Below are positions 1 through 64,000 of a stretch of 64,000 bases of DNA, piece by piece. The translations under genes and the position numbers were made by a program. The stretch's first letter is position 1; the number at the start of each line of letters is the position of its first letter. Origin of the DNA: Fimbriiglobus ruber (GTDB taxonomy: Bacteria; Planctomycetota; Planctomycetia; Gemmatales; Gemmataceae); the NCBI RefSeq assembly GCF_002197845.1, contig NZ_NIDE01000002.1, positions 1-64,000 on the forward strand, in the 5' to 3' direction. The notes under the pieces were generated by a model that worked only from the letters and a program-made list of their open reading frames with translations, had not been told where the DNA came from and did not search any database.

Positions 1-76
1 CTTCTTGGCGAACACGATGACCGGGACTTTTTTCAGGTTCGAGCTCTGGCGGATCCGGATCGAGCATGCAATTAAA

Positions 77-196
77 TTGGCCGCAGATGAACGCGGATAA
101 ACGCGGATCCGAGATCAGAAAGGCAGATGAAATTCGTTTTCAGATCTGTCTTTTCTGATCTCGGATCCGCGTTTATCCGCGTTCATCTGCGGCCAA
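77..196. repeat. Perfect 44-bp inverted repeat (large hairpin)
   Basis: Positions 77-120 and 153-196 are exact reverse complements over 44 bp, separated by 32 nt. With one mismatch the pairing extends inward by about 8 bp more on each side. The core of each arm contains GCAGATGAACGCGGATAA. Each arm is itself made of short direct repeats (ACGCGGAT-type). It lies directly upstream of the kinase start at 223, so it would form a very stable stem in the leader RNA or act as a terminator for a gene to the left. Motifs of this GCAGATGAACGC family are, from general experience, dispersed intergenic repeats in many bacteria; function is unknown. Confidence 0.9.
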
Positions 197-222
197 TATT
201 TCTTCCTTTAGAATTAAGCGAC

Positions 223-1209
223 ATGAAACCTTACCAGCTCTGCGGCCTCGGCAACGCCATCGTGGACATCTTCTTGGAGTTGTCGGACGCCGAGTTCGCG
301 GAACTCGGGTTCGCGCGCGGCGGGATGGTCCTCGTCGACGCGCCGGAGCAGAAACAACTCCTGGAGAAGTTCCACGCCCACGACCCGCGGCTCGTCAGCG
401 GCGGCTCGCTGGCGAACTCGGCGATCGCGTTCTCCCAGCTCGGCGGCAAGGCCGCGTTCATCGGCTGCGTCGGCGACGACCGGTACGGGCTGCACTACGA
501 GCGCGAGTTCTCCCACCTCGGCATCGACATCGGCACCCCCGTCATCGTGGGCGAGACGACCGGCACCTGCGTCTGCGTCATCACGCCGGACGCCGAGCGG
601 ACGATGCGGACGTGCCTCGCGGTGTCCAGCCACCTGTCCGCGAAGCACGTGGACGAGGACCGCATCAAGAATTCGGACTGGCTGTTCGTCGAGGGGTACG
701 TGTTCGCCAACCCGGAGACCGGCCAGGGGGCCATCCGCCGGGCGCTCGAACTCGCCAAGAAGCACGGCACGAAAGTCGCCATCACCTGCTCCGACGCCTT
801 CGTGGTCGAAGTCTTCGGCGGCCCGCTGTTCGACGCCCTGAAGCAGGCCGACTTGTTGTTCTGCAACGCGACCGAGGCCCGCGCGGCGACCAAGACGGCG
901 AGCGTGACCGAGGCGTTCGCCGCGCTCAAGTCGCTGGTACCGAACGCGGTCGTGACCGACGGGCCGCACGGCGCGCACGTCCGCTTCGGCGGGACCGAGG
1001 TCCACGTCCCATCGGTCGCGTGCGAGCCCAAGGATCTCACCGGCGCCGGGGACATGTTCGCGGGCAGCTTCCTGTACGGGATCACCCACGGCTTCCCGCC
1101 AGCGGTCGCGGCCCGCGGCGCCTGCCACCTGTCGTCCAAGGTGATCTCGCAAATTGGCGCCCGGCTGCACCAGGGAGCCCGCGAGACGTGGGACCACGCC
1201 GTGGCGTAA
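223..1209 (+). CDS. PfkB-family carbohydrate/nucleoside kinase (adenosine-kinase-like)
   Basis: A 328-residue cytoplasmic kinase of the ribokinase/PfkB superfamily, which phosphorylates a sugar or nucleoside hydroxyl with ATP. The N-terminus carries the substrate-binding strand (LCGLGNAIVDIFLEL). Around residues 60-80 comes the GGSLANSAIAFSQLGG region, the first PfkB signature. The C-terminal signature DLTGAGDMFAGSFLYG near residue 275 contains the GAGD anion hole and catalytic Asp. The order and length fit adenosine-kinase-like members; the exact substrate cannot be read from sequence. An in-frame extension to 127 exists, but it runs through the inverted repeat, and family proteins begin near MKPYQLCGLGN, so 223 is chosen. 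The ThpR-like gene follows 89 nt downstream on the same strand. Confidence 0.9.
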   Translation: MKPYQLCGLGNAIVDIFLELSDAEFAELGFARGGMVLVDAPEQKQLLEKFHAHDPRLVSGGSLANSAIAFSQLGGKAAFIGCVGDDRYGLHYEREFSHLGIDIGTPVIVGETTGTCVCVITPDAERTMRTCLAVSSHLSAKHVDEDRIKNSDWLFVEGYVFANPETGQGAIRRALELAKKHGTKVAITCSDAFVVEVFGGPLFDALKQADLLFCNATEARAATKTASVTEAFAALKSLVPNAVVTDGPHGAHVRFGGTEVHVPSVACEPKDLTGAGDMFAGSFLYGITHGFPPAVAARGACHLSSKVISQIGARLHQGARETWDHAVA

Positions 1210-1298
1210 GCAATGGCTGCGAAAAGACACAAAAAGCGCGAAAAATACGCAGAACATGAACGACGGGTCCGGTGGGACACGTCCGAAAGAGGTGACAC

Positions 1299-1883
1299 GT
1301 GGCACGAGTGCGGACGTTTATTGCCGTCGAGATCGGGGATACCGCCCGGACCGCCGCGATCGCCCTACAAAAAGTCCTCGCGCGGACCGGGGCGTCGGTC
1401 AAGTGGGTTGAGTCGAACAGCATGCACGTGACGCTGGTCTTCCTCGGCGAGGTGGACGACCGCGAACTGCCGGCCGTCTTCCGCGCGGTGTCGAAGGCCA
1501 CGGCCGGCGAGGCCCCGTTCCCGCTACACGTCGCCGGCGTCGGGGCGTTCCCGACCCCGCGGCGGCCCAAGACGCTCTGGGCCGGCATCACCGAGGGAGC
1601 CGACCGGCTGAGCCGCCTGCACGAGCGCATCAACACGCACCTCGTCGACCTGGGCGGCTACCGCCGGGAAGAGCGGGCGTACACGCCGCACCTGACGCTC
1701 GGCCGGGTCAAGTCCGAGGAAGACGGCAACCTCCTCGCGGCCGAGTTGCCGAAGCACCTGGCCTGGAACGGCGGGCAGACGGTGGTCAGCGAAGTGCTGG
1801 TCTTCAGCAGCGAACTCAAGCGCGACGGCCCCGAATATACTGTCCTCGGCCGCGCCGAACTCCTCGGCGATCCAGAGGAGTGA
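1299..1883 (+). CDS. thpR: RNA 2',3'-cyclic phosphodiesterase (2H superfamily, ThpR/LigT)
   Basis: A 194-residue protein of the 2H phosphoesterase superfamily. Characterised members hydrolyse RNA 2',3'-cyclic phosphate ends to 2'-phosphates and can ligate tRNA halves in vitro. The sequence opens with RTFIAVEI, the usual first strand. Both catalytic H-x-T-x tetrads are present: HVTLVFLGEV near residue 43 and HLTLGRVKS near residue 130. Length is normal for the family. The start is GTG at 1299, preceded by the purine-rich GAAAGAGG about 7 nt upstream; there is no ATG that keeps the first strand. It stands alone between an unrelated kinase and a DUF4058 gene, so context adds nothing about its substrate. 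Confidence 0.92.
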   Translation: MARVRTFIAVEIGDTARTAAIALQKVLARTGASVKWVESNSMHVTLVFLGEVDDRELPAVFRAVSKATAGEAPFPLHVAGVGAFPTPRRPKTLWAGITEGADRLSRLHERINTHLVDLGGYRREERAYTPHLTLGRVKSEEDGNLLAAELPKHLAWNGGQTVVSEVLVFSSELKRDGPEYTVLGRAELLGDPEE

Positions 1884-1968
1884 GCACCCCCAGCCTCGTA
1901 GGGGCCTCTCTCGTGCGGTAAAATCTCTTCCATCAGGTCCACCACGCCGGACTACCGAGGAGGGAATG

Positions 1969-2751
1969 ATGCCGTCCCCATTCCCCGGAATGGACCCGTA
2001 CCTGGAAGACCCGGGGTTGTGGGCGGACGTGCATCTCGGATTGATCTGTACCTGCCGCGAATTGCTGAATCGTCACCTCCTGCCGAAATACGTCGGGCGA
2101 CTTCAGGAGCGCGACTACGTCGAGTACGAAGACGATCCGGCGCGAGTGGAGTTGGTCGTTCCCGACCGCAAGACGACCGGAAAACATCAAACGACACCGG
2201 ACATCGTGGCCGAACCAGTCGGAGTGATCTTTGAAAACAACCTGGAGCGACGAGAATCGTGGATCGAGGTACTTGCCGTCGACACACGCGATGTCGTGTC
2301 GGTCATTGAAATCTTGAGCCCGAGTAACAAGGTCAAGGGGGCCGCCGGCCGGGAAAGCTTTCTCCAGAAGCGGCGCGAAATCCTGTCGTCCAACACGCAC
2401 TGGATCGAGATCGACCTCCTGCGGACCGGCGAGCGACAGCCGTTCGACGAACACATACCCGACCACGAGTATGTCGCGAGTGTCGTCCCTGCCGGTCAAC
2501 GACCGACGGGGCTCGCGTGGCCGATCCGGCTGACGCAACGGCTGCCCGTGGTCGGCATCCCCCTCCGCAAGCCGGACGCCGACGCGCCGCTCGATCTCCA
2601 GGCCGCGCTGACCTTGGCCTACGACCGAGCCGCCTATGACATGACCGTGGACTACACGCGGCCCCCGAAGGTGCCGCTGTCGCCGGACCTCGCCGCGTGG
2701 GCCGACCAGTTACTCAGGGAGAAAGGCTTGCGGAAAGGGGTGGATGGGTAG
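1969..2751 (+). CDS. DUF4058 family protein
   Basis: A 260-residue soluble protein of the DUF4058 family, known mainly from cyanobacteria, Chloroflexi and planctomycetes and without an assigned function. The family hallmark PSPFPGMDPYLEDP opens the protein, followed by WADVHLGLI. A central segment (residues about 85-125) has the pattern VIEILSPSNKVKG...FLQKRREIL followed by HWIEIDLLR, which looks like a PD-(D/E)XK-type core as in Uma2 proteins; that structural comparison is my inference. Two ATGs overlap at 1966 and 1969. The Shine-Dalgarno GGAGG at 1959-1963 is only 2 nt from the first but 5 nt from the second, and family members begin MPSPFPG, so 1969 is preferred. No membrane segment is visible. 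Confidence 0.88.
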   Translation: MPSPFPGMDPYLEDPGLWADVHLGLICTCRELLNRHLLPKYVGRLQERDYVEYEDDPARVELVVPDRKTTGKHQTTPDIVAEPVGVIFENNLERRESWIEVLAVDTRDVVSVIEILSPSNKVKGAAGRESFLQKRREILSSNTHWIEIDLLRTGERQPFDEHIPDHEYVASVVPAGQRPTGLAWPIRLTQRLPVVGIPLRKPDADAPLDLQAALTLAYDRAAYDMTVDYTRPPKVPLSPDLAAWADQLLREKGLRKGVDG

Positions 2752-2788
2752 CGGTAGATCATGTTGCCGCCACCCTGGCCGCCTACGG

Positions 2789-4378
2789 TCAATCCCCGTC
2801 GATCAGCCGCGCCGAATAGTCCCCCGCCCCGCGTTGCGGCGCGACCCAGATCGTGTATCGCCCCGACTTGGGCAGCTTGATCGCCATCAGACTGCCCGTG
2901 GCGGCGTTGCCTTTGTTTTCGCCCGCCAGCGGCACCCCGTCAGGGCTGCGGAGGCTCACGGCCGGCTCGAACACAGCCGAGCGCACGCTGAGAAAGACTG
3001 TCTGCCCTTCCTTGCCCTCAAAGGCCCAGAAGTCCACGCTGCCAGGTTGAATGGTGCCCTGGCCGCGGCCGCCCACCTGCAACTCCTTGAGCTTCGTTTC
3101 CTTCAACGCCAGGCGGAAATCGCCGCCGCCGCCGTCACCGAGCGAGGCGACTTGCAAGCGGTACAGACCCTCGGTCACGACCATGTGGGAAATGTGCCCC
3201 TCCAGGGCGTCGCCGTCGTCGCCGCTGTTGGCTACCTGGTTACCCTGGGAGTCGAAGAGGCGGAGGACCGGGACGAACGTTCGCGAGGCGAGGGAGGCCC
3301 GGAAGAGTTGCCCGGGAGTCGCCTTGAACGTGTAAAACGCGGTGCCGTTCACGGGCAGGGTGCCGTCGACCTCCTTGCCTTGCGCGATCGGTTCGCTCGG
3401 GTCGCGAATCGTGAGCTTGTACGTGACAGCCGTTTGCGCCAGGAGTTGCAACTGATACCGGCCGTCGGCGCCGAAAACCGGCGCGTACCGGACTCGGCCG
3501 CTCCGACTGGCGACCGGCAGGAACGTGAGTTCGGGGCGAGAACCCGACGTGGCAATCCTTTGTTCCTGAGACTTGTGGGCGGGCGCGGGGATTAGCCGCG
3601 ACAGCACCTCGCCCTTCTTCTCGATCTCGATGACCCGGAACGCTCCCGGCTTTTCCGGAAAGCTCCAGACGGCCAACTCGCCGGGTTGAAGTGTGCCCGC
3701 CTGCTCCTTGCCCTCGGTCAGGTCGAACCGCCGGGCTTCGCGGATCAGGAGGTCGTAGGAGTAATCCCGGGGGCCGGAAACGATCAGGCAGCACTCGCCG
3801 TCGTCCTCGATGTGGACGGTGCCGCCCCAGTCGCGGATCTCGCGCCCTTTGAAATCGAGCACTTTCCACGCTTCGGGCGCCACCCCTTTTAGGTCCGGGA
3901 CGAGGATCTGGTCCTTCGCGCCCGGGAAGTAGTGGTAGCTCTTGCCCTCGCGGTCGAAGGTGGCGACCGTTGGCTTACCGACCGCCAGCGGCCTGGCCCG
4001 GAAGCGCTGGACCTGGAGCGTGTAATTCCCGCCGCCTTGGTATTTGAAAGCGTGGACGCGGATTTCGTATTTGGCTGTCTCGGGCAGCCGGAATGAGAAC
4101 CGGCTCTCGTTGCCGGGGTCGTCCACTTCCTGGAGGAGCTTGCCTTCTTTCTCTCCCACCTTGGCCAGTTCCAGGATCGGGTCGAACTCCCGGCTCGCGA
4201 CGTGGGCGATGATCGTTTCGCCCTTCTCGCCCTCGAAGATCCAACGATCGAGCTGGTTGTGCGTCAGAAACTTGCTGTGGCTCCCGGGGCCGCCCAGATC
4301 CCGCACCGACTCCTGGGCGCGGGCGGGCACGGCGAACAACGCGAGAACGACCGATAGCGACCAGAGTTTCGCGGTCAT
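2789..4378 (-). CDS. Secreted multi-domain protein with pre-peptidase C-terminal (PPC)-like repeats
   Basis: A 529-residue exported protein. The N-terminus MTAKLWSLSVVLALFAVPARAQ is a clear Sec signal peptide with an ARA-Q type cleavage site. The rest consists of about four beta-sandwich units of roughly 110-130 residues. Each has the PPC-like pattern of a bulky-hydrophobic pair (RWIFEGEKGETI, AFYTFKATPGQLF, DFWAFEGKEGQTV), then Asp/Pro-rich loops (FDPILELAKV, FVPVLRLFDSQGN, FEPAVSLRSPDG), and a closing strand (YRLQVAS, YTIWVAPQ). No catalytic domain is seen, so it is probably a binding or structural envelope protein. The longer reading frame to 4534 lacks a signal peptide at its start; the ATG at 4378 fits. 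It lies 80 nt downstream of the LRR gene on the same strand, as the last gene of a possible sigma-A2M operon. Confidence 0.75.
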   Translation of the reverse strand: MTAKLWSLSVVLALFAVPARAQESVRDLGGPGSHSKFLTHNQLDRWIFEGEKGETIIAHVASREFDPILELAKVGEKEGKLLQEVDDPGNESRFSFRLPETAKYEIRVHAFKYQGGGNYTLQVQRFRARPLAVGKPTVATFDREGKSYHYFPGAKDQILVPDLKGVAPEAWKVLDFKGREIRDWGGTVHIEDDGECCLIVSGPRDYSYDLLIREARRFDLTEGKEQAGTLQPGELAVWSFPEKPGAFRVIEIEKKGEVLSRLIPAPAHKSQEQRIATSGSRPELTFLPVASRSGRVRYAPVFGADGRYQLQLLAQTAVTYKLTIRDPSEPIAQGKEVDGTLPVNGTAFYTFKATPGQLFRASLASRTFVPVLRLFDSQGNQVANSGDDGDALEGHISHMVVTEGLYRLQVASLGDGGGGDFRLALKETKLKELQVGGRGQGTIQPGSVDFWAFEGKEGQTVFLSVRSAVFEPAVSLRSPDGVPLAGENKGNAATGSLMAIKLPKSGRYTIWVAPQRGAGDYSARLIDGD

Positions 4379-4458
4379 GACTGCCTTCCTGGTTTTCGGG
4401 CGAGCGGGTTTTCGGGATGTGATCGTGTTATCCAACAAGATATCGTGCCGCAGTCGTG

Positions 4459-5577
4459 TTAATCGCTCAGGCGGCCGGCCCGGAAGCCGTAACCCGGGCG
4501 GGGAATCGTCTCGACGAGGCCGAACCGGTCCCAAAGACGGCGCAAGATTTCGCTCCGCCCCGCGTCTCCCACGACAAGATCGAGGGTCTGCAAATCCCGG
4601 AGGTAAGGCGATTGCGTCAAAGCACGCACCCCGGAAACGTCAATCGAATTACCAGAGAGATCCAGGTATCGGAGTGAAGCTGCCGTCGGCCAATTGGCAA
4701 TGGCTTCGGCCGCGACCCGCGTTAACTCCAGGCCCGCTAACTCCAGGTGTCGCAGATACGGAACCCGCGCCGATTCGGTCAGTGCGATCACCACCGCGTC
4801 GCCGGGCCGGTTGCCATCCAAGTTTAGCCGCGTCAGTTTGGCGAACGTGCTAGGACCGAACATCGCTCGTATTCCCTCCGGCCCGATTCTGTTAGACGCG
4901 AGCCCGAGTTCTTCCACCCGTTCGGCAAACGGCAAAGAGGCGAACAGACTCGCGGCGCGGTCGCCAATGCTTCCGCCTTCTACATCCAGACGGATCAAAT
5001 GCGGTAGGACGTTCGGCGAGGTCATGATTTCGAGATCACGGGTTTCGATTCCTGAGTAAGCCCAGCGGAGCGTCTCCAGATTACAGGCGTGGGGTGAACT
5101 AATCAGGGTCGCGATACTCGCGTGATGCCAGTTGAGTTCGAGCCTGCCGATTCGTTTGAATAAAGCGTTAGTAAAGAGTGTGTCGAGCCCATCCGTGGGT
5201 CGGACGAACAGTTCCCACAATGGAGCCTGATCCAAGATGCCAACGTAATTCTTAAATAGCTTGTGTGAGGTGAGTCTCCGATATGGTGGGGCGACGAAGC
5301 CGCGACAGAATGGGCTGCCGCGGATGTAATCGGATAGCCCGCGCCGGAACGCTTTGCGGTGACGGTGCCACAGGTCGCGTTCCCGCCGTATAAGTCGGTC
5401 GCGCCCGGGGTCATCCGCGGGCATCTTCGCGAGTTCGCACTGCACGCGGATGAACTCGGCCCGTGCGACACGGACCGGCTCCCCGGCTTCCTCCAGCCAG
5501 TCGGCGTACACGAGCCGCGGCAGGTCGTCGTGAGGGTGTTCCCAGATCGCCGCGAGCAACGATTCTTCGTTGGACAT
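4459..5577 (-). CDS. TIGR02996 domain protein with leucine-rich repeats
   Basis: A 372-residue protein. Residues 1-50 (MSNEESLLAAIWEHPHDDLP then RLVYADWLEEAGEP, ending near ECELA-type helix) are the TIGR02996 repeat-companion domain that Gemmata-group genomes carry in many paralogues. The middle is less distinct. From about residue 165 to 345 there are ribonuclease-inhibitor-like leucine-rich repeats, for example VEELGLASNRIGPEGIRAMF, LTRLNLDGN, LRHLELAGLEL and LRYLDLSGNSIDVSGVRAL. No signal peptide or membrane segment is visible, so it is probably a cytoplasmic interaction protein; the partner is unknown. The ATG at 5577 starts exactly at the TIGR02996 domain, and an in-frame extension to 5619 adds nothing recognisable. 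It lies 64 nt downstream of the A2M gene on the same strand. Confidence 0.85.
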   Translation of the reverse strand: MSNEESLLAAIWEHPHDDLPRLVYADWLEEAGEPVRVARAEFIRVQCELAKMPADDPGRDRLIRRERDLWHRHRKAFRRGLSDYIRGSPFCRGFVAPPYRRLTSHKLFKNYVGILDQAPLWELFVRPTDGLDTLFTNALFKRIGRLELNWHHASIATLISSPHACNLETLRWAYSGIETRDLEIMTSPNVLPHLIRLDVEGGSIGDRAASLFASLPFAERVEELGLASNRIGPEGIRAMFGPSTFAKLTRLNLDGNRPGDAVVIALTESARVPYLRHLELAGLELTRVAAEAIANWPTAASLRYLDLSGNSIDVSGVRALTQSPYLRDLQTLDLVVGDAGRSEILRRLWDRFGLVETIPRPGYGFRAGRLSD

Positions 5578-5641
5578 ACGCCCTTCGATTACGCCACCCG
5601 CATCGATTCGGCCACCCAACCCGCGAGCGAGTAGGTAGGCG

Positions 5642-8600
5642 TCACCAGCCTACGAGCGGCCCCTCCCGGCCGGCCATTGGCTCAATCTTAATGGACAGTG
5701 GCTCGACCCAGTGCTTGTGGTCCGCATTGTAGTAGAGGTAAGCGCGGCTCGCCGGGCCGCGGAATCTGCCGGGCACGTCGCATACGAGGTCGACCGTCAG
5801 GGCGATTTTCTGCTCCGGGGCGAGTTCCCGCCAGTACAAGATCAACTCGCGGCCGCGGATCTCGAAGTAGCTGATCTGCTGCTTCTCCCGCAGGTCCGTG
5901 AGTTGCTTCATGTCGGTCGGTACCTTCAGCCCGGCCGGCAGGCCCACGACGGCCACCGCCATCCCCTGGCCTTGCCTCTGGCTGTTTTCTAGCGTCACGC
6001 TCAGCGGCACCGTGTCGCCTTCGCGGGCGTCCGCTCGGGCCAGTTTTGTCCCGATCCTGACGGCACACTGCTCGGCGCTGAGCGGTGTGAGGGTCGTGTA
6101 CGAATAGCTCAGGGCGAACGGGTACGGCTGGCGGGCGTCGGTCGTGATCTCCACCTCGGTCCGCTCGCCCGGCTGGAAGGCGGCCTCCGGGTTGGGGATG
6201 TCGAGGGTGATCGTTTCGCCGTCCTTCTCGTCGAACTTCTTCACCCCGACCGACCGGCCGCCGACCAGAACCACGAACACGCCGCTTTCGGCCGGGTGGG
6301 CCGACTTCTTCGCGTGCAGGCTCAGGGCCTTCAGCGCCAGGATCGTCGACTGTGTCGAGCCGTAGCCGCCGTAGCCGCCGCGTTGCTGGCTGAGCCACTT
6401 CGTCGCGCTCTTGATGGTCGGGGCGTACGTCGGGTCGTTTGCCCGGAGCCAGCCGAGGAGGGCGAGCGCGGTCGTTTCGATCGCCAGGGCGCGGCCGCCG
6501 GACCGGGTGATACTCGTCACGGCTCCGGTCACTTCGCCATCCTTGAAGTGCTTGGTTCGCAGTCGGTCGAGCAGACGGTGGGCCGTCTCACGGTCGCCAC
6601 GGAGGAGCAGGACGTTTGCGGTCAACGCCACGAAGTAGGCGTCTTTGCCGGCGACGGAATTCTCGTCCAGGGCCGCGGTCTTTAGCGCGGCGATCTCGGT
6701 TTTCAGATCGAGTCGTTCGGCGTCCTCCGGGTCGCTCTCGACCAGGGCCCAAACGATGTAGGCGTCGGTCGTGTGCTTCGGGGCGCCGCCGAAGCCGTCG
6801 AGCGCCCGGGCGTTCCGCCGGAAGCCGCCCGCACCGTCCCGGCGGGAGAGCAGGAACGCCTGCGTCCGCCGAATCAATTCCGGGTCGACCGGGTGGACGC
6901 GGGCCATGTCTTTGAATTGCAGTAGGCCGTAAGCCGTGAGCGCCTCGTGGGCCATGTCCGCCGAGCCGAACCACTCGAAGCCCTGCTTCCGCCGCAAGGG
7001 CGTGTCCGGGCATTCGTAGTTCGTCAGCCGGGCGTACCCCTGGTCGAGGAGTTGCTTCGCCCGCCGGGCCACCTGGGGGTTCGACTGGTTCGTCTGGTTC
7101 AGGTAGTCGAGGATCATCGTGTTGGGGTAGTTCGCCGTCGACGTCTGCTCGAAGCAGCCGTGCGGCTCGCGGAGCATGCCTTCGAGCCCGTTCAGCAGGT
7201 CGCTCATCGTCGACGTGTAAACCTCCAGCTTGACGGCGAGGCTGCCGGGCACCACGTCCTTCGGCAGCGTGATCGTGCCGCGGGCGCGGGATTCGATCGT
7301 GTCGCTGATCGAGCCGACGCCGGGGAACCCGTCGGGGACGATGCGCGTCGTCCGGAGGATCGCGTCCGTATCGCCCGATGCGTTCGTTGCCCGGACCAGA
7401 ACGCTCGCGTCGCCCTGGAGTTTGTTGGCTTTCAGGCTGAAAGTCTGGCGGGTCTTCCCGTTCGCCGCGAGGGTGGTTGAGGCGGTCAGACTGCCTTCAC
7501 TCCGGAGACCGGTCGGGGTCAGCGCGATCGTGAGGGCTTGTGGGTCGTCGCTGTCGTTGGTGATGCGGACCGGCATCTCGACGATATCCGTGTGAGACAT
7601 TTCCAGCGGCAGCTTCGGATCGACGCTGAACGGCTTCCGCGCCTCGATCACCGCGGTAGTCGCCCCAATGCGGCCGTCCGTGGTGTGGCCGGCGACGAGC
7701 ACCTGATACCGCGCGATGTCGTCCGAAAGCTGGAACTCGACGGCGGCCTTACCGGAGGCGGGCAGGACCAGAACCGGGTGCCAGTAGACCGTTTCCGTGA
7801 AGTCGCTACGGACGCTGCCGAGGGCCGGGTCGCGCTGGTGGGCGTACTCGCGGAGGACAGAGGGCGGGACCAGTGTGCCGACGCCCGCGGGCTGGTGTTT
7901 ACGAAGCGCCGCCGCGATCTGCGACTGCTCACGAGACCTGTCAGGGAGCGGGCTGGCGGCGGCAGGCTTGCGAGGGGCTTGGGCGTTCTCGACCGGGCTC
8001 GGCTGTTGTCCCGCAAGTGCTTGAGGCTGTTGTCCCCCTTGTACTTGCGGGTCCCCTTGTTGTCCCGCAAGTACTCGAGGCCCTTGTAGTACTTGAGTAG
8101 GATTTAAGACCCCTGGCCGGGGCGCGGGGAGGTGCGCGGCTGCCTCGTCCCTCGTTGGCGGCGCGGCTGGGTCCATTGCCGCTCCGGGTCTTATCGCGGA
8201 GCCGACTGCTTCGAAGGCCATCGATGGTGCCTCATGCGACGCGAAGAATACGGTCGACATCGCGGTCAAAACCACGAGTAGCGCCAGGACTCCGAGACCG
8301 GCCCACGTACACCCCGTCTTCAGATTGGCCGCATGCCTGGCCTTGTCCTCCGAATCGGTCGCGGTCAAGTAGTCTTTAGCCGAGAAGAATAGCCAGCTGA
8401 CGAATACCATCGCCAGGCCAACAAATGTCAGAACAAACGGCATTTTCTCGAACCAGGATTTGTATCCTCGGAGTTCGGTCGCGACCGCCGTCTGCGCTCT
8501 CTCGGCCACGTCGATGGCAACCTGCGCCGCCGCAACGGCTGCGTTGCTGGTTTCCTTGGACGCGGACAAGCGACGGTCGGCGTCGTCCGCCTGAAGTGCG

Positions 8601-11302
8601 GCCGTTTCCATCTTCGGGCGGAACTCGGACGACAGTCGCTGTTCTTCGAGCTTGGCCAGTTCGACCGGGGCCGACGTCTGCTGCCCGTGAGCCGTGAGCA
8701 TCTGGACGACCTCGGTCCGGTCGGCCGGGTCGGTCGACGTGCCGGTCTGTTCGGCGAACCGCCGCCACCCCTGGGTGCCGAGTAACAGATCCAGGGCGAC
8801 GCCTGCCTTCGGGTGGTCGGTCAGCAGGAAGTCGGCGTGTTCGAGGTCGGCCGGCTTGGCCACGTCGCCAGCGAGGAGGAAGTGCGTCGGCATGAGCCGG
8901 TCGGTCTTGTTGTCCGCCATCGCGACGACGCTCCGGTTCACCACCCCGACGAGCAGCACCGCGGGTGTGGGAGCCTGACGCTCGTTCGTGGCCGAGAGTT
9001 CCAACCGGACCTTCCCGCCCGGCAGGTAGCGCATTTTGTCCGGGGTCACGCCGAGCGTGAGTTGTTCGCCCGGGACGCGGTAAACGAGCCGCTCGGCCCG
9101 CGGGGCCAGGATCGGCCGGGTGGCGTCTTCGCCCGGTATTTCCTCGAACACAGTCACGCGGGTGACGCCGCCGGCCGTGTCGTCGCCCTGGAGCGCGACA
9201 TCGACCGGCTTACTTCCTTCGACTTTGAGCTTCCGCTGGGCGATGAGTCGGCCGCGGGCGTAAGCCCCGACGTGGAGCGTCTTCGGCCCTCGGGCCGTCT
9301 GGAGCCGGACACGGATCGGGTCGCCGCGACCGGTCACGGCGTCCAGGGCCGTCAGGGCGATGCCGTCCGCCTTCACGGCAGGCAGCGCGTAGCCGTCCTT
9401 CGTCGGCGGGCTAATGCCGGCGGGGGAGGTGAGCTTGAGGAAGTAGGTCGTGCCGGCCCGCGGCGTCAGGGTGAAGACGCCCTGGCCGCGGTTCACGCCC
9501 GCTTGCTCGGCGTCCGTGAGAGTCGCGACTTCGGCGACCGTGTTGGTACCGTCCGTGATCGTGCCCCGCAGGTCGGCCGGCTTGCCGAGCGGCGTGCGAA
9601 CCTGGAAGTAGACGCGGCCCGGCACCCCTGCGATCATCTCGCCGCCCTCGGGGAAGAACGCGACGGAGAGCGTTTTCGTCACCAGCGGGATCGGGCGAAC
9701 GATTGCCTCGGCGTCCGACCCGTCTTGAATGTTGACGCTGAACGTCGCGGTAGGCACCGTGCCGTGCGGGGCGGCGTCGAACAGGTCGGCCGGGAGCTTG
9801 AAGCGCAGGTTCAAGACCGCCTTGGTCCCGGTCGCGTCGGAGGCGATCGTGAATCGCGCGCCCGTCTGGGCGTAAAACTGGCGGCCGTCGACGTTGGCGA
9901 CCACGTTCGCTCGGGCGTCCTTCATCGGGCCGCCGGCCGTCCGCGAAACCTCGACGCGGGCCTGGACGACATCGCCCGGGCCGTAAGACTGGCCGTCGAA
10001 TTCGAGCTTCTTTTCGAACGTGTCCGGCACGTATCGGTTGACGATGAACTTGCGGGTTTCGAGAACGACTTCCCCGCCGTTGGGTTCGACCTCGGTCACG
10101 TCGAGCTTGTATTCGCCGCCCGGCGCGTCCGCTGGCAAAACGTGCTCGCCGACGCCGATGCCGCGGACCGGCTTGCGGTCCGGCCCGAGGACGGGCTTGC
10201 GATCGCTCAGCAACCGGCAGTTGCTCTCGCCGAGGGGGACGACCGCGTTGCCTGGATCGCGAAGGCGGAACCGGAGGTGCAGGTCGTAGTCCGGCGGCCG
10301 GAGGCTCGACCGGTCGAGCGTGAGCGACCGAAAGCGGACCGTTTCGCCCGGTTGATAGAGTGGTTTGTCGGTTGCGAGGTGGGTGACGTAGACCGGCCGG
10401 GCGAGGGGGATTCGCTCGGTCAACAAGCTCGGGCCGTCGTCCGCCGAGGTACTGACTTCGAGGTACAGGTCGGAGCCTGGCTTCACCTTGTCCCAGAACG
10501 ACGCCGGCAATTCGAGGGACGCCGCCCCGACGGGCTGATTATGCTCCTGCCGCAGTAGCGTGATGTCCTTGTCGTCCTTGACGACGACTTCCATCCGCTT
10601 CGGTCGGGCGACGGCTCCGTGTCGGAGGGTTTCGATCTGCCACTTGTTGGGCGCCCCGGGCTCGATCCGGGTCGGCCCGGTCAGGCGCACGTGGAACGCC
10701 CGTTCCGCCGGGACGGCTGCGACCGCGGCTCGGAGCGCGGCCTGGTATTCCCGCGACACCTTCTCTTCAGTGGCGACGGCTGCGTCCAGTTCTCGCCGCG
10801 GCCCCTGCTGGGCCGCTGCTTGTTCCGCCTGTGTCTTCGCCAGGTTCTGCCGACTCACTTCGACGGTACGCTGGCTCTTGTCGAACCTGTAAGAGACGAC
10901 TGCCCATTCCACGAGTTGGACACCGACCAGCAGGCTCAGAACGAGCAGCGGTGTCGCGACGATCCAGAGAATGCGCATTCGTCGGCTCCTGGTCGGCATG
11001 CGCTTATCGCTCGCGAGTTCGGACGGTACGGTCACCGTGTTCCGGGTCGCCGTGCTTTCCGCGGGTGGTGGTGCCGGATTGTTCATGGGTTGATCCGCCG
11101 GCAGTGACCGCTCGGGCAGACCGGCGATGGTGCCGATCAGATCGGCGTGGAAACTCATGTACCGGACGTAATGCCGTTCGGCTTCGGGCTGAGTCAGGAC
11201 GAGTTCTTCCAGCCGGGCGAGCTGGTCGGCTGTGATCGTCTCTTCGCACAGTGCGTCCAGCAGCGGCTGCAATTCGGCGGCGACGTTGGGTTCGGGGGTC
11301 AC
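5642..11302 (-). CDS. Membrane-anchored alpha-2-macroglobulin with anti-sigma-like N-terminus
   Basis: A predicted 1886-residue protein. Residues 1-65 form a helical FecR/anti-sigma-like head (LLDALCEETITADQLARLEE then HYVRYMSFHADL), followed by a Pro-rich linker and a transmembrane helix at about 109-135. A macroglobulin MG2-type domain follows (LATDKPLYQPGETVRFRSLT). Two further hydrophobic helices at about 954-976 and 995-1017 flank a 20-residue charged loop. A Gln/Pro low-complexity segment lies near 1045-1100. The complement-type half carries the thioester site PHGCFEQTS with Cys1383 and Gln1386 in C-x-E-Q spacing. Family members trap or inhibit proteases in the periplasm. The start is GTG at 11302, which overlaps the sigma-factor stop (GTGA). 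A longer frame to 11695 only overlaps the sigma gene. Confidence 0.88.
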   Translation of the reverse strand: MTPEPNVAAELQPLLDALCEETITADQLARLEELVLTQPEAERHYVRYMSFHADLIGTIAGLPERSLPADQPMNNPAPPPAESTATRNTVTVPSELASDKRMPTRSRRMRILWIVATPLLVLSLLVGVQLVEWAVVSYRFDKSQRTVEVSRQNLAKTQAEQAAAQQGPRRELDAAVATEEKVSREYQAALRAAVAAVPAERAFHVRLTGPTRIEPGAPNKWQIETLRHGAVARPKRMEVVVKDDKDITLLRQEHNQPVGAASLELPASFWDKVKPGSDLYLEVSTSADDGPSLLTERIPLARPVYVTHLATDKPLYQPGETVRFRSLTLDRSSLRPPDYDLHLRFRLRDPGNAVVPLGESNCRLLSDRKPVLGPDRKPVRGIGVGEHVLPADAPGGEYKLDVTEVEPNGGEVVLETRKFIVNRYVPDTFEKKLEFDGQSYGPGDVVQARVEVSRTAGGPMKDARANVVANVDGRQFYAQTGARFTIASDATGTKAVLNLRFKLPADLFDAAPHGTVPTATFSVNIQDGSDAEAIVRPIPLVTKTLSVAFFPEGGEMIAGVPGRVYFQVRTPLGKPADLRGTITDGTNTVAEVATLTDAEQAGVNRGQGVFTLTPRAGTTYFLKLTSPAGISPPTKDGYALPAVKADGIALTALDAVTGRGDPIRVRLQTARGPKTLHVGAYARGRLIAQRKLKVEGSKPVDVALQGDDTAGGVTRVTVFEEIPGEDATRPILAPRAERLVYRVPGEQLTLGVTPDKMRYLPGGKVRLELSATNERQAPTPAVLLVGVVNRSVVAMADNKTDRLMPTHFLLAGDVAKPADLEHADFLLTDHPKAGVALDLLLGTQGWRRFAEQTGTSTDPADRTEVVQMLTAHGQQTSAPVELAKLEEQRLSSEFRPKMETAALQADDADRRLSASKETSNAAVAAAQVAIDVAERAQTAVATELRGYKSWFEKMPFVLTFVGLAMVFVSWLFFSAKDYLTATDSEDKARHAANLKTGCTWAGLGVLALLVVLTAMSTVFFASHEAPSMAFEAVGSAIRPGAAMDPAAPPTRDEAAAHLPAPRPGVLNPTQVLQGPRVLAGQQGDPQVQGGQQPQALAGQQPSPVENAQAPRKPAAASPLPDRSREQSQIAAALRKHQPAGVGTLVPPSVLREYAHQRDPALGSVRSDFTETVYWHPVLVLPASGKAAVEFQLSDDIARYQVLVAGHTTDGRIGATTAVIEARKPFSVDPKLPLEMSHTDIVEMPVRITNDSDDPQALTIALTPTGLRSEGSLTASTTLAANGKTRQTFSLKANKLQGDASVLVRATNASGDTDAILRTTRIVPDGFPGVGSISDTIESRARGTITLPKDVVPGSLAVKLEVYTSTMSDLLNGLEGMLREPHGCFEQTSTANYPNTMILDYLNQTNQSNPQVARRAKQLLDQGYARLTNYECPDTPLRRKQGFEWFGSADMAHEALTAYGLLQFKDMARVHPVDPELIRRTQAFLLSRRDGAGGFRRNARALDGFGGAPKHTTDAYIVWALVESDPEDAERLDLKTEIAALKTAALDENSVAGKDAYFVALTANVLLLRGDRETAHRLLDRLRTKHFKDGEVTGAVTSITRSGGRALAIETTALALLGWLRANDPTYAPTIKSATKWLSQQRGGYGGYGSTQSTILALKALSLHAKKSAHPAESGVFVVLVGGRSVGVKKFDEKDGETITLDIPNPEAAFQPGERTEVEITTDARQPYPFALSYSYTTLTPLSAEQCAVRIGTKLARADAREGDTVPLSVTLENSQRQGQGMAVAVVGLPAGLKVPTDMKQLTDLREKQQISYFEIRGRELILYWRELAPEQKIALTVDLVCDVPGRFRGPASRAYLYYNADHKHWVEPLSIKIEPMAGREGPLVGW

Positions 11303-11889
11303 GGGCAGCCCTCCCGGGCGAGCAGAGTTTGGGCGCATTCGAACAGCGACTGGCGGAGCTTCGCGAGTGCCTTGTAAACGGCGTCCACCGACCGCCCGAC
11401 CTGTTCCGACGTGGACTGGGTCGTGGCCCCCTCGGCGAATCGGTGGGTCAGGAGTTCGCGGGATTGCGGGGTGAGCTTCTCGACGCAGGCGTTGAGGGCT
11501 TCGCGGCGGGCTTCCAGTTGCGCGGCCAGCGTCGGTTCGGCGGCCGCCGCGGCCACCTTGTCGAGGAAGAGTTGACTCAGCCGGGCCTGCGACCGCCGGG
11601 TTTTCTTGTGGAAATCGAGAACTTTGTGGTACGCGACCTTCCGGGCCCACGCGAGGAAGTCGGTCGGCGGGCAGGCGACGTCGAACTTGTCCCACAGGAC
11701 CAGGCTGGTTTCCTGGAGCACGTCGTCCGCGTCGGCCCGGCGTGGGAGGAGCGTGTAGATGTACGCGTACAATGGGCGTTCGTTTCGCAGGAAGAGCGGC
11801 AGGAAGAGGACGCTCTTGTCCGGCGGGCGGGCGGCGGGGGCGGTGGGCGAGGCCGCCGGGTCAGCCCCGATGTCGGTATCCACGGGCAT
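11299..11889 (-). CDS. ECF RNA polymerase sigma factor (Rhodopirellula-type)
   Basis: A 196-residue ECF sigma-70 family factor. Region 2 spans about residues 35-95: FLRNERPLYAYIYTLLPRRA, then DADDVLQETSLVLWDKFD (the -10 recognition helix region) and FLAWARKVAYHKVLDFHKK. Region 4 near the C-terminus has the helix-turn-helix QVGRSVDAVYKALAKLRQSL. The sequence pattern fits the planctomycete/verrucomicrobial subgroup of ECF factors. The first 30 residues are a Pro/Ala-rich tail. Either ATG 11889 or TTG 11898 could be the start; neither has a strong Shine-Dalgarno. Its stop overlaps the GTG of the membrane A2M gene by 4 nt, which implies translational coupling and makes the A2M head domain its likely regulator (inference). 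Confidence 0.92.
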   Translation of the reverse strand: MPVDTDIGADPAASPTAPAARPPDKSVLFLPLFLRNERPLYAYIYTLLPRRADADDVLQETSLVLWDKFDVACPPTDFLAWARKVAYHKVLDFHKKTRRSQARLSQLFLDKVAAAAAEPTLAAQLEARREALNACVEKLTPQSRELLTHRFAEGATTQSTSEQVGRSVDAVYKALAKLRQSLFECAQTLLAREGCP

Positions 11890-12037
11890 GGATCGCAACG
11901 CCTGGAAAGAAGAGGGCGACCTTCGGCCGGCTCCGGCTCCGGCCCGGTCCGGGTCGATTACCTACTTAGTTGACGCCGGCCGACGAATTGGAAGGGGAAA
12001 AGGACAAATCTTGGGAAAGAACTCTCGCCCGACGGCA

Positions 12038-12095
12038 GGCACGCGATCTGCGTGCCGTCACTTCCCACAGCAACCCCGGCACGCAATAGCGTGCC
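12038..12095. repeat. Twin hairpins sharing the same 7-bp stem
   Basis: Two hairpins with identical stems lie 22 nt apart: GGCACGC (12038-12044), loop GATCT, GCGTGCC (12050-12056); and GGCACGC (12078-12084), loop AATA, GCGTGCC (12089-12095). They sit in the 259-nt gap between the Sel1-like gene (which ends at 12149) and the sigma-factor start (11889). They could be transcription terminators or processing sites for the upstream gene, or leader structures for the sigma gene. No long T-tract follows on either strand. Confidence 0.7.
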
Positions 12096-12148
12096 CGACA
12101 CCCGACCTGTCACCCGTCCGTTCGATGAACTACTTACCGCAAAAAAGC

Positions 12149-12691
12149 CTATCCTCCAGTCGGGTTCGAACAGGTGCCGGGTTCGGCGCGCCACCACTCT
12201 GGGGGTGGGGACTGGTCGCCCTCAATCAGAAATTTCTCCATGGCATCAAGGTACGGTTGCCCCGGCCCACTGCCGTGCATGAGCCACCCGAACGCGGTGA
12301 ACCCCTGGGCGTAGGCCCGGGCATACAGTTCAGCCGCCTTGGCTTTTCGCTCCTCCCATGTACCGCCCCCGTACCCGCCGACGTATAACGTGGCGAGGTT
12401 GAACGATGCCGGTCCGATACCAGCCGCGGACGCCGCCTGCAAATACCACCCGGCTTGTTCCCGGTCGGCCGCCGCCGTGGCTGCGTCGGTAGCCGAACCG
12501 GCGGCCGCGTCGAGTTGTTCCAGGCTCTCGAATCGATGCAGGCCGCACTGCATCAAAGAGCCAACGTGGCCTTGCGCCTCGGCGTCCCCGATCTCGGCTA
12601 GTGGTAGCCACAATCGGTACACCTCGGCGAACCGATTGGCCTCCATCGCCGCGACGGCAGCTGCCCGCCGGTCTTCCGAAGCGTTTTCCAC
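12149..12691 (-). CDS. Sel1/TPR-like repeat protein
   Basis: A 180-residue soluble helical protein. Its middle shows Sel1-like repeat character: AAMEANRFAEVYRLWLPLAE then GDAEAQGHVGSLM (residues about 15-47), and AGWYLQAASAAGIGPASFNL then ATLYVGG with KAAELYARAYAQGFTAFGWL (about 80-135). Such repeats form solenoids for protein-protein contacts. No signal peptide is visible. The GTG at 12691, preceded by GGGGGT about 4 nt upstream, is preferred to the TTG at 12709, which lacks a ribosome site. It ends a run of four same-strand small genes downstream of holA, with short gaps, so co-transcription is plausible. The C-terminus (WWRAEPGTCSNPTGG) has no recognised motif. Confidence 0.65.
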   Translation of the reverse strand: MENASEDRRAAAVAAMEANRFAEVYRLWLPLAEIGDAEAQGHVGSLMQCGLHRFESLEQLDAAAGSATDAATAAADREQAGWYLQAASAAGIGPASFNLATLYVGGYGGGTWEERKAKAAELYARAYAQGFTAFGWLMHGSGPGQPYLDAMEKFLIEGDQSPPPEWWRAEPGTCSNPTGG

Positions 12692-12718
12692 TCTACCCCC
12701 GTTGATCAAAGGAATCGT

Positions 12719-13075
12719 TTACCCGTGGTCCGAGTCAAGCGGGGTCTCAGGTTCGTCGCCTGTGTGCGACATGTGGGCTAGCACCTCCCAGTCCGGCGGC
12801 AACCATCCTAGTTGCCGGGCTTCCGCGAGCGAAACGAACCCCAATTCGGACAGACGCTCGAACGCCCGCCGCCAGCTGTCCGGATTGCGGCGGAACTTGG
12901 CGATCATGATAAACCCCGACCCCAGCATCATGCTCCCGGGCGGCGGCTCGGGCCCTTCGGTTGGGAAGAAGAACCAACAGATGTCGTCTCTACTCAGGCA
13001 AAACGTGGTGAACCACGGCTGCCCCTCGAACAGCTTCACGAATACCAGCGTTTCGCCAACAGCAGGCTTTTCCAT
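12719..13075 (-). CDS. Hypothetical protein, 118 residues
   Basis: I do not recognise this protein. It is about 118 residues, starts MEKPAVGETLVFVKLFEGQP and includes a hydrophobic aromatic stretch (WFTTFCLSRDDICWFFFPTE) and a C-terminal helix region (WRRAFERLSELGFVSLAEAR, then QLGWLPPDWEVL). There is no signal peptide and no transmembrane helix long enough to span a membrane. The ATG at 13075 has GGAGG about 8 nt upstream; the in-frame extension to 13168 would run into the preceding gene and looks non-coding. Together with its neighbours it forms a cluster of small soluble proteins whose sizes resemble immunity or accessory proteins, but nothing in the sequence proves this. Confidence 0.6.
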   Translation of the reverse strand: MEKPAVGETLVFVKLFEGQPWFTTFCLSRDDICWFFFPTEGPEPPPGSMMLGSGFIMIAKFRRNPDSWRRAFERLSELGFVSLAEARQLGWLPPDWEVLAHMSHTGDEPETPLDSDHG

Positions 13076-13146
13076 CCGCGTGCCTCCGGCGAACAAAGCC
13101 CTAGCACGGGCGGTGTGGAGAAAAAGGTTCCTGCTGTCGCCGCACG

Positions 13147-13584
13147 TCAGGCGCGCAAACTCCGCCACGCCAACAGGACACCAATTGTGCCCAACACAAG
13201 TAAAACCGCAACCACGTAATGACAGACAACCTGTCGCCAGTCCATCGAGAGCCGGAGAGCCCGGTATTGCTCCGCGTCCCCGTCCGGGTCGTCACACGAC
13301 TGACGGGGCAACACCAGGAATGTACCCAGGGGTTTGACCGGGAGGTACACCAGTGTTAGCCAGTAGACGCTCTGGTATACCTCGGGACGATAGCCCGCGG
13401 TCTCCGCGCGGCGAGCGACCGCGCCACTGAGCCGGCATCGCCACTTTCGGCCGTAGAGTTGGCAGTCCGACACGTCGTAGACCACGATCTCTTCCGTACC
13501 CACGCCTGCGATCAGGCGAAGAATCTTTTCTTCGTCTGCGACTTCGCTCCTGTGCGAATCCGTGATAACGGCTCGCTCGTCCAT
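13147..13584 (-). CDS. Hypothetical protein with C-terminal membrane anchor
   Basis: A 145-residue protein that I do not recognise. It begins MDERAVITDSHRSEVADEEK. A middle segment (GTEEIVVYDVSDCQLYGRKW) is followed by VYWLTLVYLPVKPLGTFLVL, which reads as a partly buried beta/hydrophobic region. The C-terminus VVCHYVVAVLLVLGTIGVLL then AWRSLRA is a clear transmembrane helix with a positively charged tail, suggesting a tail-anchored inner-membrane protein. The ATG at 13584 is supported by an excellent AGGAGG Shine-Dalgarno 9 nt upstream; the extension to 13782 is out of keeping in composition. The next gene upstream ends 89 nt away on the same strand. Confidence 0.65.
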   Translation of the reverse strand: MDERAVITDSHRSEVADEEKILRLIAGVGTEEIVVYDVSDCQLYGRKWRCRLSGAVARRAETAGYRPEVYQSVYWLTLVYLPVKPLGTFLVLPRQSCDDPDGDAEQYRALRLSMDWRQVVCHYVVAVLLVLGTIGVLLAWRSLRA

Positions 13585-13673
13585 GCGAAATCCTCCTGAT
13601 TGAGCGGATACTTCGAGATGCTTACCGGCTATAGGAACTTGCGAGCCAGGAGGCGCCCCACCGGCCAAGCTGC

Positions 13674-14318
13674 CTACCAGAACTTCCACCACGGACGCGC
13701 GGCCGGTCGGGGCGCTGAGGGCAGCGCATCCTCGCGAGGGACCGGATCGTCCTTCGACTCGACGCCTTGCACCCCGCCACATAGCGGGCAGAAACTCGTG
13801 AACATGCTCATCCGGGCGCCCGCGGGCGCGTTTGGGAAGACCACCCGGATGAGGTCCGTCGGGGCGTCAAATAGCTCCGAGAACCCGCACTGCCGGCACG
13901 GGTGGATGACCCAGGTTCCGCGTTCTCGAAGGTACTTGTCGGTGACCATGACGGGATACTCGGCCTCGTCCGCGGCCACGAACTTGATCTCATTCCCCTG
14001 GCGGACATTGCGGAGGTTGTGCGGCTGGTTCAGGACACGACCCCGGAATACCCCGCCGTCCATTCCCGTCACCGTGACCCAGACCGCCTCGGCCGGGTTG
14101 CGCGAGAGCCGCGGGCCGCCGTCGTGTACGAGCACCTGGAGGTCGTCCGGGTGGTCCGCGAGGAACCTGCCCTTGAGCTTTGGGTGTTCCCGCCATTCTT
14201 TGCCCACTGCGAACCCTCCCTCGGCGAAAGAATCAAATGCGAACTTGGATTGGATACGGCGAAGAGTGTCGCCTGTGACCTGTAAGGAGATGTATCTCGC
14301 CCAAACCCGTTCACCCAC
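13674..14318 (-). CDS. DUF2314-like protein with two CxxC zinc-ribbon motifs
   Basis: A 214-residue soluble protein. Residues 75-115 (AEAVWVTVTGMDGGVFRGRV then LNQPHNLRNVRQGNEIKFVA) resemble the DUF2314 pattern W-V-x-V-T...G-x-L-x-N-x-P...G-D/E-x-V/I-x-F. This is followed by CRQCGF near residue 142 and CPLCGG near residue 178, a pair of CxxC knuckles that could hold one zinc ion. The C-terminus is Pro/Arg-rich and ends WWKFW. The GTG start at 14318 overlaps the holA stop by 8 nt, so it is likely translated by coupling to holA; the ribosome site is weak. Function is unknown, and the DUF2314 match is from memory of the motif and not a search. Confidence 0.6.
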   Translation of the reverse strand: MGERVWARYISLQVTGDTLRRIQSKFAFDSFAEGGFAVGKEWREHPKLKGRFLADHPDDLQVLVHDGGPRLSRNPAEAVWVTVTGMDGGVFRGRVLNQPHNLRNVRQGNEIKFVAADEAEYPVMVTDKYLRERGTWVIHPCRQCGFSELFDAPTDLIRVVFPNAPAGARMSMFTSFCPLCGGVQGVESKDDPVPREDALPSAPRPAARPWWKFW

Positions 14319-15339
14319 CCCGCGCCGGCTCGGCCTCCCTCGGGCGGGCCAACCGCACGATGAGTCGCTCCAGCTGCAGCCGGGGCGGGAGCGGGTTACC
14401 GCCCTTTAAACCGAGGTTGATCTCGACCAGCCACTCGGGGATCTGCTCCAGCCGGCGGCGGCCGAGGTGGCGGATCTGCCGCTCGCAGCTCTGCCGCGCC
14501 TGGGGCCACGTCGGGACTTTGGCCGCGTCCATCGCCGGGCCGAGGGATTCGCCCCGCCCAAGAAGTCGGCCGATCGTCGCCAGCTTGCGCAACTGGGCGG
14601 TCAGCGGGCCGAGGACCGCGAGTGGGTCTTCGCCCTCCTCGAACAGGTCGCTGAGGACGCCCAGCGCCTCGGCCGGCTTGCCCTCGCCGATCGCGTCCAC
14701 GATGCGGAACACGTTCGCCGCCCGGCTGCGGCCGACGAACGTATCCACGTCCGCGGCCTCGATCTGCGGCTTCGGCCCGACCGCCACCGCGAGCTTTTCT
14801 AGCTCCTGGTCGAGCAGACCCATCTGCGGGCCGACGAGGTCGACCAGCAGCGCGGCGGCGTCGCCCGCGAGGCGCTTGCCGTGGCCGACCTGGGCCCAAC
14901 TGGCGCACCAGTCGGCGATCTTGTACGTCGGCGGCGCCTTGCACGCGATCTTGGCGCCGTCCGGCAGCGCCTTGGCCAGCTTGGTCGTCTCCGGGAACGT
15001 CTTCACGTCCAGAACGAGTACGCCGATCTTGCTCGGCGCCTGGGCGTACTTCTCCAGTTGCGGGCGGTGTTCGGTGACGAACGTGTCCGCCTGATCGACG
15101 ATCACGACGCGGGCCGGACTGAGGAACGGGAGTGTGTCGAGGTCGTTGCGGATGGTGGAGAAGTCGACCTTGTCGCCGGCGTAGTTCGCCACCGCGAAAT
15201 CCGGGTCGGCGTCCTTCAGCACCAGCGCGATGACCGCGTCGCGGCAGCGGCGCTTGAGGAAGTCCTCGTCGCCGGCCAGGACGTACACCGGCTGGCGCTT
15301 CGCCCTGGCGGACTTGTCGAGGAATGCGAGTGCGTCCAT
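14311..15339 (-). CDS. holA: DNA polymerase III subunit delta
   Basis: A 342-residue protein, the normal length for delta, which opens and loads the sliding clamp as part of the clamp-loader complex. The N-terminal module contains PVYVLAGDEDFLKRRCRDAV, the typical opening of HolA, followed by VVIVDQADTFV. The middle has LLVDLVGPQMGLLDQELEKL then AVAVG and DVDTFVGRSRAANVFRIVDA, the AAA+-like and lid regions of the family. The C-terminal collar domain includes LGPLTAQLRKLATIGRLLGR and RQIRHLGRRRLEQIPEWLVE. Delta lacks a functional Walker A, as here. The ATG at 15339 is chosen; the frame runs on to 15606 but without recognisable sequence. A same-strand DUF2314-like gene overlaps its stop codon. 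Confidence 0.93.
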   Translation of the reverse strand: MDALAFLDKSARAKRQPVYVLAGDEDFLKRRCRDAVIALVLKDADPDFAVANYAGDKVDFSTIRNDLDTLPFLSPARVVIVDQADTFVTEHRPQLEKYAQAPSKIGVLVLDVKTFPETTKLAKALPDGAKIACKAPPTYKIADWCASWAQVGHGKRLAGDAAALLVDLVGPQMGLLDQELEKLAVAVGPKPQIEAADVDTFVGRSRAANVFRIVDAIGEGKPAEALGVLSDLFEEGEDPLAVLGPLTAQLRKLATIGRLLGRGESLGPAMDAAKVPTWPQARQSCERQIRHLGRRRLEQIPEWLVEINLGLKGGNPLPPRLQLERLIVRLARPREAEPARGG

Positions 15340-15386
15340 GCCGGCCTTCTCGTTGTCGCGTCGGTCAGTATTTCCCGACGGACATC

Positions 15387-16796
15387 TTACGCCAAAATCC
15401 CCGTGACCAGCTCGCCGTGGACGTCGGTCAGCCGCATGTCGCGGCCGCCGAAGCGGAAGGTGAGTTTCTTGTGGTCGATGCCGAGCAGGTGCAGCATCGT
15501 GGCGTGCAGGTCGTGCATTTCGACCCGGTCGCGGACGACCTTGTAGCCCCACTCGTCGGTCTCGCCGTACACCGTCCCGGCCTTGGTGCCGCCGCCGGCC
15601 AGCCACATCGTGAAGCCGTACTGGTTGTGGTCGCGGCCGTCGCCGCCCTGGGCGAACGGCGTCCGGCCGAACTCGCCGCCCCAGACGACGAGCGTGTCTT
15701 TCAACAGCCCGCGGGCCTTGAGGTCGGTGAGCAGCGCGGCGACCGGCTGGTCGGTCGCCCGGGCATTCTTCTCGTGTCCGTTCTTCATGTCCGAGTGCTG
15801 GTCCCAGCGGTCGCTTCCGACGCTGGGGCAGGTCAGCTCAATGAACTTCGCCCCGCGCTCGACCAGCCGGCGGGCGACCAGACACTGCGTCCCGAACGAG
15901 ACCGTCGGGGCGTAGGTCGAGTCGAGCCCGTAGAGCCGCTTCGTCGCGGTCGTTTCCTTGCTCGTGTCCATCAGTTCGGGCACGGCCGTCTGCATCCGGT
16001 AGGCGGTCTCGTAGTTCGCGATCGCGGACTCGACTTCGTCCGCCGGGCCGAGCGTCTTCTGGCCGAGGGCGTCGAGCTTTCGCATCAGGTCCCGCTTGAC
16101 CATCTGGTCCGCGGACGTTTTCTCTAGCCGGGCGATGTTCGCGACCGGCGGGTTACCGGCCCGGAACACCGACCCCTGGTACGCGGCCGGTAGGAAGCCG
16201 CTGTTGAAGTTGTCCAGGCCGCCGGGCGGGATGAGGCCGCCGTTCAGGACGATGAAGGTGGGCAAGTCCTTGTTGCCGGTGCCGAGGCCGTACCCCGCCC
16301 ACGCGCCCCAGCTGGGCCGGCCCTGGACGCCGGCGCCGGTGTGCAGGAAGTAGTTCGCGCTCGTGTGCTCCGGGAACTTGGACACGACCGACCGGACCAC
16401 TGCGAGGTCGTCCGCGACGGCCGCCACGTGCGGGAACAGGTCGCTGACCCACATCCCGCTCTGCCCGCGCTGCTTGAACTTCCAGTGCGACTGCATGACC
16501 CGGCCGACGTTCGCGAACTGCGTCGGCTCGACCTTCTCCATGACCTTGTGCGGGTCTTTGCCGTGGTGCTTTTCGAGCAGCGGCTTGTAGTCGAACGTGT
16601 CCACCTGCGACGGCCCGCCGTCCATGTACAGGAAGATGACGGCCTTCGCCTTGGCTGGGTGGTGGAGAACAGGCTCTCGCACGGGGTCGGCCCTGCCGTC
16701 CTCGGCGAGCAGGGCCGCCAGGGCGACCGCGCCGAACCCGTTCGCGGTCCGCGCGAGCATCTCCCGGCGCGAGACTGGCGTGTAAACGTGGGGCAT
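15387..16796 (-). CDS. DUF1501 domain-containing protein (Tat-exported)
   Basis: A 469-residue exported protein of the DUF1501 family, an alkaline-phosphatase/sulfatase-fold group greatly expanded in planctomycetes. The N-terminus SRREMLARTANGFGAVALAA is a twin-arginine-type signal. The core shows KAVIFLYMDGGPSQVDTFDY (the first metal-site strand), LLKDTLVVWGGEFGRTP, and GRDHNQYGFTMWLAGGG, which carry the Asp/His ligands. In planctomycetes DUF1501 genes usually sit directly beside a DUF1549/DUF1553 cytochrome gene as a functional pair; here the partner begins 1.7 kb upstream, with two Uma2 genes in between. The substrate is not known. It follows a 47-nt gap after holA on the same strand. Confidence 0.93.
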   Translation of the reverse strand: MPHVYTPVSRREMLARTANGFGAVALAALLAEDGRADPVREPVLHHPAKAKAVIFLYMDGGPSQVDTFDYKPLLEKHHGKDPHKVMEKVEPTQFANVGRVMQSHWKFKQRGQSGMWVSDLFPHVAAVADDLAVVRSVVSKFPEHTSANYFLHTGAGVQGRPSWGAWAGYGLGTGNKDLPTFIVLNGGLIPPGGLDNFNSGFLPAAYQGSVFRAGNPPVANIARLEKTSADQMVKRDLMRKLDALGQKTLGPADEVESAIANYETAYRMQTAVPELMDTSKETTATKRLYGLDSTYAPTVSFGTQCLVARRLVERGAKFIELTCPSVGSDRWDQHSDMKNGHEKNARATDQPVAALLTDLKARGLLKDTLVVWGGEFGRTPFAQGGDGRDHNQYGFTMWLAGGGTKAGTVYGETDEWGYKVVRDRVEMHDLHATMLHLLGIDHKKLTFRFGGRDMRLTDVHGELVTGILA

Positions 16797-16883
16797 GATG
16801 CGGTCCTGGGAGCGGGCAATGTTAGAGGAAGTTCGCTCGGCGGCTCTGGCCGGGGTTTCGTCTGGGACTCGGTGGACTCAGTT

Positions 16884-17567
16884 TCATGGCTTGTGTGGCC
16901 GGCGCAGGGCTTCGAGTTCGGCGCGGAGGCGGGCGACCTCGGCTTCCGCCAGGTTCGCTCGTTTGCGTTCGCGGGCGGCCTCGGCCTCGGCCGCCGTCAG
17001 GATCTCCTGCCCCGTCTCCCGCAACTGCAGCAGCGCACCGTCCCGGCCGAGCGTCACGCCCAGCTTCTGACTCGTCAACACACCGCCGACCGCCTTCATT
17101 GGCTTCAGGCTGCCGTCCTGGGCCCGCCGGAACCCGCGGAGCGACGGCTTCAGGTACTCGTCCCGCGGGTCGAACAGGAAGTACTCGGCCACCCGCCACA
17201 CGTCCTGGTAGATCCCGAACTTGGTGACCAGATCCTCCCGCTTGGTCGACTTCGACGTGAACTCGAACACGACCGACGGGAATACCCCTTCCTTCCAGGT
17301 CTGGAAAGTGTCCCGCGATTCGCGGCCATTCACCACCCCGAGCGCCACGTACACGTCCGGAGACAGCCGCTTCTTGGGGTCGCCCTCGACGTAGTAGACG
17401 AACATGTTGGGGCCGATGTACACGTCGTCCCGGGCGGCAAAGTGCGCTTCCAAGCGGGCGAACGTGTCGAAGAGGACCCTGACGTGGATCGGGGTCTCGG
17501 CTATCGGCTTCCCGTCCCGCGAAGGGTAGTTGATCTTCCTGGGTCGGATGTCCCGAGCGGTCGCCAT
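16884..17567 (-). CDS. Uma2 family endonuclease-like protein, copy 1
   Basis: A 227-residue protein of the Uma2 family, which has a PD-(D/E)XK nuclease fold and is expanded in cyanobacteria and planctomycetes; in vivo function is unknown. Core residues are visible: Asp in KRLSPDVYVALG (near residue 70), Glu in PSVVFEFTSKSTKRED (near residue 100) with the downstream Lys/Ser, and YFLFDPRDEYLKPSL. The C-terminal 45 residues are an Ala/Glu/Arg-rich coiled coil (AEAEAARERKRANLAEAEVA then RLRAELEALRR). AGGAG lies 9 nt upstream of the ATG at 17567. It is a tandem paralogue of the gene at 17665-18459, nearly identical over the catalytic region but with a shorter coil. Confidence 0.88.
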   Translation of the reverse strand: MATARDIRPRKINYPSRDGKPIAETPIHVRVLFDTFARLEAHFAARDDVYIGPNMFVYYVEGDPKKRLSPDVYVALGVVNGRESRDTFQTWKEGVFPSVVFEFTSKSTKREDLVTKFGIYQDVWRVAEYFLFDPRDEYLKPSLRGFRRAQDGSLKPMKAVGGVLTSQKLGVTLGRDGALLQLRETGQEILTAAEAEAARERKRANLAEAEVARLRAELEALRRPHKP

Positions 17568-17664
17568 CGGCAGGTCTCCTGAGCGGTGCGGCGGCCACTT
17601 CCGGCTTCCGGGCTGCGGGCGGTCGTCCCGGGTCACAGTCGCTCCCCGCAAGAGCGGAGCCGTT

Positions 17665-18459
17665 TCACGATTTCGGCGGACGGCGGACGGCGTCGAGTTC
17701 GGCACGGAGCCGGGCGGCCTCGGCTTCCGCTTGCGTCGCTCGCTCCCGCTCGCGGGCGGCGGCTTCCTTCTCGCGGGCGGCCTCGGCTTCCGCTCGCGTC
17801 GCTCGCTCCCGTTCGCGGGTTGCGGCTTCCCGTTCGCGGGCAGCGGCTTCCCGTTCGCGGGCAGCGGCGGCCTCGGCCGTCGTCAAGATCTTCTCGCCCG
17901 TGACGGCATCCTTCAGCAGCAGCAGCGCGCCGTCCCGGCTCAGCGTCAATCCGAGCGTCCGGCTCGTAAGCACCCCGCCGACCGCCTTGATCGGTTTCAG
18001 GCTGCCGTCCCGGGCTCGCCGGAACCCGCGGAGCGACGGCTTCAGATACTCGTCCCTCGGGTCGAACAGGAAGTACTCGGACACCCGCCAGACATCCTGA
18101 TAGATCCTGAACTTGGTGACCAGATCCTCCCGTTTCGTCGACTTCGACGTGAACTCGAACACGACCGACGGGAATACTCCTTCTTTCCAGGTCTGGAAGG
18201 TGTCCCGCAGTTCGTGGCCATTTACCACCCCGAACGCCACGTACACGTCCGGAGATAGCCGCTTCTTGGGGTCGCCCTCGACGTAGTAGACGAACATGTT
18301 GGGGCCGATGTACACGTCGCCCCGGCTGGCCAAGTGGGCCTCCAGGCGGCTGGACGTGTCGAAGAGGACCCTGCCGTGGATCGGGGTTTCGGCCATCGGC
18401 TTCCCGTCACCCGAGGGGTAGTCGATCTCCTGGGACTGAACGTCCTGAGCGGTCGCCAT
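17665..18459 (-). CDS. Uma2 family endonuclease-like protein, copy 2 with expanded coiled coil
   Basis: A 264-residue tandem paralogue of the gene at 16884. The PD-(D/E)XK core is preserved (RLSPDVYVAFGVV, VVFEFTSKSTKRED, YFLFDPRDEYLKPSLRGFRR). The main difference is the C-terminus: after EKILTTAEAAAA there is a run of about eight 7-residue units of the type AAREREA / ATRERER / ATQAEAE ending LRAELDAVRR. This makes the coil about 35 residues longer than in copy 1. At the DNA level this appears as an imperfect 21-bp tandem repeat (about 17730-17880). Such coils suggest oligomerisation. ATG 18459 has GGGAGG upstream. The two Uma2 genes lie between a DUF1549/1553 gene and its usual DUF1501 partner. 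Confidence 0.88.
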   Translation of the reverse strand: MATAQDVQSQEIDYPSGDGKPMAETPIHGRVLFDTSSRLEAHLASRGDVYIGPNMFVYYVEGDPKKRLSPDVYVAFGVVNGHELRDTFQTWKEGVFPSVVFEFTSKSTKREDLVTKFRIYQDVWRVSEYFLFDPRDEYLKPSLRGFRRARDGSLKPIKAVGGVLTSRTLGLTLSRDGALLLLKDAVTGEKILTTAEAAAAREREAAAREREAATRERERATRAEAEAAREKEAAARERERATQAEAEAARLRAELDAVRRPPKS

Positions 18460-18511
18460 TAGTCCGCCTCCCACACGTATCGGTCGCCCGCGGCTTCCCC
18501 GAATGGATCGC

Positions 18512-21500
18512 TCACTGGACGTAAATGAATTCTTTCACGTTGAACAGCGCGTGGGCAAGGGCGGTCCACGCGGCCGCGTCGGTCTCCTTACCCTGAACGA
18601 ACTCGCCGCAGACTGTGATCTCGTCCGCGGTCGGCGGCCGGCCGTAAGCGGCGACGTACATGCCCGTCACCCGGTCGGAAACTGAGCCGGGGGCCGCGAG
18701 TACCTTCTTCGCCCACACGCCCGCTTGCTGATGGACGAACGGGTCGTTGAGCAGGATGAGCGACTGGGCCGGGACGTTCGACACCTGCCGGCGGCCGACG
18801 GTGCTGAACGGGATCGGCGTGTCGAACGCGAGCAGGAACGGCGACAGGAAGTTCCGGCGGACGCTGAGGTACAGGCTGCGGCGGCCGTCGCCGTCGAGCG
18901 GCCCGCTCCCCGGGCGGCCGCGGCCGTCGAGGAACGGGGTCAGGTAGATCGGCACCGGCGGGCCGCCCGCGGTCCGGTCCAGGCGGCCGCTGACGGACAG
19001 CATCGCGTCCCGGATCGCCTCGCCCTCGATCCGCTTCAGCCGGAACTTGTGCAGGAGCAAGTTGGCCGGGTCGGCCTGGTCCGCGGAGGCGTCCCCGTGG
19101 ACGGACATGCGGTACGCGCTCGTCAGGGCGAGCCGGCGGATGAGCCGCCTGGTCGACCACCCGTCGCGGACGAATTCGGTCGCGAGGTAATCGAGCAGTT
19201 CGGGGTGGGTCGGTGGTTCGCCGAGGAGGCCGAAGTTGTCGGTCGACGCCACGATCCCACGGCCGAACAGGTGGTGCCACACGCGGTTCACTTCCACGCG
19301 TGCGGCGAACGGGTTCCGGGCGGGGTCCGTGATCTGGGCGGCCAGCTCGAGGCGTCCGCTGCCGCGGCTGTGGGCGATTCGCTCCGTCCCGGCCAGGGCC
19401 TCGAGCAACCGGTGCGGGACGACTTCGCCGGGGGCTCGCGGATTGCCGCGGACGAACACTGTATCGTCCACGCCGGTGCCCTCGAACAGCGCGGGCGCGA
19501 GCCGCGATTCCCACTTCACCCGCGCCGCCAGTTTCTTTTCTTCTTCAACGAATTTCATCGCCTCGGCGGCGAACTCGGCGGCGGCTTTCGGGGTGCGGGC
19601 GAAGCGGTTCCACTCGGCCGGTTCCGTGGCGGCTGCGGGAATGCCGGGCGGCGGGCTCGACGCCTGGACGACCATCGCCACCGCGAAGTCCGTCCCCGGC
19701 GCGGCGGTCAGCTCGACCTGGAGGCGCTGGCCTTTGTACCCGGTGAGTTTGTGAGCCACCCACTGGTACTCGTCGCCCTTCGCGGGGATCGATGTCACCA
19801 GCGAGCCGTGGAGTGGCCCGTGGATGATCGTGTGCCCGCAGACGCCCGCGTAGGCGAGGCCGCTGCCGCGGACGAGGTAATACAGAGTGTCGTGTTCGAG
19901 GACGATGTTCGGCGTGCGGATCGTGAACCCGGCCCGCTGCTGGCGGGCGAGCCCGCCGTTGTCGCCGGCCGTATGCGGGGCCAGTTTCAAGCCGTCCCAG
20001 AAGCCGTCGAACGCGGCGGTCGCCCGCTCCTCGAACGTCACGACCGGCTTGCCGTTCACCCCGCGGACGCGGGCGTCGCCCGGCCGCCGCGGGCCGGGGC
20101 CGAACGTCACGTCGTCGGGTAGCCATTCGCCCGGGGCGAGGTTCGCGTAGTCGACGACGACCTTGGCTTCGCCCAGCCACGCGCGAGTCGCGTCGTCCCC
20201 CCGGGACTTCGGGGCGGCCGTCGAGATCGCCGCGGCGTCTCCGCGGGCGACGCCGGCGGCCGCGATCTCGCCGCGGGCTTTCGCCGCGAGCGCGGTCGTC
20301 GTGCGGTCCCGGAGGGCCGCCAGGTCGGCCGCGACGGCCTTGTTCCGCTCCAGCGAGTCGAACCGGACCTGCCGGTAACTGCTCCCTTCGAGGAGGCCGA
20401 ACAGGGCGTAATAATCCTTGGTGGCGATCGCGTCGAACTTGTGGTCGTGGCAGCGGGCGCAGGCGACGGTCAGGCCGAGGAACGTCTTGGTCATCACGTC
20501 GATCCGGTTGTCGAACCGATCGGCCTGATCTTGCCGGAGATCGACCGGCGAGTGGACTTCTTCCCCGAGGTGCCAGAAGCCGGTCCCGATCACGGACTCG
20601 TTGAAGCCGTCGGCCGGGTTCAGCCGCGGGTTCGGGACCACGTCCCCGGCGAGGTTTTCGCGGACGAACTGGTTGTACGGCACGTCGGCGTTAATCGCGC
20701 GGACAACGTAGTCGCGGTACTGGTAGGCGTTCGGGATGTCCGGCTCGAACTCGTGCCCGCGGGACTCGGCGTACCGCACCAGGTCGAGCCAGTGGCGAGC
20801 CCACCGCTCGCCGTAAGCCGGGGACGCCAGCAAGCGATCGACGACCGCGGCCGCCGCGCCCGGGGTCGCGTCTTTCTGGAAGGCGGCAATCTCTTCCGGC
20901 GTCGGGGGTAAGCCCGTCAGCGTGAACGTGACGCGGCGGAGCCACACGAGCTTGTCCGCGGGCGCGGCCGGCTTGAGGTTCTTCTCTTCGAGCTTGGCCA
21001 GAATGAAGCGGTCGATCGGGTCACTGGCCCAGGCCGTGTTTTTGACCGCGGGCGGGCTCGGGGACGTCACCGGCGCCCAGGCCCAGTGTTCGCGCTTCCG
21101 CTTCTGGAGGTCGAAGCCGTTGGCGGCGGGCGCCTCGGTAGTGCCGGCCGTCGCGTCGTTCGGCCACACCGCCCCGGCGCGTACCCACGCTTCCAGGTCC
21201 GCGACGACGGCGTCCGGGAGCTTGCCCTTGGGCGGCATCTGCATGTCGTTGTTTTTAAACCGGACGGCCTCGACGAGCTTGCTCTTGTCCGGGTCGCCCG
21301 GAACGAGGGCGGGTCCGCCGTCGCCGCCCTTTAAGAGCAGCCCGCGGCCGTCGACCCGCAACCCGCCTTTGGGCGCTTTCGTCTTTTCGGAGTGGCACTT
21401 GAAACAGTGTTCGACGAGGACGGGGCGAATTTTCTTCTCAAAGAACTCGGCCTGTTCGCGCCCGGGTTCGGCGGCGTGGATCGGGATCGCGGCGGCGAGC

Positions 21501-21535
21501 AGAACGAGCGGAGCGACCAGGCGGGCAGACAGCAT
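18512..21535 (-). CDS. Planctomycete cytochrome c / DUF1549 / DUF1553 protein
   Basis: A 1007-residue exported protein. MLSARLVAPLVLLAAAIPIH then AAEP is a signal peptide. Residues about 28-110 form the PSCyt1 cytochrome domain with one haem-binding CFKCHSEK (C-x-x-C-H) and a Met-containing DMQMPPKGKLP segment that could supply the sixth ligand. The DUF1549 domain (PIDRFILAKLEEKNLKPAAP... YGERWARHWLDLVRYAESRG) follows. A lectin-like middle region comes next, and DUF1553 ends the protein (LAAQITDPARNPFAARVEVN then RVWHHLFGRGIVASTDNFG). In planctomycetes this architecture is paired with DUF1501 and is thought to act on polysaccharides or in electron transfer, without direct proof. The ATG at 21535 fits the signal peptide; the frame is open further upstream to 22816 but overlaps another gene. 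Confidence 0.93.
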   Translation of the reverse strand: MLSARLVAPLVLLAAAIPIHAAEPGREQAEFFEKKIRPVLVEHCFKCHSEKTKAPKGGLRVDGRGLLLKGGDGGPALVPGDPDKSKLVEAVRFKNNDMQMPPKGKLPDAVVADLEAWVRAGAVWPNDATAGTTEAPAANGFDLQKRKREHWAWAPVTSPSPPAVKNTAWASDPIDRFILAKLEEKNLKPAAPADKLVWLRRVTFTLTGLPPTPEEIAAFQKDATPGAAAAVVDRLLASPAYGERWARHWLDLVRYAESRGHEFEPDIPNAYQYRDYVVRAINADVPYNQFVRENLAGDVVPNPRLNPADGFNESVIGTGFWHLGEEVHSPVDLRQDQADRFDNRIDVMTKTFLGLTVACARCHDHKFDAIATKDYYALFGLLEGSSYRQVRFDSLERNKAVAADLAALRDRTTTALAAKARGEIAAAGVARGDAAAISTAAPKSRGDDATRAWLGEAKVVVDYANLAPGEWLPDDVTFGPGPRRPGDARVRGVNGKPVVTFEERATAAFDGFWDGLKLAPHTAGDNGGLARQQRAGFTIRTPNIVLEHDTLYYLVRGSGLAYAGVCGHTIIHGPLHGSLVTSIPAKGDEYQWVAHKLTGYKGQRLQVELTAAPGTDFAVAMVVQASSPPPGIPAAATEPAEWNRFARTPKAAAEFAAEAMKFVEEEKKLAARVKWESRLAPALFEGTGVDDTVFVRGNPRAPGEVVPHRLLEALAGTERIAHSRGSGRLELAAQITDPARNPFAARVEVNRVWHHLFGRGIVASTDNFGLLGEPPTHPELLDYLATEFVRDGWSTRRLIRRLALTSAYRMSVHGDASADQADPANLLLHKFRLKRIEGEAIRDAMLSVSGRLDRTAGGPPVPIYLTPFLDGRGRPGSGPLDGDGRRSLYLSVRRNFLSPFLLAFDTPIPFSTVGRRQVSNVPAQSLILLNDPFVHQQAGVWAKKVLAAPGSVSDRVTGMYVAAYGRPPTADEITVCGEFVQGKETDAAAWTALAHALFNVKEFIYVQ

Positions 21536-21610
21536 AACCCACTCCGCGGGGAAGAAAACCGGCGATACGGAACGAACGACGGCCGAGGCGGCCCGGGGGC
21601 TGGAATAAGA

Positions 21611-21639
21611 ATTGTAGCTTGGATTGTCCGCGAGAACAA
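21611..21639 (-). promoter_or_regulatory. Candidate sigma-70 promoter of the DUF1549/1553 gene
   Basis: On the minus strand TACAAT (21616-21611) lies exactly 17 nt downstream of TTGTTC (21639-21634), a -10 match of 5/6 and a -35 match of 3/6. It would start transcription about 70 nt before the ATG at 21535. It sits in an otherwise gene-free stretch. This is pattern matching only. Confidence 0.35.
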
Positions 21640-21756
21640 CGGCGCGAAGACGCGCTTCAGAATGGAATCGGACCAGGCGAGACCGCTTGCCCATCCTGGC
21701 GGATGAAAGCACTCGTCGAAGAAATGGGAAGGGATTTGCCGGGAGTTCGCGGTCAA

Positions 21757-21814
21757 CGCGGGGGCGGGGTCCGGCGCGCGATCCACAGACCGCGCGCCGG
21801 ACCCCGCCCCCGCG
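21757..21814. terminator. Perfect 24-bp GC-rich hairpin
   Basis: Positions 21757-21780 and 21791-21814 are exact reverse complements over 24 bp with a 10-nt loop (ATCCACAGAC). The arms are almost pure G/C. It begins 26 nt beyond the stop of the minus-strand Gly-rich protein gene, the position of a terminator. On the minus strand there is no T-tract after it; on the plus strand CTTTTTG follows at 21821. It may be a factor-dependent or bidirectional terminator, or a dispersed repeat. Confidence 0.65.
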
Positions 21815-21840
21815 TCCCGTCTTTTTGCCAATTCTCAAGG

Positions 21841-22701
21841 TCAGCGACCGATACCGCCGAACCCACCGCCGCCGCCGAACCCGCCACCACCACCACCGAA
21901 CCCGCCGCCGCCGAAGCCCCCGCCGCCGCCGCCGAACCCGCCCCCGCCGCCGATGATGGCCCGCTGGCCGATGCGATCGATCTCGTCGTACCGCATCCCT
22001 TCCGCGCGCGACACCCCGACCACGACGCGGTGGGCGGCGCTGACCGGGTCCATCCCGGTGCTGACGAGCGCTTCGATCACGGTCTGTCGCCGGATCTCGG
22101 TCACCCCCGGCTTGTCGGACGGCTCCACCTTGACCGGGGCCCCACTCAGGGCGAACCGCTTGACGATCCCGCCCAGGTGGCGCAGCCCGGTGTTGTTCAG
22201 CGCCGACGGGTTGTCCGGGAGGAAATCCTCGCCGTACACCGTGAAGTATTCGGGCAGGGCGTTCAACCGCTGCCGCTCGAACGCCATCCGGGCGTACGTC
22301 CCGTACGGCGGGAGGACGATCGCCGGCGTCTTGCAGCACGCCATGGAGTCTTCCCAGCACGCGCGGCACGACCCGTCCCCGCAGGCGTGCGTGCGACAGC
22401 CCTTGCGGCCGCACGTGGCACACGTGGCGCCGGACGTGTCCCCGGTCACGTCCGAGACGTGCGGGTTCGCCGGCAGCGTGGACGGGACCGCGTACGGGGG
22501 CGCGGACAACGTCGGCCCCGGAGTCGCGGGCACGGTCGGAAACGGGTTCGCCGGCACCATCGTGACCGTCGGGTATCCGGGCGGCGGCACGGGGGCCGGC
22601 GGGTTGCCCGCGAGGGCCAACGTGACGCCCGTCAGACCCCACAAGCCGGCCGCACACCCGCACGTCCGGCAAAACCGCCGACTGAACCATTTCGTCGTCA
22701 T
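21841..22701 (-). CDS. Secreted Cys-rich protein with Gly-Phe-rich C-terminal tail
   Basis: A 286-residue protein that I do not recognise. The N-terminus (MTTKWFSRRFCRTCGCAAGL then WGLTGVTLALAG) resembles a signal peptide. A Pro-rich segment follows, then a cysteine cluster (CATCGRKGCRTHACGDGSCR, then ACWEDSMACC), spaced like a small metal-binding or disulfide knot. A folded middle region includes GVTEIRRQTVIEALVSTGMD. The tail is made of GGGGGFGG units (about 35 residues), a flexible or aggregation-prone sequence. AGGAG lies about 11 nt upstream of the ATG at 22701. It follows the MamK-like gene on the same strand with a 221-nt gap holding an A/T-rich inverted repeat, so it may be in the same transcription unit or separate. 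Confidence 0.65.
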   Translation of the reverse strand: MTTKWFSRRFCRTCGCAAGLWGLTGVTLALAGNPPAPVPPPGYPTVTMVPANPFPTVPATPGPTLSAPPYAVPSTLPANPHVSDVTGDTSGATCATCGRKGCRTHACGDGSCRACWEDSMACCKTPAIVLPPYGTYARMAFERQRLNALPEYFTVYGEDFLPDNPSALNNTGLRHLGGIVKRFALSGAPVKVEPSDKPGVTEIRRQTVIEALVSTGMDPVSAAHRVVVGVSRAEGMRYDEIDRIGQRAIIGGGGGFGGGGGGFGGGGFGGGGGGFGGGGGFGGIGR

Positions 22702-22796
22702 GGGACGAATTCTCCTGTTTGATACCCGGAGCGGTGGGCCGAACGAGGCGCGCGTTTGAGCCGGCGGTCCCGAACGAAAGCCGAGAACAGCCGTAA

Positions 22797-22892
22797 AAAG
22801 GCGCGAAAAAGCACAATCAGTCTGAAAGTCAAGTCGGCAGAAGACCACCGCCAACATCGCTTCTTGATATTTTTGTGCTGTTTTGTGCCTTT
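22797..22892. repeat. Imperfect A-rich inverted repeat
   Basis: AAAGGCGCGAAAAAGCACAA (22797-22816) pairs with the reverse complement of TTGTGCTGTTTTGTGCCTTT (22873-22892) at 17 of 20 positions. It lies between the stop of the MamK-like gene (22923) and the start of the Gly-rich protein gene (22701). A closely related string, AAAAAGCGCGAAAAA, occurs at 1231-1245 after the kinase gene, which suggests a dispersed repeat family. It could act as a terminator for the MamK-like gene. Confidence 0.55.
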
Positions 22893-22922
22893 ATGCGGCC
22901 GTTCGGCCGTTCGCGACCGCGT

Positions 22923-24002
22923 CTAGGCGGCCGCCTTACTGGCCGTTCCTTTTTCCTTCAACCGCGTCCACCCGTCGGCCGGCATGCTCATGGCCAATTT
23001 CAGCGCGCCGACCGCCCCGGCGTACGTCGCGTCCGTCACGCGGGTGACTTTGGCCCCGCCGTACTCGGACAGCCCGGCTTCGATCATCCGGTCGAGCCCC
23101 TTGAGCTGGCTGCCGCCGCCGCCCAGGACGATGTTGTTCCGCATCCGCTGTTGGAACTCCGGGTCGAACCGGGCGATCATCTGGCGGACCGCGTCGACGA
23201 CCGGCTTGACGACCGTCCGGCACGCGGCCTTGAGCGGCTCGGTCACGTCGAGCTTCTGCGGGCGGCCGCCGACCGGCAACTCGGCCACGGCCGTCTCGTT
23301 CACGTCGTGGACGAACCCGAACCGCTCCTTGATCTCGCGGATCATGTTCCGGGAGAACTGGGCGTCCGGGTACTTCTGCTTGAGCCGGGCCTCGAACTCC
23401 TCGTCGATGAGGTCGCCGCCGATCGGCAGCGTCACCTGCTCGTCCTCGGCCGGGTAGACCCCGTAGATCGGGCAGATGTCGATGGTCCCGGCCCCGATGT
23501 CGATGACCAGGGCGTCGGTCAGCCGGTTCATCCCGTAGGCGATGGTGAACGGCTCGGACACGACCGCGACCGAGTCGAACGCGCCGGCCGCCGCGTCCAT
23601 GATGAACCGCTTGTTCTTGACGCTCGCCCGGGACGGGACGCCGATCACCCCGTAGACCGAGGCGTTCGCGTTGTCCCGGCGGACCAGGTTGACGGCGTAC
23701 TCGATCACGAGCCGGGTCGCCAGCGCGTGCTTCTGGATGAGGGCGTCGGACATGCCGGCCGCCTTGCCGTCGATGTACTTCAGCGCGCCCTTCTCGAACG
23801 GCCGGACGACGTCGAGCGCGAGCCGGTGGTCGACCAGGTCCTTGCCGAACACGACGTCCCGCCCGAGCATCGTCCGGGCGACGTGGTCGCGGGGCCACCC
23901 GACGGCCGTCTGCAGGACGTCCCGGTAGCCGACCGAACTGGCGACCGACGTCTTGAACGTCCCGAGATCCATCCCGACGAAGACCGGGCTCGTAGCGGAC
24001 AT
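22923..24002 (-). CDS. MamK-like actin homologue
   Basis: A 359-residue actin/HSP70-superfamily ATPase of the MreB/MamK type that would form cytoplasmic filaments. The phosphate-1 loop is VFVGMDLGTFKTSV, phosphate-2 is ALVIDIGAGTIDICPI (near residue 165), and the adenosine motif is NNIVLGGGGSQLKGLDRMIE (near residue 295). As I recall the Magnetospirillum protein, several segments follow MamK more than MreB: GWPRDHVARTMLGRDVVFG, IGVPSRASVKNKR, KLDVTEPLKAACR and the DPEFQQRM-x-NNIVLGGGGS block. No magnetosome genes are nearby. The ATG at 24002 has GGAG 8 nt upstream. A membrane-protein gene lies 65 nt upstream on the same strand, and the Tad secretin gene is divergent beyond it. A role in positioning envelope machinery is an inference. 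Confidence 0.85.
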   Translation of the reverse strand: MSATSPVFVGMDLGTFKTSVASSVGYRDVLQTAVGWPRDHVARTMLGRDVVFGKDLVDHRLALDVVRPFEKGALKYIDGKAAGMSDALIQKHALATRLVIEYAVNLVRRDNANASVYGVIGVPSRASVKNKRFIMDAAAGAFDSVAVVSEPFTIAYGMNRLTDALVIDIGAGTIDICPIYGVYPAEDEQVTLPIGGDLIDEEFEARLKQKYPDAQFSRNMIREIKERFGFVHDVNETAVAELPVGGRPQKLDVTEPLKAACRTVVKPVVDAVRQMIARFDPEFQQRMRNNIVLGGGGSQLKGLDRMIEAGLSEYGGAKVTRVTDATYAGAVGALKLAMSMPADGWTRLKEKGTASKAAA

Positions 24003-24067
24003 GGTCTGACTCCGTGTTTATTGGGCGTGGTCGGCCGAAACAGAGACCCCGTGGTCGTTGCCGAAGG

Positions 24068-25243
24068 TCAAACGGATACCGCCGGAAACAGGACGGCCGG
24101 CTCCGCCCGTAAGGCGGCCGGATTCATGATCAGTAGCCCGGCGGGGGGACGAACCGGCCCGCCCGCGGGTAACTCGCGGGCCGTCGGCGCGATTGAGGGC
24201 GTCGAGACGGCCGGCGCCGGTGGGGCCGTCAGGACCACCGGGGCTGCTGAGGCCGTCAGGGCTACTGAGGTCGTCGGGGCTACTGAGGGCTCGTCCGGCG
24301 TGTCCGCGCCCCCGAACAGACCGAGGTTCTGTTCCAGAATGTTGGCGAGAACCGCGCCCTTCGTGTCCGCCTCTTTCTGGACCTTCTGAACTTGTTCTTC
24401 CCGGTAGGTCGGTCCGAGTTCAAATTTCTCGGCGGACTCGGGCAACGTGCCCGCGTTGTACTGGCCCATGAGGACGACAGTGTTTTCCGGGGCGGGCGCG
24501 GGCGGAGCCGGCGGCGCGGCTACCACCACGGGCGCGGGCGGGGCCGCGACTTCCGGCGCGGGTTGGACGACGACGGGCGGGGCCGCGGGTCGCGACCGGA
24601 GGTAGAGTGCCGTGAGGGCGCACATCGCGCCCGCCCCGGCCATGCCCGCCAACATCGTCGCCGCGTAAACCCAAAAACTTTGGTCCGACGTCCGCGACTC
24701 GGCCGCGGGTTCGCGGACCACGATCATGGTCGGTTGGGGGGGCTGCGCCGGCGACTTCGTGTCAACCGCGGCCTCCCGGATCACGACGATTCGTTCCGCA
24801 GCGTCGGCACCATTCGTCACCGAGCCGGGCAAGGCCCGAGGCGCCGACCGGCCGGGGGACAGTCGGTTCAGGATCGTTTCGATCAACCCCACCACCGGCG
24901 AACTCGACTCCGCGGCCCACCCGGTCTGGGCGACGCCAGCGTGAGGTGGCCCATCGACCCGCCAGCCCACGGACGGGGAAACCGGTACGAAGATGGGTTG
25001 AAAGACGGACCGCACCGGAACGGACGATTCTGGAGAGGTTTCACCGGCCGCGGCCTTGGGCTGTTGCCCCGGCACCCGGGGTGGTGCGTCGGTGACGCGC
25101 TTGATTCCGTAGTAAATCTCGACCCGCGGGGTCGGACCCGGTGCGGACGTGTCCCCCGGCGTTTGAGCCCGCGCCCCGCTGGCCAGGTACGCAGCCGCCA
25201 CGACGGCGACCGACCACCGCCGGTACGCTCTCACTGCACGCAT
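24068..25243 (-). CDS. Secreted/membrane protein, Pro-Ala-rich, unknown function
   Basis: A 391-residue protein that I do not recognise. It has an N-terminal signal sequence (RRWSVAVVAAAYLASGARAQ), a periplasmic segment with VEIYYGIKRVTDAPPRVPGQ, and a transmembrane helix near residues 188-213 (FWVYAATMLAGMAGAGAMCA). A Pro/Ala-rich linker follows, then a short conserved-looking cytoplasmic helix (EKFELGPTYREEQVQKVQKE then ADTKGAVLANILEQNLGLFG) and a low-complexity tail. The topology, a periplasmic head and a cytoplasmic helix, would suit a protein linking the envelope to a cytoplasmic partner. The MamK-like actin gene follows 65 nt downstream, so that partner may be the filament (inference). 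The ATG at 25243 has GGAGA upstream. Confidence 0.65.
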   Translation of the reverse strand: MRAVRAYRRWSVAVVAAAYLASGARAQTPGDTSAPGPTPRVEIYYGIKRVTDAPPRVPGQQPKAAAGETSPESSVPVRSVFQPIFVPVSPSVGWRVDGPPHAGVAQTGWAAESSSPVVGLIETILNRLSPGRSAPRALPGSVTNGADAAERIVVIREAAVDTKSPAQPPQPTMIVVREPAAESRTSDQSFWVYAATMLAGMAGAGAMCALTALYLRSRPAAPPVVVQPAPEVAAPPAPVVVAAPPAPPAPAPENTVVLMGQYNAGTLPESAEKFELGPTYREEQVQKVQKEADTKGAVLANILEQNLGLFGGADTPDEPSVAPTTSVALTASAAPVVLTAPPAPAVSTPSIAPTARELPAGGPVRPPAGLLIMNPAALRAEPAVLFPAVSV

Positions 25244-25822
25244 AGGCGATCTCCCGCGATACCGAGGCGGAGCCGCGAGGGCGCCAGCGCTCGAATCGAC
25301 ACAATCCGCACGATCAGTATCGGCAGTGCTTTCGGACGAGTTGACCTAATCGGACGTTCTTTACCCGTTCCCAGCCCTTTCCGGCGCCCGACCGAATAAC
25401 CGCTCAAGCATTGACGCCCGGACAGCATGAAGCACCCGGTGCGAAAACCGCGGTCTCACACCCGATCTGGGATCTGGTCGTCCGTTTTTCAGGCGGGGCG
25501 CGGCGGGAAAAGTCGGCAACGTGTTTCCACCCGGCCGGGTGTGTCGACGCCACCCAAATCCGTCCGTCAGGAATAATTGAAGTTCTGAAGTTAGCCCATC
25601 ATTAGATGGTCTTGACAGGGTATGTGGTCATGGTATCAGCGGACAAAACCAGTCTGCGTTCTGCGGCCGCCTCGGGGGGAGGTGGCCCGGGTGAAACGTC
25701 CGGCCGACTTGCCGGGCACCGCCATCGGACGCGCGGATTGATACCGTCACGGTTACGTCGCTCACGAATAAACCGGTCCCGGCCCGATTCGCGCGGCTGC
25801 CAGGACAAGTTGGGGGCACACG
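25244..25822. other. Divergent intergenic region, 579 bp
   Basis: This is the gap between the minus-strand membrane-protein gene and the plus-strand cpaC. It contains a good plus-strand promoter candidate at 25612-25639. The stretch around 25570-25635 is clearly less GC-rich than its surroundings, as expected of a control region. No open frame in it looks real, and no RNA gene or attachment site was recognised. Confidence 0.55.
25612..25639 (+). promoter_or_regulatory. Candidate sigma-70 promoter for cpaC-tadD
   Basis: TTGACA (25612-25617), a perfect -35 match, is followed after 16 nt by TATCAG (25634-25639), a 4/6 -10 match. It is oriented toward cpaC and would give a leader of about 175 nt. 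Identified by eye only. Confidence 0.45.
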
Positions 25823-27856
25823 ATGGGAACAGGTTACCGGAGAGGGGAAAGACTCCGACGCGGGACGGGCTGGCGCGGATGGGCTTGGTGTGTGGCCGTG
25901 CTGGCCCTGCCCTCGCTCGGGACCACGTCCCGCGCCCAGGTTCCGGTGCCGCCCCTGCCTCCGGCGACCGCGCCTTTGAAGGCGCCCCAGATGGTGAGCG
26001 CGGCCAGCACGCTCCCCCAACAACCGGCGCCCGCGGCGCCCGGCCCCGTGCCGACGCCTCCGCCCACCGTGCCCGCCTTCCCCGGTATCCCGAGCGACCC
26101 GGCCGCGAACCCGCTGTTCAGCCCCCTGCGGAACCCGCTCCTTTCCCCGGGCCCCGGGGGCGCCCCGGGGGGGCCGGTCACGGGGCCGGCGGCCCGCCAG
26201 AAGATTGACAAGTTCGTGCAGAAGGTTCTCGACCCGGAGACGACCCTCGATCTGGTCGCCGGTCAGACGCGCGTCCTGATACTCAAGAGCAACCCGTTCC
26301 GGGTCCAGGCGGGCGACGAGAAGTACATCGCGGTGAACGTGGCCAACCCCAAGGAACTGCTCGTCGAAGGCCGCCAGGTCGGGTCGACGGTCCTCAACCT
26401 GTGGTTCGGCGACCCGGCCGACATGACGAAACAGGAAACCCTCTCCTACCTCGTCCGCGTTTACCCCGACCCGGAGGCCAAGGAGCGGCTCGAACGGGCG
26501 TACAAAGCCCTCGAAAACGACATCAACAACTATTTCAAGGACTGCTCCGTCCACCTGAAAGTCGTGGGCGACAAGCTGGTCGTGAGCGGGCGGGTCCGCG
26601 ACACGGTCCAGGGCACCCAGATCCTCCGGATCGTCCACGCGGGCGGACTGGGAACCTCCGGGAGCGCGGGCGGGGGCGGCGGAGCCGGCGGGGCGGCCGG
26701 ACCCGGGGGCTTCGGCGGGATGCCCGGCGGCGACGCCGGGCGGGTACCGCTCCAGCAGACCGGCGTCCTGGACCCGCTGACCGGCGGGATCACGACGGCC
26801 GGCCTCGACCTGTTCCGGGCGACCGGGGGCAACAACGTCATTAACCTGCTCGAGGTGGCTGGCGAGCAGCAGGTCATGCTGCGGGTGATCGTCGCCGAAG
26901 TGAACCGGGCCGCCGCCCGCAGCATCGGCTTGAATTTCAACATCAACAACAACCAAGGCTTAACCGTCTTCGGCCTGAACAACGGCAGCGCGACGGCCGG
27001 GCTCGGGACCGCCACCGGGGCCGGCGGGCTCGGGCTGACCGGGTCCGGACTCAACGGGTCCGGGAGCGGCGGGAACATCACCCTCAACCTCGACGCGGGC
27101 AAGATCCCCATCGCGATCACGGCGCTCAAGACGCTGTCGTACGCCAAGTCGCTCGCCGAGCCGACGCTCGTCACGATGAACGGATACCCGGCCAGCTTCC
27201 TGGCGGGCGGCCAGTTCCCCGTGCCCGTGATCGGCGGCCTCGGGACGACCACCGGCGGGCTCGGCGGCCTCCAGGGCGTCCAGTACATCCCGTACGGGGT
27301 GTCGCTCTTCTTCACCCCGTACATCACCGACCGGGACCGCATCCGGCTGAACCTGTCGGCCACGGTGAGCAACCGGGACGTGAGTTCCGGGGCGACGATC
27401 GGCGGCGCGGTCACGGCCGGCCTGACGACCCGGAACGTGAACACGACGCTCGAACTCCGGCAGGGTGAGACGCTGGCCGTGGCCGGGTTGATCGAGGCCG
27501 ACCAGGGCGGCGGCAGCAGCCGGGTTCCGTTCTTCGGCGACCTGCCGGTCCTCGGCATCTTGACCGCGAGCAACCAGGTGTCGGCCGGGGAAAAGGAACT
27601 CGTGATCTTCATCACCCCGGACCTCGTCCGCCCGCTCGACCCGGGCCAGCGGCCGCCGCTCCCCGGGACGGACATGCTGGACCCGAGCGACCTCGAGTTC
27701 TACGTCCTGAACCGGCTCGAAGGGCACTGCAAGGACTTCCGCAGCCCGATCCGCACCGACTGGAGCCGCCTGAAACAGTACCACCAGATCGAACAGTCGT
27801 ACATCACCGGGCAGTGGGGGTACACCGACCCGCCGTTCACCGGCGAGCGGCCCTAA
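25823..27856 (+). CDS. cpaC: Tad/Flp pilus outer-membrane secretin (CpaC/RcpA)
   Basis: A 677-residue secretin that forms the outer-membrane channel of the Tad (Flp) pilus. It has a signal peptide ending near SRAQ (about residue 39) and a Pro-rich stretch to about 115. The N-terminal domain includes ETTLDLVAGQTRVLILKSNP and EKYIAVNVANPKELLVEGRQ, as in CpaC, followed by a BON-like segment (LKVVGDKLVVSGRVRDTVQG). The secretin core runs from about 350 to 600: QVMLRVIVAEVNRAAARSIG, LAEPTLVTMNGYPASFLAGG, YGVSLFFTPYITDRDRIRLN and RVPFFGDLPVLGILTASNQV. Gly-rich insertions lie near 275-300 and 385-415. It is followed after 50 nt by the TadD-like lipoprotein gene. Confidence 0.93.
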   Translation: MGTGYRRGERLRRGTGWRGWAWCVAVLALPSLGTTSRAQVPVPPLPPATAPLKAPQMVSAASTLPQQPAPAAPGPVPTPPPTVPAFPGIPSDPAANPLFSPLRNPLLSPGPGGAPGGPVTGPAARQKIDKFVQKVLDPETTLDLVAGQTRVLILKSNPFRVQAGDEKYIAVNVANPKELLVEGRQVGSTVLNLWFGDPADMTKQETLSYLVRVYPDPEAKERLERAYKALENDINNYFKDCSVHLKVVGDKLVVSGRVRDTVQGTQILRIVHAGGLGTSGSAGGGGGAGGAAGPGGFGGMPGGDAGRVPLQQTGVLDPLTGGITTAGLDLFRATGGNNVINLLEVAGEQQVMLRVIVAEVNRAAARSIGLNFNINNNQGLTVFGLNNGSATAGLGTATGAGGLGLTGSGLNGSGSGGNITLNLDAGKIPIAITALKTLSYAKSLAEPTLVTMNGYPASFLAGGQFPVPVIGGLGTTTGGLGGLQGVQYIPYGVSLFFTPYITDRDRIRLNLSATVSNRDVSSGATIGGAVTAGLTTRNVNTTLELRQGETLAVAGLIEADQGGGSSRVPFFGDLPVLGILTASNQVSAGEKELVIFITPDLVRPLDPGQRPPLPGTDMLDPSDLEFYVLNRLEGHCKDFRSPIRTDWSRLKQYHQIEQSYITGQWGYTDPPFTGERP

Positions 27857-27906
27857 TCCGGCCGGCGCGAGTACCCGCGAACCATCGCTCACACGGGGAA
27901 GGCACT

Positions 27907-28686
27907 ATGTCCGCGCGTCTGTTGGGGTTGGCGGCCGCCGGAGCCGCCTTGGTCGGGGCGGGCTGTCTCGGGAAGACCGCCGGCCTGACGGACCCGTCGA
28001 AGTCGCCCCCGCCCGAGCCCGCGAAGTCGGACGTCCGGTCGTCCGCCAAGATCTCGGCCAAGGAGGCCGGCGCGCTCGACCTGAACATGGCCGAATCGCT
28101 CGAAGCCGCCGGGAAAGACGCGGACGCGATCGCCTATTACGAAAAAGCCCGGCGGGCCGACCCCGCGGTCGCGGACCGGGCCGGCCGCCGCCTCGCGATC
28201 CTGTACGACAAGACCGACGATCAGTCGCGGGCGCTGGCCGAGTTCCAGGAGCTACTCCGGAAACACCCGAAGGATACGGATCTACTCAGCGACGTCGGGT
28301 ACAGCTACTACAACCGCGGCCAGTGGGCGACGGCCGAGGAATACCTGAAGCGGGCCGTCGAGGCCGACAAGACGAACAAGCGGGCGTGGGGCAACCTCGG
28401 GATGACCCTGGCCATGCAGGGGCGGTACGACGAGAGCGTCGGGGCGTTCGCCAAATCGACCACCCCCGCGGGGGTTCACGCCAACCTCGCCTTCGTCCTG
28501 ACGACCCAGAAAAAGTTCGAGGCGGCCGCCCGCGAGTACCGCGAGGCCCTGAATCTCGACCCGACGCTCAAAATTGCCCAGGCCGGGTTAGCCAGGCTGG
28601 AAGCGTCTTCGCCCGTCCCGCCGAAGGATGATGCCGGGGGCGTCCTGCCGGCGGCCGGCGCAACAGACCCCGCGGGCGTTCGATAG
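27907..28686 (+). CDS. tadD: TadD-like TPR lipoprotein
   Basis: A 259-residue lipoprotein. The N-terminus MSARLLGLAAAGAALVGAGC has a lipobox (G-A-G-C, Cys20). From about residue 55 there are four to five tetratricopeptide units: NMAESLEAAGKDADAIAYYE, AILYDKTDDQSRALAEFQEL, GYSYYNRGQWATAEEYLKRA, GNLGMTLAMQGRYDESVGAF and KKFEAAAREYREALNLDPTL. TadD proteins assist secretin assembly in Tad systems, and the position directly after cpaC matches that role. The ATG at 27907 is chosen because it starts the lipoprotein signal; the frame extends upstream into the cpaC end. It ends tail-to-tail with the glycosylation operon, 7 nt away. Confidence 0.87.
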   Translation: MSARLLGLAAAGAALVGAGCLGKTAGLTDPSKSPPPEPAKSDVRSSAKISAKEAGALDLNMAESLEAAGKDADAIAYYEKARRADPAVADRAGRRLAILYDKTDDQSRALAEFQELLRKHPKDTDLLSDVGYSYYNRGQWATAEEYLKRAVEADKTNKRAWGNLGMTLAMQGRYDESVGAFAKSTTPAGVHANLAFVLTTQKKFEAAAREYREALNLDPTLKIAQAGLARLEASSPVPPKDDAGGVLPAAGATDPAGVR

Positions 28687-28693
28687 CCCGCGG

Positions 28694-29053
28694 TCAACCC
28701 GGCGGCCCGCCCGCCGCGCTCCCGCCGAAGGTCGCCTCCCGGACGGCCAGGTGGCGGACGACCGCGGTGAGCTGGCGCTGGGTCCGGAGGTGGGCGGCGT
28801 ACAGCGAGAACGACACCCACAGGAAGGCCAGGACGAACAGGTACAGGATGACGTCCGCCCCGCGGCCGACGCCGAGGAGGTACGCGACCTCCTGCACCAG
28901 CATCGGGTCGGCGATCGTGACCGCCGCGGCCACCCAGACGGCCGACCGGGCGGCCCGGAGCGTCAGGCCGCCCTTCAATCCCGTCAGGCCGAGTACGTCC
29001 CGCAGGAGCAAGACGCCGAGGACGGCCAGCGAGACGACCTGAAATCCCGTCAT
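28694..29053 (-). CDS. DUF2304 family membrane protein
   Basis: A 119-residue integral membrane protein with three hydrophobic helices (VVSLAVLGVLLLRDVLGL, SAVWVAAAVTIADPM, ADVILYLFVLAFLWVSFSLY) and a charged cytoplasmic tail (LRTQRQLTAVVRHLAVREAT). DUF2304 proteins are usually encoded next to a DPM1-type GT2 transferase and probably anchor or assist it in transferring a sugar to a polyprenyl phosphate. Here its ATG overlaps the stop of exactly such a gene by 4 nt (ATGA, 29053-29050). It is the last gene of a six-gene minus-strand operon. Confidence 0.85.
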   Translation of the reverse strand: MTGFQVVSLAVLGVLLLRDVLGLTGLKGGLTLRAARSAVWVAAAVTIADPMLVQEVAYLLGVGRGADVILYLFVLAFLWVSFSLYAAHLRTQRQLTAVVRHLAVREATFGGSAAGGPPG

Positions 29054-29766
29054 TGGACGGCCCTCCCGAAGAGAAACTGCCAGGCGATCCGCACCGCCGC
29101 GAACGAACTCTGGCCCTTCGCCAGGCTGGTCGCGGTGTACCGCACCGTCACCGGGACTTCCCGGAAGCGGAGCCCGTGGCGGCAGACCTCGTCGAGGATC
29201 TCGGACGCGTGGGCCATCCGGTCCTGGGTGATCCGGATGCGCTGGGCGGCGTCCCGGGACAGCGCCCGGAACCCGTTGTGCGTGTCCGTCACCGCGATCC
29301 GCGACACGATTCGCGTGAACACGATCCCCAGCTTCAGCACCACCAGCCGCGTGACCGGGATGCCCACGGTGCGGCCGAGGAACCGCGACCCGAGCGTCAC
29401 GTCGGCCGTCCCGTCGAGGACGGGCGCGACGACCGCCGGGATGTCGGCCGGGTCGTGCTGGCCGTCCGAGTCGAACGTGACGACGGCGACCGCCCCCCGC
29501 GACAAGGCGAACTCGATCCCGGTCTGGAGGGCCGCCCCCTGGCCGCGGTTGATCGCGTGCCGCAACACCCAGACCGGGTTGCGGGCGGCCTGGGCCGCCG
29601 TATCGTCGGCCGACCCGTCGTCCACGACCGCCACGTTCCGGCACCAGCCCAGTAGCTCGGCCAACGTGGTCCCGATGGCGCGGCCCTCGTTGTACGCGGG
29701 CACGACGACCCAGACGTCGTCGGGGACGGCGGGCGGGTTCGGGGCGGGTGAGGGAGCCGTGGGCAC
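29050..29766 (-). CDS. GT2 glycosyltransferase, polyprenyl-phosphate sugar synthase type
   Basis: A 238-residue family 2 glycosyltransferase resembling dolichyl-phosphate mannose synthase. The GT-A core is clear: DVWVVVPAYNEGRAIGTTLA, VAVVDDGSADDTA, LRHAINRGQGAALQTGIEFA, and the metal-binding VVTFDSDGQHDP. Near the C-terminus VTDTHNGFRALSRDAAQRI and EILDEVCRHGLRFREVPVTV match the acceptor region of this group. It would make a lipid-linked monosaccharide on the cytoplasmic face, to be used by GT-C enzymes after flipping. It overlaps the DUF2304 gene by 4 nt, and the operon also encodes two GT-C-like membrane proteins, which supports this route (inference). Confidence 0.9.
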   Translation of the reverse strand: MPTAPSPAPNPPAVPDDVWVVVPAYNEGRAIGTTLAELLGWCRNVAVVDDGSADDTAAQAARNPVWVLRHAINRGQGAALQTGIEFALSRGAVAVVTFDSDGQHDPADIPAVVAPVLDGTADVTLGSRFLGRTVGIPVTRLVVLKLGIVFTRIVSRIAVTDTHNGFRALSRDAAQRIRITQDRMAHASEILDEVCRHGLRFREVPVTVRYTATSLAKGQSSFAAVRIAWQFLFGRAVQ

Positions 29767-29805
29767 GGGTCGGACCTCCGGTGGGCGTGGCTGACGGACC
29801 GTTCG

Positions 29806-30948
29806 TTACGACCGGCCGGGCTGCTCGTTCAGTTGATAAAGCGTTCGGACCCACTCTTCGAGCGGCGGGAAGAACCCCGCGGCTGACGCGGCGGTCATCC
29901 CGCCCGCGCCGGCCGCGAGAGCCGTGCGAATCGCCGCACGCACGCCGGCGGCCGTGCGGTCGCAGAACGTCAGCCCCGCGAGGGCGCGGTACGGCTCGAA
30001 CCCGGGATCGTACCCGAGTACGACCGGCAGCCCGCAAGAGAGGGCTTCCTGCACGACCAGCGGGAACCCCTCGCGGGTGTCGGCCGGGAGGGCGAAGGCG
30101 TCGGCCGCGTGGTACAGGGCGACCAGTTCGGCCTGCGGGCGCGGCGGCAGGTACTCGATCCCGGGGCGGGGCAGGGGCCCCAGGATCGACGGGTCGCCCG
30201 GCCCGCAGAACACGAGGTCGAAGGCCGGGTCCGCCGCGGCGAGCAACAGCGGGACGCCCTTGGCCGCGATCAGCCGCCCGGCGAACAACACCTTCGGCCG
30301 GTCGGCCGACCACCCCAGCGCCCGCCGGGCCGCCGCCCGGGCCGCCGCGTCCGGCGGGTGAAACAGCGTCCGGTCGACCGGGTTCGGGAGAAACGCGACG
30401 TCGTTCCGGCGCCGCAGGCGGGCGAGGTCTCGCTGGACCCGGCTGTTGTACACGACCACCCGGCCGGCGGACTGCACGGTGAGCCGCCCGACCGTCTCCG
30501 CCCCGAGCCGCGCCAGCCGCGTCACCAGGGGAGACGAAAACTGTTGGACGCCGCCGTGGTCCGAGAGGACGGACGGCTTCCCCGCCAGGCGGGCCAGCCA
30601 GACGGCCAGCGCAGTGTTCGCGAACAGGAACCCGTGCGCGTGGACGACGTCGCACCAGCCGAGTTCGCGCCACAGGGCCGCCACCAGGCGCGGGCCGAAC
30701 AGCGGGTACGGGATGCGGAACCGCGCCTCCAACCCGTGCCACGCGGGGACGCGGACGAGTCGCACGGCCGCCGGGTAGACCGGCTCGCGGCCCGCCCCAC
30801 CCCCGTCGCTCGTCAGTAGCGCGACCTCGTGCCCGGCCGCGACCAGCGCGCGGATCTCCAGGTCGACCAGGTTCTCGACCCCGCCCACGTGCGGCAGCGT
30901 GAGGTGCGACACCACGAGGGCGCGGGGCGGGCGGGCGGGGGGCGTCAC
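29806..30948 (-). CDS. GT4 family glycosyltransferase
   Basis: A 380-residue GT-B fold transferase. The N-terminal domain has ALVVSHLTLPHVGGVENLVD and DVVHAHGFLFANTALAVWLA. The C-terminal donor-binding domain has KVLFAGRLIAAKGVPLLLAA, DLVFCGPGDPSI and the family E-x7-E-like region EGFPLVVQEALSCGLPVVLG. Such enzymes add sugars from nucleotide donors to glycan or lipid acceptors; donor and acceptor cannot be read. The start is GTG at 30948, whose GTGA overlaps the stop of the upstream methyltransferase gene; the longer frame to 31047 would overlap it by 100 nt without gaining sequence. The next gene downstream begins 39 nt away. Confidence 0.9.
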   Translation of the reverse strand: MTPPARPPRALVVSHLTLPHVGGVENLVDLEIRALVAAGHEVALLTSDGGGAGREPVYPAAVRLVRVPAWHGLEARFRIPYPLFGPRLVAALWRELGWCDVVHAHGFLFANTALAVWLARLAGKPSVLSDHGGVQQFSSPLVTRLARLGAETVGRLTVQSAGRVVVYNSRVQRDLARLRRRNDVAFLPNPVDRTLFHPPDAAARAAARRALGWSADRPKVLFAGRLIAAKGVPLLLAAADPAFDLVFCGPGDPSILGPLPRPGIEYLPPRPQAELVALYHAADAFALPADTREGFPLVVQEALSCGLPVVLGYDPGFEPYRALAGLTFCDRTAAGVRAAIRTALAAGAGGMTAASAAGFFPPLEEWVRTLYQLNEQPGRS

Positions 30949-31994
30949 GCGGACACGTCCCCATCCGCCGGGCCGGGATGATCCGGCTTCCGGGCGCACA
31001 CGATCCCGAGCGATGGCTTTCCGGCCGCGTAGTTCTCGGCCAGGCAAAACGGCAGCGCGACGAGGGTCACGGCCGCCCCGACGAACCGCGGAACGAACGC
31101 TCGGAGCCCCGGCTTCCCGTAAGCGTGCGTCAGGGTCGAGCCGGGGATCATGGAACTGCCGATCTGGCCGGCGCAGTTAATCACGGAATCCGGGAGAATC
31201 CGCGCCCGCTCGAACCCGGCCCGCCGGACGGCGAACAGGGCCCCCTTTTGGGTGGGGAGCGACAGGTGTCGAGGGGCCTCGGTCACGTTGATCCACCGCC
31301 CGCCGAACAGACCGGCCTGGATGCTGTCCGCGAACGGGATGGCGACCGCGACCCACCCGCCCGGGCGGAGCAACCGGTAACACGCCCGCAGGAACCCGGT
31401 CACGTCGTTGATGTGTTCCATCAGGTAAAAGGCGGTCACCACGTCGAACGACCCCGGCGGGTAAAACTCTTCCGCGGCTTCGACGCCCGCGCACACGGCG
31501 GGGATGTTCAACTCCTCCCGGAGGTAGCGGACGACGTCCGGCTGGATGTCCAGGCCGTGGACCTCGTACCCCAGCCCGCGGAGTTCGAGCAGCCGCAAGC
31601 CGCGACCGCACCCGATGTCCAGCAGCCGCCACCCGCGGCCCGCGGCGCCAGTACACCGCATCACCCGGCGGACTTGCGTCAGGTACTGCGGGCGAAAAAA
31701 GAAGTGGTACTCGAGGCGGGCTAACCAGTTCGCGAGCCGGCTCTTCTTTCCGAGTTCGGGGGTGAAGCTGTAGACCGGCGGGTAGAAGCCGGGGAGTTCG
31801 TCGGGGCGCGGCTGCGGCACCAGCACGGCCGACCCGCACGCCCGGCACCGCCACCACTCGCGGTCGCCCGGGACGTACCGGAGCCGGTCCCGCACGCCCG
31901 CGTACAGCGGCACGAGCGCGGGGCTGTGGCAGAGCAGGCACCGGGCTTCCCCTCGGGCGCGCGATTCCGGTGGGGCGGTCGGCGCGGTCGGCAT
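30945..31994 (-). CDS. SAM-dependent methyltransferase with N-terminal zinc ribbon
   Basis: A 349-residue class I methyltransferase. Residues about 19-60 form a zinc knuckle, CLLCHSP ... WWRCRACGSAVLVPQPRPDE, of the kind seen in C-methyltransferases and sugar-modifying enzymes. The SAM-binding motif I is WRLLDIGCGRGLRLLELRGL (near residue 137), with YEVHGLDIQPDVVRYL after it and FDVVTAFYLMEHINDVTGFL as the motif II region. The last 100 residues include a hydrophobic segment (FVGAAVTLVALPFCLAENYA). Its place in a glycosyltransferase operon suggests methylation of a sugar or polyprenyl-linked glycan (inference). The adjacent genes are 6 nt upstream and overlapping by 4 nt downstream. Confidence 0.88.
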   Translation of the reverse strand: MPTAPTAPPESRARGEARCLLCHSPALVPLYAGVRDRLRYVPGDREWWRCRACGSAVLVPQPRPDELPGFYPPVYSFTPELGKKSRLANWLARLEYHFFFRPQYLTQVRRVMRCTGAAGRGWRLLDIGCGRGLRLLELRGLGYEVHGLDIQPDVVRYLREELNIPAVCAGVEAAEEFYPPGSFDVVTAFYLMEHINDVTGFLRACYRLLRPGGWVAVAIPFADSIQAGLFGGRWINVTEAPRHLSLPTQKGALFAVRRAGFERARILPDSVINCAGQIGSSMIPGSTLTHAYGKPGLRAFVPRFVGAAVTLVALPFCLAENYAAGKPSLGIVCARKPDHPGPADGDVSA

Positions 31995-32000
31995 GGGGGG

Positions 32001-34121
32001 TTAACCTTTCACCACGGCGCCCGCGGGCCGCTCGGTCGGGAGGTAGCGTTTGTGTTCGCGGAACAGGGCGGCCCGGGCGGCAATGCGACCCGCGAGGTAC
32101 GAGTTCCCGGCGGCCGCGGCCTTCTCCGCGGCCTTCGCGGCGGTGGCCGCGGCGAGTTCGAACGAGCCGCCCGTCGCGCCGCGCCCGGCGACCCCGGCCG
32201 CGACCGCCGGACCGACCACCGCCCCGCCCGCGACGAGCCCCTCGTCGAATTTCGCCGCGGTCGCGTACGCGACCGCCAGCGTGTCGAGTGCTTCGGGCGT
32301 CTCGCCGGAGGCGAACGCGAGCGCCCGGGCGCAGAGGACCGTGTGGCGGACGACCGTGCCGTTCGGGTCCGCCTCGACGGCACGGAGGCGGATGAATTCC
32401 GCGAGCCCAGGGAGGTATTCCGGGTTGGCCTCGCGGATCGTCCGGATCTCGTCGGCCGCCTCGGTCGTTCTGCCGAGTTCCAGTAAACACACGGCGAGCC
32501 GGAATCGAACGATTTCACTCCAGGGCGCCTCGTCCCGCGCGGCCTCGAAATCGGGCACCGCGTCGCCGAACCGCCCCAGGATCAGTTCCGCGTACCCGAG
32601 CGTGGCCCGAAAATTCGGCGCCTTCGGGTCGAGTTCGCGGGCGACCGCGAGTTCGGCGAGCGCCTGTTCGGGTTCGCCGAGTTCGAGCAGGCACTGGGCG
32701 ACCATGACGCGGTACAGCGCCATCCGCGGGGAGAGTTCCGCGGCCCGCCGGGCGTGGGCGAGCGCGGCCTTTTCCTGCCGGACGGAGAACAATTCGGCCG
32801 CCAGGTTGTTCCGGACGCGGAAGTTGTTCGGCCGCTTGGTCGCGTTGTCGGTGTACAAAGCGATGCGGCTCGCGTAGGCCTCGTTCCGCCGCATGGTGAC
32901 GATCCCGTAGGCGACGAGCAGGACGACCGCGGCGGCGAGCGCCCCACGGGTCGCGTACCACCCGGACCCGGGCACCCGGACCCGGACCAGTTCGAGGCCG
33001 CGGTCCGCGAGCAGGACGGCGGCCACGACCAGGGCCGCCAGCGGCAGGTACATTCGGTGTTCGAACACGGCGTCCTGGACGGGAACGATGCTGGACGTCG
33101 GGGCCAGAATGAGGAAGAACCACGCCGCGAGAAACCCCCAGCCCGACCGGAGCAAGACGCCGACCACGGTGAGGGCGACGAGCGAACAAACAACGCCAAT
33201 ACTGACCGGGTCGTCGGCGGGCGTCCGGACGGCCGGCCAATCGAGGTAATCGAGGCAGAGCGCGTCGGGCCAGGCGGCGAGCCGCAGGTAATGAAGAATG
33301 ACTTGGGGTTGCGTCAGGGCGTACGTCTTCGGGGTAAATAGCGAAGTTCCGAACCCGACCACGCCCTTTTCGTGGGACAGGAGCCCGCGGCCCACGAGTA
33401 CGGCGACGGTCGCCACGGCCGGGACCGCCAGTGCGGCGTAAAAGGGCCACCGCCGGAGTGCGCCCCGCCAGCTCCCCGCGAGAAACGTGCGGTCGAACAA
33501 GAAGACGACGGCCGGGGCGACCGCGATTACCTCTTTGCACCCCGCGCCCAGCGCGCACGACAGAACGGCGCCGGCGTACCACCACCCGGGCCGCCGGGGG
33601 GCCGTCGCCCCGCGCAGGAAGCAGTAGAGGGTGAGGAGAAAAAAGAGCCCCATCATCGATTCGCAGCGCTGGACGACGTAAGTGACCGACTGCGTCTGGA
33701 GGGGGTGGAGTTCCCAGAGCAGGGCCGCCGCCATCGCGAGGACGGCCGCCCGGTCGGTGTACCGGCCGCCGAAATGGGGCAGGAGTAACGTCCGGCGGAC
33801 CAGGTCGAACAGGGTCAGGGCCGCGGCGACGTGAACCAGCAAGTTGAACAGGTGGTACCCGCGCGGCTGCATCTTGTCCGCCCAATAATTGACGGACAGA
33901 CTGAGCGAGACGACCGGCCGGCCCGCGGCCATTGCGTTCGTGAACGGGTGTCGGAGTTCGGGCTCTTGAATGAACTGCAGGTCGTCCAACATGAACGCCC
34001 CGCGGAACGCATTGAAGTACGCGAACAGCCCCAGGAGGCTCACCAGCGCGAGGGCGACGGCGCCGTTCCGGCGGCCGGACTCGGGTTCGCACGGGGCGGC
34101 GGGGACGGGCGGGGCGTTCAT
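32001..34121 (-). CDS. TMTC-like GT-C membrane protein with C-terminal TPRs
   Basis: A 706-residue protein with about ten transmembrane helices in residues 20-430 and a soluble C-terminus. The first outer loop carries AYFNAFRGAFMLDDLQFIQE, the acidic Asp-Asp pair expected at the active site of GT-C transferases, followed by GRPVVSLSLSVNYWADKMQP and YHLFNLLVHVAAALTLFDLV. This layout matches TMTC-type O-mannosyltransferases. The C-terminal part has TPR helices: ALAHARRAAELSPRMALYRV, QCLLELGEPEQALAELAVAR and LGYAELILGRFGDAVPDFEA. It may transfer lipid-linked sugars to exported proteins; with pilin genes and an adhesin nearby these are possible acceptors (inference). It is 6 nt from the methyltransferase gene. 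Confidence 0.85.
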   Translation of the reverse strand: MNAPPVPAAPCEPESGRRNGAVALALVSLLGLFAYFNAFRGAFMLDDLQFIQEPELRHPFTNAMAAGRPVVSLSLSVNYWADKMQPRGYHLFNLLVHVAAALTLFDLVRRTLLLPHFGGRYTDRAAVLAMAAALLWELHPLQTQSVTYVVQRCESMMGLFFLLTLYCFLRGATAPRRPGWWYAGAVLSCALGAGCKEVIAVAPAVVFLFDRTFLAGSWRGALRRWPFYAALAVPAVATVAVLVGRGLLSHEKGVVGFGTSLFTPKTYALTQPQVILHYLRLAAWPDALCLDYLDWPAVRTPADDPVSIGVVCSLVALTVVGVLLRSGWGFLAAWFFLILAPTSSIVPVQDAVFEHRMYLPLAALVVAAVLLADRGLELVRVRVPGSGWYATRGALAAAVVLLVAYGIVTMRRNEAYASRIALYTDNATKRPNNFRVRNNLAAELFSVRQEKAALAHARRAAELSPRMALYRVMVAQCLLELGEPEQALAELAVARELDPKAPNFRATLGYAELILGRFGDAVPDFEAARDEAPWSEIVRFRLAVCLLELGRTTEAADEIRTIREANPEYLPGLAEFIRLRAVEADPNGTVVRHTVLCARALAFASGETPEALDTLAVAYATAAKFDEGLVAGGAVVGPAVAAGVAGRGATGGSFELAAATAAKAAEKAAAAGNSYLAGRIAARAALFREHKRYLPTERPAGAVVKG

Positions 34122-34166
34122 CGGGTGCCGAGACCTCGATCGGGCGGTAACACACAGCGGCGCTAC

Positions 34167-36002
34167 CTACAGGGGGCGGACGCGGACGGCGATCAGCTGC
34201 CGGTTCAACGTCTGGGGTTTGGCCGCGTCGCCCGATTCGTCCAACACGATCTTCCAGTCCGGGGCCCGCATCAGTTCGGCCCGCAGTTCCGGCGCGAAAT
34301 CGGCTTCCACGACGAGCAGGTTCACCCGGTATTTCTCCAGCACGTCCCACCACCCCGGGGCGCCGGCGCCGACGATCCCCAACTCGTTCCAAAAGTCCGG
34401 GTGGAAGAGGTGGATGTGCGCGTACGTCACCGGGACGTCGGGGGCCAGAGCCCACATGAGATAGTCGCCTTGCATCGGCGTCGCCAGGATCGTGCCGGTG
34501 AACCGGCCGCCGGGGTAGTTGGCCCGGAACACCTGCTCCATCTCCGCGCGCCACCGGATCTCGCCGCTCGTTTGGAGGGCGACCGGCCCGGCTACCGCCG
34601 CTATCGCGGTCTCGGCCCCGACCGCGGGGACCGACGGGTCGCGGAGGTCGTGCAGGTCACCGGGGTGGCGGAGTTGCCACGCCAGCTGCCACGGCGTCCC
34701 GTCGGAGACCCCGGCGTCGAACGGCATCGGGCGGCCGTCGACGACCCACCCGGCCGTCGTCGACCACATGAACGCGGCCGGCAGGAGGACCGCGGCCAGG
34801 ACCGTCTTGCGGAAGCTCGGGACGCCGGGCGGCGGGACGAACCGGGCCGGGATGCGGCCGGCGATGTCCGCCCAGTGGGGGGCGAGAACCCAGGGAACGA
34901 TCAGCGCCCACCAGATCACCATCCGGTTCTGGACCCCGACACTCACCCCGAAACAGAACAGCGCCAGCAGGTGCCCGAGCGGGAGCGGGCGGCGGGACGC
35001 CAACAGGGTGGCGAGGATCACCAGGATGGACAGCAGTAACACCCAGTGCCAGCCCGGCCCGAGGTGGAACGTCAGCGGCTTCCACTCCCCGACGGCCGTC
35101 AGCAGACTCGGATGCCGGCCGAGCTCGAGCGTCCGCGCGTAGTACGAAAACCCGTACGGGTTGCAGACCCCGACGGCGACGAAGCCGAGAGCGAGGACGG
35201 CCGCCAGGCGGCGCACGGTCGGGTCGGCCCACGGGGCCGGGCGGTCCGCCGGCGCGAACCAAACCCACTCGGCCACCCGGCCCACCAGCAGCATGCCGAT
35301 CAACCCGAACCCGAGCAGGTAGCTCCCGTGCGTGTTCGCCCAGGCCGCGAACAGGACCGGCAGCCCGACGACGGCCGCCACGGACAGCCGCTCGCGGCTC
35401 AGGGCCCACAGGAGTACGGCGAACAGGACCTGGCCCATCACCTGCGGGCGCAGCACGGCCAGGTTGGACAGGTCGAGCAGCGCCACGGCGGCGAGCCCGA
35501 ACACGGCGACCGGCCACGACCGCCCGACCCGCACGAACGCGGCCAACAGGACCCCGAACCGGACCGCAATCAGGGCGCCGTGGAGCGTCCGCAGCGCCTC
35601 GACCCCGCCCGCCATGCGGGACAGCTCGTCCCCGCCCGCGAGCCGCGCGCCGGCCGAGTAAACCCAATAGAGGGCGAGTTGGCTCAGCGTGTAGAACTGG
35701 GTGAACGGGATGCGGCCGTCCCACCACGGGCAGAACGGCTCGCGGTCGGGCACCCGCCCGTTCTCGGCCATCCACTGGCCGTACCGGATGTGCCCCCAGA
35801 CGTCGGTGTGCCAGAGGACGAACTTCGTCCCGAGTACGAACAACGCGGCGACGAGGCCGACGGCGACGACCTGGGCCGTGGTCAGATAGAAAGGTGCGAG
35901 TGGCGACGACGGGTCGGTGAAGTCGAACCCGGCACCGACCGGCGCGGGCTCGGCCCGGTCGGCCGGGCCGTCAGACGCGAGACGCGGGGTGGGTTCACTC
36001 AT
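34167..36002 (-). CDS. Polytopic GT-C-like membrane protein
   Basis: A 611-residue protein with about eleven transmembrane helices and a C-terminal soluble domain of about 150 residues. After the first helix comes LWHTDVWGHIRYGQWMAENG then RVPDREPFCP, the D-x-W-x-H-x3-G-x-W pattern common to a large uncharacterised group of GT-C-like membrane proteins. Other segments include FAAWANTHGSYLLGFGLIGM and VGVCNPYGFSYYARTLELG. The soluble end (GDYLMWALAPDVPVTYAHIH, WWDVLEKYRVNLLVVEADF) is typical of the same group. It is the first gene of the glycosylation operon; the ATG at 36002 is preferred to an in-frame extension to 36107 that lacks a membrane-type start. Confidence 0.8.
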   Translation of the reverse strand: MSEPTPRLASDGPADRAEPAPVGAGFDFTDPSSPLAPFYLTTAQVVAVGLVAALFVLGTKFVLWHTDVWGHIRYGQWMAENGRVPDREPFCPWWDGRIPFTQFYTLSQLALYWVYSAGARLAGGDELSRMAGGVEALRTLHGALIAVRFGVLLAAFVRVGRSWPVAVFGLAAVALLDLSNLAVLRPQVMGQVLFAVLLWALSRERLSVAAVVGLPVLFAAWANTHGSYLLGFGLIGMLLVGRVAEWVWFAPADRPAPWADPTVRRLAAVLALGFVAVGVCNPYGFSYYARTLELGRHPSLLTAVGEWKPLTFHLGPGWHWVLLLSILVILATLLASRRPLPLGHLLALFCFGVSVGVQNRMVIWWALIVPWVLAPHWADIAGRIPARFVPPPGVPSFRKTVLAAVLLPAAFMWSTTAGWVVDGRPMPFDAGVSDGTPWQLAWQLRHPGDLHDLRDPSVPAVGAETAIAAVAGPVALQTSGEIRWRAEMEQVFRANYPGGRFTGTILATPMQGDYLMWALAPDVPVTYAHIHLFHPDFWNELGIVGAGAPGWWDVLEKYRVNLLVVEADFAPELRAELMRAPDWKIVLDESGDAAKPQTLNRQLIAVRVRPL

Positions 36003-36803
36003 GGGCGCACACCAACCCGGGGAGAACGCCCGGGGCCACCCGCGCTGAATGCCGGCGGCCCGTGACGGTGTCAACCGGCGGGGCGGCCACCACGGCCCCC
36101 GCGACACAGGGTGAAAATCCCGGACGAGTTACTACTACCAGTTTATTCAGCCCAGGCTATCACTGCGGTCGATTCGTCACCCCGGGCATTCGAGAAAAAT
36201 CCGCCCGCGTGGGCACACACGCGCTCGGCAAAATCGACATGCCAGAAATATTCGGGCGCGGGAACATCATTCGGACTTGTGGGAGAATCGATGCACCGTA
36301 CCCCATTCGCACGGGTCGGTTCGGGGGTTCGGGTCCGTTCATTTCTTGCGAACCAGGCACTCGTTTTCGAGATTTGTTAGTGGCACGGAGTGCGCCGCAG
36401 ACGGCCGATCATTCGCCGCGCAACCCACAAAATCGCCGACACCAGACCGCACGTCCCGTCGTCCCAATCCCTTCCCGGAATCGGCGGCGCCGGGCGGCCC
36501 GCGTTGATCGTCGCCCCGCCCGGGTGTGATTCGGCCGCTAGCAAGGTTTTCAGCTGCTTACAAGGGGCAGCTGGCTGTTTGCGGGCTACGAAAATGGCGC
36601 CCGTGAGCATAAGTCCGATTTTGACGACCCGGAGATTTGGGTAAAATTCGTAATTTGGATAGTAAATATTGTTTTTTCCGGTTCGCTGAATTAGTTTACT
36701 CCGGAACTTGTAACCGATTTCACCCGTAATGCATGTCGAATCGGTTTTGCACAAGTTGCCGTCTCTTGTGGCTCCTGTCTCCCATACTCGCCTGAGGTGC
36801 TCG
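36003..36803. other. Divergent intergenic region with AT-rich control segment, 801 bp
   Basis: The gap separates the glycosylation operon (minus) from the first pilin gene (plus). From about 36600 to 36730 base composition shifts sharply toward A/T. TTGACG (36621-36626) with TAAAAT (36642-36647) after 15 nt is a promoter candidate for the pilin gene. A small hairpin, CAGCTGC (36551-36557) with GCAGCTG (36567-36573), lies just before it. No open frame in this stretch reads like a protein. Confidence 0.5.
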
Positions 36804-37160
36804 ATGTCCAACTTGTTCCGCCGCCTGTGGAATGACGACCAAGGTGCGATTATTACCGTCGAATGGATTCTGATCGTCGGGCTAATCATCTTCGGGTTGA
36901 TCCCTGGCTTCATCGCCGTCCGGAACGCCGGCAACGCGACCCTCGCCACGATCGGGAACATCCTTCTGGAAGTGATCCCGAACTTCACGTTCTCCGGGTT
37001 CGGGATCGCCGGCACGGGTACCGGCGGGGCTCAAGCTACGCCTCTCGCCCAAGTCGGCGGGGCCGCGTACCAGAGCGACGTGACGCGCGGCTTCACCTCC
37101 TACGAGGTCGCCCCGACGCTGCTGTCCACGGGCGTCGTCGGCGTCAAGCCGGTTCCTTAA
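36804..37160 (+). CDS. flp: Flp-type (type IVb) pilin, copy 1
   Basis: A 118-residue prepilin. A short basic leader (MSNLFRRLWNDDQG) is followed by the hydrophobic stalk AIITVEWILIVGLIIFGLIP, with the predicted cleavage after Gly14 and Glu at +6. Flp pilins of other phyla usually have Glu at +5; planctomycete forms I recall have +6. After the stalk comes GNATLATIGNILLEVIPNFT then FSGFGIAG and a C-terminal head of about 50 residues, longer than in classical 50-70-residue Flp pilins. GAGG lies 7 nt upstream of the ATG at 36804; the frame extends upstream without a sensible leader. It is followed by a terminator-like hairpin, so it may be expressed at a different level from the assembly genes. 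Confidence 0.87.
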   Translation: MSNLFRRLWNDDQGAIITVEWILIVGLIIFGLIPGFIAVRNAGNATLATIGNILLEVIPNFTFSGFGIAGTGTGGAQATPLAQVGGAAYQSDVTRGFTSYEVAPTLLSTGVVGVKPVP

Positions 37161-37527
37161 TCAAGATCGCACCTCGGGTTCATCAGTCGGTGACCGAGTC
37201 GTTTTGTGGGAGCCGGGCGTACCTTTCGTCGGCTCCCTTCCCTTTCGCGCGATGAGGCGGCATCCCCCACCCGCCAGTCTTTTTCCCGTCCGCTCGCCCC
37301 ACGTCTTTCTTGACCCCACGCGCGTTCGCTTCAATCCCTACCGTCGCGCCACTTTCACGGGTTTCGTTGGTTAAAGCCGTCTACTCATTTCCCCCAAGTT
37401 TCCGGACGTCGGACATAGTTGACTCAATATCCCGCCCCCCGGCGCCCGGCCGTCCTGCATTCAGGACTGAGGTCGTGGGCACTCGGGCGCGGAGCAACCA
37501 CATTGTTAACCGTGCCCAAGGTGTACC
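37161..37527. other. Inter-pilin region, 367 bp
   Basis: No gene is seen here. It holds the hairpin at 37208-37237 and then a pyrimidine-rich stretch up to the second pilin. A second promoter is likely but no clear -35/-10 pair stands out. Confidence 0.5.
37208..37237 (+). terminator. Terminator-like hairpin after pilin 1
   Basis: GGGAGCCG (37208-37215) pairs with CGGCTCCC (37230-37237) around a 14-nt loop, followed by the pyrimidine-rich TTCCCTTTCG. It starts 47 nt after the pilin stop and could give a stable short pilin transcript. Confidence 0.6.
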
Positions 37528-37881
37528 GTGTCGACACTGACGCTCCTGCGCCGCCTCTGGGATGACGACCGTGGCGCGATCGTGACCACGGAAATCATCT
37601 TGATCATGGGGATTCTGGTTTTCGGCCTGATTCCCGGCCTGATCGCTGTCCGCAACTCCGGGAACGCGACCCTCGCGACGCTCGGGAACATCCTGCTCAA
37701 CATCATCCCCAGCTTCACCTTCTCCGGCTTCAGTATAGCGGCGGCGGGAGGGGGCACGACCAGCGTGATCGTTCAGGTCGGCGGGGTGTCCTACTCGGGC
37801 AATTCCGTCAGCCTGACGTCCTACGAAGTCGCCCCGACCCAGCTGAACACGCACAACATCGGCGTCAGCCCGACGCCCTGA
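37528..37881 (+). CDS. flp: Flp-type (type IVb) pilin, copy 2
   Basis: A 117-residue prepilin paralogous to the gene at 36804. The leader is MSTLTLLRRLWDDDRG and the stalk AIVTTEIILIMGILVFGLIP, again with Gly before the cleavage site and Glu at +6. The block GLIAVRNSGNATLATLGNIL is almost the same as in copy 1, and the C-terminus keeps the SYEVAPT element (LTSYEVAPTQLN here, FTSYEVAPTLLS there), while the middle of the head diverges. The start is GTG at 37528 with AAGGTG about 6 nt upstream. A rho-independent terminator follows at 37912, so this pilin too may be a separate transcript. Having two close pilins suggests major and minor subunits or antigenic variation (inference). Confidence 0.87.
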   Translation: MSTLTLLRRLWDDDRGAIVTTEIILIMGILVFGLIPGLIAVRNSGNATLATLGNILLNIIPSFTFSGFSIAAAGGGTTSVIVQVGGVSYSGNSVSLTSYEVAPTQLNTHNIGVSPTP

Positions 37882-37911
37882 CACCGGCGCCTCCCCAACG
37901 TCAGGTTTTCC

Positions 37912-37935
37912 ACGGCCGGTTTACCCGGCCGTTTT
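37912..37935 (+). terminator. Rho-independent terminator after pilin 2
   Basis: ACGGCCGG (37912-37919) pairs with CCGGCCGT (37925-37932) around a 5-nt loop and runs into TTTT (37932-37935). It starts 31 nt after the pilin stop. Confidence 0.72.
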
Positions 37936-38133
37936 CGCGGGCCGTGTGTTCTTGTTCCGATCGATACACGCGCCCCGGCCGATGTTAGTCTTCCGGGTAA
38001 AGTCGTTCTCGGCAGCTACCCGGCCCGCGGTCCGGCATTCATACTAAAAAACACTCGTGCCCGAGACACGGTCCCTCTCGCACCGGCGGCCCGAGTCGCT
38101 GACACCCGACCGATCGACGGAGCCCGACCCGGG

Positions 38134-38739
38134 ATGCCCACCCAGTTCTTCCCCAACCCCGTGTTCGGTTGGGCGTTCATCGTTTGCGTGGGCGCGGTAC
38201 TGGCCGCGGCGTCCTGGTCGGACGTCCGGCGGATGATCGTTCCGAAACCGGTGACCCTCACCGGCCTGGCTCTCGGCTTGGTCTTTACGGTCGCCCGGTG
38301 CGCGTGGCTGGGCGCGGACGATAAGCCGACCTGGCCCGGGTGGTTCGGCACGCCCGGCGCGGCGGCCGGCGCGGCCGACGGGGTCGTGTTCGCGCTCACC
38401 GGCTTCCTCGCGGGGTTCGCACTCTTCTTCGCGTTCTGGATTTTGGGCCTCGCCGGCGGGGGAGATGTTAAAATCGTGGCCGTGATCGGAACGTGGGTCG
38501 GTCCGAAGTACCTGTTCGGCGTGGTTCTCTTGTCGTACCCGGTCGTGATCGCGCTACTCCTGCTCTCGCTGGCGGGGGTGACGATCTCGATGACGACCGT
38601 CAAAACCCCGGTGGCCGGCCCGGCGCCCGCGAAGAAGAAGCGGTTGACGCTGTATTCGCTCCCGCTCGCCGTCGCCACCGTGGCCCTGCTGACGTTCAGT
38701 TTCCGTCACGATCTCGGGTTGGTCGATCCCACACCCTGA
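38134..38739 (+). CDS. tadV: Prepilin peptidase, A24 family (TadV/CpaA)
   Basis: A 201-residue polytopic inner-membrane aspartyl protease that would cleave the leaders of the two Flp pilins. Both catalytic aspartates are visible: the first in AASWSDVRRMIVPKPVT (near residue 32) and the second in the GxGD-type motif LAGGGDVKIVAVIGTW (near residue 112). It has about six hydrophobic helices. There is no N-methylation domain, as expected for Tad-type peptidases. It begins the assembly-gene block; cpaB starts 59 nt after its stop. Confidence 0.92.
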   Translation: MPTQFFPNPVFGWAFIVCVGAVLAAASWSDVRRMIVPKPVTLTGLALGLVFTVARCAWLGADDKPTWPGWFGTPGAAAGAADGVVFALTGFLAGFALFFAFWILGLAGGGDVKIVAVIGTWVGPKYLFGVVLLSYPVVIALLLLSLAGVTISMTTVKTPVAGPAPAKKKRLTLYSLPLAVATVALLTFSFRHDLGLVDPTP

Positions 38740-38798
38740 CGCACACCACCGCCCACCGGGGCAGGCGATATCAGACGATCCAGCACCGGAGTTGCGAC

Positions 38799-39959
38799 AT
38801 GAGAGCCAGTTTTTTCCTCGTCCTCGCGGTGGCCCTCCTCGTGGGCCTCGGGGTGGCCGTGGCCGTCAAGGCCCTCGGCCTCCTCGCCGTGCCGACCGTC
38901 GCGCCGCTCGCACAGCCGGTCGTCGCCGAGCCCCGGCCGCCGGTGACGAAGATCCTCGTGGCCGCCCGGAACTTGTACGCCGGGGACACGATCCTGCCCG
39001 GCGACGTGGCCGTCCGCGCGATCCGGCCGGACGAAGTCGAGGCGTACGAGAAGAACAAGGCCGATTACGTGCAGCCGATGCCCGACGCCGTGCATTTCCG
39101 CTACCCGTCCGCGAACATCGAAGCCGACACCCCCATGTTTCGGTCGAAGCTCAAAGCGATGGCCAAGCCCGACGCGCTCCACACCCGGCTCGCCCCGGGT
39201 ACCCGGGCGGTGAACATCGGGGCGACCAAGCCGGAGTCCGCGGGCGGGCTGATTCAGGTCGACGACTGGATCGACGTGTACATCTCGACGGACGTGGCCC
39301 GGAGCGACGAACCCGGCCGCAATTCGTACAGCGGCCTCCTCGTCCGGCACGCCCAGGTCATCGCCAAGCGGGACACCCTCTGGCCGGTCTTCGCGGGCCA
39401 GCCGGGTGAGACGACCATCCAATACACCCTGGCGACCAACCCGTACCGCGCCGGCCTGATCGAGTTCGCCCGGGCCGTCGGCGTACTCAGCCTGGTCCCC
39501 GTCTCCGAGACGGAAAAGAAGCGTTTGGACGCGGTGAAGGCGAGCGTCATGACCGACCCGGCCAAGGCACCGTTGCTCTTTACAGCGAACCCGGAGAGCG
39601 AACTGTACAGGGAAGAAGAGCGGCGGATTCGGGAGTACGAGCGGGGGACCCTCTCGCTCAGCGGGGACGACCTGGCGGCGGTCCTCAACCTCAAGCCCAT
39701 ACCGGCTCCCCCGGAGGGCACCCGGCTGGTCTCGGTCGATCTGTACAACGGCGTCCGCAAGCAGAACACCGTGGCGTTCGGCCAGACGGCGCCGCCCGGG
39801 CGGTACGTGTTCACGATGCCCGGGGCGACCCCGCCCCTCACGACCGGGGCGACCGGCCCCAAGTACGCGGGTGACGCCCCGCCGCCGGCGATGAAGATCA
39901 CGCCCATTCCGCCGGCCCAACCCCTGCCCCCGCCGCAGCCGGTCGAGCCGGCGAAGTAA
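38799..39959 (+). CDS. cpaB: Flp pilus assembly protein CpaB/RcpC
   Basis: A 386-residue periplasmic protein of the Tad system. It has one N-terminal transmembrane helix (FFLVLAVALLVGLGVAVAVK) and a SAF-like domain with VTKILVAARNLYAGDTILPG then DVAVRAIRPDEV. The RcpC-like region LAPGTRAVNIGATKPESAGG then LIQVDDWIDVYISTDV follows, with an FA-type segment (HAQVIAKRDTLWPVFAGQPG). The C-terminal 100 residues are Pro-rich (PPLTTGATGPKYAGDAPPPA) and extend beyond the usual family length. CpaB is thought to work with the secretin in the periplasm. The ATG at 38799 begins the membrane anchor; upstream in-frame sequence lies within tadV. Confidence 0.9.
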   Translation: MRASFFLVLAVALLVGLGVAVAVKALGLLAVPTVAPLAQPVVAEPRPPVTKILVAARNLYAGDTILPGDVAVRAIRPDEVEAYEKNKADYVQPMPDAVHFRYPSANIEADTPMFRSKLKAMAKPDALHTRLAPGTRAVNIGATKPESAGGLIQVDDWIDVYISTDVARSDEPGRNSYSGLLVRHAQVIAKRDTLWPVFAGQPGETTIQYTLATNPYRAGLIEFARAVGVLSLVPVSETEKKRLDAVKASVMTDPAKAPLLFTANPESELYREEERRIREYERGTLSLSGDDLAAVLNLKPIPAPPEGTRLVSVDLYNGVRKQNTVAFGQTAPPGRYVFTMPGATPPLTTGATGPKYAGDAPPPAMKITPIPPAQPLPPPQPVEPAK

Positions 39960-40024
39960 CCCCACCGGGGGCGCTTTCCTACCCCTTGTCCGACCCGCCG
40001 GCCCGCTGGCGTTCGAGGTGTTCC

Positions 40025-41383
40025 ATGCAACGGCAAGCCGCCGCCCCGTCCCGCCCGCCCGGGGGCAAGGACAAAGGGTATCAGCAGCTCAAGTCCGACC
40101 TGCACCGGTCCGTCGTCGAGGCGCTCGACCTGTCCCGCATCGACCGGTGGAAGCCAGACCGGCTGCGGGCGGAAATCCTCGCGCTGACCCAATCGATGGC
40201 GGCCGACGCCCGCGTCCGGCTGACCGACGAGGACGCCGCCCAGCTGACGTCCGACGTGATCGACGAGGTGTTCGGCCTCGGCCCGCTCGAAGTCCTCTTC
40301 GCGGACGGGACGGTAACCGAAGTCCTGGTGAACGGCGCGGACAAGGTGTACGTCGAGCGGAACGGGACGCTCCGGCCGGCCGACGTGTCGTTCACCGACA
40401 ACGCCCACCTGATCCGCGTCATCCAGCGGCTCGCCGCCCGCGTCGGCCGGCGGATCGACGAGTCGTCGCCGATGCTCGACGCCCGCCTGCCGGACGGGTC
40501 GCGGGTCAACGCCGTGTTCCCGCCCCTGACGGTCGACGGCCCGGTCCTGTCGATCCGCCGGTTCGGCCACGTCCTCGGGCACGAACAGCTCCAGGCCAAC
40601 GAGTCGGTCGCGACCGAGATGATCGAGTTCCTTTGGGCCGCGGTCGCGTCCAAGATCAACGTCCTGATCTCCGGCGGGACTGGGGCCGGGAAGACGACGC
40701 TTTTGAACATCCTGGCCGGGTTCATCCCACCCGAGGAGCGGATCGTGACCGTCGAGGACGCGGTCGAACTCCGCCTCCCGCTCCCGCACGTCGTCCGGAT
40801 GGAAGCCCGGCTGGCGAACCTCGAAGGGCACGGCCAGGTCACCCAGCACGAACTCGTCCGCAACAGCCTGCGGATGCGGCCGGACCGGATCATCGTCGGC
40901 GAAGTCCGCGGCCGCGAGGCGATGGACATGCTCCAGGCGATGAACACCGGCCACGAGGGGTCGCTCACCACGATCCACGCGAACGACACGCGGGACGCCC
41001 TCTCCCGACTGGAGATGATGGTCTCGATGGCCGGGTTCGACGTCCCGGTGGCCGTCCTCCGCGGGTACATCGCGAAGGCGATCACGGTCGTCGTCCACCT
41101 GTCCCGGGTGGCCGGCGGGGCCCGCAAGATGACCCGGATCTCCGAAATCCGCGGTATCGACGACCGCGGCCGGTACCGGGTCAAGGACGTCTTCAAGTTC
41201 GACCAGACGGGCGTCGTCAGCGGCCGCGCGGTCGGGACGTTCAAGGCCACGGGGTACGTGCCGAAGATCCTGCCCCGGCTGACCGCGGCCGGGCACGACC
41301 TCCCCGCGGACCTGTTCGCCGCTCGGACCCTCTCGGCCGACGGCACGGTCCCCCCGTCACCCGAAGAGGGCGGCCCCCGATGA
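40025..41383 (+). CDS. cpaF: Tad pilus secretion ATPase (CpaF/TadA)
   Basis: A 452-residue type II/IV secretion ATPase that powers Flp pilus assembly at the inner membrane. The N-terminal domain includes VIDEVFGLGPLEVLFADGTV then TEVLVNG. The Walker A is LISGGTGAGKTTLLNILAG (near residue 220), the Asp box VTVEDAVELRLPLPHVVRME, the Walker B/His region RMRPDRIIVGEVRGREAMDM, followed by GHEGSLTTIHANDTRDALSR. All are as in CpaF. The ATG at 40025 has GAGG 8 nt upstream, whereas the TTG at 39986 has no ribosome site. Its stop overlaps the tadB start (ATGA). Confidence 0.95.
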   Translation: MQRQAAAPSRPPGGKDKGYQQLKSDLHRSVVEALDLSRIDRWKPDRLRAEILALTQSMAADARVRLTDEDAAQLTSDVIDEVFGLGPLEVLFADGTVTEVLVNGADKVYVERNGTLRPADVSFTDNAHLIRVIQRLAARVGRRIDESSPMLDARLPDGSRVNAVFPPLTVDGPVLSIRRFGHVLGHEQLQANESVATEMIEFLWAAVASKINVLISGGTGAGKTTLLNILAGFIPPEERIVTVEDAVELRLPLPHVVRMEARLANLEGHGQVTQHELVRNSLRMRPDRIIVGEVRGREAMDMLQAMNTGHEGSLTTIHANDTRDALSRLEMMVSMAGFDVPVAVLRGYIAKAITVVVHLSRVAGGARKMTRISEIRGIDDRGRYRVKDVFKFDQTGVVSGRAVGTFKATGYVPKILPRLTAAGHDLPADLFAARTLSADGTVPPSPEEGGPR

Positions 41384-42312
41384 CATTCGAAGCCGTCCAA
41401 ATCGCCTTCATCTTCGGGTTCGTCGTCGTCGGGGTGCTGGTCCTGTACGGGCTCGCCGCCGCCTTCGGCGCCTTCACCCGGCCGTCGGCCGCGGCCGAGC
41501 CGGAGCCGAGCCTGCTCGACCGGGTCGAGGCGATCCGGCCGCCCCGCAACCAGCTCGTCCGCGTCGACCGCGGGTTCGATTCGATGGTCCGCGGGACCAT
41601 GTTCGGGCTGACCACCAACCGGGCAGTCGAACTCCTGCTGATCGTCGGGGCACTAGTCGGGATCTCGGCGTTCCTCGCGACCGGGAGCGAAATTGCCGCG
41701 CTCGCCGGGTTCGTCCTCGGCGTGTTCGTCCTGCTCCTGCTGATGTACGCCTTCCAGAACCGCTGGCGGGCCGCTCTCCAGGAACAGCTCCCGGACGCCT
41801 GCTTCCAGCTCTCCCGGTGTCTCCGGGCCGGCCTGACGGTCCCGGGTGGCCTGAAGGAGACTGCGGAGTACAGCGGCGAGCCGGTGGCCGACGTCTTCCG
41901 CAAGGGAGCCAGGTGGGCGGACGCCGGCATGCCGGTTCCGGACGTCATGGCGCGGCTGGCGGACGAAGTCCGGCTGACCGACTTCGACACCCTGACGGCC
42001 GTGCTGACCCTCCAGACCGAGGTCGGGGGCAACCTGCCGGCCATGCTCGACCGCCTGGCCGGCGCGATCCGCGACCGCAACCAGTACCGCGGGTACTTCC
42101 GCGCGGTGACGTCGCTGAGCCGGACGACGGCCATCTTCATCGCCCTGGCCGGGCCGATCGGCGCGATCCTGTTGGCCATCTTCCAGCCGCAGTTTTTCAA
42201 GAACCTGTACGAAACGCAACTCGGGTGGCTGCTGATCGCCATCGCGAGCACGCTCGAAATTATTGGGGTGGTGTGGGTCGTCGTGCTCCTGTCCCGGCGC
42301 AACCGGTTCTGA
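41380..42312 (+). CDS. tadB: Tad pilus platform protein TadB
   Basis: A 310-residue inner-membrane platform protein of the GspF/T2SSF family. It has helices near the N-terminus (AFIFGFVVVGVLVLYGLAAA), at about 70-120, and at the C-terminus (LLIAIASTLEIIGVVWVVVL). The central T2SSF domain shows EQLPDACFQLSRCLRAGLTV then PGGLKETAEYSGEP and LTAVLTLQTEVGGNLPAMLD then RLAGAIRDR, the family signature. The ATG at 41380 overlaps the cpaF stop by 4 nt, which implies coupled translation. With TadC it would form the membrane base driven by CpaF. Confidence 0.92.
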   Translation: MTFEAVQIAFIFGFVVVGVLVLYGLAAAFGAFTRPSAAAEPEPSLLDRVEAIRPPRNQLVRVDRGFDSMVRGTMFGLTTNRAVELLLIVGALVGISAFLATGSEIAALAGFVLGVFVLLLLMYAFQNRWRAALQEQLPDACFQLSRCLRAGLTVPGGLKETAEYSGEPVADVFRKGARWADAGMPVPDVMARLADEVRLTDFDTLTAVLTLQTEVGGNLPAMLDRLAGAIRDRNQYRGYFRAVTSLSRTTAIFIALAGPIGAILLAIFQPQFFKNLYETQLGWLLIAIASTLEIIGVVWVVVLLSRRNRF

Positions 42313-42375
42313 GTCGGGGCGGCGAACGCCCCGGCCCGACGACTTCCCCGGACCCATCAACACGGCGGGCACGCC

Positions 42376-43395
42376 ATGACGTTTGAGTGGACAGCCGAGT
42401 ACACCGTCCTGGTTCTCATCTTCGCGATGACGACCGCGATCGCGCTGGCCCTGCTCTCGCTCGTCCGCGAGCAGGAGGACGACGGCCTCTCCCCCGAGCC
42501 GGCCCGGCGCGCGTTCGGCGCCCTGACGCCCGGGCTCGCCGGGATGATCCCGGTCACGGCCGGCGTCCGCCAGCGAATCCAGCTCGACCTGTACATGGCC
42601 GGGCACTACCAGCCCGCCGCCTTCGACAACTTCCAGGCGACCCGCAACCTGTTGACCCTGATCCCGTTGTTCGGCGGCCTCGCACTGTCCCTGCTCGGGC
42701 CGGACGAGTACTTCTTCTGGTTCGCCGGCTCCGCTCTTGCGGCCGCCGCGCTGGGGTACGCGCTACCGCGGGTTCTGCTGACGGCCGAAGCCAAACAGCG
42801 CGCCGACCGCCTCCGCGAGGGGCTGCCCATTCTCATGGACACGGTCGCCCTCTGTCTGTCGAGCGGCGGCGGCATTCTGGACTCACTCTCCCGTTCCGGT
42901 CGGGCGATCCGCCGCGGCTACCCGGACCTCTCTCAGGAAGTGCGAGTCGTCGAGCGGCAGGCGGAGCTAAGGAGTCTGGGGCACGCCCTCGACCAGTGGA
43001 AGGCCCGCATCCCGCTGCCCGAACTGGCGAGTTTTGTGTTCTTGCTGTCCCAGGGCGAGCGCCTGGGGGCGGACATCACCCGCGGGCTCTGGGAGCTGGC
43101 GACCAGCTACCGGATCAACGGCCGCCAGCACGCCGAGGCGGCCGCGAACCGCCTCAGCTTCCACATGCTCTTCCCGACCGTGTTGTGCCTTTTGCCGGCG
43201 GTCGCCATCATCCTGGTCGGGCCGAGCGCGATCGAGGCGGTCCGGGAAGGCCAGAAGGTCCGCGACTCGATCCGCGAAGCCGAGGAGCGGAGTAAGGAAG
43301 CAGCCAAGGAGTTCCTTGAAGCCCAGGACCGCGTCAACAAAGGCGGGAACCTTCTGAAGCCTGCTCCCCCGCCCCCGCCAAACCCCGAGCTGTGA
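42376..43395 (+). CDS. tadC: Tad pilus platform protein TadC
   Basis: A 339-residue inner-membrane GspF-like protein, partner of TadB. The N-terminal helix is YTVLVLIFAMTTAIALALLS, followed by two helices (LLTLIPLFGGLALSLLG, FFWFAGSALAAAALGYALP). The T2SSF domain runs LREGLPILMDTVALCLSSGG then GILDSLSRSGR and LASFVFLLSQGERLGADITR, with the closing helix MLFPTVLCLLPAVAIILVGP. The C-terminus has an unusual charged helix (EAEERSKEAAKEFLEAQDRV) and ends PAPPPPPNPEL. It is the last recognised tad gene on this strand; TadE/F/G-type minor pilins and TadZ were not found. Confidence 0.92.
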   Translation: MTFEWTAEYTVLVLIFAMTTAIALALLSLVREQEDDGLSPEPARRAFGALTPGLAGMIPVTAGVRQRIQLDLYMAGHYQPAAFDNFQATRNLLTLIPLFGGLALSLLGPDEYFFWFAGSALAAAALGYALPRVLLTAEAKQRADRLREGLPILMDTVALCLSSGGGILDSLSRSGRAIRRGYPDLSQEVRVVERQAELRSLGHALDQWKARIPLPELASFVFLLSQGERLGADITRGLWELATSYRINGRQHAEAAANRLSFHMLFPTVLCLLPAVAIILVGPSAIEAVREGQKVRDSIREAEERSKEAAKEFLEAQDRVNKGGNLLKPAPPPPPNPEL

Positions 43396-44349
43396 TCTCC
43401 GTTGTGGCGGCGTTTCCAACGTGCCGGAGGGGATCGGCAGTTGGAAACATGCCGCCATGTGAGCGGGCGGGAACCCTGTCTGTTACCAACATCTCCGCCG
43501 AACATCGCGTTTTGCAGAACGAACCCAACTGCATCGACGTGCATTCACTTGGGCCGGCCAACCCAGGCGACCCGACACCGTTTTTACAAAACGAACCCAA
43601 TTTTGGGGGAACGCATTCCCCGATCACGGCTCCCGCACGTCCCGGGCATCGGTTTATACGAAACGAACCCACACCGTGCCATTTGGCAGTGGTCGGCGGC
43701 CAATGGTCTGCGGTATCCCGGCACTGTTTTTACGAAACGAACCCAATTTCCGTGGGGGCAGGCGACGGACACTTCGGTGAGCCCGCCACACACGAACAGG
43801 ATAACCGTCTCTCGCGGGCAAACCGGGCAATTCCGGAACGATATCCGACTGGTCACGATTCTCACTGTTCATCACGGAACGACGTGCCAGAGTCCGTGAA
43901 GGTGTCATTCCATCCCGTCATCGCCCTCCCGCCTCCCCGATCGAACCCGACGTCCATCTCCTCTCGCGCAATGCCATCCGCTCAGCTGGAGTGAGAATTT
44001 CGACCAGGGCGTTAGTATTTTGAATCGCGTACCGACTTTGACGGCTGTATCCACTTTTCCCATCGGGCAATTTTTCGCAATTAGCTGGACACGTTCTTCG
44101 ACAATCGTGAGGATAAGCCGGAATTACTGATCGAAGCACGTAAATCGGTTGCAGGTGCGGACAAGCTGTCCCGCCCGCGGTCGGTGTTTTTTCGCCCGCG
44201 ATCGAGAACGGCACACAGGTTCTCCGCGGTTAGAACTCGCTTCCCGGTTCGGTTCGACGGTTCGTTGTGATTGGTGTTCGGCCCGAAACTTCCCCGCGGC
44301 TCCGTCTCCCCCGGCAGCCGTCGGCCTCTTACGTCCGGAGATCGCCCCG
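43396..44349. other. Gene-free region between tadC and the adhesin, about 950 bp
   Basis: This stretch contains a periodic repeat array (43505-43760) and no convincing gene; the open frames across it read through the repeats and look spurious. TTGACG at 44038 could be a -35 element, but no matching -10 was seen. The adhesin start at 44350 has GGAG 9 nt upstream. Confidence 0.6.
43505..43760 (+). repeat. Four-unit array of an A-rich motif with about 72-nt period
   Basis: The string AACGAACCCA occurs at 43518, 43590, 43662 and 43736, so spacings are 72, 72 and 74 nt. In three units the extended form is close to TTTTTACRAAACGAACCCAA. The spacing sequences are unrelated to each other and GC-rich. 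All copies are on the plus strand. Frames through it give fragments such as NEPNF and ETNPI that, from general experience, recur as spurious peptides in planctomycete genomes. No cas gene is near, and the repeats are too diverged for CRISPR. Function is unknown. Confidence 0.75.
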
Positions 44350-47300
44350 ATGATTCGCAACCAGTGGCGTCGGATGGTCCAGCAGGTGGTTCGCGGCGGC
44401 CAGAGCGGGAAACGCGCCCGCGGGCGGTTTCTGGACGTGTTGCAGCTCGAAGACCGGACGACGCCGGCCACCTTGACCGTGACCACCCTCGGCGACTCAG
44501 ACTCAGGTGGGCTCCTCAGCCTCCGTGGCGCCATTCTCGACTCGGTGAACCACACGAACACCGACAGTCCAGTGACGGGAACAGGCAACGACACGATCGT
44601 GTTCGCCCCAAATCTGTTCACGGCCGGCCCGGCAACGATTTCTCTGTCAACAGTCGGCGACACGTCCTTCGGTGCCTCGGCATTAGCGGTCAACGGCAAC
44701 GCCTCGATCACCATCCAGGGTTCTTCAGGAAGCAACGGGTTAACGATCACTCAGACATCGGGCGAGCGCCTTTTTACCGTGGCGAGCGGTAGCTCGCTTA
44801 CTTTGCAGAACCTCACTCTATCAGGTGGAATAGCACAGGGAGCCGGGGCAGACGGCGGTGGCGGAGGCGGTGGATTCGGTGGAGCGATCTTCAATCAAGG
44901 GAATGTGACCGTAACAAATACGACACTAACATCGAATGCTGCTGTTGGAGGTAATTCAACCCCCTTTTACAACGGGGGATACGGCGGCGGCGCACAATAC
45001 GCTTTCACCGATTACATTTACTCTGGCAGTACTTATCTCGGATATCAGAACTACTACAACGGCACGTCGGGTGGCGGAGGCTACTATGGCGAGAACGGAG
45101 GTGGGATCAACGGAGGACAGGGTGGTTACCCGGGTTCTGGGGGAAATAGCGGAGGATTCGGTGGGGGTGGAGGACAAGGTGGGGGTGGAAGTGGGGGATA
45201 CGGCACGAGTTACAGTTATGGATATTATGGCCCTTCTGGTTCTGTTGGCTATTCCGGTACCAGCGGCGGCAATGGTGGACAAGGCGGTTTCGGTGGTGGT
45301 GGTGGTGGTGGTGGTGAGGGTGGGTTTGGGGGATACGGATATTATGGTGACGGTTCAAATGGTGCAAATGGAGTCGGGGGGGCTGGCGGTTTTGGTGGCG
45401 GGCAAGCGAATCAACCCGACACCGGCATCGGCGGTGGCGGCGCGGGCATGGGCGGCGCGATATTCAATGAAGATGGAACCGTTACCGTCTCCAATAGCAC
45501 CCTCTACGGCAATTCCGCCCAGGGAGGGACGGGAGCGACTTCTGGTCAAGGCTTGGGGGGAGCCATATTCAATCGCGACGGCACCCTCAATCTGTTGAAT
45601 GACACCCTGACGGCCAACACGGCCGATGCGGGGCGTGGGGTTTACACACTCGGGGATGGTGGTACGGCATCGGCCGTGTTGAATAATACTGTGATTGGTC
45701 AATCAGATACGGCTACAAGCGATTTCGTCTCGACAGTGAACAACGGCGGCTTTTCGTCTTCATCTGGAACTAACAACCTCATTCGTACGGCAACGAGCTT
45801 TTCGGGCAGCGTTGTTTCAACTGCCGACCCGCTCCTTGCAAACCCGGGAAATAACGGGGGGCCGACCGCTACCGTTGCCTTGCAATCCGGAAGTCCCGCG
45901 ATCGACGCGGGGAACAATGCGGCGGCATCCGGGCTCAGCACCGATCAACGCGGCGTCGGTTATCCACGCCTTCTCGGCGCCCATGTGGATATCGGTGCTT
46001 ACGAATCGCCGCCGTTAGTCAACGGCTACAACGCTTCTAGCGACCCCAGTATCACCGCTTACACTTTGCTGGTGAGCGGCGGGTTGCTCGAACTCGTTCA
46101 ATCCTCGAACCACTCGCACATTCTCGCAGAACAAGCGACTGGTAACCCGGCAACGATTACCGGATCAAACAGCAACGACGTTCTGACGGTGGATTTCAGC
46201 GGAGGCAACCCGTTAGCCGGTGGCGTGACCTTCAACGCCGGCGCGAGCAACAACGGCACGATCGACATTACCGGTGAGACGGCCACGACCGAAACCTATT
46301 CCTTCACGAACGCGCATAGTGGTTCGGTGAACATCGACGGTTCGACGATCAACTATAGCGGGCTGGCGCCGATCGTCGACAACGGTAGCGCGTCGAACCG
46401 GATCTTCACTTACACAGGTTCGGGCGGCACGATCACGTTGGCGGCGGCGACCGCCGGCAACGACACCATTTCCGCCAACACCGGCGAAACGGTCACCTTC
46501 GCCAACCCGTCTGCGACGCTGGAAGTCGACGCCAATTCCGGCGCGAACAGTATCACGGTTAACCAGCTCGACAGCGGCTTCAACGCCGGCCTGACACTCA
46601 ACGCCACCGGTTCTACCTCCAGCACAATTGTGCTGAACACGAGTACGGCGGCCGCGGTCGCTGTGAATTCCGGCGGTAGCGTCGGGGTTACGACCGCCCT
46701 GAACGTTGGGGCCAACGCGCTATCCCTTACCGCCGGAACGAGCATCAGCCAGACCGCGGCTATTACCGGCGGATCGCTGACAACCTCTTCGTCGACGGGA
46801 ACTAACCTCGGTACGTCAACCAACGCCGTTACAAGTTTTAACGCCACCAATACCACCAGCGGCAACATCAGTCTGACGAACACGGCAGCCTCGCTGACAA
46901 TCGCCGGGATCACCGAGGCCGGGGGCGGGAGCGTGACGGTGACCAACACCGGCGGGATCACCGTCAGCGGCGCGATTTCGGCCGCCACGACCGGCGCGGT
47001 CAGCCTGACCACTAGCAGCGGCCTGTTGTTCAACCCGGCGAGCAGCCTGACGACCGCCGGCGGCAACATTACCCTCCTGGCGAATTCGGCCGGCACGGCG
47101 ACTGGCAACTTCATCGGGATTGAGGTGAACGACGCCACCATCCAGGCCGGCGGGAGCGGCAGCGTGTCGCTGACGGGCAGCGGCGGCCTGACCGGCAGCG
47201 ACAACTTCGGCGTCGAGATCCACAGTGGGGCGACTGTGGCGGCGACGGGGACCGGGACCGTCAGCGTGGCGGGGCACGGCGGCGCGGGCACTGTGACCAA

Positions 47301-50300
47301 CGACGGCGTGATCGCGTCGGGCGCGGGCACGCAGGTGAAATCGGCGGCGGGGGCCATCACCGTCAGCGGCACAGCCGGCCCCACGGGGGTGGCCATCACC
47401 CTCAGCGGCGGGGCCAGCATCTCCACCCCGGGTAACGTCAGCCTGACCGGGGATGGCGGGACCGGCTCCGGGGGGGCCACCGGCATCTTGGAGGCGGACA
47501 CCTCGAGCTTCATCGACGCGGGCCTGTTGACCACGTCGTCCGATGAAGGCACGTCGCTGGTCGGCCCGAACGCGGTCGCGAGTTTTAACGCCACCAACAC
47601 GACTGGCGGAGTCATCAGTCTGACGAACACGGCGGCCCCGCTGACAATCGCCGGGATCACCGAGGCCGGGGGCGGGAGCGTGACGGTGACCAACACCGGC
47701 GGGATCACCGTCAGCGGCGCGATTTCGGCCGCCACGACCGGCGCGGTCAGCCTGACGGCAGCCGACGTGAGTTCCACAGCGGCCGGTACCATCAACACCG
47801 GAGGCGGGTTGACGGTGACCAATACCGACGCCACAAGCACCCTCAACGGCGTCATCTCCGGGGCCGGTAGTCTGATCAAGGCCGGCACGGGCACGGTAAC
47901 GCTGACCACGATCAACAGCTACGCCGGCGGCACTACCATCAACACCAACGGCGGCACCCTGGCGCTGGCCATGACCGGCGCGGTCAATTCCTTCCAGTCC
48001 GCCCTCGGGTCGGGGAACATCACGGTCAACACCGGCGGCACGCTCCTGGAGTCGTTGCCGAACCAGATCAGCGACAATGCCACCCTGACCCTCAACGGCG
48101 GTACCTGGAACGTCGGCAGCATCCCGCCCCCCGCCAGCCCCCCCAATACCGCCCTCGCGGGCAGCCGCGATTACATCGGCAATCTGATATTGGGCAACAA
48201 CGCTCAGGTGATCGGCACCGGGTGGTTTATCGTCGGCGGGACCACGACCCCGAACCCTGTCACTCCTGGTACGATCACGGTTCTGAGCGGTGGCGGAACC
48301 ATCTCCGCCCGGATCGTTCTGACTTCGCCGTTCGCCATCAACCACGGCAGCCGGACACAGGCGTTTAACGTGGCCTCAGGCGCGACCCTGAGCGTGACCG
48401 GTCCGATTGTCGACGACGACCTCACCGAGAGTTCGACGACTGCCACCGGCAGCATCAGCCTGACCGGCGGCGGCACCCTGATCCTGACCGGCGCGAACAC
48501 GTACACCGGCACCACCACGATCAGCGCCGGCGTCCTTCAGGTCGGCAACGTGGGTACGAGCGGGAATCTCGGGTCCGGCGTTGTCACCGACAACGCGAAT
48601 TTGACCTACGACCTGACGTCACCCGTCACCGCTCCCGCCGGCATCACGGGCTCCGGTTCGCTCACCCAGGCCGGGACCGGAACCCTGACCATCGCCGGCG
48701 CCGAAAGTTACAACGGAGCCACGACGGTCACCTCCGGGACGTTGCTCATCAACGGTTCGGTCGCAGGCAACGCAGTTGCCACCAGTCCCGGCGTGCTCGG
48801 CGGGACCGGGACGATCGGCGGCAGCCTGACCGGGACCGGAACCATTTCTCCCGGCAGCCTCCCCGGCAACCACGCCGGCATACTGAAGGTCACCGGCAAC
48901 TTCACCCCGACCGGGACCGTCCAGTTAGACGTGAATTCGCCATACAATACGGCCGGCACGGACTACGACCAAATCATTGTCGGCGGAACCGTGAACCTCA
49001 GCGGGGCGACCCTCAACATCCAGGGCGGGACGGCCGCGGAGACCCCGCTCCAGGTGCTCACGCTGGTCAAGAACAACGGCAGCGGGTCGACCGTCGCGAG
49101 CGCCAACCCGGCCGACGGCAGCACCGTCACGCTCGGGTCGGCGACGTTCAAGCTGTTCTACAACGGCGGGGCCGGGCACGACGTCGTCCTGGTCGGGTAC
49201 GTCGCCCCCACGACCGTCTACACGAACCCCGCGTGGGCGACGTACACGAACGGGACCCTGATCCCCGACGCCGATTCGATCCACGCCGGTAACCAACCGG
49301 GCGTGTACGGCGTCAACGCCTTCGCCACCATTTCCGCGGGCGTGGCCGCGGTCGCGTCCGGCGGGACGGTGATCGCCAACGCCGGCCTGTACCACGAGAA
49401 CGTGGTGATCAACAAGCCGCTAACCCTCACCGGGGCGAACACCGGGGTGAGCGGGTCGAGCGGGAGCCGGACAACCGAGACCGAGGTGCTGACCAACGGG
49501 AACCAGAACGCCATCATTCAGGTGACGGCCAGCAACGTCACCATCGACGGCGTCTACCTCGAGGGCAACGACCCGGCCGTCACCGGCAACACCCTGGCCA
49601 GCGGGGTCGACGAGAACGCCAACTACGGGGTCCTGCTCGGGACCGGGGCCGCGTCGCCGACCGCCCCGGCGGCCGTGACCATCGAGAACACGGTCGTCAA
49701 GGACGTGTTCATCGGCGTCCGCGGGGACGGCCCCGCGAGCGGCACCCCGGTCGCCGGCAGCCTGATCACGAACGACTGGTTCGACAGCATCGGGAACTAC
49801 GACTTCGGGTACGCCGTCTCCCTGCGGTCCAACTTCTACGCGGACGTGACGAACAACCTGATGACCCGCGTGTGGACCGGCGTCCACCTGAGCAACTTCT
49901 CCCTGGCCGGCGGCCCGGCCACCTGGTCGGTGGCCGGGAACACGATCCAGAGCTACGCGGCCGGCGTGTGGTACAACCTCCAATACCAAGGGGCCACCGG
50001 CCTGACCCTCAACAACAACCAGATCAGCGCGGCGACCGGGGCCGTCCCGAACAACTTCGGGGTGTTGATGTCTTCGGTCCAGGACACGGTCAACCCGACG
50101 GTCACGAACAACACGATCACCGGGACCGACTACGGCGTCGTCTTGTTCAACGCCTCGACCACGAACACGGTCACCCTCGGGTCGACCAACACGGTGACCG
50201 GGACCAAGGTGGCCGGGGTCTATCTGACCGACGACCTGAGCTTCGACCCGATCGGGACCACGACCTTCGGCACCACGTCCGCGGCGACCGGCGTCGTCGT

Positions 50301-53300
50301 GAGCGGGCTGCCGATCAGCCCCGCGTCGGGCGTCGGCATCGAGATCGACGCGACCGCGAACTCGCCGACGACCCTGACCGTGACCGGCTCCCCGGCGATC
50401 ACCGGCGGCACGACCGGGCTGCTCCTGACCGGGGCCGACGCGGCCGTCACCGGGAACACCCTCGGCACCCTGTCGTTCACCGGCGTCACGGGCAACGACA
50501 TCACGCTGGCGAACGGCGCCTTGGCCGGCCAGACGCTGAACGCGACCGGCGTGTCGTTCGACGGCAACACCGGGGCGACGGCGACGCTCGCCCAGGCCTA
50601 CGCGATCGAAGACAAGATCGCCGACCTGATCGACACCCCCGGCCTCGGATTCGTCCGCATCAAGGCGGCGACCGTCTTCGTCACCCCGTTGAGTGAGGCG
50701 ACGACCACCGGGGCCGTTCAGCGGGCGGTCACCGTCGCGTCGGCCAACGACATCGTCAACGTCGAAGCCGGCCTGTACCACGAGAACGTGGTGATCAACA
50801 AGCCGCTGACCCTCACCGGGGCGAACACCGGGGTGAGCGGGGCCGGAACCCGGGGTGCCGAAACGGAACTGCTGACCAACGGGAACCAGAACGCCATCAT
50901 CCAGGTGACGGCCAGCAACGTCACCATCGACGGCGTCTACCTCGAGGGCAACGACCCGGCCGTCACCGGCACCCCCCTGGCCAGCGGGGTCGATACGAAC
51001 GCCAACTACGGGGTCCTGCTCGGGACCGGGGCCGCGTCGCCGACCGCCCCGGCGGCCGTGACCGTCGAGAACACGGTCGTCAAGGACGTGTTCATCGGCG
51101 TCCGCGGGGACGGCCCCGCGAGCGGCACCCCGGTCGCCGGCAGCCTGATCACGAACGACTGGTTCGACAGCATCGGGAACTACGACTTCGGGTACGCCGT
51201 CTCCCTGCGGTCCAACTTCTACGCGGACGTGACGAACAACCTGATGACCCGCGTGTGGACCGGCGTCCACCTGAGCAACTTCTCCCTGGCCGGCGGCCCG
51301 GCCACCTGGTCGGTGGCCGGGAACTCGATCAGCAGTTACGCGGCCGGCGTGTGGTACAACCTCCAGTACCAAGGGGCCACCGGCCTGACCCTCAACAACA
51401 ACCAGATCAGCGCCGCGACCGGGGCCGTCCCGAACAACTTCGGCGTGCTGATGGCCACGGTCCAGAACGCGGTCAACCCGACGGTCACGAACAACACGAT
51501 CACCAGGACCGACTACGGGGTCGTCCTGTTCAACACCTCGACGTCCAACACGGTGACTCTGGGGTCGACCAACACGGTGACCGGGACGAAGGTGGCCGGG
51601 GTCTACCTGACCGACGACCTGAGCTTCGACCCGATCGGGACCACGACCTTCGGCACCACGTCCGCGGCGACCGGCGTCATCGTGAGCGGGCTGCCGATCA
51701 GCCCCGCGTCGGGCGTCGGCATCGAGATCGACGCGAGCGGGGGAACGCCGGAGACCCTGACGGTGGCCGGTTCACCGGCGATCACCGGCGGCACGACCGG
51801 GTTGCTCCTGAGCGGGGCCGACGCGGCTGTGACCGGGAACACCCTCGGCACCTTGTCGTTCACCGGCGTCACGGGCAACGACATCACGCTGGCGGCCGGC
51901 GCCCTGGTCGGCCAGACACTGAACGCGACCGGCGTCACCTTCGATGGCGTGGTCGGGTCCACCGCCACGCCCGCCCAAGGCTATGCGATCGAGGACAAGA
52001 TCACGGACGCGATCGACGACCCGTCGCTCGGGTTCGTCCGGATCAAGGCCGGGAGCGTGTTCGTCACCCCGAACAGCTTCTCGCCGCCGGCGACAACGAC
52101 CCCGAGCATCAACCGCGGCCTGGCCGTGGCCTTGCCCGGTGACACGGTGGACGTCGAAGGCGGGACGTACCCCGAGGCGGTGTCCGTCGCGGTCCCGGTG
52201 ACCCTCGTGGCCACCACCCCGGTAACCGCGAACAGCGTGTCGACCTCCGCCGCCGTGAGTCTGAGCGGGTCGTTCACCGCGACCGCAGCGGCCGGGTTCT
52301 CGTTCGGATCGCCCGTCTCTCTGGCCGGCGACACCAGCCTGACGGCGAGCGCAGGCTCGGTCGGGTTCACGTCGACCGTCGACGGGGCGCACGGGCTGAC
52401 CGTGAGCGCGACCGGGAACACCTCGTTCGGCGGGCCGGTCGGCGGCGGCACGCCGCTGACCTCCCTGAGCGTCACGTCCGGGACACTGACCGCCGGGGCC
52501 ATCGCGACCACCGGCGGGGTGACGATTTCCGACAGCGGGGCCGGCAGCGTCACCGGCCCGATCACCGGCGGCCCGGGGGCCACACTCGTCCAGAGCGGGG
52601 CCGGCACCCTGACTCTGGCCGGAAATAGCACCTACGGCGGCAGCACCACGGTGACCAACGGCACCCTGCTGGTGAACGGCAACAATGCTGCCGCGACCGG
52701 GGCCGTGGCCGTCAACGGCGGGGTTCTCGGCGGGACCGGGACGCTCGGCGGGGCGGTCACCGTCAACGCCGGCGGCACCATCACCGGCGGGACGCTCGGC
52801 GGCGTCGGCACCCTGACCGTCGCCAGCCTGACGATGAACGGCGGGACGTACGCGGCCGACTTCAGCGGCAACACGTCGGACACCATCGCGACCGCGGGGG
52901 CGATCAAACTCGCGAACGCGACCCCGGGCACCTTCGCGGTCAACAGCCAGGCGGGCGCCGCCGCGGCCAACAACGTCTTCACGCTGATCCAGAACACCGG
53001 GACCGGCGCGATCGCGAGCCCGCCGCTGACCGGGGCCCCCGAGAACGGGACCGCCACCATCGACGGCGCGGCCGGGTATTACAGCTACTCGGGCGGGAAC
53101 GGGCAGAGTTTCACCTTTACCGCGAACGGCGGGCCGACGTTCACCCTCCCGACGGCCGGGAACTACACCCTGGAGCGGGTGACGACCGGCGGGATCGACG
53201 ACATCGAACTCCTCCAGGGGGCCACCGTCCTCGACTCCCGGCCGACGGCCAGCATCACCGGTCCGATCACAGTGGTCGACGCCTCCGCCGGCCCGGACAC

Positions 53301-55965
53301 CCTGACGATCGACTACACGGCCAGCGGCGGGTACTTCCAGAAGGACGTCGTCTTCAACGGCTCGGGAAATGACACCCTCGACGTGACCGGCGGGACGTTC
53401 GGGACGATCGTCTACACCTACACCGGGACGAACACCGGGACGATCCAGAACTACCAGAACCCGGCCAGCGTCAACCTGCTGAACACGATCACGTTCTCCG
53501 GCCTGGCCCCGATCATGAACACGGGCACCGCGGCCGACATGGTGTTCAACCTGCCGGCCGGGTCCGCCGCCACCCTGTCGACCCCCGGCGCCGGGATGAA
53601 CCAACTGGCGTCGTCGCCGGTGACGTTCGAGCAGACCGACTTCACCGACCCGACCGGCAGCCTGACGGTGAACGCGGCCGCAGCCGGCGACACGGTCACG
53701 GTCAACGGGGTCGATACCGGCTTCGGCGCCGCGGTCTTCGTGACCGCGGACAGTAACATCACCGTCAACGGCCTGAGCAACACCGCGGGCACCGGCGGGG
53801 TGACCCTGACCTCGAATAACGGAGCCCTGACGGTCCAGGGCACTGGCATCGTCACGGCTGGCACGGTCACGGTAACCGCGCCCGGGTTGGTGACCGTCGA
53901 GGGAAGTGGGATCACCAACACCGCCGGTACCGGGAACGTGTCCGTGACCAGTACCAGCGCCGGGGTCACGGTGACGGGGGGGATCGCATCGAAGGGGAAA
54001 GTGACCGTCACGGCGGCCGGAAGCACCAGCATTTTGGGGATCAGCAACGCGGGCGGGACCGGGAACGTGACCGTGACGACCACCGCCGGAACCCTCCTGG
54101 TCGACGACGGCGGCATTACCACCGCGGGCGCGGCCACGCTGATCGCCCCGGGCCTCGTGACCGTCCAAGGCAACGCGATCAACGCGACCGCCGGGACCGG
54201 GAACGTAACCGTGACTAGTACCGGGGCCGGGGTCACGATCAACGGCAGTCTGGCGGTCACGGCCAAGGGGAAGGTGACGGTCCTGGCGGCGGGGGCCATC
54301 GATATTGATGGCGCCGGCATCAACAACACGGCCGGGACCGCGAACGTGCTGGTGACCAGCACCGGGGCCGGGGTCACGGTGCAGGGGCCGGGGGGGATCT
54401 CGTCGAAGGGTACCGTCACCGTGCTGGCCGACGGGAATACCGACATCTCGGGCGGCATCAACAACTCGACCGGGACCGGGCCCGTGTCCGTGACGACTTT
54501 TGCCGGGACGATCACGGTCGAGGGCAGCGGCATCGTGACGGACGGGTCCGCGCTAGTGACGGCCCCCGGAGCCGTCACGGTTCAGGGCGCCACCGGCATC
54601 AACAACTCGGGCGGAACCGGACTGGTGACGGTCACCAGCCTCGGCGCCGGGGTGACCGTGACCGGCGGTGGGATTCTCTCAAAGGGGCTCGTCACCGTCC
54701 TCGCCACGGGCGGCGACGTCTCGATCAGCGGCAGTGGCATCGACAACAGCGCCGGGACCAAGGCCGTGGTGGTCACGGCGTCGGCCGGCTCGGTCTTCGT
54801 CGCCGGGACCGGAATCCATTCGGGCGGCACCGTCGCCGTAATCGCGGCCCAAAACCTCGCGGTGACCGGCCCGATCGCTTCGAGCGGCGGGGCGGTGACG
54901 TTGAACTTCGGTCAGAACAACGCGGGCGGGACCGCGATGCTCGGCAGCCCGGTGACGGGGACGACGGTCAATGTCAACGGCGGGACCGGGGCGGACACCG
55001 TCACGTTCACCGCGATGGGCACGTCCAACGTCACGGTCGACGGCAAGGGGCTCGCGACCGCGACGGCCGGGGCCGTCGACCAGGTGATCATTGACGTCGG
55101 GACGACCGCCGGGACGCCGGGGACGCCGGGTGCCGGGAAGGTCGTACTGGCGGCGACCACCTCGCCCGAGGTGTACACGGTCACCATCAACGGGACGGCC
55201 GGAGCCGACACGTACGACGTCAACGACACGGTCGACCAACTCGACCACCCGATCGCCGGGGCCTCCGGGGCCCGGATGGTGAACGTCAACGCGGTCCCGG
55301 TCCTCGATTACTCCGGCGCCAACGTCCTCGCGGCCCTGACGACCCTGAACCTGGCCGGGGCGGGCGGCGGGGACACGTACAACGTCCAGTTCGCCGACGG
55401 CAACACCCCGACCTCGGCCCTGCCGGCGACCGTGGCTATCCAGGCCGGGGGCGGGACCGACGTGGCCAATCTGTTCGGGACCGACGCGGTGGATACGTTC
55501 GACGTCAACTTCAGTAACAGCCAGGTGGTGACCGGGACGACGGACGGGGCGACCACAAACGTGACCTACACGGCCAACTTGCCGACCCTGAACGTGTACG
55601 CCAAGGACGGGTCGGACACGTTCTACGCCCACCCGGACCCGAACACCGCCATCAACCTGGACGGCGGTTCGCCGGTCCAGCCCGTCTCCCCGGGCGACAC
55701 CCTGATCCTGAGCGTGGTCGGGGTCAGCAGCTCCGCGGTCCTCTCGAACATCGTGATCCCGAACGGGAACCTGATGTCGGTGGACAAGCAGATCTCGTGG
55801 GTGAGCATCGAAACGATCCCGGTCCCGCTCGGGCTCGGCGGGTCGTTCCAGTTCGACGTCCAAGGGCACCCGACCCAGATCGCGCCCGGGGACGCGTTCA
55901 TCCCGGTCGGGGGAACGTCCTGTCGGCCGCCAACCCGAACGGGTACGGGTGGAACCAGCCGGTGA
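44350..55965 (+). CDS. Giant surface adhesin, N-terminal part (frame ends at a -1 shift)
   Basis: A 3871-residue frame that is the first four-fifths of a protein continuing at 55914. The N-terminus is a basic leader ending LQLEDRTTPA, an anchor/export motif of Gemmata-group surface proteins. Then come a choice-of-anchor Q-like region (LSLRGAILDSVNHTNTDSPV ... SPAIDAGNNAAASGLSTDQR), interrupted by a Gly/Tyr-rich stretch (about 165-365), and filamentous beta-helix regions. Autotransporter-type strands (GSLIKAGTGTVTLTTINSYA) occur near 1180, 1370, 1430 and 2740. Two near-identical parallel beta-helix domains lie at about 1620-2115 and 2130-2575, and short repeats at about 3150-3500. No catalytic site is seen in this part. 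GGAG is 9 nt upstream of the ATG. The frame ends 52 nt after the shift site. Confidence 0.85.
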   Translation: MIRNQWRRMVQQVVRGGQSGKRARGRFLDVLQLEDRTTPATLTVTTLGDSDSGGLLSLRGAILDSVNHTNTDSPVTGTGNDTIVFAPNLFTAGPATISLSTVGDTSFGASALAVNGNASITIQGSSGSNGLTITQTSGERLFTVASGSSLTLQNLTLSGGIAQGAGADGGGGGGGFGGAIFNQGNVTVTNTTLTSNAAVGGNSTPFYNGGYGGGAQYAFTDYIYSGSTYLGYQNYYNGTSGGGGYYGENGGGINGGQGGYPGSGGNSGGFGGGGGQGGGGSGGYGTSYSYGYYGPSGSVGYSGTSGGNGGQGGFGGGGGGGGEGGFGGYGYYGDGSNGANGVGGAGGFGGGQANQPDTGIGGGGAGMGGAIFNEDGTVTVSNSTLYGNSAQGGTGATSGQGLGGAIFNRDGTLNLLNDTLTANTADAGRGVYTLGDGGTASAVLNNTVIGQSDTATSDFVSTVNNGGFSSSSGTNNLIRTATSFSGSVVSTADPLLANPGNNGGPTATVALQSGSPAIDAGNNAAASGLSTDQRGVGYPRLLGAHVDIGAYESPPLVNGYNASSDPSITAYTLLVSGGLLELVQSSNHSHILAEQATGNPATITGSNSNDVLTVDFSGGNPLAGGVTFNAGASNNGTIDITGETATTETYSFTNAHSGSVNIDGSTINYSGLAPIVDNGSASNRIFTYTGSGGTITLAAATAGNDTISANTGETVTFANPSATLEVDANSGANSITVNQLDSGFNAGLTLNATGSTSSTIVLNTSTAAAVAVNSGGSVGVTTALNVGANALSLTAGTSISQTAAITGGSLTTSSSTGTNLGTSTNAVTSFNATNTTSGNISLTNTAASLTIAGITEAGGGSVTVTNTGGITVSGAISAATTGAVSLTTSSGLLFNPASSLTTAGGNITLLANSAGTATGNFIGIEVNDATIQAGGSGSVSLTGSGGLTGSDNFGVEIHSGATVAATGTGTVSVAGHGGAGTVTNDGVIASGAGTQVKSAAGAITVSGTAGPTGVAITLSGGASISTPGNVSLTGDGGTGSGGATGILEADTSSFIDAGLLTTSSDEGTSLVGPNAVASFNATNTTGGVISLTNTAAPLTIAGITEAGGGSVTVTNTGGITVSGAISAATTGAVSLTAADVSSTAAGTINTGGGLTVTNTDATSTLNGVISGAGSLIKAGTGTVTLTTINSYAGGTTINTNGGTLALAMTGAVNSFQSALGSGNITVNTGGTLLESLPNQISDNATLTLNGGTWNVGSIPPPASPPNTALAGSRDYIGNLILGNNAQVIGTGWFIVGGTTTPNPVTPGTITVLSGGGTISARIVLTSPFAINHGSRTQAFNVASGATLSVTGPIVDDDLTESSTTATGSISLTGGGTLILTGANTYTGTTTISAGVLQVGNVGTSGNLGSGVVTDNANLTYDLTSPVTAPAGITGSGSLTQAGTGTLTIAGAESYNGATTVTSGTLLINGSVAGNAVATSPGVLGGTGTIGGSLTGTGTISPGSLPGNHAGILKVTGNFTPTGTVQLDVNSPYNTAGTDYDQIIVGGTVNLSGATLNIQGGTAAETPLQVLTLVKNNGSGSTVASANPADGSTVTLGSATFKLFYNGGAGHDVVLVGYVAPTTVYTNPAWATYTNGTLIPDADSIHAGNQPGVYGVNAFATISAGVAAVASGGTVIANAGLYHENVVINKPLTLTGANTGVSGSSGSRTTETEVLTNGNQNAIIQVTASNVTIDGVYLEGNDPAVTGNTLASGVDENANYGVLLGTGAASPTAPAAVTIENTVVKDVFIGVRGDGPASGTPVAGSLITNDWFDSIGNYDFGYAVSLRSNFYADVTNNLMTRVWTGVHLSNFSLAGGPATWSVAGNTIQSYAAGVWYNLQYQGATGLTLNNNQISAATGAVPNNFGVLMSSVQDTVNPTVTNNTITGTDYGVVLFNASTTNTVTLGSTNTVTGTKVAGVYLTDDLSFDPIGTTTFGTTSAATGVVVSGLPISPASGVGIEIDATANSPTTLTVTGSPAITGGTTGLLLTGADAAVTGNTLGTLSFTGVTGNDITLANGALAGQTLNATGVSFDGNTGATATLAQAYAIEDKIADLIDTPGLGFVRIKAATVFVTPLSEATTTGAVQRAVTVASANDIVNVEAGLYHENVVINKPLTLTGANTGVSGAGTRGAETELLTNGNQNAIIQVTASNVTIDGVYLEGNDPAVTGTPLASGVDTNANYGVLLGTGAASPTAPAAVTVENTVVKDVFIGVRGDGPASGTPVAGSLITNDWFDSIGNYDFGYAVSLRSNFYADVTNNLMTRVWTGVHLSNFSLAGGPATWSVAGNSISSYAAGVWYNLQYQGATGLTLNNNQISAATGAVPNNFGVLMATVQNAVNPTVTNNTITRTDYGVVLFNTSTSNTVTLGSTNTVTGTKVAGVYLTDDLSFDPIGTTTFGTTSAATGVIVSGLPISPASGVGIEIDASGGTPETLTVAGSPAITGGTTGLLLSGADAAVTGNTLGTLSFTGVTGNDITLAAGALVGQTLNATGVTFDGVVGSTATPAQGYAIEDKITDAIDDPSLGFVRIKAGSVFVTPNSFSPPATTTPSINRGLAVALPGDTVDVEGGTYPEAVSVAVPVTLVATTPVTANSVSTSAAVSLSGSFTATAAAGFSFGSPVSLAGDTSLTASAGSVGFTSTVDGAHGLTVSATGNTSFGGPVGGGTPLTSLSVTSGTLTAGAIATTGGVTISDSGAGSVTGPITGGPGATLVQSGAGTLTLAGNSTYGGSTTVTNGTLLVNGNNAAATGAVAVNGGVLGGTGTLGGAVTVNAGGTITGGTLGGVGTLTVASLTMNGGTYAADFSGNTSDTIATAGAIKLANATPGTFAVNSQAGAAAANNVFTLIQNTGTGAIASPPLTGAPENGTATIDGAAGYYSYSGGNGQSFTFTANGGPTFTLPTAGNYTLERVTTGGIDDIELLQGATVLDSRPTASITGPITVVDASAGPDTLTIDYTASGGYFQKDVVFNGSGNDTLDVTGGTFGTIVYTYTGTNTGTIQNYQNPASVNLLNTITFSGLAPIMNTGTAADMVFNLPAGSAATLSTPGAGMNQLASSPVTFEQTDFTDPTGSLTVNAAAAGDTVTVNGVDTGFGAAVFVTADSNITVNGLSNTAGTGGVTLTSNNGALTVQGTGIVTAGTVTVTAPGLVTVEGSGITNTAGTGNVSVTSTSAGVTVTGGIASKGKVTVTAAGSTSILGISNAGGTGNVTVTTTAGTLLVDDGGITTAGAATLIAPGLVTVQGNAINATAGTGNVTVTSTGAGVTINGSLAVTAKGKVTVLAAGAIDIDGAGINNTAGTANVLVTSTGAGVTVQGPGGISSKGTVTVLADGNTDISGGINNSTGTGPVSVTTFAGTITVEGSGIVTDGSALVTAPGAVTVQGATGINNSGGTGLVTVTSLGAGVTVTGGGILSKGLVTVLATGGDVSISGSGIDNSAGTKAVVVTASAGSVFVAGTGIHSGGTVAVIAAQNLAVTGPIASSGGAVTLNFGQNNAGGTAMLGSPVTGTTVNVNGGTGADTVTFTAMGTSNVTVDGKGLATATAGAVDQVIIDVGTTAGTPGTPGAGKVVLAATTSPEVYTVTINGTAGADTYDVNDTVDQLDHPIAGASGARMVNVNAVPVLDYSGANVLAALTTLNLAGAGGGDTYNVQFADGNTPTSALPATVAIQAGGGTDVANLFGTDAVDTFDVNFSNSQVVTGTTDGATTNVTYTANLPTLNVYAKDGSDTFYAHPDPNTAINLDGGSPVQPVSPGDTLILSVVGVSSSAVLSNIVIPNGNLMSVDKQISWVSIETIPVPLGLGGSFQFDVQGHPTQIAPGDAFIPVGGTSCRPPTRTGTGGTSR
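49381..52080 (+). repeat. Near-identical tandem duplication, period 1383-1386 bp, inside the adhesin
   Basis: Sequence from about 49381 to 50695 is repeated from about 50767 to 52070. The offset is 1386 bp at the start and 1383 bp after one 3-bp length difference. Long stretches are identical, for example around 49861 versus 51244. The unit encodes a right-handed parallel beta-helix of about 460 residues (YHENVVINKPLTLTGANTGV ... NATGVSFDG). The last part of the second unit is more diverged. Confidence 0.88.
53790..54860 (+). repeat. Degenerate short repeats in the adhesin
   Basis: About eight units of roughly 40-50 residues alternate NTAGTGNVSVTSTSAGVTV-type and GKVTVLAAG-type elements, for example NATAGTGNVTVTSTGAGVTI, NNTAGTANVLVTSTGAGVTV and NNSGGTGLVTVTSLGAGVTV. 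They would form a regular beta-solenoid. Identity at the DNA level is lower than in the 1.4-kb duplication. Confidence 0.75.
55909..55916 (+). other. Frame change at a run of five G
   Basis: At 55909-55913 the sequence reads GTC GGG GGA ACG in the first frame, while the downstream protein needs GGG AAC GTC CTG. Re-reading one G (-1), or one extra G in the run, joins the frames as V-G-G-N-V-L-S-A-A-N. Domain reading continues smoothly across, so the two frames were one gene. Cause may be a sequencing or assembly indel, a mutation, or slippage. Confidence 0.8.
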
Positions 55966-58937
55966 ACGTGTTCGACCGGCAGGCCACGGACCCGTGGGGC
56001 ACCCCGCAGGGGCCGTCCCAGGCGCTCCTGGCGGACGGGGCCTGGGGCGGGTCGTCGGTCCCCGGGTCGGCCGTCCAGGGGACGTGGACGTTCTCCCTCC
56101 AGGTGGCCCCGAACGCCCCGGTCCAGATCACCCTGTTCGTCGGCGACCAGTACAACCAGTGGCCACCGATGAACCTGTACCTGAACGGGCAGCTGTACAC
56201 CGGCCAGATCGTCCCGACCGGGGCCGGCCAGTTCACCGCGTTCCAGATCCCGCACTACACCCAGAACAACACGACCACGCTCACGATCAGCGTCCAGCAA
56301 CCGCTGGCCCAGTCGTTCTGGGTACTGAACGGGATCGACGTCCGGCCGCTCCAACTGGTGGCCCCGCTGACCGTCGCCCGGTACGACGGGGCCGCGAACA
56401 CGACCCCGCAGGCGGCCGACGGGGCGACCCTCGACCCGTACTACGTGACCCAGGCCCAGCCGGGCGAACTGTTGACCGTGGCCACGACCGCCGGGAGCAT
56501 CGCGTACGGGTGGAACGCGACGACGAACATGTGGGTGGCGGACGCCGACCCGGCCCTGAACGGGTTCCAGGTGGTGGCCGACGCGAGCGGGCACGCGGCC
56601 TTCCTGGTCCAGCGGCCGACCGGGGCGGCTCCCGGTGTCGTGTCGGTCCGCGGGGCTTACGGCGAGTCGTCGACCGACGCCTTGAACAGCGGCGGAACCC
56701 TCCAGGCCACCGCGTCAGGGGATTGGACCCAGACGTACCAGCTGCCGACCACCCGGGAAGTGAACTTCGGGCCGGCGGGCAGCCCGTCGTACTCGACCGC
56801 CGCTCCGGCGGTGACCGAGGGGACCGCGGCATCGGATGTCGGCCTACCGGCCCTCCCGACACTGCCCCCGGTCGTGCCGTACGTCCTGGCGACCCCGACG
56901 GCCCTGTACGGATCCGGGGCGACCGGGCTCGGGTGGATCACCGCCCCGGTCGGCGGGTTCGACCGCGGGGCCAACGCGACCCCAGCCAACGACCCGTACC
57001 AGCTCCTCCGGGACGGGGTGTACGGGACGGAGCCGACCGCGGGCGACTTCGAGATCGACGTGCCCGCCGGGAGCGGCAGCTTCTACCTGACGCTGACCCT
57101 CGGAGATCCGGCCAGCTCGCTCGGGAGCGTAACGGTCGGGATCGACTCCGGGTTCGGCACGCTGGTCGCGTCGACCGACCCGACGCTCGGGTCGACGACC
57201 GTGTCGATCCCGGCCTTCCAGTCGGTGACCGTCACGTTCCTGGTGACGCCGAACGCGGCCGGACAGATCCGGTTCTCGATCGCGGCCGGGGCGTCCGAGT
57301 TCTGGGCCCTGCAAGCCCTGGAACTCCACCCGGCGGCCGACACGCCCCGGAACCTGTTGACGTTCACCGCGACGAGTTCGGCGGTGGCGGACGGGACGAC
57401 GCCGGTCACGTACACGGTGACCGGGGCCACCCCGGGTTCGTTCGTGACCGTCGGGACGTCGCTCGGGACCGTCTCGTCGCCGGACGCGAACCCGTCGTAC
57501 GCCGGGGCCCAGGTCGTGGCCGACGGGACCGGCACGGCGACCTTCACGGTGACCCCGCCGGCGTCCGGGGTGGCCGAGACGGCGAACGTGTGGGCGTACG
57601 AGACGACCGCCCCGGTCGGGACGACGGCCGAGATCCGGGCCGGGTCGACGACCCAGGCGTACACGCCCGGGGCCCCGGCCGGCGCGACCCCGGGTCGGTA
57701 CGACTTCAACGGTCCGGGGACGGACACGGTGACGGCCCCGGGGGCAAACACCGCGGCCGGGTTCACCGGCGTCCGCGGGTCGACGCTGTACACCACGACC
57801 GCCGGGTACGGGTGGGTGAACCCGGTCGGCGAGTTCGAGCGGACGGAGACGAGCGGGGCTGACACCGCCCTGTTCGAGGACGGGGCGTGGGGGTTCTGGA
57901 CGACCGGCGACTTCCGGATCTCGGCCCCGGCCGGGTCGACGGTGTCCGTCCGGGTGTACGTCGGAGACTCGTACAACGGGTGGACGGATACGACGGTGGC
58001 GGTGACCGGGAACCCGACCCCGGTGGTCCTGAACCCGTTGACCGACCAGTACCTGTCGGCCGTCCTGACCGGGACGGCGGACGCCAACGGGTACTTCGAC
58101 GTGACCATCTGGAACCCGCTGACCGGGATCTGGGTGCTCAACGGGTTGGACGTGGCGGCCGGCGGTCCGGGGAACCTGCCGGCCCCGGCGGCCGGGGCGG
58201 TCGGGCCGGAAGTGGCGGGGGCGGTCGGCGGGGCGGCCCCTGGGGCGCTCGCGGTGCTGACGCAGCCCGCGCTGGACCAGGCCAAGGCCGCGGCGATCGG
58301 GCTGTGGGCCCAGGCCGGAGCGACGCCGGCCCAGTTGGCGGTCCTGGCCGCTACGCCGGTGGTGGTCGGGAATCTGACGGCCCAGGGGGATCTCGGGTAC
58401 ACATACGCGACCGGGATCGTGATCGACCGGACCGGGGCGGGGCTCGGGTGGTTCGACGACCCGGCCTCCCTGTCCGGGGCCGCGGTCGTGACCGGCGGGT
58501 ACGACCTGTTGACGGTGGTCGCCCACGAACTCGGGCACGAACTCGGCCTGCCGGACGAGGCCCCGGCGGCGGCCGGGAACGACGTGATGAACAGCGTCCT
58601 GCCGGCGGACGTGCGGCGGGTGCCGACGGCGGCGGACGTGGCGGCGACCGGGGTCGCCACTCCGACGACGGGCGGCAGCCCGGCGACGCTGGTCACGCCG
58701 ACCGGGACGGTCACCATCTCCGCCCCGCTGCCCGCGGCGACCGGCGCGGCGGCGGCCGGTGCGACCGCGTATGAGGAAGAAGCCCCGATCCTCCTGACGC
58801 TGGCCGACCCCGTGGGGGCCGCCGCGGTGCTGCCGGCGGCGGGTCCGTCGGTCCGGACCGGGTGGGCGCCGGCCGGGTCCAAGTCGGCGGCCGGGTCCGA
58901 CGACCTGGACGCGCTGCTCGGCGTTAGCGTCGGGTGA
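55914..58937 (+). CDS. Giant surface adhesin, C-terminal part with metzincin-like motif
   Basis: The -1-frame continuation of the adhesin, 1007 residues. It has three galactose-binding-like beta-sandwich units of the type YGWNQPVNVFDRQ ... LLADGAWG ... VQITLFVGDQYNQW ... FWVLNGIDVRPL (about residues 5-150), LGWITAPVGGFDRGANAT ... FWALQALELHPA (about 330-480) and YGWVNPVGEFERTETSGADT ... GIWVLNGLDVAAG (about 620-755). Linkers between them are immunoglobulin-like. Near residue 870 is TVVAHELGHELGLPDEAPAA, matching HExxHxxGxxD of metzincin proteases, followed by NDVMNSVLPADVRR with a Met that could form the Met-turn. Similar C-termini end many large planctomycete surface proteins. No independent ribosome site is seen at its start, so it belongs to the 44350 gene. 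Confidence 0.82.
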   Translation, partial: NVLSAANPNGYGWNQPVNVFDRQATDPWGTPQGPSQALLADGAWGGSSVPGSAVQGTWTFSLQVAPNAPVQITLFVGDQYNQWPPMNLYLNGQLYTGQIVPTGAGQFTAFQIPHYTQNNTTTLTISVQQPLAQSFWVLNGIDVRPLQLVAPLTVARYDGAANTTPQAADGATLDPYYVTQAQPGELLTVATTAGSIAYGWNATTNMWVADADPALNGFQVVADASGHAAFLVQRPTGAAPGVVSVRGAYGESSTDALNSGGTLQATASGDWTQTYQLPTTREVNFGPAGSPSYSTAAPAVTEGTAASDVGLPALPTLPPVVPYVLATPTALYGSGATGLGWITAPVGGFDRGANATPANDPYQLLRDGVYGTEPTAGDFEIDVPAGSGSFYLTLTLGDPASSLGSVTVGIDSGFGTLVASTDPTLGSTTVSIPAFQSVTVTFLVTPNAAGQIRFSIAAGASEFWALQALELHPAADTPRNLLTFTATSSAVADGTTPVTYTVTGATPGSFVTVGTSLGTVSSPDANPSYAGAQVVADGTGTATFTVTPPASGVAETANVWAYETTAPVGTTAEIRAGSTTQAYTPGAPAGATPGRYDFNGPGTDTVTAPGANTAAGFTGVRGSTLYTTTAGYGWVNPVGEFERTETSGADTALFEDGAWGFWTTGDFRISAPAGSTVSVRVYVGDSYNGWTDTTVAVTGNPTPVVLNPLTDQYLSAVLTGTADANGYFDVTIWNPLTGIWVLNGLDVAAGGPGNLPAPAAGAVGPEVAGAVGGAAPGALAVLTQPALDQAKAAAIGLWAQAGATPAQLAVLAATPVVVGNLTAQGDLGYTYATGIVIDRTGAGLGWFDDPASLSGAAVVTGGYDLLTVVAHELGHELGLPDEAPAAAGNDVMNSVLPADVRRVPTAADVAATGVATPTTGGSPATLVTPTGTVTISAPLPAATGAAAAGATAYEEEAPILLTLADPVGAAAVLPAAGPSVRTGWAPAGSKSAAGSDDLDALLGVSVG

Positions 58938-58991
58938 CGCGGCGCCGGCCCGGCGCTCGTGCGCCGCGGCCGGTGTTACGGCGAAGAAATG

Positions 58992-59040
58992 ACGCGACGG
59001 CCCCGTTCAAACCCGAAGTTTGAACGGGGCCGTCGCGTTT
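58992..59040 (+). terminator. Strong intrinsic terminator after the adhesin
   Basis: ACGCGACGGCCCCGTTCAAA (58992-59011) and its exact reverse complement (59019-59038) form a 20-bp stem with a 7-nt loop (CCCGAAG). The stem's A/T end and the following TTTAAA supply a short T-tract. It begins 54 nt after the adhesin stop. Confidence 0.82.
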
Positions 59041-59453
59041 AAACGAGTCGCGAAATTCGGTAGTGGACCGGAAAACGCTGCCGTTCCCGAAGTGCGCGGA
59101 GAACCACGTCGGGGCACTCGGGTACTTCATCCGGGCGTACAACGCGGGCCGCGCGCAGGTCCACTACCCGATTATTACCCGCGACGAGATTTCCATCCTG
59201 AGCCCGCGAAGCTTCAGGATCGTGATCGGTTTGAAATTTCTGCGCCCACCAGGGGGTTCCGAATCGGGGTTGGGAATCCTGTATCACTCCTACCACTGCC
59301 ATCATTTCGCCGCCGTCGGAGTCGAATTGGACAACGGGGAACGGTGGGGTACGATCGGTACACTCCCGGACGTGCGAACCGCTCGCTCCGTGACCCGCCA
59401 GCTCCCGGGCGATGCCCGGCGCGTGTTCCCTGCCCCCGTATCAGGACAAGCCG
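59041..59453. other. Intergenic region, about 410 bp
   Basis: This lies between the adhesin terminator and the GT87-like gene. Frames are open across it (for example 59063-59467), but none has a recognisable domain or ribosome site, and the last overlaps the next gene. Nothing else was recognised. Confidence 0.45.
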
Positions 59454-60890
59454 GTGCCCGAGACTGACTCGCCCGCCCAGTCGTTTGTATTTCTGACCCT
59501 TCGGGCGCCGCTCCTCGTCGCGGCCATCGCCCTGTCAGCGGTCGCGCTCAATCTGCGGCCAGCTTTTTTCGACAACGACTTCGAAGACCTGTTCATTTAC
59601 CGGGCCGGCGCGGGCCTCGGCCTGAAGGGCGAGTCGCCGTACCGGACCGAGGCGATCAGCGCGCTCGTCGCCGGACAGTACCCGAACTACACCAGCTTCA
59701 TCGAGAACTGCGGATTCTTTCTCTCCCCGGTCGCCATCGTCGTGTTCGCGCCGTTCGCGGGCCTGCCGTGGCCGGCGGCCAAGCTGGCGTGGTCGTTATT
59801 GTGCTTCGGCGGGGCCGCCCTGGCGGTCTGGAAGCTGCCGGCGTTCGCCGCGGACGACGGCCGGGCGGACGGGTGGCCGCGCCTGGGCCGACTCGCGGTC
59901 GCCTGCGCGCTGCTCTGGAATCCGACGACGTACATCAGCATGGTCGTCGCCCAGACGCCGCTGTTTCTGTTCACGTGCGTGGTGCTGGGGGAGGCCGCGT
60001 ACCGGGCCGGGTGGCGCCGCGCGGCCGGGTTGTTGTGGGCCTGCGCGTTCATCAAGCCCCACCTCGCGCTCCCGCTGCTCCCGCTCGCGTGGTTCCTCGG
60101 CGGGTGGCGGCGGGCGGCCGAGGTGGTCGCGTGGGTCGGCGGGCTGACCCTGCTCGGGTGCTGGGTGTCGACCGGGTCGCCGTGGCTGACGGTCGACTAC
60201 CTTGAATACCTCGACGCCTGGCACAAACAGGTGCTGTTCAACCGGGCCGAACTCAACCCGCAGATCACGAGTTGGAACCGCCTGCTCATTGCGACCGGCA
60301 ACCCGGTCGTCGAGTTGTCGACCAAAACGACGCTGGCCGGGTACGTGGTGTGGGCCGCCCTCGTGGCCGCCCGCGTGCGGGTCGCGAGCGGCCTGACGCC
60401 GGCGCCGCTCTTGGCCGTAATCACGATCGGGACGTTGGCGGTGGCCGGGATCGTGTCCGGAACGTTGGTCGGGTATGCGATTTGTGGCGCGTGCGGGGTC
60501 GCCCAGTTGTGGACGGCCGGGTCCCGCCCGACCCGGGCGTGGGCCCTGGCCGCGGCCGCGGCCGGGTCGCTCGTCTGCTGTCAGGTACTCGGGTACGAAA
60601 TGGTCCTACTCGGGCTGACCGCGCCACACGTACTCGATCTGATCGCCGCCCGGCGGTGGGGGGCGGCGGCCGTGTTGGGTAGTGGGCTCATGATCTCGTC
60701 GATCACCCACGACGCGTTCCAGACGGCCACGGAAATCGCCCGGTTGCCGCCGGGTGTGGCGGCCGCAGTGATGGCGACGCATTGCAGCGTCGGGACGACG
60801 CTGGTGGCCGTGGCGGTCCTCGTCTTCGGGTGGGCGCGGGTCACGCCTGGGACTTCGGCCCCTTCCCCCGCTTCCGCGACTTCCCCGTGA
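59454..60890 (+). CDS. GT87-type (DUF2029) membrane glycosyltransferase
   Basis: A 478-residue protein with about ten to twelve transmembrane helices. The first outer loop contains FFDNDFEDLFIYRAGAGLGL then KGESPYRTEA, the D-x-x-D...Y-R...G-x-x-P-Y pattern of GT87/DUF2029 GT-C mannosyltransferases. WNPTTYISMVVAQTPLFLFT and AFIKPHLALPLLPLAWFLGG are further family blocks (N-P...GQ and K-P-x-L). The usual substrate is a polyprenyl-phosphate sugar. GTG 59454 with AGGA 8 nt upstream is preferred to the ATG at 59412. Its 3' end overlaps the convergent panD gene by 50 nt. Confidence 0.82.
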   Translation: MPETDSPAQSFVFLTLRAPLLVAAIALSAVALNLRPAFFDNDFEDLFIYRAGAGLGLKGESPYRTEAISALVAGQYPNYTSFIENCGFFLSPVAIVVFAPFAGLPWPAAKLAWSLLCFGGAALAVWKLPAFAADDGRADGWPRLGRLAVACALLWNPTTYISMVVAQTPLFLFTCVVLGEAAYRAGWRRAAGLLWACAFIKPHLALPLLPLAWFLGGWRRAAEVVAWVGGLTLLGCWVSTGSPWLTVDYLEYLDAWHKQVLFNRAELNPQITSWNRLLIATGNPVVELSTKTTLAGYVVWAALVAARVRVASGLTPAPLLAVITIGTLAVAGIVSGTLVGYAICGACGVAQLWTAGSRPTRAWALAAAAAGSLVCCQVLGYEMVLLGLTAPHVLDLIAARRWGAAAVLGSGLMISSITHDAFQTATEIARLPPGVAAAVMATHCSVGTTLVAVAVLVFGWARVTPGTSAPSPASATSP

Positions 60891-61317
60891 CCCCGTTCGC
60901 GGCCGGGGCGTCGGCCGGCTCGCCGGGGTGGGGGCCGTCCCCATCCGCCGCGGCGATGACCTGCTCGGCGTCGCGGGACCGGTTGAGTTCGTCCGCGAAC
61001 AGGACCAGGGGTTGGTGCTTCTTGGCGTCCTTGGTCCGCAGGGTGGTGAACGTGGCGATGATGATGATGTCGCCGGTTTTGATCAGGTGGGCCCCGGCCC
61101 CGTTCACCTGGACCACCCCGGACGCGCGGTCGCCGGGCAGGGCGTAGGTGATCAGGCGGGTGCCGTTGGTCACGTCCCAGACGTGAATCTGCTCGTTCGG
61201 GAGAATGTCCGCGGCGTCGAGCAGGTCGGCGTCGACGGTCAGGCTCCCTTCGTAATCGAGGTTGGTGGCGGTGACCGTCGCGCGGTGGATTTTCGATTTG
61301 AGTACGGTCCGGCGCAT
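60841..61317 (-). CDS. panD: Aspartate 1-decarboxylase
   Basis: A 158-residue pyruvoyl-dependent enzyme that makes beta-alanine from aspartate for pantothenate and CoA. The N-terminus MRRTVLKSKIHRATVTATNL then DYEGSLTVD has the self-cleavage site Gly24-Ser25 at the exact family position, with Lys9 and Tyr22 present. YALPGDRASGVVQVNGAGAH then LIKTGDIIIIATF contains Arg54- and Tyr58-region equivalents and the core strands. The last 35-40 residues (AADGDGPHPGEPADAPAANG then VTGKSRKRGKGPKSQA) are a disordered, charged tail beyond the usual 120-130-residue length; they coincide with the overlap onto the convergent GT87 gene. GAGGGG lies upstream of the ATG. Confidence 0.95.
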   Translation of the reverse strand: MRRTVLKSKIHRATVTATNLDYEGSLTVDADLLDAADILPNEQIHVWDVTNGTRLITYALPGDRASGVVQVNGAGAHLIKTGDIIIIATFTTLRTKDAKKHQPLVLFADELNRSRDAEQVIAAADGDGPHPGEPADAPAANGVTGKSRKRGKGPKSQA

Positions 61318-61332
61318 GGTCCCCTCGCAATA

Positions 61333-61355
61333 AGAATGTGATCCCGTAACATTCT
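61333..61355. promoter_or_regulatory. Short dyad upstream of panD
   Basis: AGAATGT (61333-61339) and ACATTCT (61349-61355) form a 7-bp dyad with a 9-nt spacer, 16-38 nt upstream of the panD ATG. TAGAAT on the minus strand overlaps it and could be a -10 box. An operator is possible; evidence is weak. Confidence 0.3.
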
Positions 61356-61527
61356 ACGGACCCGCCGGTCCGGGGTGGAGCGGCGGGCGGGCAGGGTTTC
61401 CGCCGGCCGCCCGTTGCGGCCCGGGCCGGATTCCCGCGATAATTGCCCCGTACCGGCGAACACCCTGGTACACGCGCGAGCGCGGAAAGTCCGCGCCGCC
61501 GGTTCACCAGCACACGGGGAGGCGTCC

Positions 61528-62499
61528 GTGGCGGTCGTATCGACGACGGAATTGCGGAAAAATTACGGGCAGATCGCGGCCCTCAAAGGGGTCTCGATCC
61601 AGGTCGAGCCGGGCCAGATCTACGGCCTCCTCGGCCAGAACGGGGCCGGCAAGTCGACCCTGGTCAAGATCCTGCTCGGGATCGTCCGCAAGACCGGGGG
61701 GGACGCGTACCTGCTCGGGTACCCGGCCGGGACGACCGACGTCCGCCGGCGGGTGGGGTACCTGCCCGAAGACCACCAGTTTCCGGGGTACCACACCGCC
61801 CGCAGCCTGCTCGATTTCTACGGCCGGCTGTACGGCCTGTCCCGCGACGACCGCCAGAAGCGGATCGCCGAGTGCCTCGAAATTGTCGGCCTGCAAAAGC
61901 GGATGGACTACAAGATCCGCACGTATTCCAAGGGGATGAAGCAGCGGCTCGGGATCGCCCAGGCGTTCTTCCACGACCCCGAGGTGATCTTCCTCGACGA
62001 GCCGACGGACGGCGTCGACCCGGTCGGCCGGAAAGAGATCCGCGACCTCCTGCAGCAGCTCAAGGCCGAAGGGCGGACGATCTTCTTTAACTCCCACCTG
62101 CTCAGCGAAGTCGAGATGATTTCGGACCAAGTGGCCATCCTGCAAAAGGGCGAGATCGTCCGTCAGGGGACGGTGGCCGACCTGACCCGCCAGGAGGGCC
62201 GGTTCGTGATCGGGCTGGCCCCCGGACAGGCGTTCCCGACCGAGGCGGTCGGCAAGATCGGGTACGCCGCGACCAGGAGCGGCGACCACTGGGAGGTCGT
62301 CACTGGGGTCGGGGATCGGGGGATCGACGCGGTATTGGGCCTGCTCCACGAACAGGGACTCAGTCTGCGGCACCTGGTCGAGAAGAAACAAACGCTCGAA
62401 GACGTGTTCGTATCCATGGTAGAGTCGGCCGAACCGGGCACCGACCGCCGCCCCGCCCGGGTGGCCCGGCCCGTCGCCGCGCGGAGGGCCGACCGATGA
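61528..62499 (+). CDS. ABC transporter ATP-binding protein
   Basis: A 323-residue ABC-2-type ATPase. Walker A is GLLGQNGAGKSTLVKILLG (near residue 40), the Q-loop is in VGYLPEDHQFPGYHTARSLL, the signature is TYSKGMKQRLGIAQAFFHDP, and Walker B is EVIFLDEPTDGVDPVGRKEI, followed by the H-loop FFNSHLLSEVEMI. The C-terminal 100 residues are the usual DUF4162-like extension. The start is GTG at 61528 with GGGGAGG 6 nt upstream; the frame is open to 61375 but the upstream part lacks similarity. Its stop overlaps the permease start (ATGA), so the two form a coupled pair. Confidence 0.93.
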   Translation: MAVVSTTELRKNYGQIAALKGVSIQVEPGQIYGLLGQNGAGKSTLVKILLGIVRKTGGDAYLLGYPAGTTDVRRRVGYLPEDHQFPGYHTARSLLDFYGRLYGLSRDDRQKRIAECLEIVGLQKRMDYKIRTYSKGMKQRLGIAQAFFHDPEVIFLDEPTDGVDPVGRKEIRDLLQQLKAEGRTIFFNSHLLSEVEMISDQVAILQKGEIVRQGTVADLTRQEGRFVIGLAPGQAFPTEAVGKIGYAATRSGDHWEVVTGVGDRGIDAVLGLLHEQGLSLRHLVEKKQTLEDVFVSMVESAEPGTDRRPARVARPVAARRADR

Positions 62500-63887
62500 A
62501 GTTTTACGCGTTCCTGAGAGACTCGTACCGCGAGGCGGTCAGCGGGTGGGTCCTCCAAATCATGCTGGCCCTGACCGTCATTCTGGTCCTGCTCGTGGCC
62601 AGCGTGTCGTTCCGCCCGATCACCCTCAAGGACGACCTCGACACCCACCTCTTGTTGTTGAATTTCGCCCTGAGCCGGCAGCCGGACTCGGGCGTCCGGG
62701 ACAGCAAGTACGCGATCGAAAACCTCGCCGCGAGCGACCCGAGCGAGCCGTGGAAATCGGACTACTCGTTCGATTTCGTCGTCAAAGCCCCGACCGCGGC
62801 GGACCTGACCAAGGTGCGGCGGCTGGGCCTCCCGGTCGACCAGGAACAAGTCGAGGATTTCACGGCCCAGACCCTGAAGTTTCTGAGAAAGGTGCGGGTC
62901 GCCGAGAAACCGCTGCCGTCGGCGGGCGAGGGACTTTTGGCGGTCGGCGGCGCGGTCCTCGCGCCGACCCGCCCCGGCGACCCGCCCGGGGAAGTCCGGT
63001 ACGTGGTCACCAGCAAGGGGACGAAGGCCGAGGACATGCTCGCGTGGCGGCACGTGCCCCGCGTCCTGTTCGCGTTCGAGCTGCCGGTCCCGATGTCGCT
63101 GCGGGAGGGGGTGTACACCCTGGAGAAGCGGTTGGTGAACGACGCCGGGATGTGGATCATGCTGCTGGTGAGCGTGGTCATCACGGCCGGATTCATCCCG
63201 CACATGCTGCAGAAGGGGGCGTTCGACCTGTACATCGTCAAGCCGATCAGCCGCCCGGCCCTGCTCGTGTGCAAGTACCTCGGCGGGCTGCTCTACATCA
63301 CCCTGTTGACGTCCGCCCTGGTGGGTGGGGTGTGGGTCGCGATTGGCCTGCGGACCGGGTTGTGGTCCGCGAACTTCCTGGCCCTGATCCCGCTGATGGT
63401 GTTCTACTTCGCCGTCCTGTATGCCGTATCCACGCTCGCCGCCGTCCTCACCCGGAGTACCATGGCCGCGATCGTGGCCACCGTGTTCGCGTGGGGGGTA
63501 TTCTTCCTGGCCGGCTTCTTGCACGACCAGGTACAGGAGTTTAAGCGAAACCGGGACGAGGCCCAGCAACAGATCGAGAAGGCGATCCCGGACCGCAGCG
63601 GCGCCGCCGCCCGCCCCGCCGGGCCGGGCCCGATCCCGGAGCCGGCCGGGTTCGCCACCTGGGATTACGCCACCTGGATCTCGCACGGCGTCCTGCCGCG
63701 GACGTACGACCTGGACGACCGCGCGATCCGGTTCATCGCCGAGGGGGTGCTGACCGCCGAGGAGCGGAAGCAGAAGAAGCTCGACCACGACCTCGTCCCG
63801 TGGCCCGAGACGATTGGCGTGTCGTTCGCCTTCATCGTACTCTGCCTCGGCCTCGCAAGTCTGCGGCTCCAGACGCGCGACGGGTAA
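62496..63887 (+). CDS. ABC-2-type transporter permease
   Basis: A 463-residue integral membrane partner of the preceding ATPase. One helix lies at about residues 20-42 (QIMLALTVILVLLVASVSFR). A large soluble loop of about 180 residues follows, with no recognised domain (ALSRQPDSGVRDSKYAIENL ... FELPVPMSLREGVYTLEKRL). Then come about five helices from 220 on (IMLLVSVVITAGFIPHMLQK, LLYITLLTSALVGGVWVAIG, FLALIPLMVFYFAVLYAVST), interrupted by a charged segment (FKRNRDEAQQQIEKAIPDRS), and a final helix. The KGAFDLYIVKPISRPALLVC loop is the typical ABC-2 coupling region. Substrate is unknown. Confidence 0.87.
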   Translation: MKFYAFLRDSYREAVSGWVLQIMLALTVILVLLVASVSFRPITLKDDLDTHLLLLNFALSRQPDSGVRDSKYAIENLAASDPSEPWKSDYSFDFVVKAPTAADLTKVRRLGLPVDQEQVEDFTAQTLKFLRKVRVAEKPLPSAGEGLLAVGGAVLAPTRPGDPPGEVRYVVTSKGTKAEDMLAWRHVPRVLFAFELPVPMSLREGVYTLEKRLVNDAGMWIMLLVSVVITAGFIPHMLQKGAFDLYIVKPISRPALLVCKYLGGLLYITLLTSALVGGVWVAIGLRTGLWSANFLALIPLMVFYFAVLYAVSTLAAVLTRSTMAAIVATVFAWGVFFLAGFLHDQVQEFKRNRDEAQQQIEKAIPDRSGAAARPAGPGPIPEPAGFATWDYATWISHGVLPRTYDLDDRAIRFIAEGVLTAEERKQKKLDHDLVPWPETIGVSFAFIVLCLGLASLRLQTRDG

Positions 63888-63915
63888 CGCCCCGGGACTG
63901 CGACGACAGCCACAA

Positions 63916-63950
63916 TCCGGGCCGGCCCGCATCGACGCGGCCGGCCCGGA
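63916..63950 (+). terminator. GC-rich hairpin after the ABC permease
   Basis: TCCGGGCCGGCC (63916-63927) pairs exactly with GGCCGGCCCGGA (63939-63950), 12 bp with an 11-nt loop, starting 28 nt after the permease stop. The following CTGTTTCACC is only weakly T-rich. Confidence 0.6.
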
Positions 63951-64000
63951 CTGTTTCACCCCCCACCTCTCGCGATCGGGCCGGTCGCGGTTGGTGGTCG

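Follow-up and report, generated by a model that had tools for sequence, protein, structure and literature searches.

The 64,000-nt stretch of Fimbriiglobus ruber DNA analysed here (the window) carries an ECF sigma factor gene and, overlapping it, the gene of a membrane alpha-2-macroglobulin (A2M) with an anti-sigma-like head. Taken as a whole, the evidence makes it moderately probable that the pair forms a one-operon transmembrane sigma/anti-sigma switch, in which the A2M would act as extracytoplasmic sensor, cleavage would most likely release the head, and the sigma factor would work on its own operon. The components of this reading carry different weights: that the head holds the sigma factor is likely, with high confidence, judging from sequence comparison and modelled folds; that the macroglobulin body controls release is quite probable; and that cleavage after the membrane hairpin is the signal is a tentative proposal, a little short of evenly balanced.

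The sigma factor (11299..11889, on the minus strand like all window features given below; 196 aa, ending TGC CCG TGA) belongs to family TIGR02989 (Sig-70_gvs1), with a score of 144.4 bits against a cut-off of 124.55. Class I anti-sigma factors, such as RseA, RskA, ChrR, RsiW and MucA, combine a small helical cytoplasmic domain with a transmembrane anchor and are encoded beside their ECF; this class and its co-evolution with ECFs are treated in parts of PMC7406223. The A2M gene (5642..11302, 1886 aa, starting GTG ACC CCC) likewise adjoins the sigma gene, and the two share the 4-nt GTGA of sigma stop and A2M start (11299..11302) that had been described in the initial annotation. A start at -1 is found in seven of the eight A2Ms with the window's head type, a recurrence suggesting that the overlap is more than chance; in the eighth (L041) a GTG likewise stands at -1, the start rule having picked an ATG at +11.

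Behind its head the protein has the make-up of a bacterial alpha-2-macroglobulin, with Pfam matches to MG2 (E 1.2e-8; residues 308-402, 10097..10381), A2M (3.8e-13) and TED_complement (1.4e-34; TED domain at residues 1358-1661, 6320..7231), and with the intact C-x-E-Q thioester noted previously, here GCFEQ (residues 1382-1386, G1382-C1383-F-E-Q1386; 7145..7159); bMG10 (24.7 bits against 26.2) and A2M_BRD (20.6 against 22.7) fall below their cut-offs. The transmembrane helix expected after the head lies at residues 107-133 (TM1, a hydrophobic helix, 10904..10984), providing the membrane anchor behind the head that is typical of class I anti-sigma factors. Farther on, two more helices that were absent from the earlier description form a second hairpin at residues 954-1020 (TM2, residues 954-973, 8384..8443; TM3, residues 996-1020, 8243..8317). 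It precedes a Pro/Gln-rich low-complexity stretch (residues 1021-1150, 7853..8242) between the A2M_BRD and A2M matches, at the usual bait-region position of A2Ms, and this stretch is a putative bait region. At least two such later hydrophobic helices occur in 62 of the 64 ECF-linked A2Ms for which at least 1000 aa of sequence were available, and one in each of the other two. By simple alternation, the head and the short TM2-TM3 loop would be cytoplasmic and both macroglobulin parts outside.

The helical head (residues 1-62, 11117..11302), itself part of the initial annotation, is predicted to contain helices at residues 7-19, 25-37 and 39-60. AlphaFold2 models of six heads of this type have three confident helices only (block-mean pLDDT 87-94 for residues 11-60, the rest mostly of low confidence), while the fourth, sigma2-binding helix, part of the way in which class I domains sit between sigma2 and sigma4 of their ECF, is not seen. 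Among 44 re-aligned chains the best five are all anti-sigma factors, representing three proteins (PupR, Z 6.5/6.4; RsiW, 6.1; MucA, 5.8/5.2), followed by an unrelated row at 3.8; single Z values this low are weak for small helical folds, suggestive of an anti-sigma-domain fold at the cytoplasmic N terminus rather than proof of it, and the comparison is informative because all five best rows share one function. The predicted head thus superposes on the class I proteins RsiW and MucA, from which the window's A2M differs in its extracytoplasmic part, a macroglobulin of 1750 aa that includes a second membrane hairpin, in having three confident helices, and in its lack of a zinc motif, neither zf-HC2 nor HxxxCxxC being found in a Pfam search of the protein. 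The same search returned no periplasmic FecR domain, which together with the A2M outer part sets the protein apart from PupR/FecR-type regulators.

A family context for the head was provided by 60 TIGR02989-type ECF loci drawn from 11 genomes (G117 contributing 28 and G108 18), in which 58 of the ECFs exceed the family cut-off and two (L207, L217) lie just under it. An open reading frame of more than 200 aa stands behind 59 of the 60, in 58 cases within -12..+20 nt and in 29 at exactly -1, and 58 of the 59 partner proteins have a transmembrane helix at 74-153; the outer parts of five partners inspected contain LamG, FecR below cut-off, or PSCyt2/PSD1. The partner heads form a coherent family, all 59 being recovered by HMMs of the other half in at least five of ten random splits (57 in all ten). 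All eight A2M heads of the window's type, including that of L157, from another family, are recovered at E <= 5.6e-11 by an HMM trained on these 59 non-A2M heads; in the reverse direction, an HMM of the seven window-clade A2M heads reaches only 22 of the 59 partners at E<1e-3, or 33 when E<0.05 is allowed. With PupR as the best PDB row and the head placed within this partner family, the proposed resemblance to planctomycete FecR/anti-sigma N-termini is well founded.

Matches to the window's A2M occur in 60 of the 61 genomes of its family that were searched and, at E <= 0.001 and with many of them weak, in 45 of 69 across the phylum, itself included in both counts. From such matches 95 A2M loci were tabulated regardless of the presence of ECFs. 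An ECF upstream was detected by rule in 68, comprising 8 loci with the window's head type, 46 with a Cys-motif zinc-finger-type head and 14 with a Cys-less form of the latter, and three further loci with ECF and head had been missed by the rule (L160, L163, L165). Among evaluable loci of Planctomycetota and relatives, all 71 A2Ms with a head have an ECF upstream, and 14 of the 15 headless A2Ms do not. These 14 (L038, L039, L043, L046, L047, L048, L049, L051, L056, L149, L152, L161, L162, L164) have neither head type and no ECF in at least 800 nt of upstream DNA examined; L039 and L049 begin with an unrelated N-terminal part, the frameshifted L043 was assessed by its first frame, and L056 is named as a deltaproteobacterium. 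Head HMMs, of which the zinc-finger-type ones recovered 60 of 60 heads in cross-validation, found no head in any of the 14. The fifteenth, L166, has an ECF, a separate anti-sigma-like transmembrane gene and the A2M in a row, the middle gene containing an HxxxCxxC motif and a transmembrane helix and scoring 22 bits with the zinc-finger-type head HMM, with no anti-sigma match in Pfam. Headless homologues beside the same sigma neighbour, the pattern that the initial annotation had set against its own proposal, were thus not seen, the one headless A2M with an ECF being accompanied by an anti-sigma-like gene of its own.

Nine of the 95 rows were not evaluable and stand outside these counts, for want of upstream DNA (L044, L052, L053, L150), at a contig edge (L085, L159), because the N terminus was not found (L105, L113, the latter a fragment with a weak head score of 7.6 bits) or as a fragment (L156). 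Outside the table are L062, L066 and L067 (duplicates of L045, L054 and L055), the fragments L002 and L057, and L158, where an ECF and the window's head type are present and the A2M is cut by the contig end. Named relatives include Gemmata sp. IIL30 (L040), with the same head type, and Zavarzinella formosa DSM 19928 (L050), with a zinc-finger-type head devoid of Cys. No neighbouring gene is conserved throughout the clade, shared neighbours being limited to two to four of 15 loci.

The genome of the window itself contains a second A2M (C1:778253-784432), 116 nt behind another ECF gene (C1:777525-777983), which starts with a zf-HC2 domain (31.3 bits, cut-off 22.2) and has MG2, A2M and TED in the same protein. 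Sequence matches of this head in the PDB at E<=1 are only 3hug_B (0.002; listed as a membrane protein, and which we take to be RskA), DdvA (0.14) and RsrA (0.96), weak matches that all fit. One and the same cell thus has two A2Ms with different anti-sigma-type heads, each behind an ECF. The seven clade A2M heads did not match the zinc-finger-type heads in profile comparison (hhalign probability 0.3); a better alignment with the latter was obtained for the wider partner family (86.9, E 4e-6, a single comparison only), making common descent of the two head types plausible rather than demonstrated.

On a tree of the A2M body, built from 65 rows of the A2M plus TED region, well-supported branches place the window's clade inside a Cys-less grade of zinc-finger-type heads, which in turn falls within the zinc-finger heads; L157, which has the same head type as the window's A2M, is placed elsewhere. 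Within the window's clade there are lineages that have become headless (L047 beside L042/L036/L037; L039 beside L040/L082), with further ones on weaker forks. Head and ECF each undergo seven changes on this tree, and independent contrasts on well-supported branches agree in five of five cases (sign test 0.0625, the lowest value possible with five). The sigma tree (129 rows, built by a quick method and with many open forks) has one branch (SH-aLRT 95) that separates all 60 sigma factors of zinc-finger-type-headed A2Ms from the other 69, these being 60 from the TIGR02989 loci (among them L185, for which no partner was found) and nine, with L158 counted, that belong to A2Ms of the window's head type. 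Grouping of the 60 from the TIGR02989 loci is expected, as they were picked by family; the result lies in the joining of the nine, whose A2M bodies sit among or apart from the zinc-finger-headed ones. On these trees the sigma factor tracks the head, not the A2M body, and computation shows head and sigma factor to be lost and swapped together.

A finer view came from paralogous TIGR02989 pairs inside one genome, in which sigma and head distances correlate (r 0.26, p 0.0035 in a set of 27 pairs; r 0.50, p 0.0005 in one of 18) and sigma and periplasmic part of the same proteins show no clear correlation (r 0.08, p 0.19; r 0.19, p 0.08), a pattern beyond joint duplication alone, which would predict both. 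Residue-level covariation (mutual information) in 59 pairs did not exceed that of within-genome shuffles, of which 70 in 200 scored as high. Among foldable loci every pair with the window's head type overlaps out of frame, so that a zinc-finger pair lying in frame (L055, with L054) was used instead, its stops being read through; the resulting ECF-head chain of L055 (pLDDT 62.6, pTM 0.38) was too poor a model and lent no support to a contact. The null covariation and the lack of a usable contact prediction are what would be expected if the head bound or sensed something else, the sigma factor being controlled by transcription or another protein within a translationally coupled operon devoid of direct contact; this is very unlikely given the anti-sigma-like fold, the zf-HC2 head of the paralogue, and the loss and exchange of heads along with their sigma factors. 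The earlier interpretation is thus supported in part. That the head is the anti-sigma factor of the co-encoded ECF is supported by fold, partner family, paralogue, concordance of head and ECF, co-switching and sigma-head co-divergence, the contact component being left unsupported by the poor complex prediction; protease attack in the periplasm would be the trigger.

A promoter-like element, TTCCAAT-N12-GTCAACT (11968..11993), lies 78 nt before the sigma ATG, and this is its one exact copy in the 12.36-Mb genome, upstream of the sigma/A2M operon. The form TTCCAAT-N12/13-GTCAACT precedes all seven window-clade operons that keep the head (in L082 more than 1 kb before the sigma gene), and in the 242 loci examined it was found in nine, namely these seven operons and two loci that duplicate the window's region, being absent from the other 233; 100 shuffles of the window gave no match. 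The element may be the sigma factor's own promoter. With up to three mismatches allowed, an extended pattern found five sites genome-wide against eight of a control, and as weaker copies are no commoner than the control no wider regulon was found. A2M supply is therefore the only visible output of the system, which would suit a scheme in which a true anti-sigma head is joined to an A2M body that is cargo, an effector whose supply rises when general stress on the envelope acts at TM1 or the juxtamembrane part and so releases the sigma factor; forms that keep head and ECF and have no detectable TED could be read in the same way. This scheme is considered unlikely, as the repeated fusion of anti-sigma heads to one body type in several planctomycete families is easier to understand if the body informs the head, and as the hairpin is kept in 62/64 ECF-linked bodies.

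If the body is indeed the sensor, the nature of its signal has to be weighed. The thioester motif GCxEQ is present in 45 of the 68 ECF-linked loci, some of the remainder being cut by contig or sequence ends. Twelve complete ECF-linked genes stop after the A2M (MG) domain and have no detectable TED or thioester, and no TED was found in 0.7-3.1 kb downstream of them; covalent capture thus seems optional, which suggests that it is dispensable for the sigma/A2M module. The same twelve genes speak against an anti-sigma factor with an A2M sensor that responds to something other than proteolysis, be it a nucleophile that reacts with the thioester or a macroglobulin array altered mechanically or by a ligand. 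Such a signal appears very unlikely, its attraction lying in the 45 loci that keep the motif and in related genes that seem to alter the thioester chemistry with selenocysteine.

These related genes are of interest in their own right. In ten A2M genes from six genomes (three each in G097 and G071, one each in G104, G093, G036 and G004) the thioester-cysteine codon is an in-frame TGA, preceded by an open frame of 304-1811 aa and followed by one of 211-496 aa, some of these frames being cut by contig ends. Six of the ten were chosen because the search had flagged a TGA inside the match. The other four emerged when all loci collected by that point were scanned for any stop at the thioester-Cys place, a scan that in A2M context returned TGA only. 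Three TGA-containing A2Ms (L160, L163, L167) are ECF-linked. SelB over cut-off and tRNA-Sec over gathering score are present in all four of the six genomes that were tested (G097, G071, G104, G093), but are also widespread, occurring in 12 and 13, respectively, of all 14 genomes examined for them, including that of the window. A hairpin just downstream of the TGA is more stable than its shuffled counterparts in L160, L162, L232 and L233 (z of about -3 to -4) and, to a smaller degree, in L237 (-2.0). The other five are unconvincing (-1.6 to 0.2). Six Cys controls, in three of which the cut was placed one base farther upstream, ranged from -1.3 to 0.2; RNAalifold found no common structure for the ten sites. 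Together these sequence features suggest that selenocysteine replaces the thioester cysteine in the ten genes. A literature search on selenocysteine at the A2M thioester found nothing; planctomycete selenoproteins as such are known (PMC4807772), the main text of that article making no mention of macroglobulin.

Alpha-2-macroglobulin is best known as a protease-trap protein of human blood, and bacterial A2Ms are mostly read as passive inhibitors. The E. coli protein ECAM is presented in passages of PMC4498604 as an inner-membrane-anchored periplasmic inhibitor, in which bait cleavage untethers domains. The window's protein shares with it MG2, A2M, TED, thioester and membrane anchoring, and differs in its cytoplasmic anti-sigma-like head, its hairpin before the putative bait stretch and its ECF partner. 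In the transmembrane switch favoured here, the cytoplasmic head would hold the sigma factor until the A2M body changes, most likely when a foreign or stray protease cuts the exposed stretch behind the hairpin, a cleavage signal suggested by the Pro/Gln-rich sequence where A2Ms carry their bait region. The change would release the head, with regulated proteolysis of the anchor as the probable route, and the freed sigma factor would transcribe its own operon from TTCCAAT-N12/13-GTCAACT to yield more A2M, making the A2M both trap and detector.

Transmembrane anti-sigma factors with varied outer parts are already known; the macroglobulin proposed here as outer sensor appears to be new. Nothing on such a system was apparent in literature joining macroglobulin to anti-sigma factors, ECFs or planctomycetes, as judged mostly by titles and abstract openings, the text of PMC12485934 and PMC12839542 proving unrelated; the main ECF reclassification lay outside the search and could mention A2M-type anti-sigma factors. 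Through its A2M the cell may read out protease attack on its envelope. By extension, and tentatively, planctomycete macroglobulins would be proteolysis detectors in which bait cleavage frees an ECF sigma factor, a one-shot, self-amplifying and immune-like switch whose trap reports its own consumption and whose head has been swapped with the sigma factor between anti-sigma types as the body stayed. Since several planctomycete families have A2Ms that form part of transmembrane anti-sigma-like proteins, and head and sigma factor are lost and exchanged as one unit, the question of what bacterial A2Ms sense becomes testable by reporter gene, and the system supplies a sigma factor, a candidate promoter and named relatives for this work.

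The ECF sigma factor adjoining the window's membrane alpha-2-macroglobulin (A2M) belongs to a very ECF-rich genome, as judged from 124 matches to its family model, TIGR02989, at E<=0.001 across the whole genome, with the window's factor alone exceeding the curated cut-off. Positions from about 4157 to 9917 recur almost identically, with a slight difference in length, at the end of contig C13 of the same genome (L002, 53372-59144), which points to assembly redundancy or a recent duplicate.

Twelve complete ECF-linked A2M-like genes (L075, L077, L106-L109, L111, L114-L118) retain the head, TM1 and macroglobulin domains, and by our own cut-off 10 of the 12 keep both hairpin helices, with no detectable TED/thioester part. 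Within the window's clade, the A2Ms L039 and L049 differ in the N-terminal part ahead of TM1 (VDRLVYEALQREGRFVPQSPEEV..) and lack an accompanying ECF gene; this part possibly serves a cytoplasmic partner of another kind. In A2Ms from other planctomycete families (L157, L159, L165), the hairpin before the A2M domain is enlarged to five or six hydrophobic helices.

In ten A2M genes from six genomes, the thioester cysteine codon is an in-frame TGA (G-TGA-x-E-Q), found in L160 (nt 6561), L162 (nt 5446), L163 (nt 7380), L167 (nt 5547), L233, L235 and L237 (+), and L232, L234 and L236 (-). SelB and tRNA-Sec were found in all four such genomes tested, as in most other genomes tested, and SECIS-like hairpins occur at four to five of the ten sites. 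Taken together, these features make it probable that selenocysteine replaces cysteine in the thioester of the TGA-bearing A2Ms.
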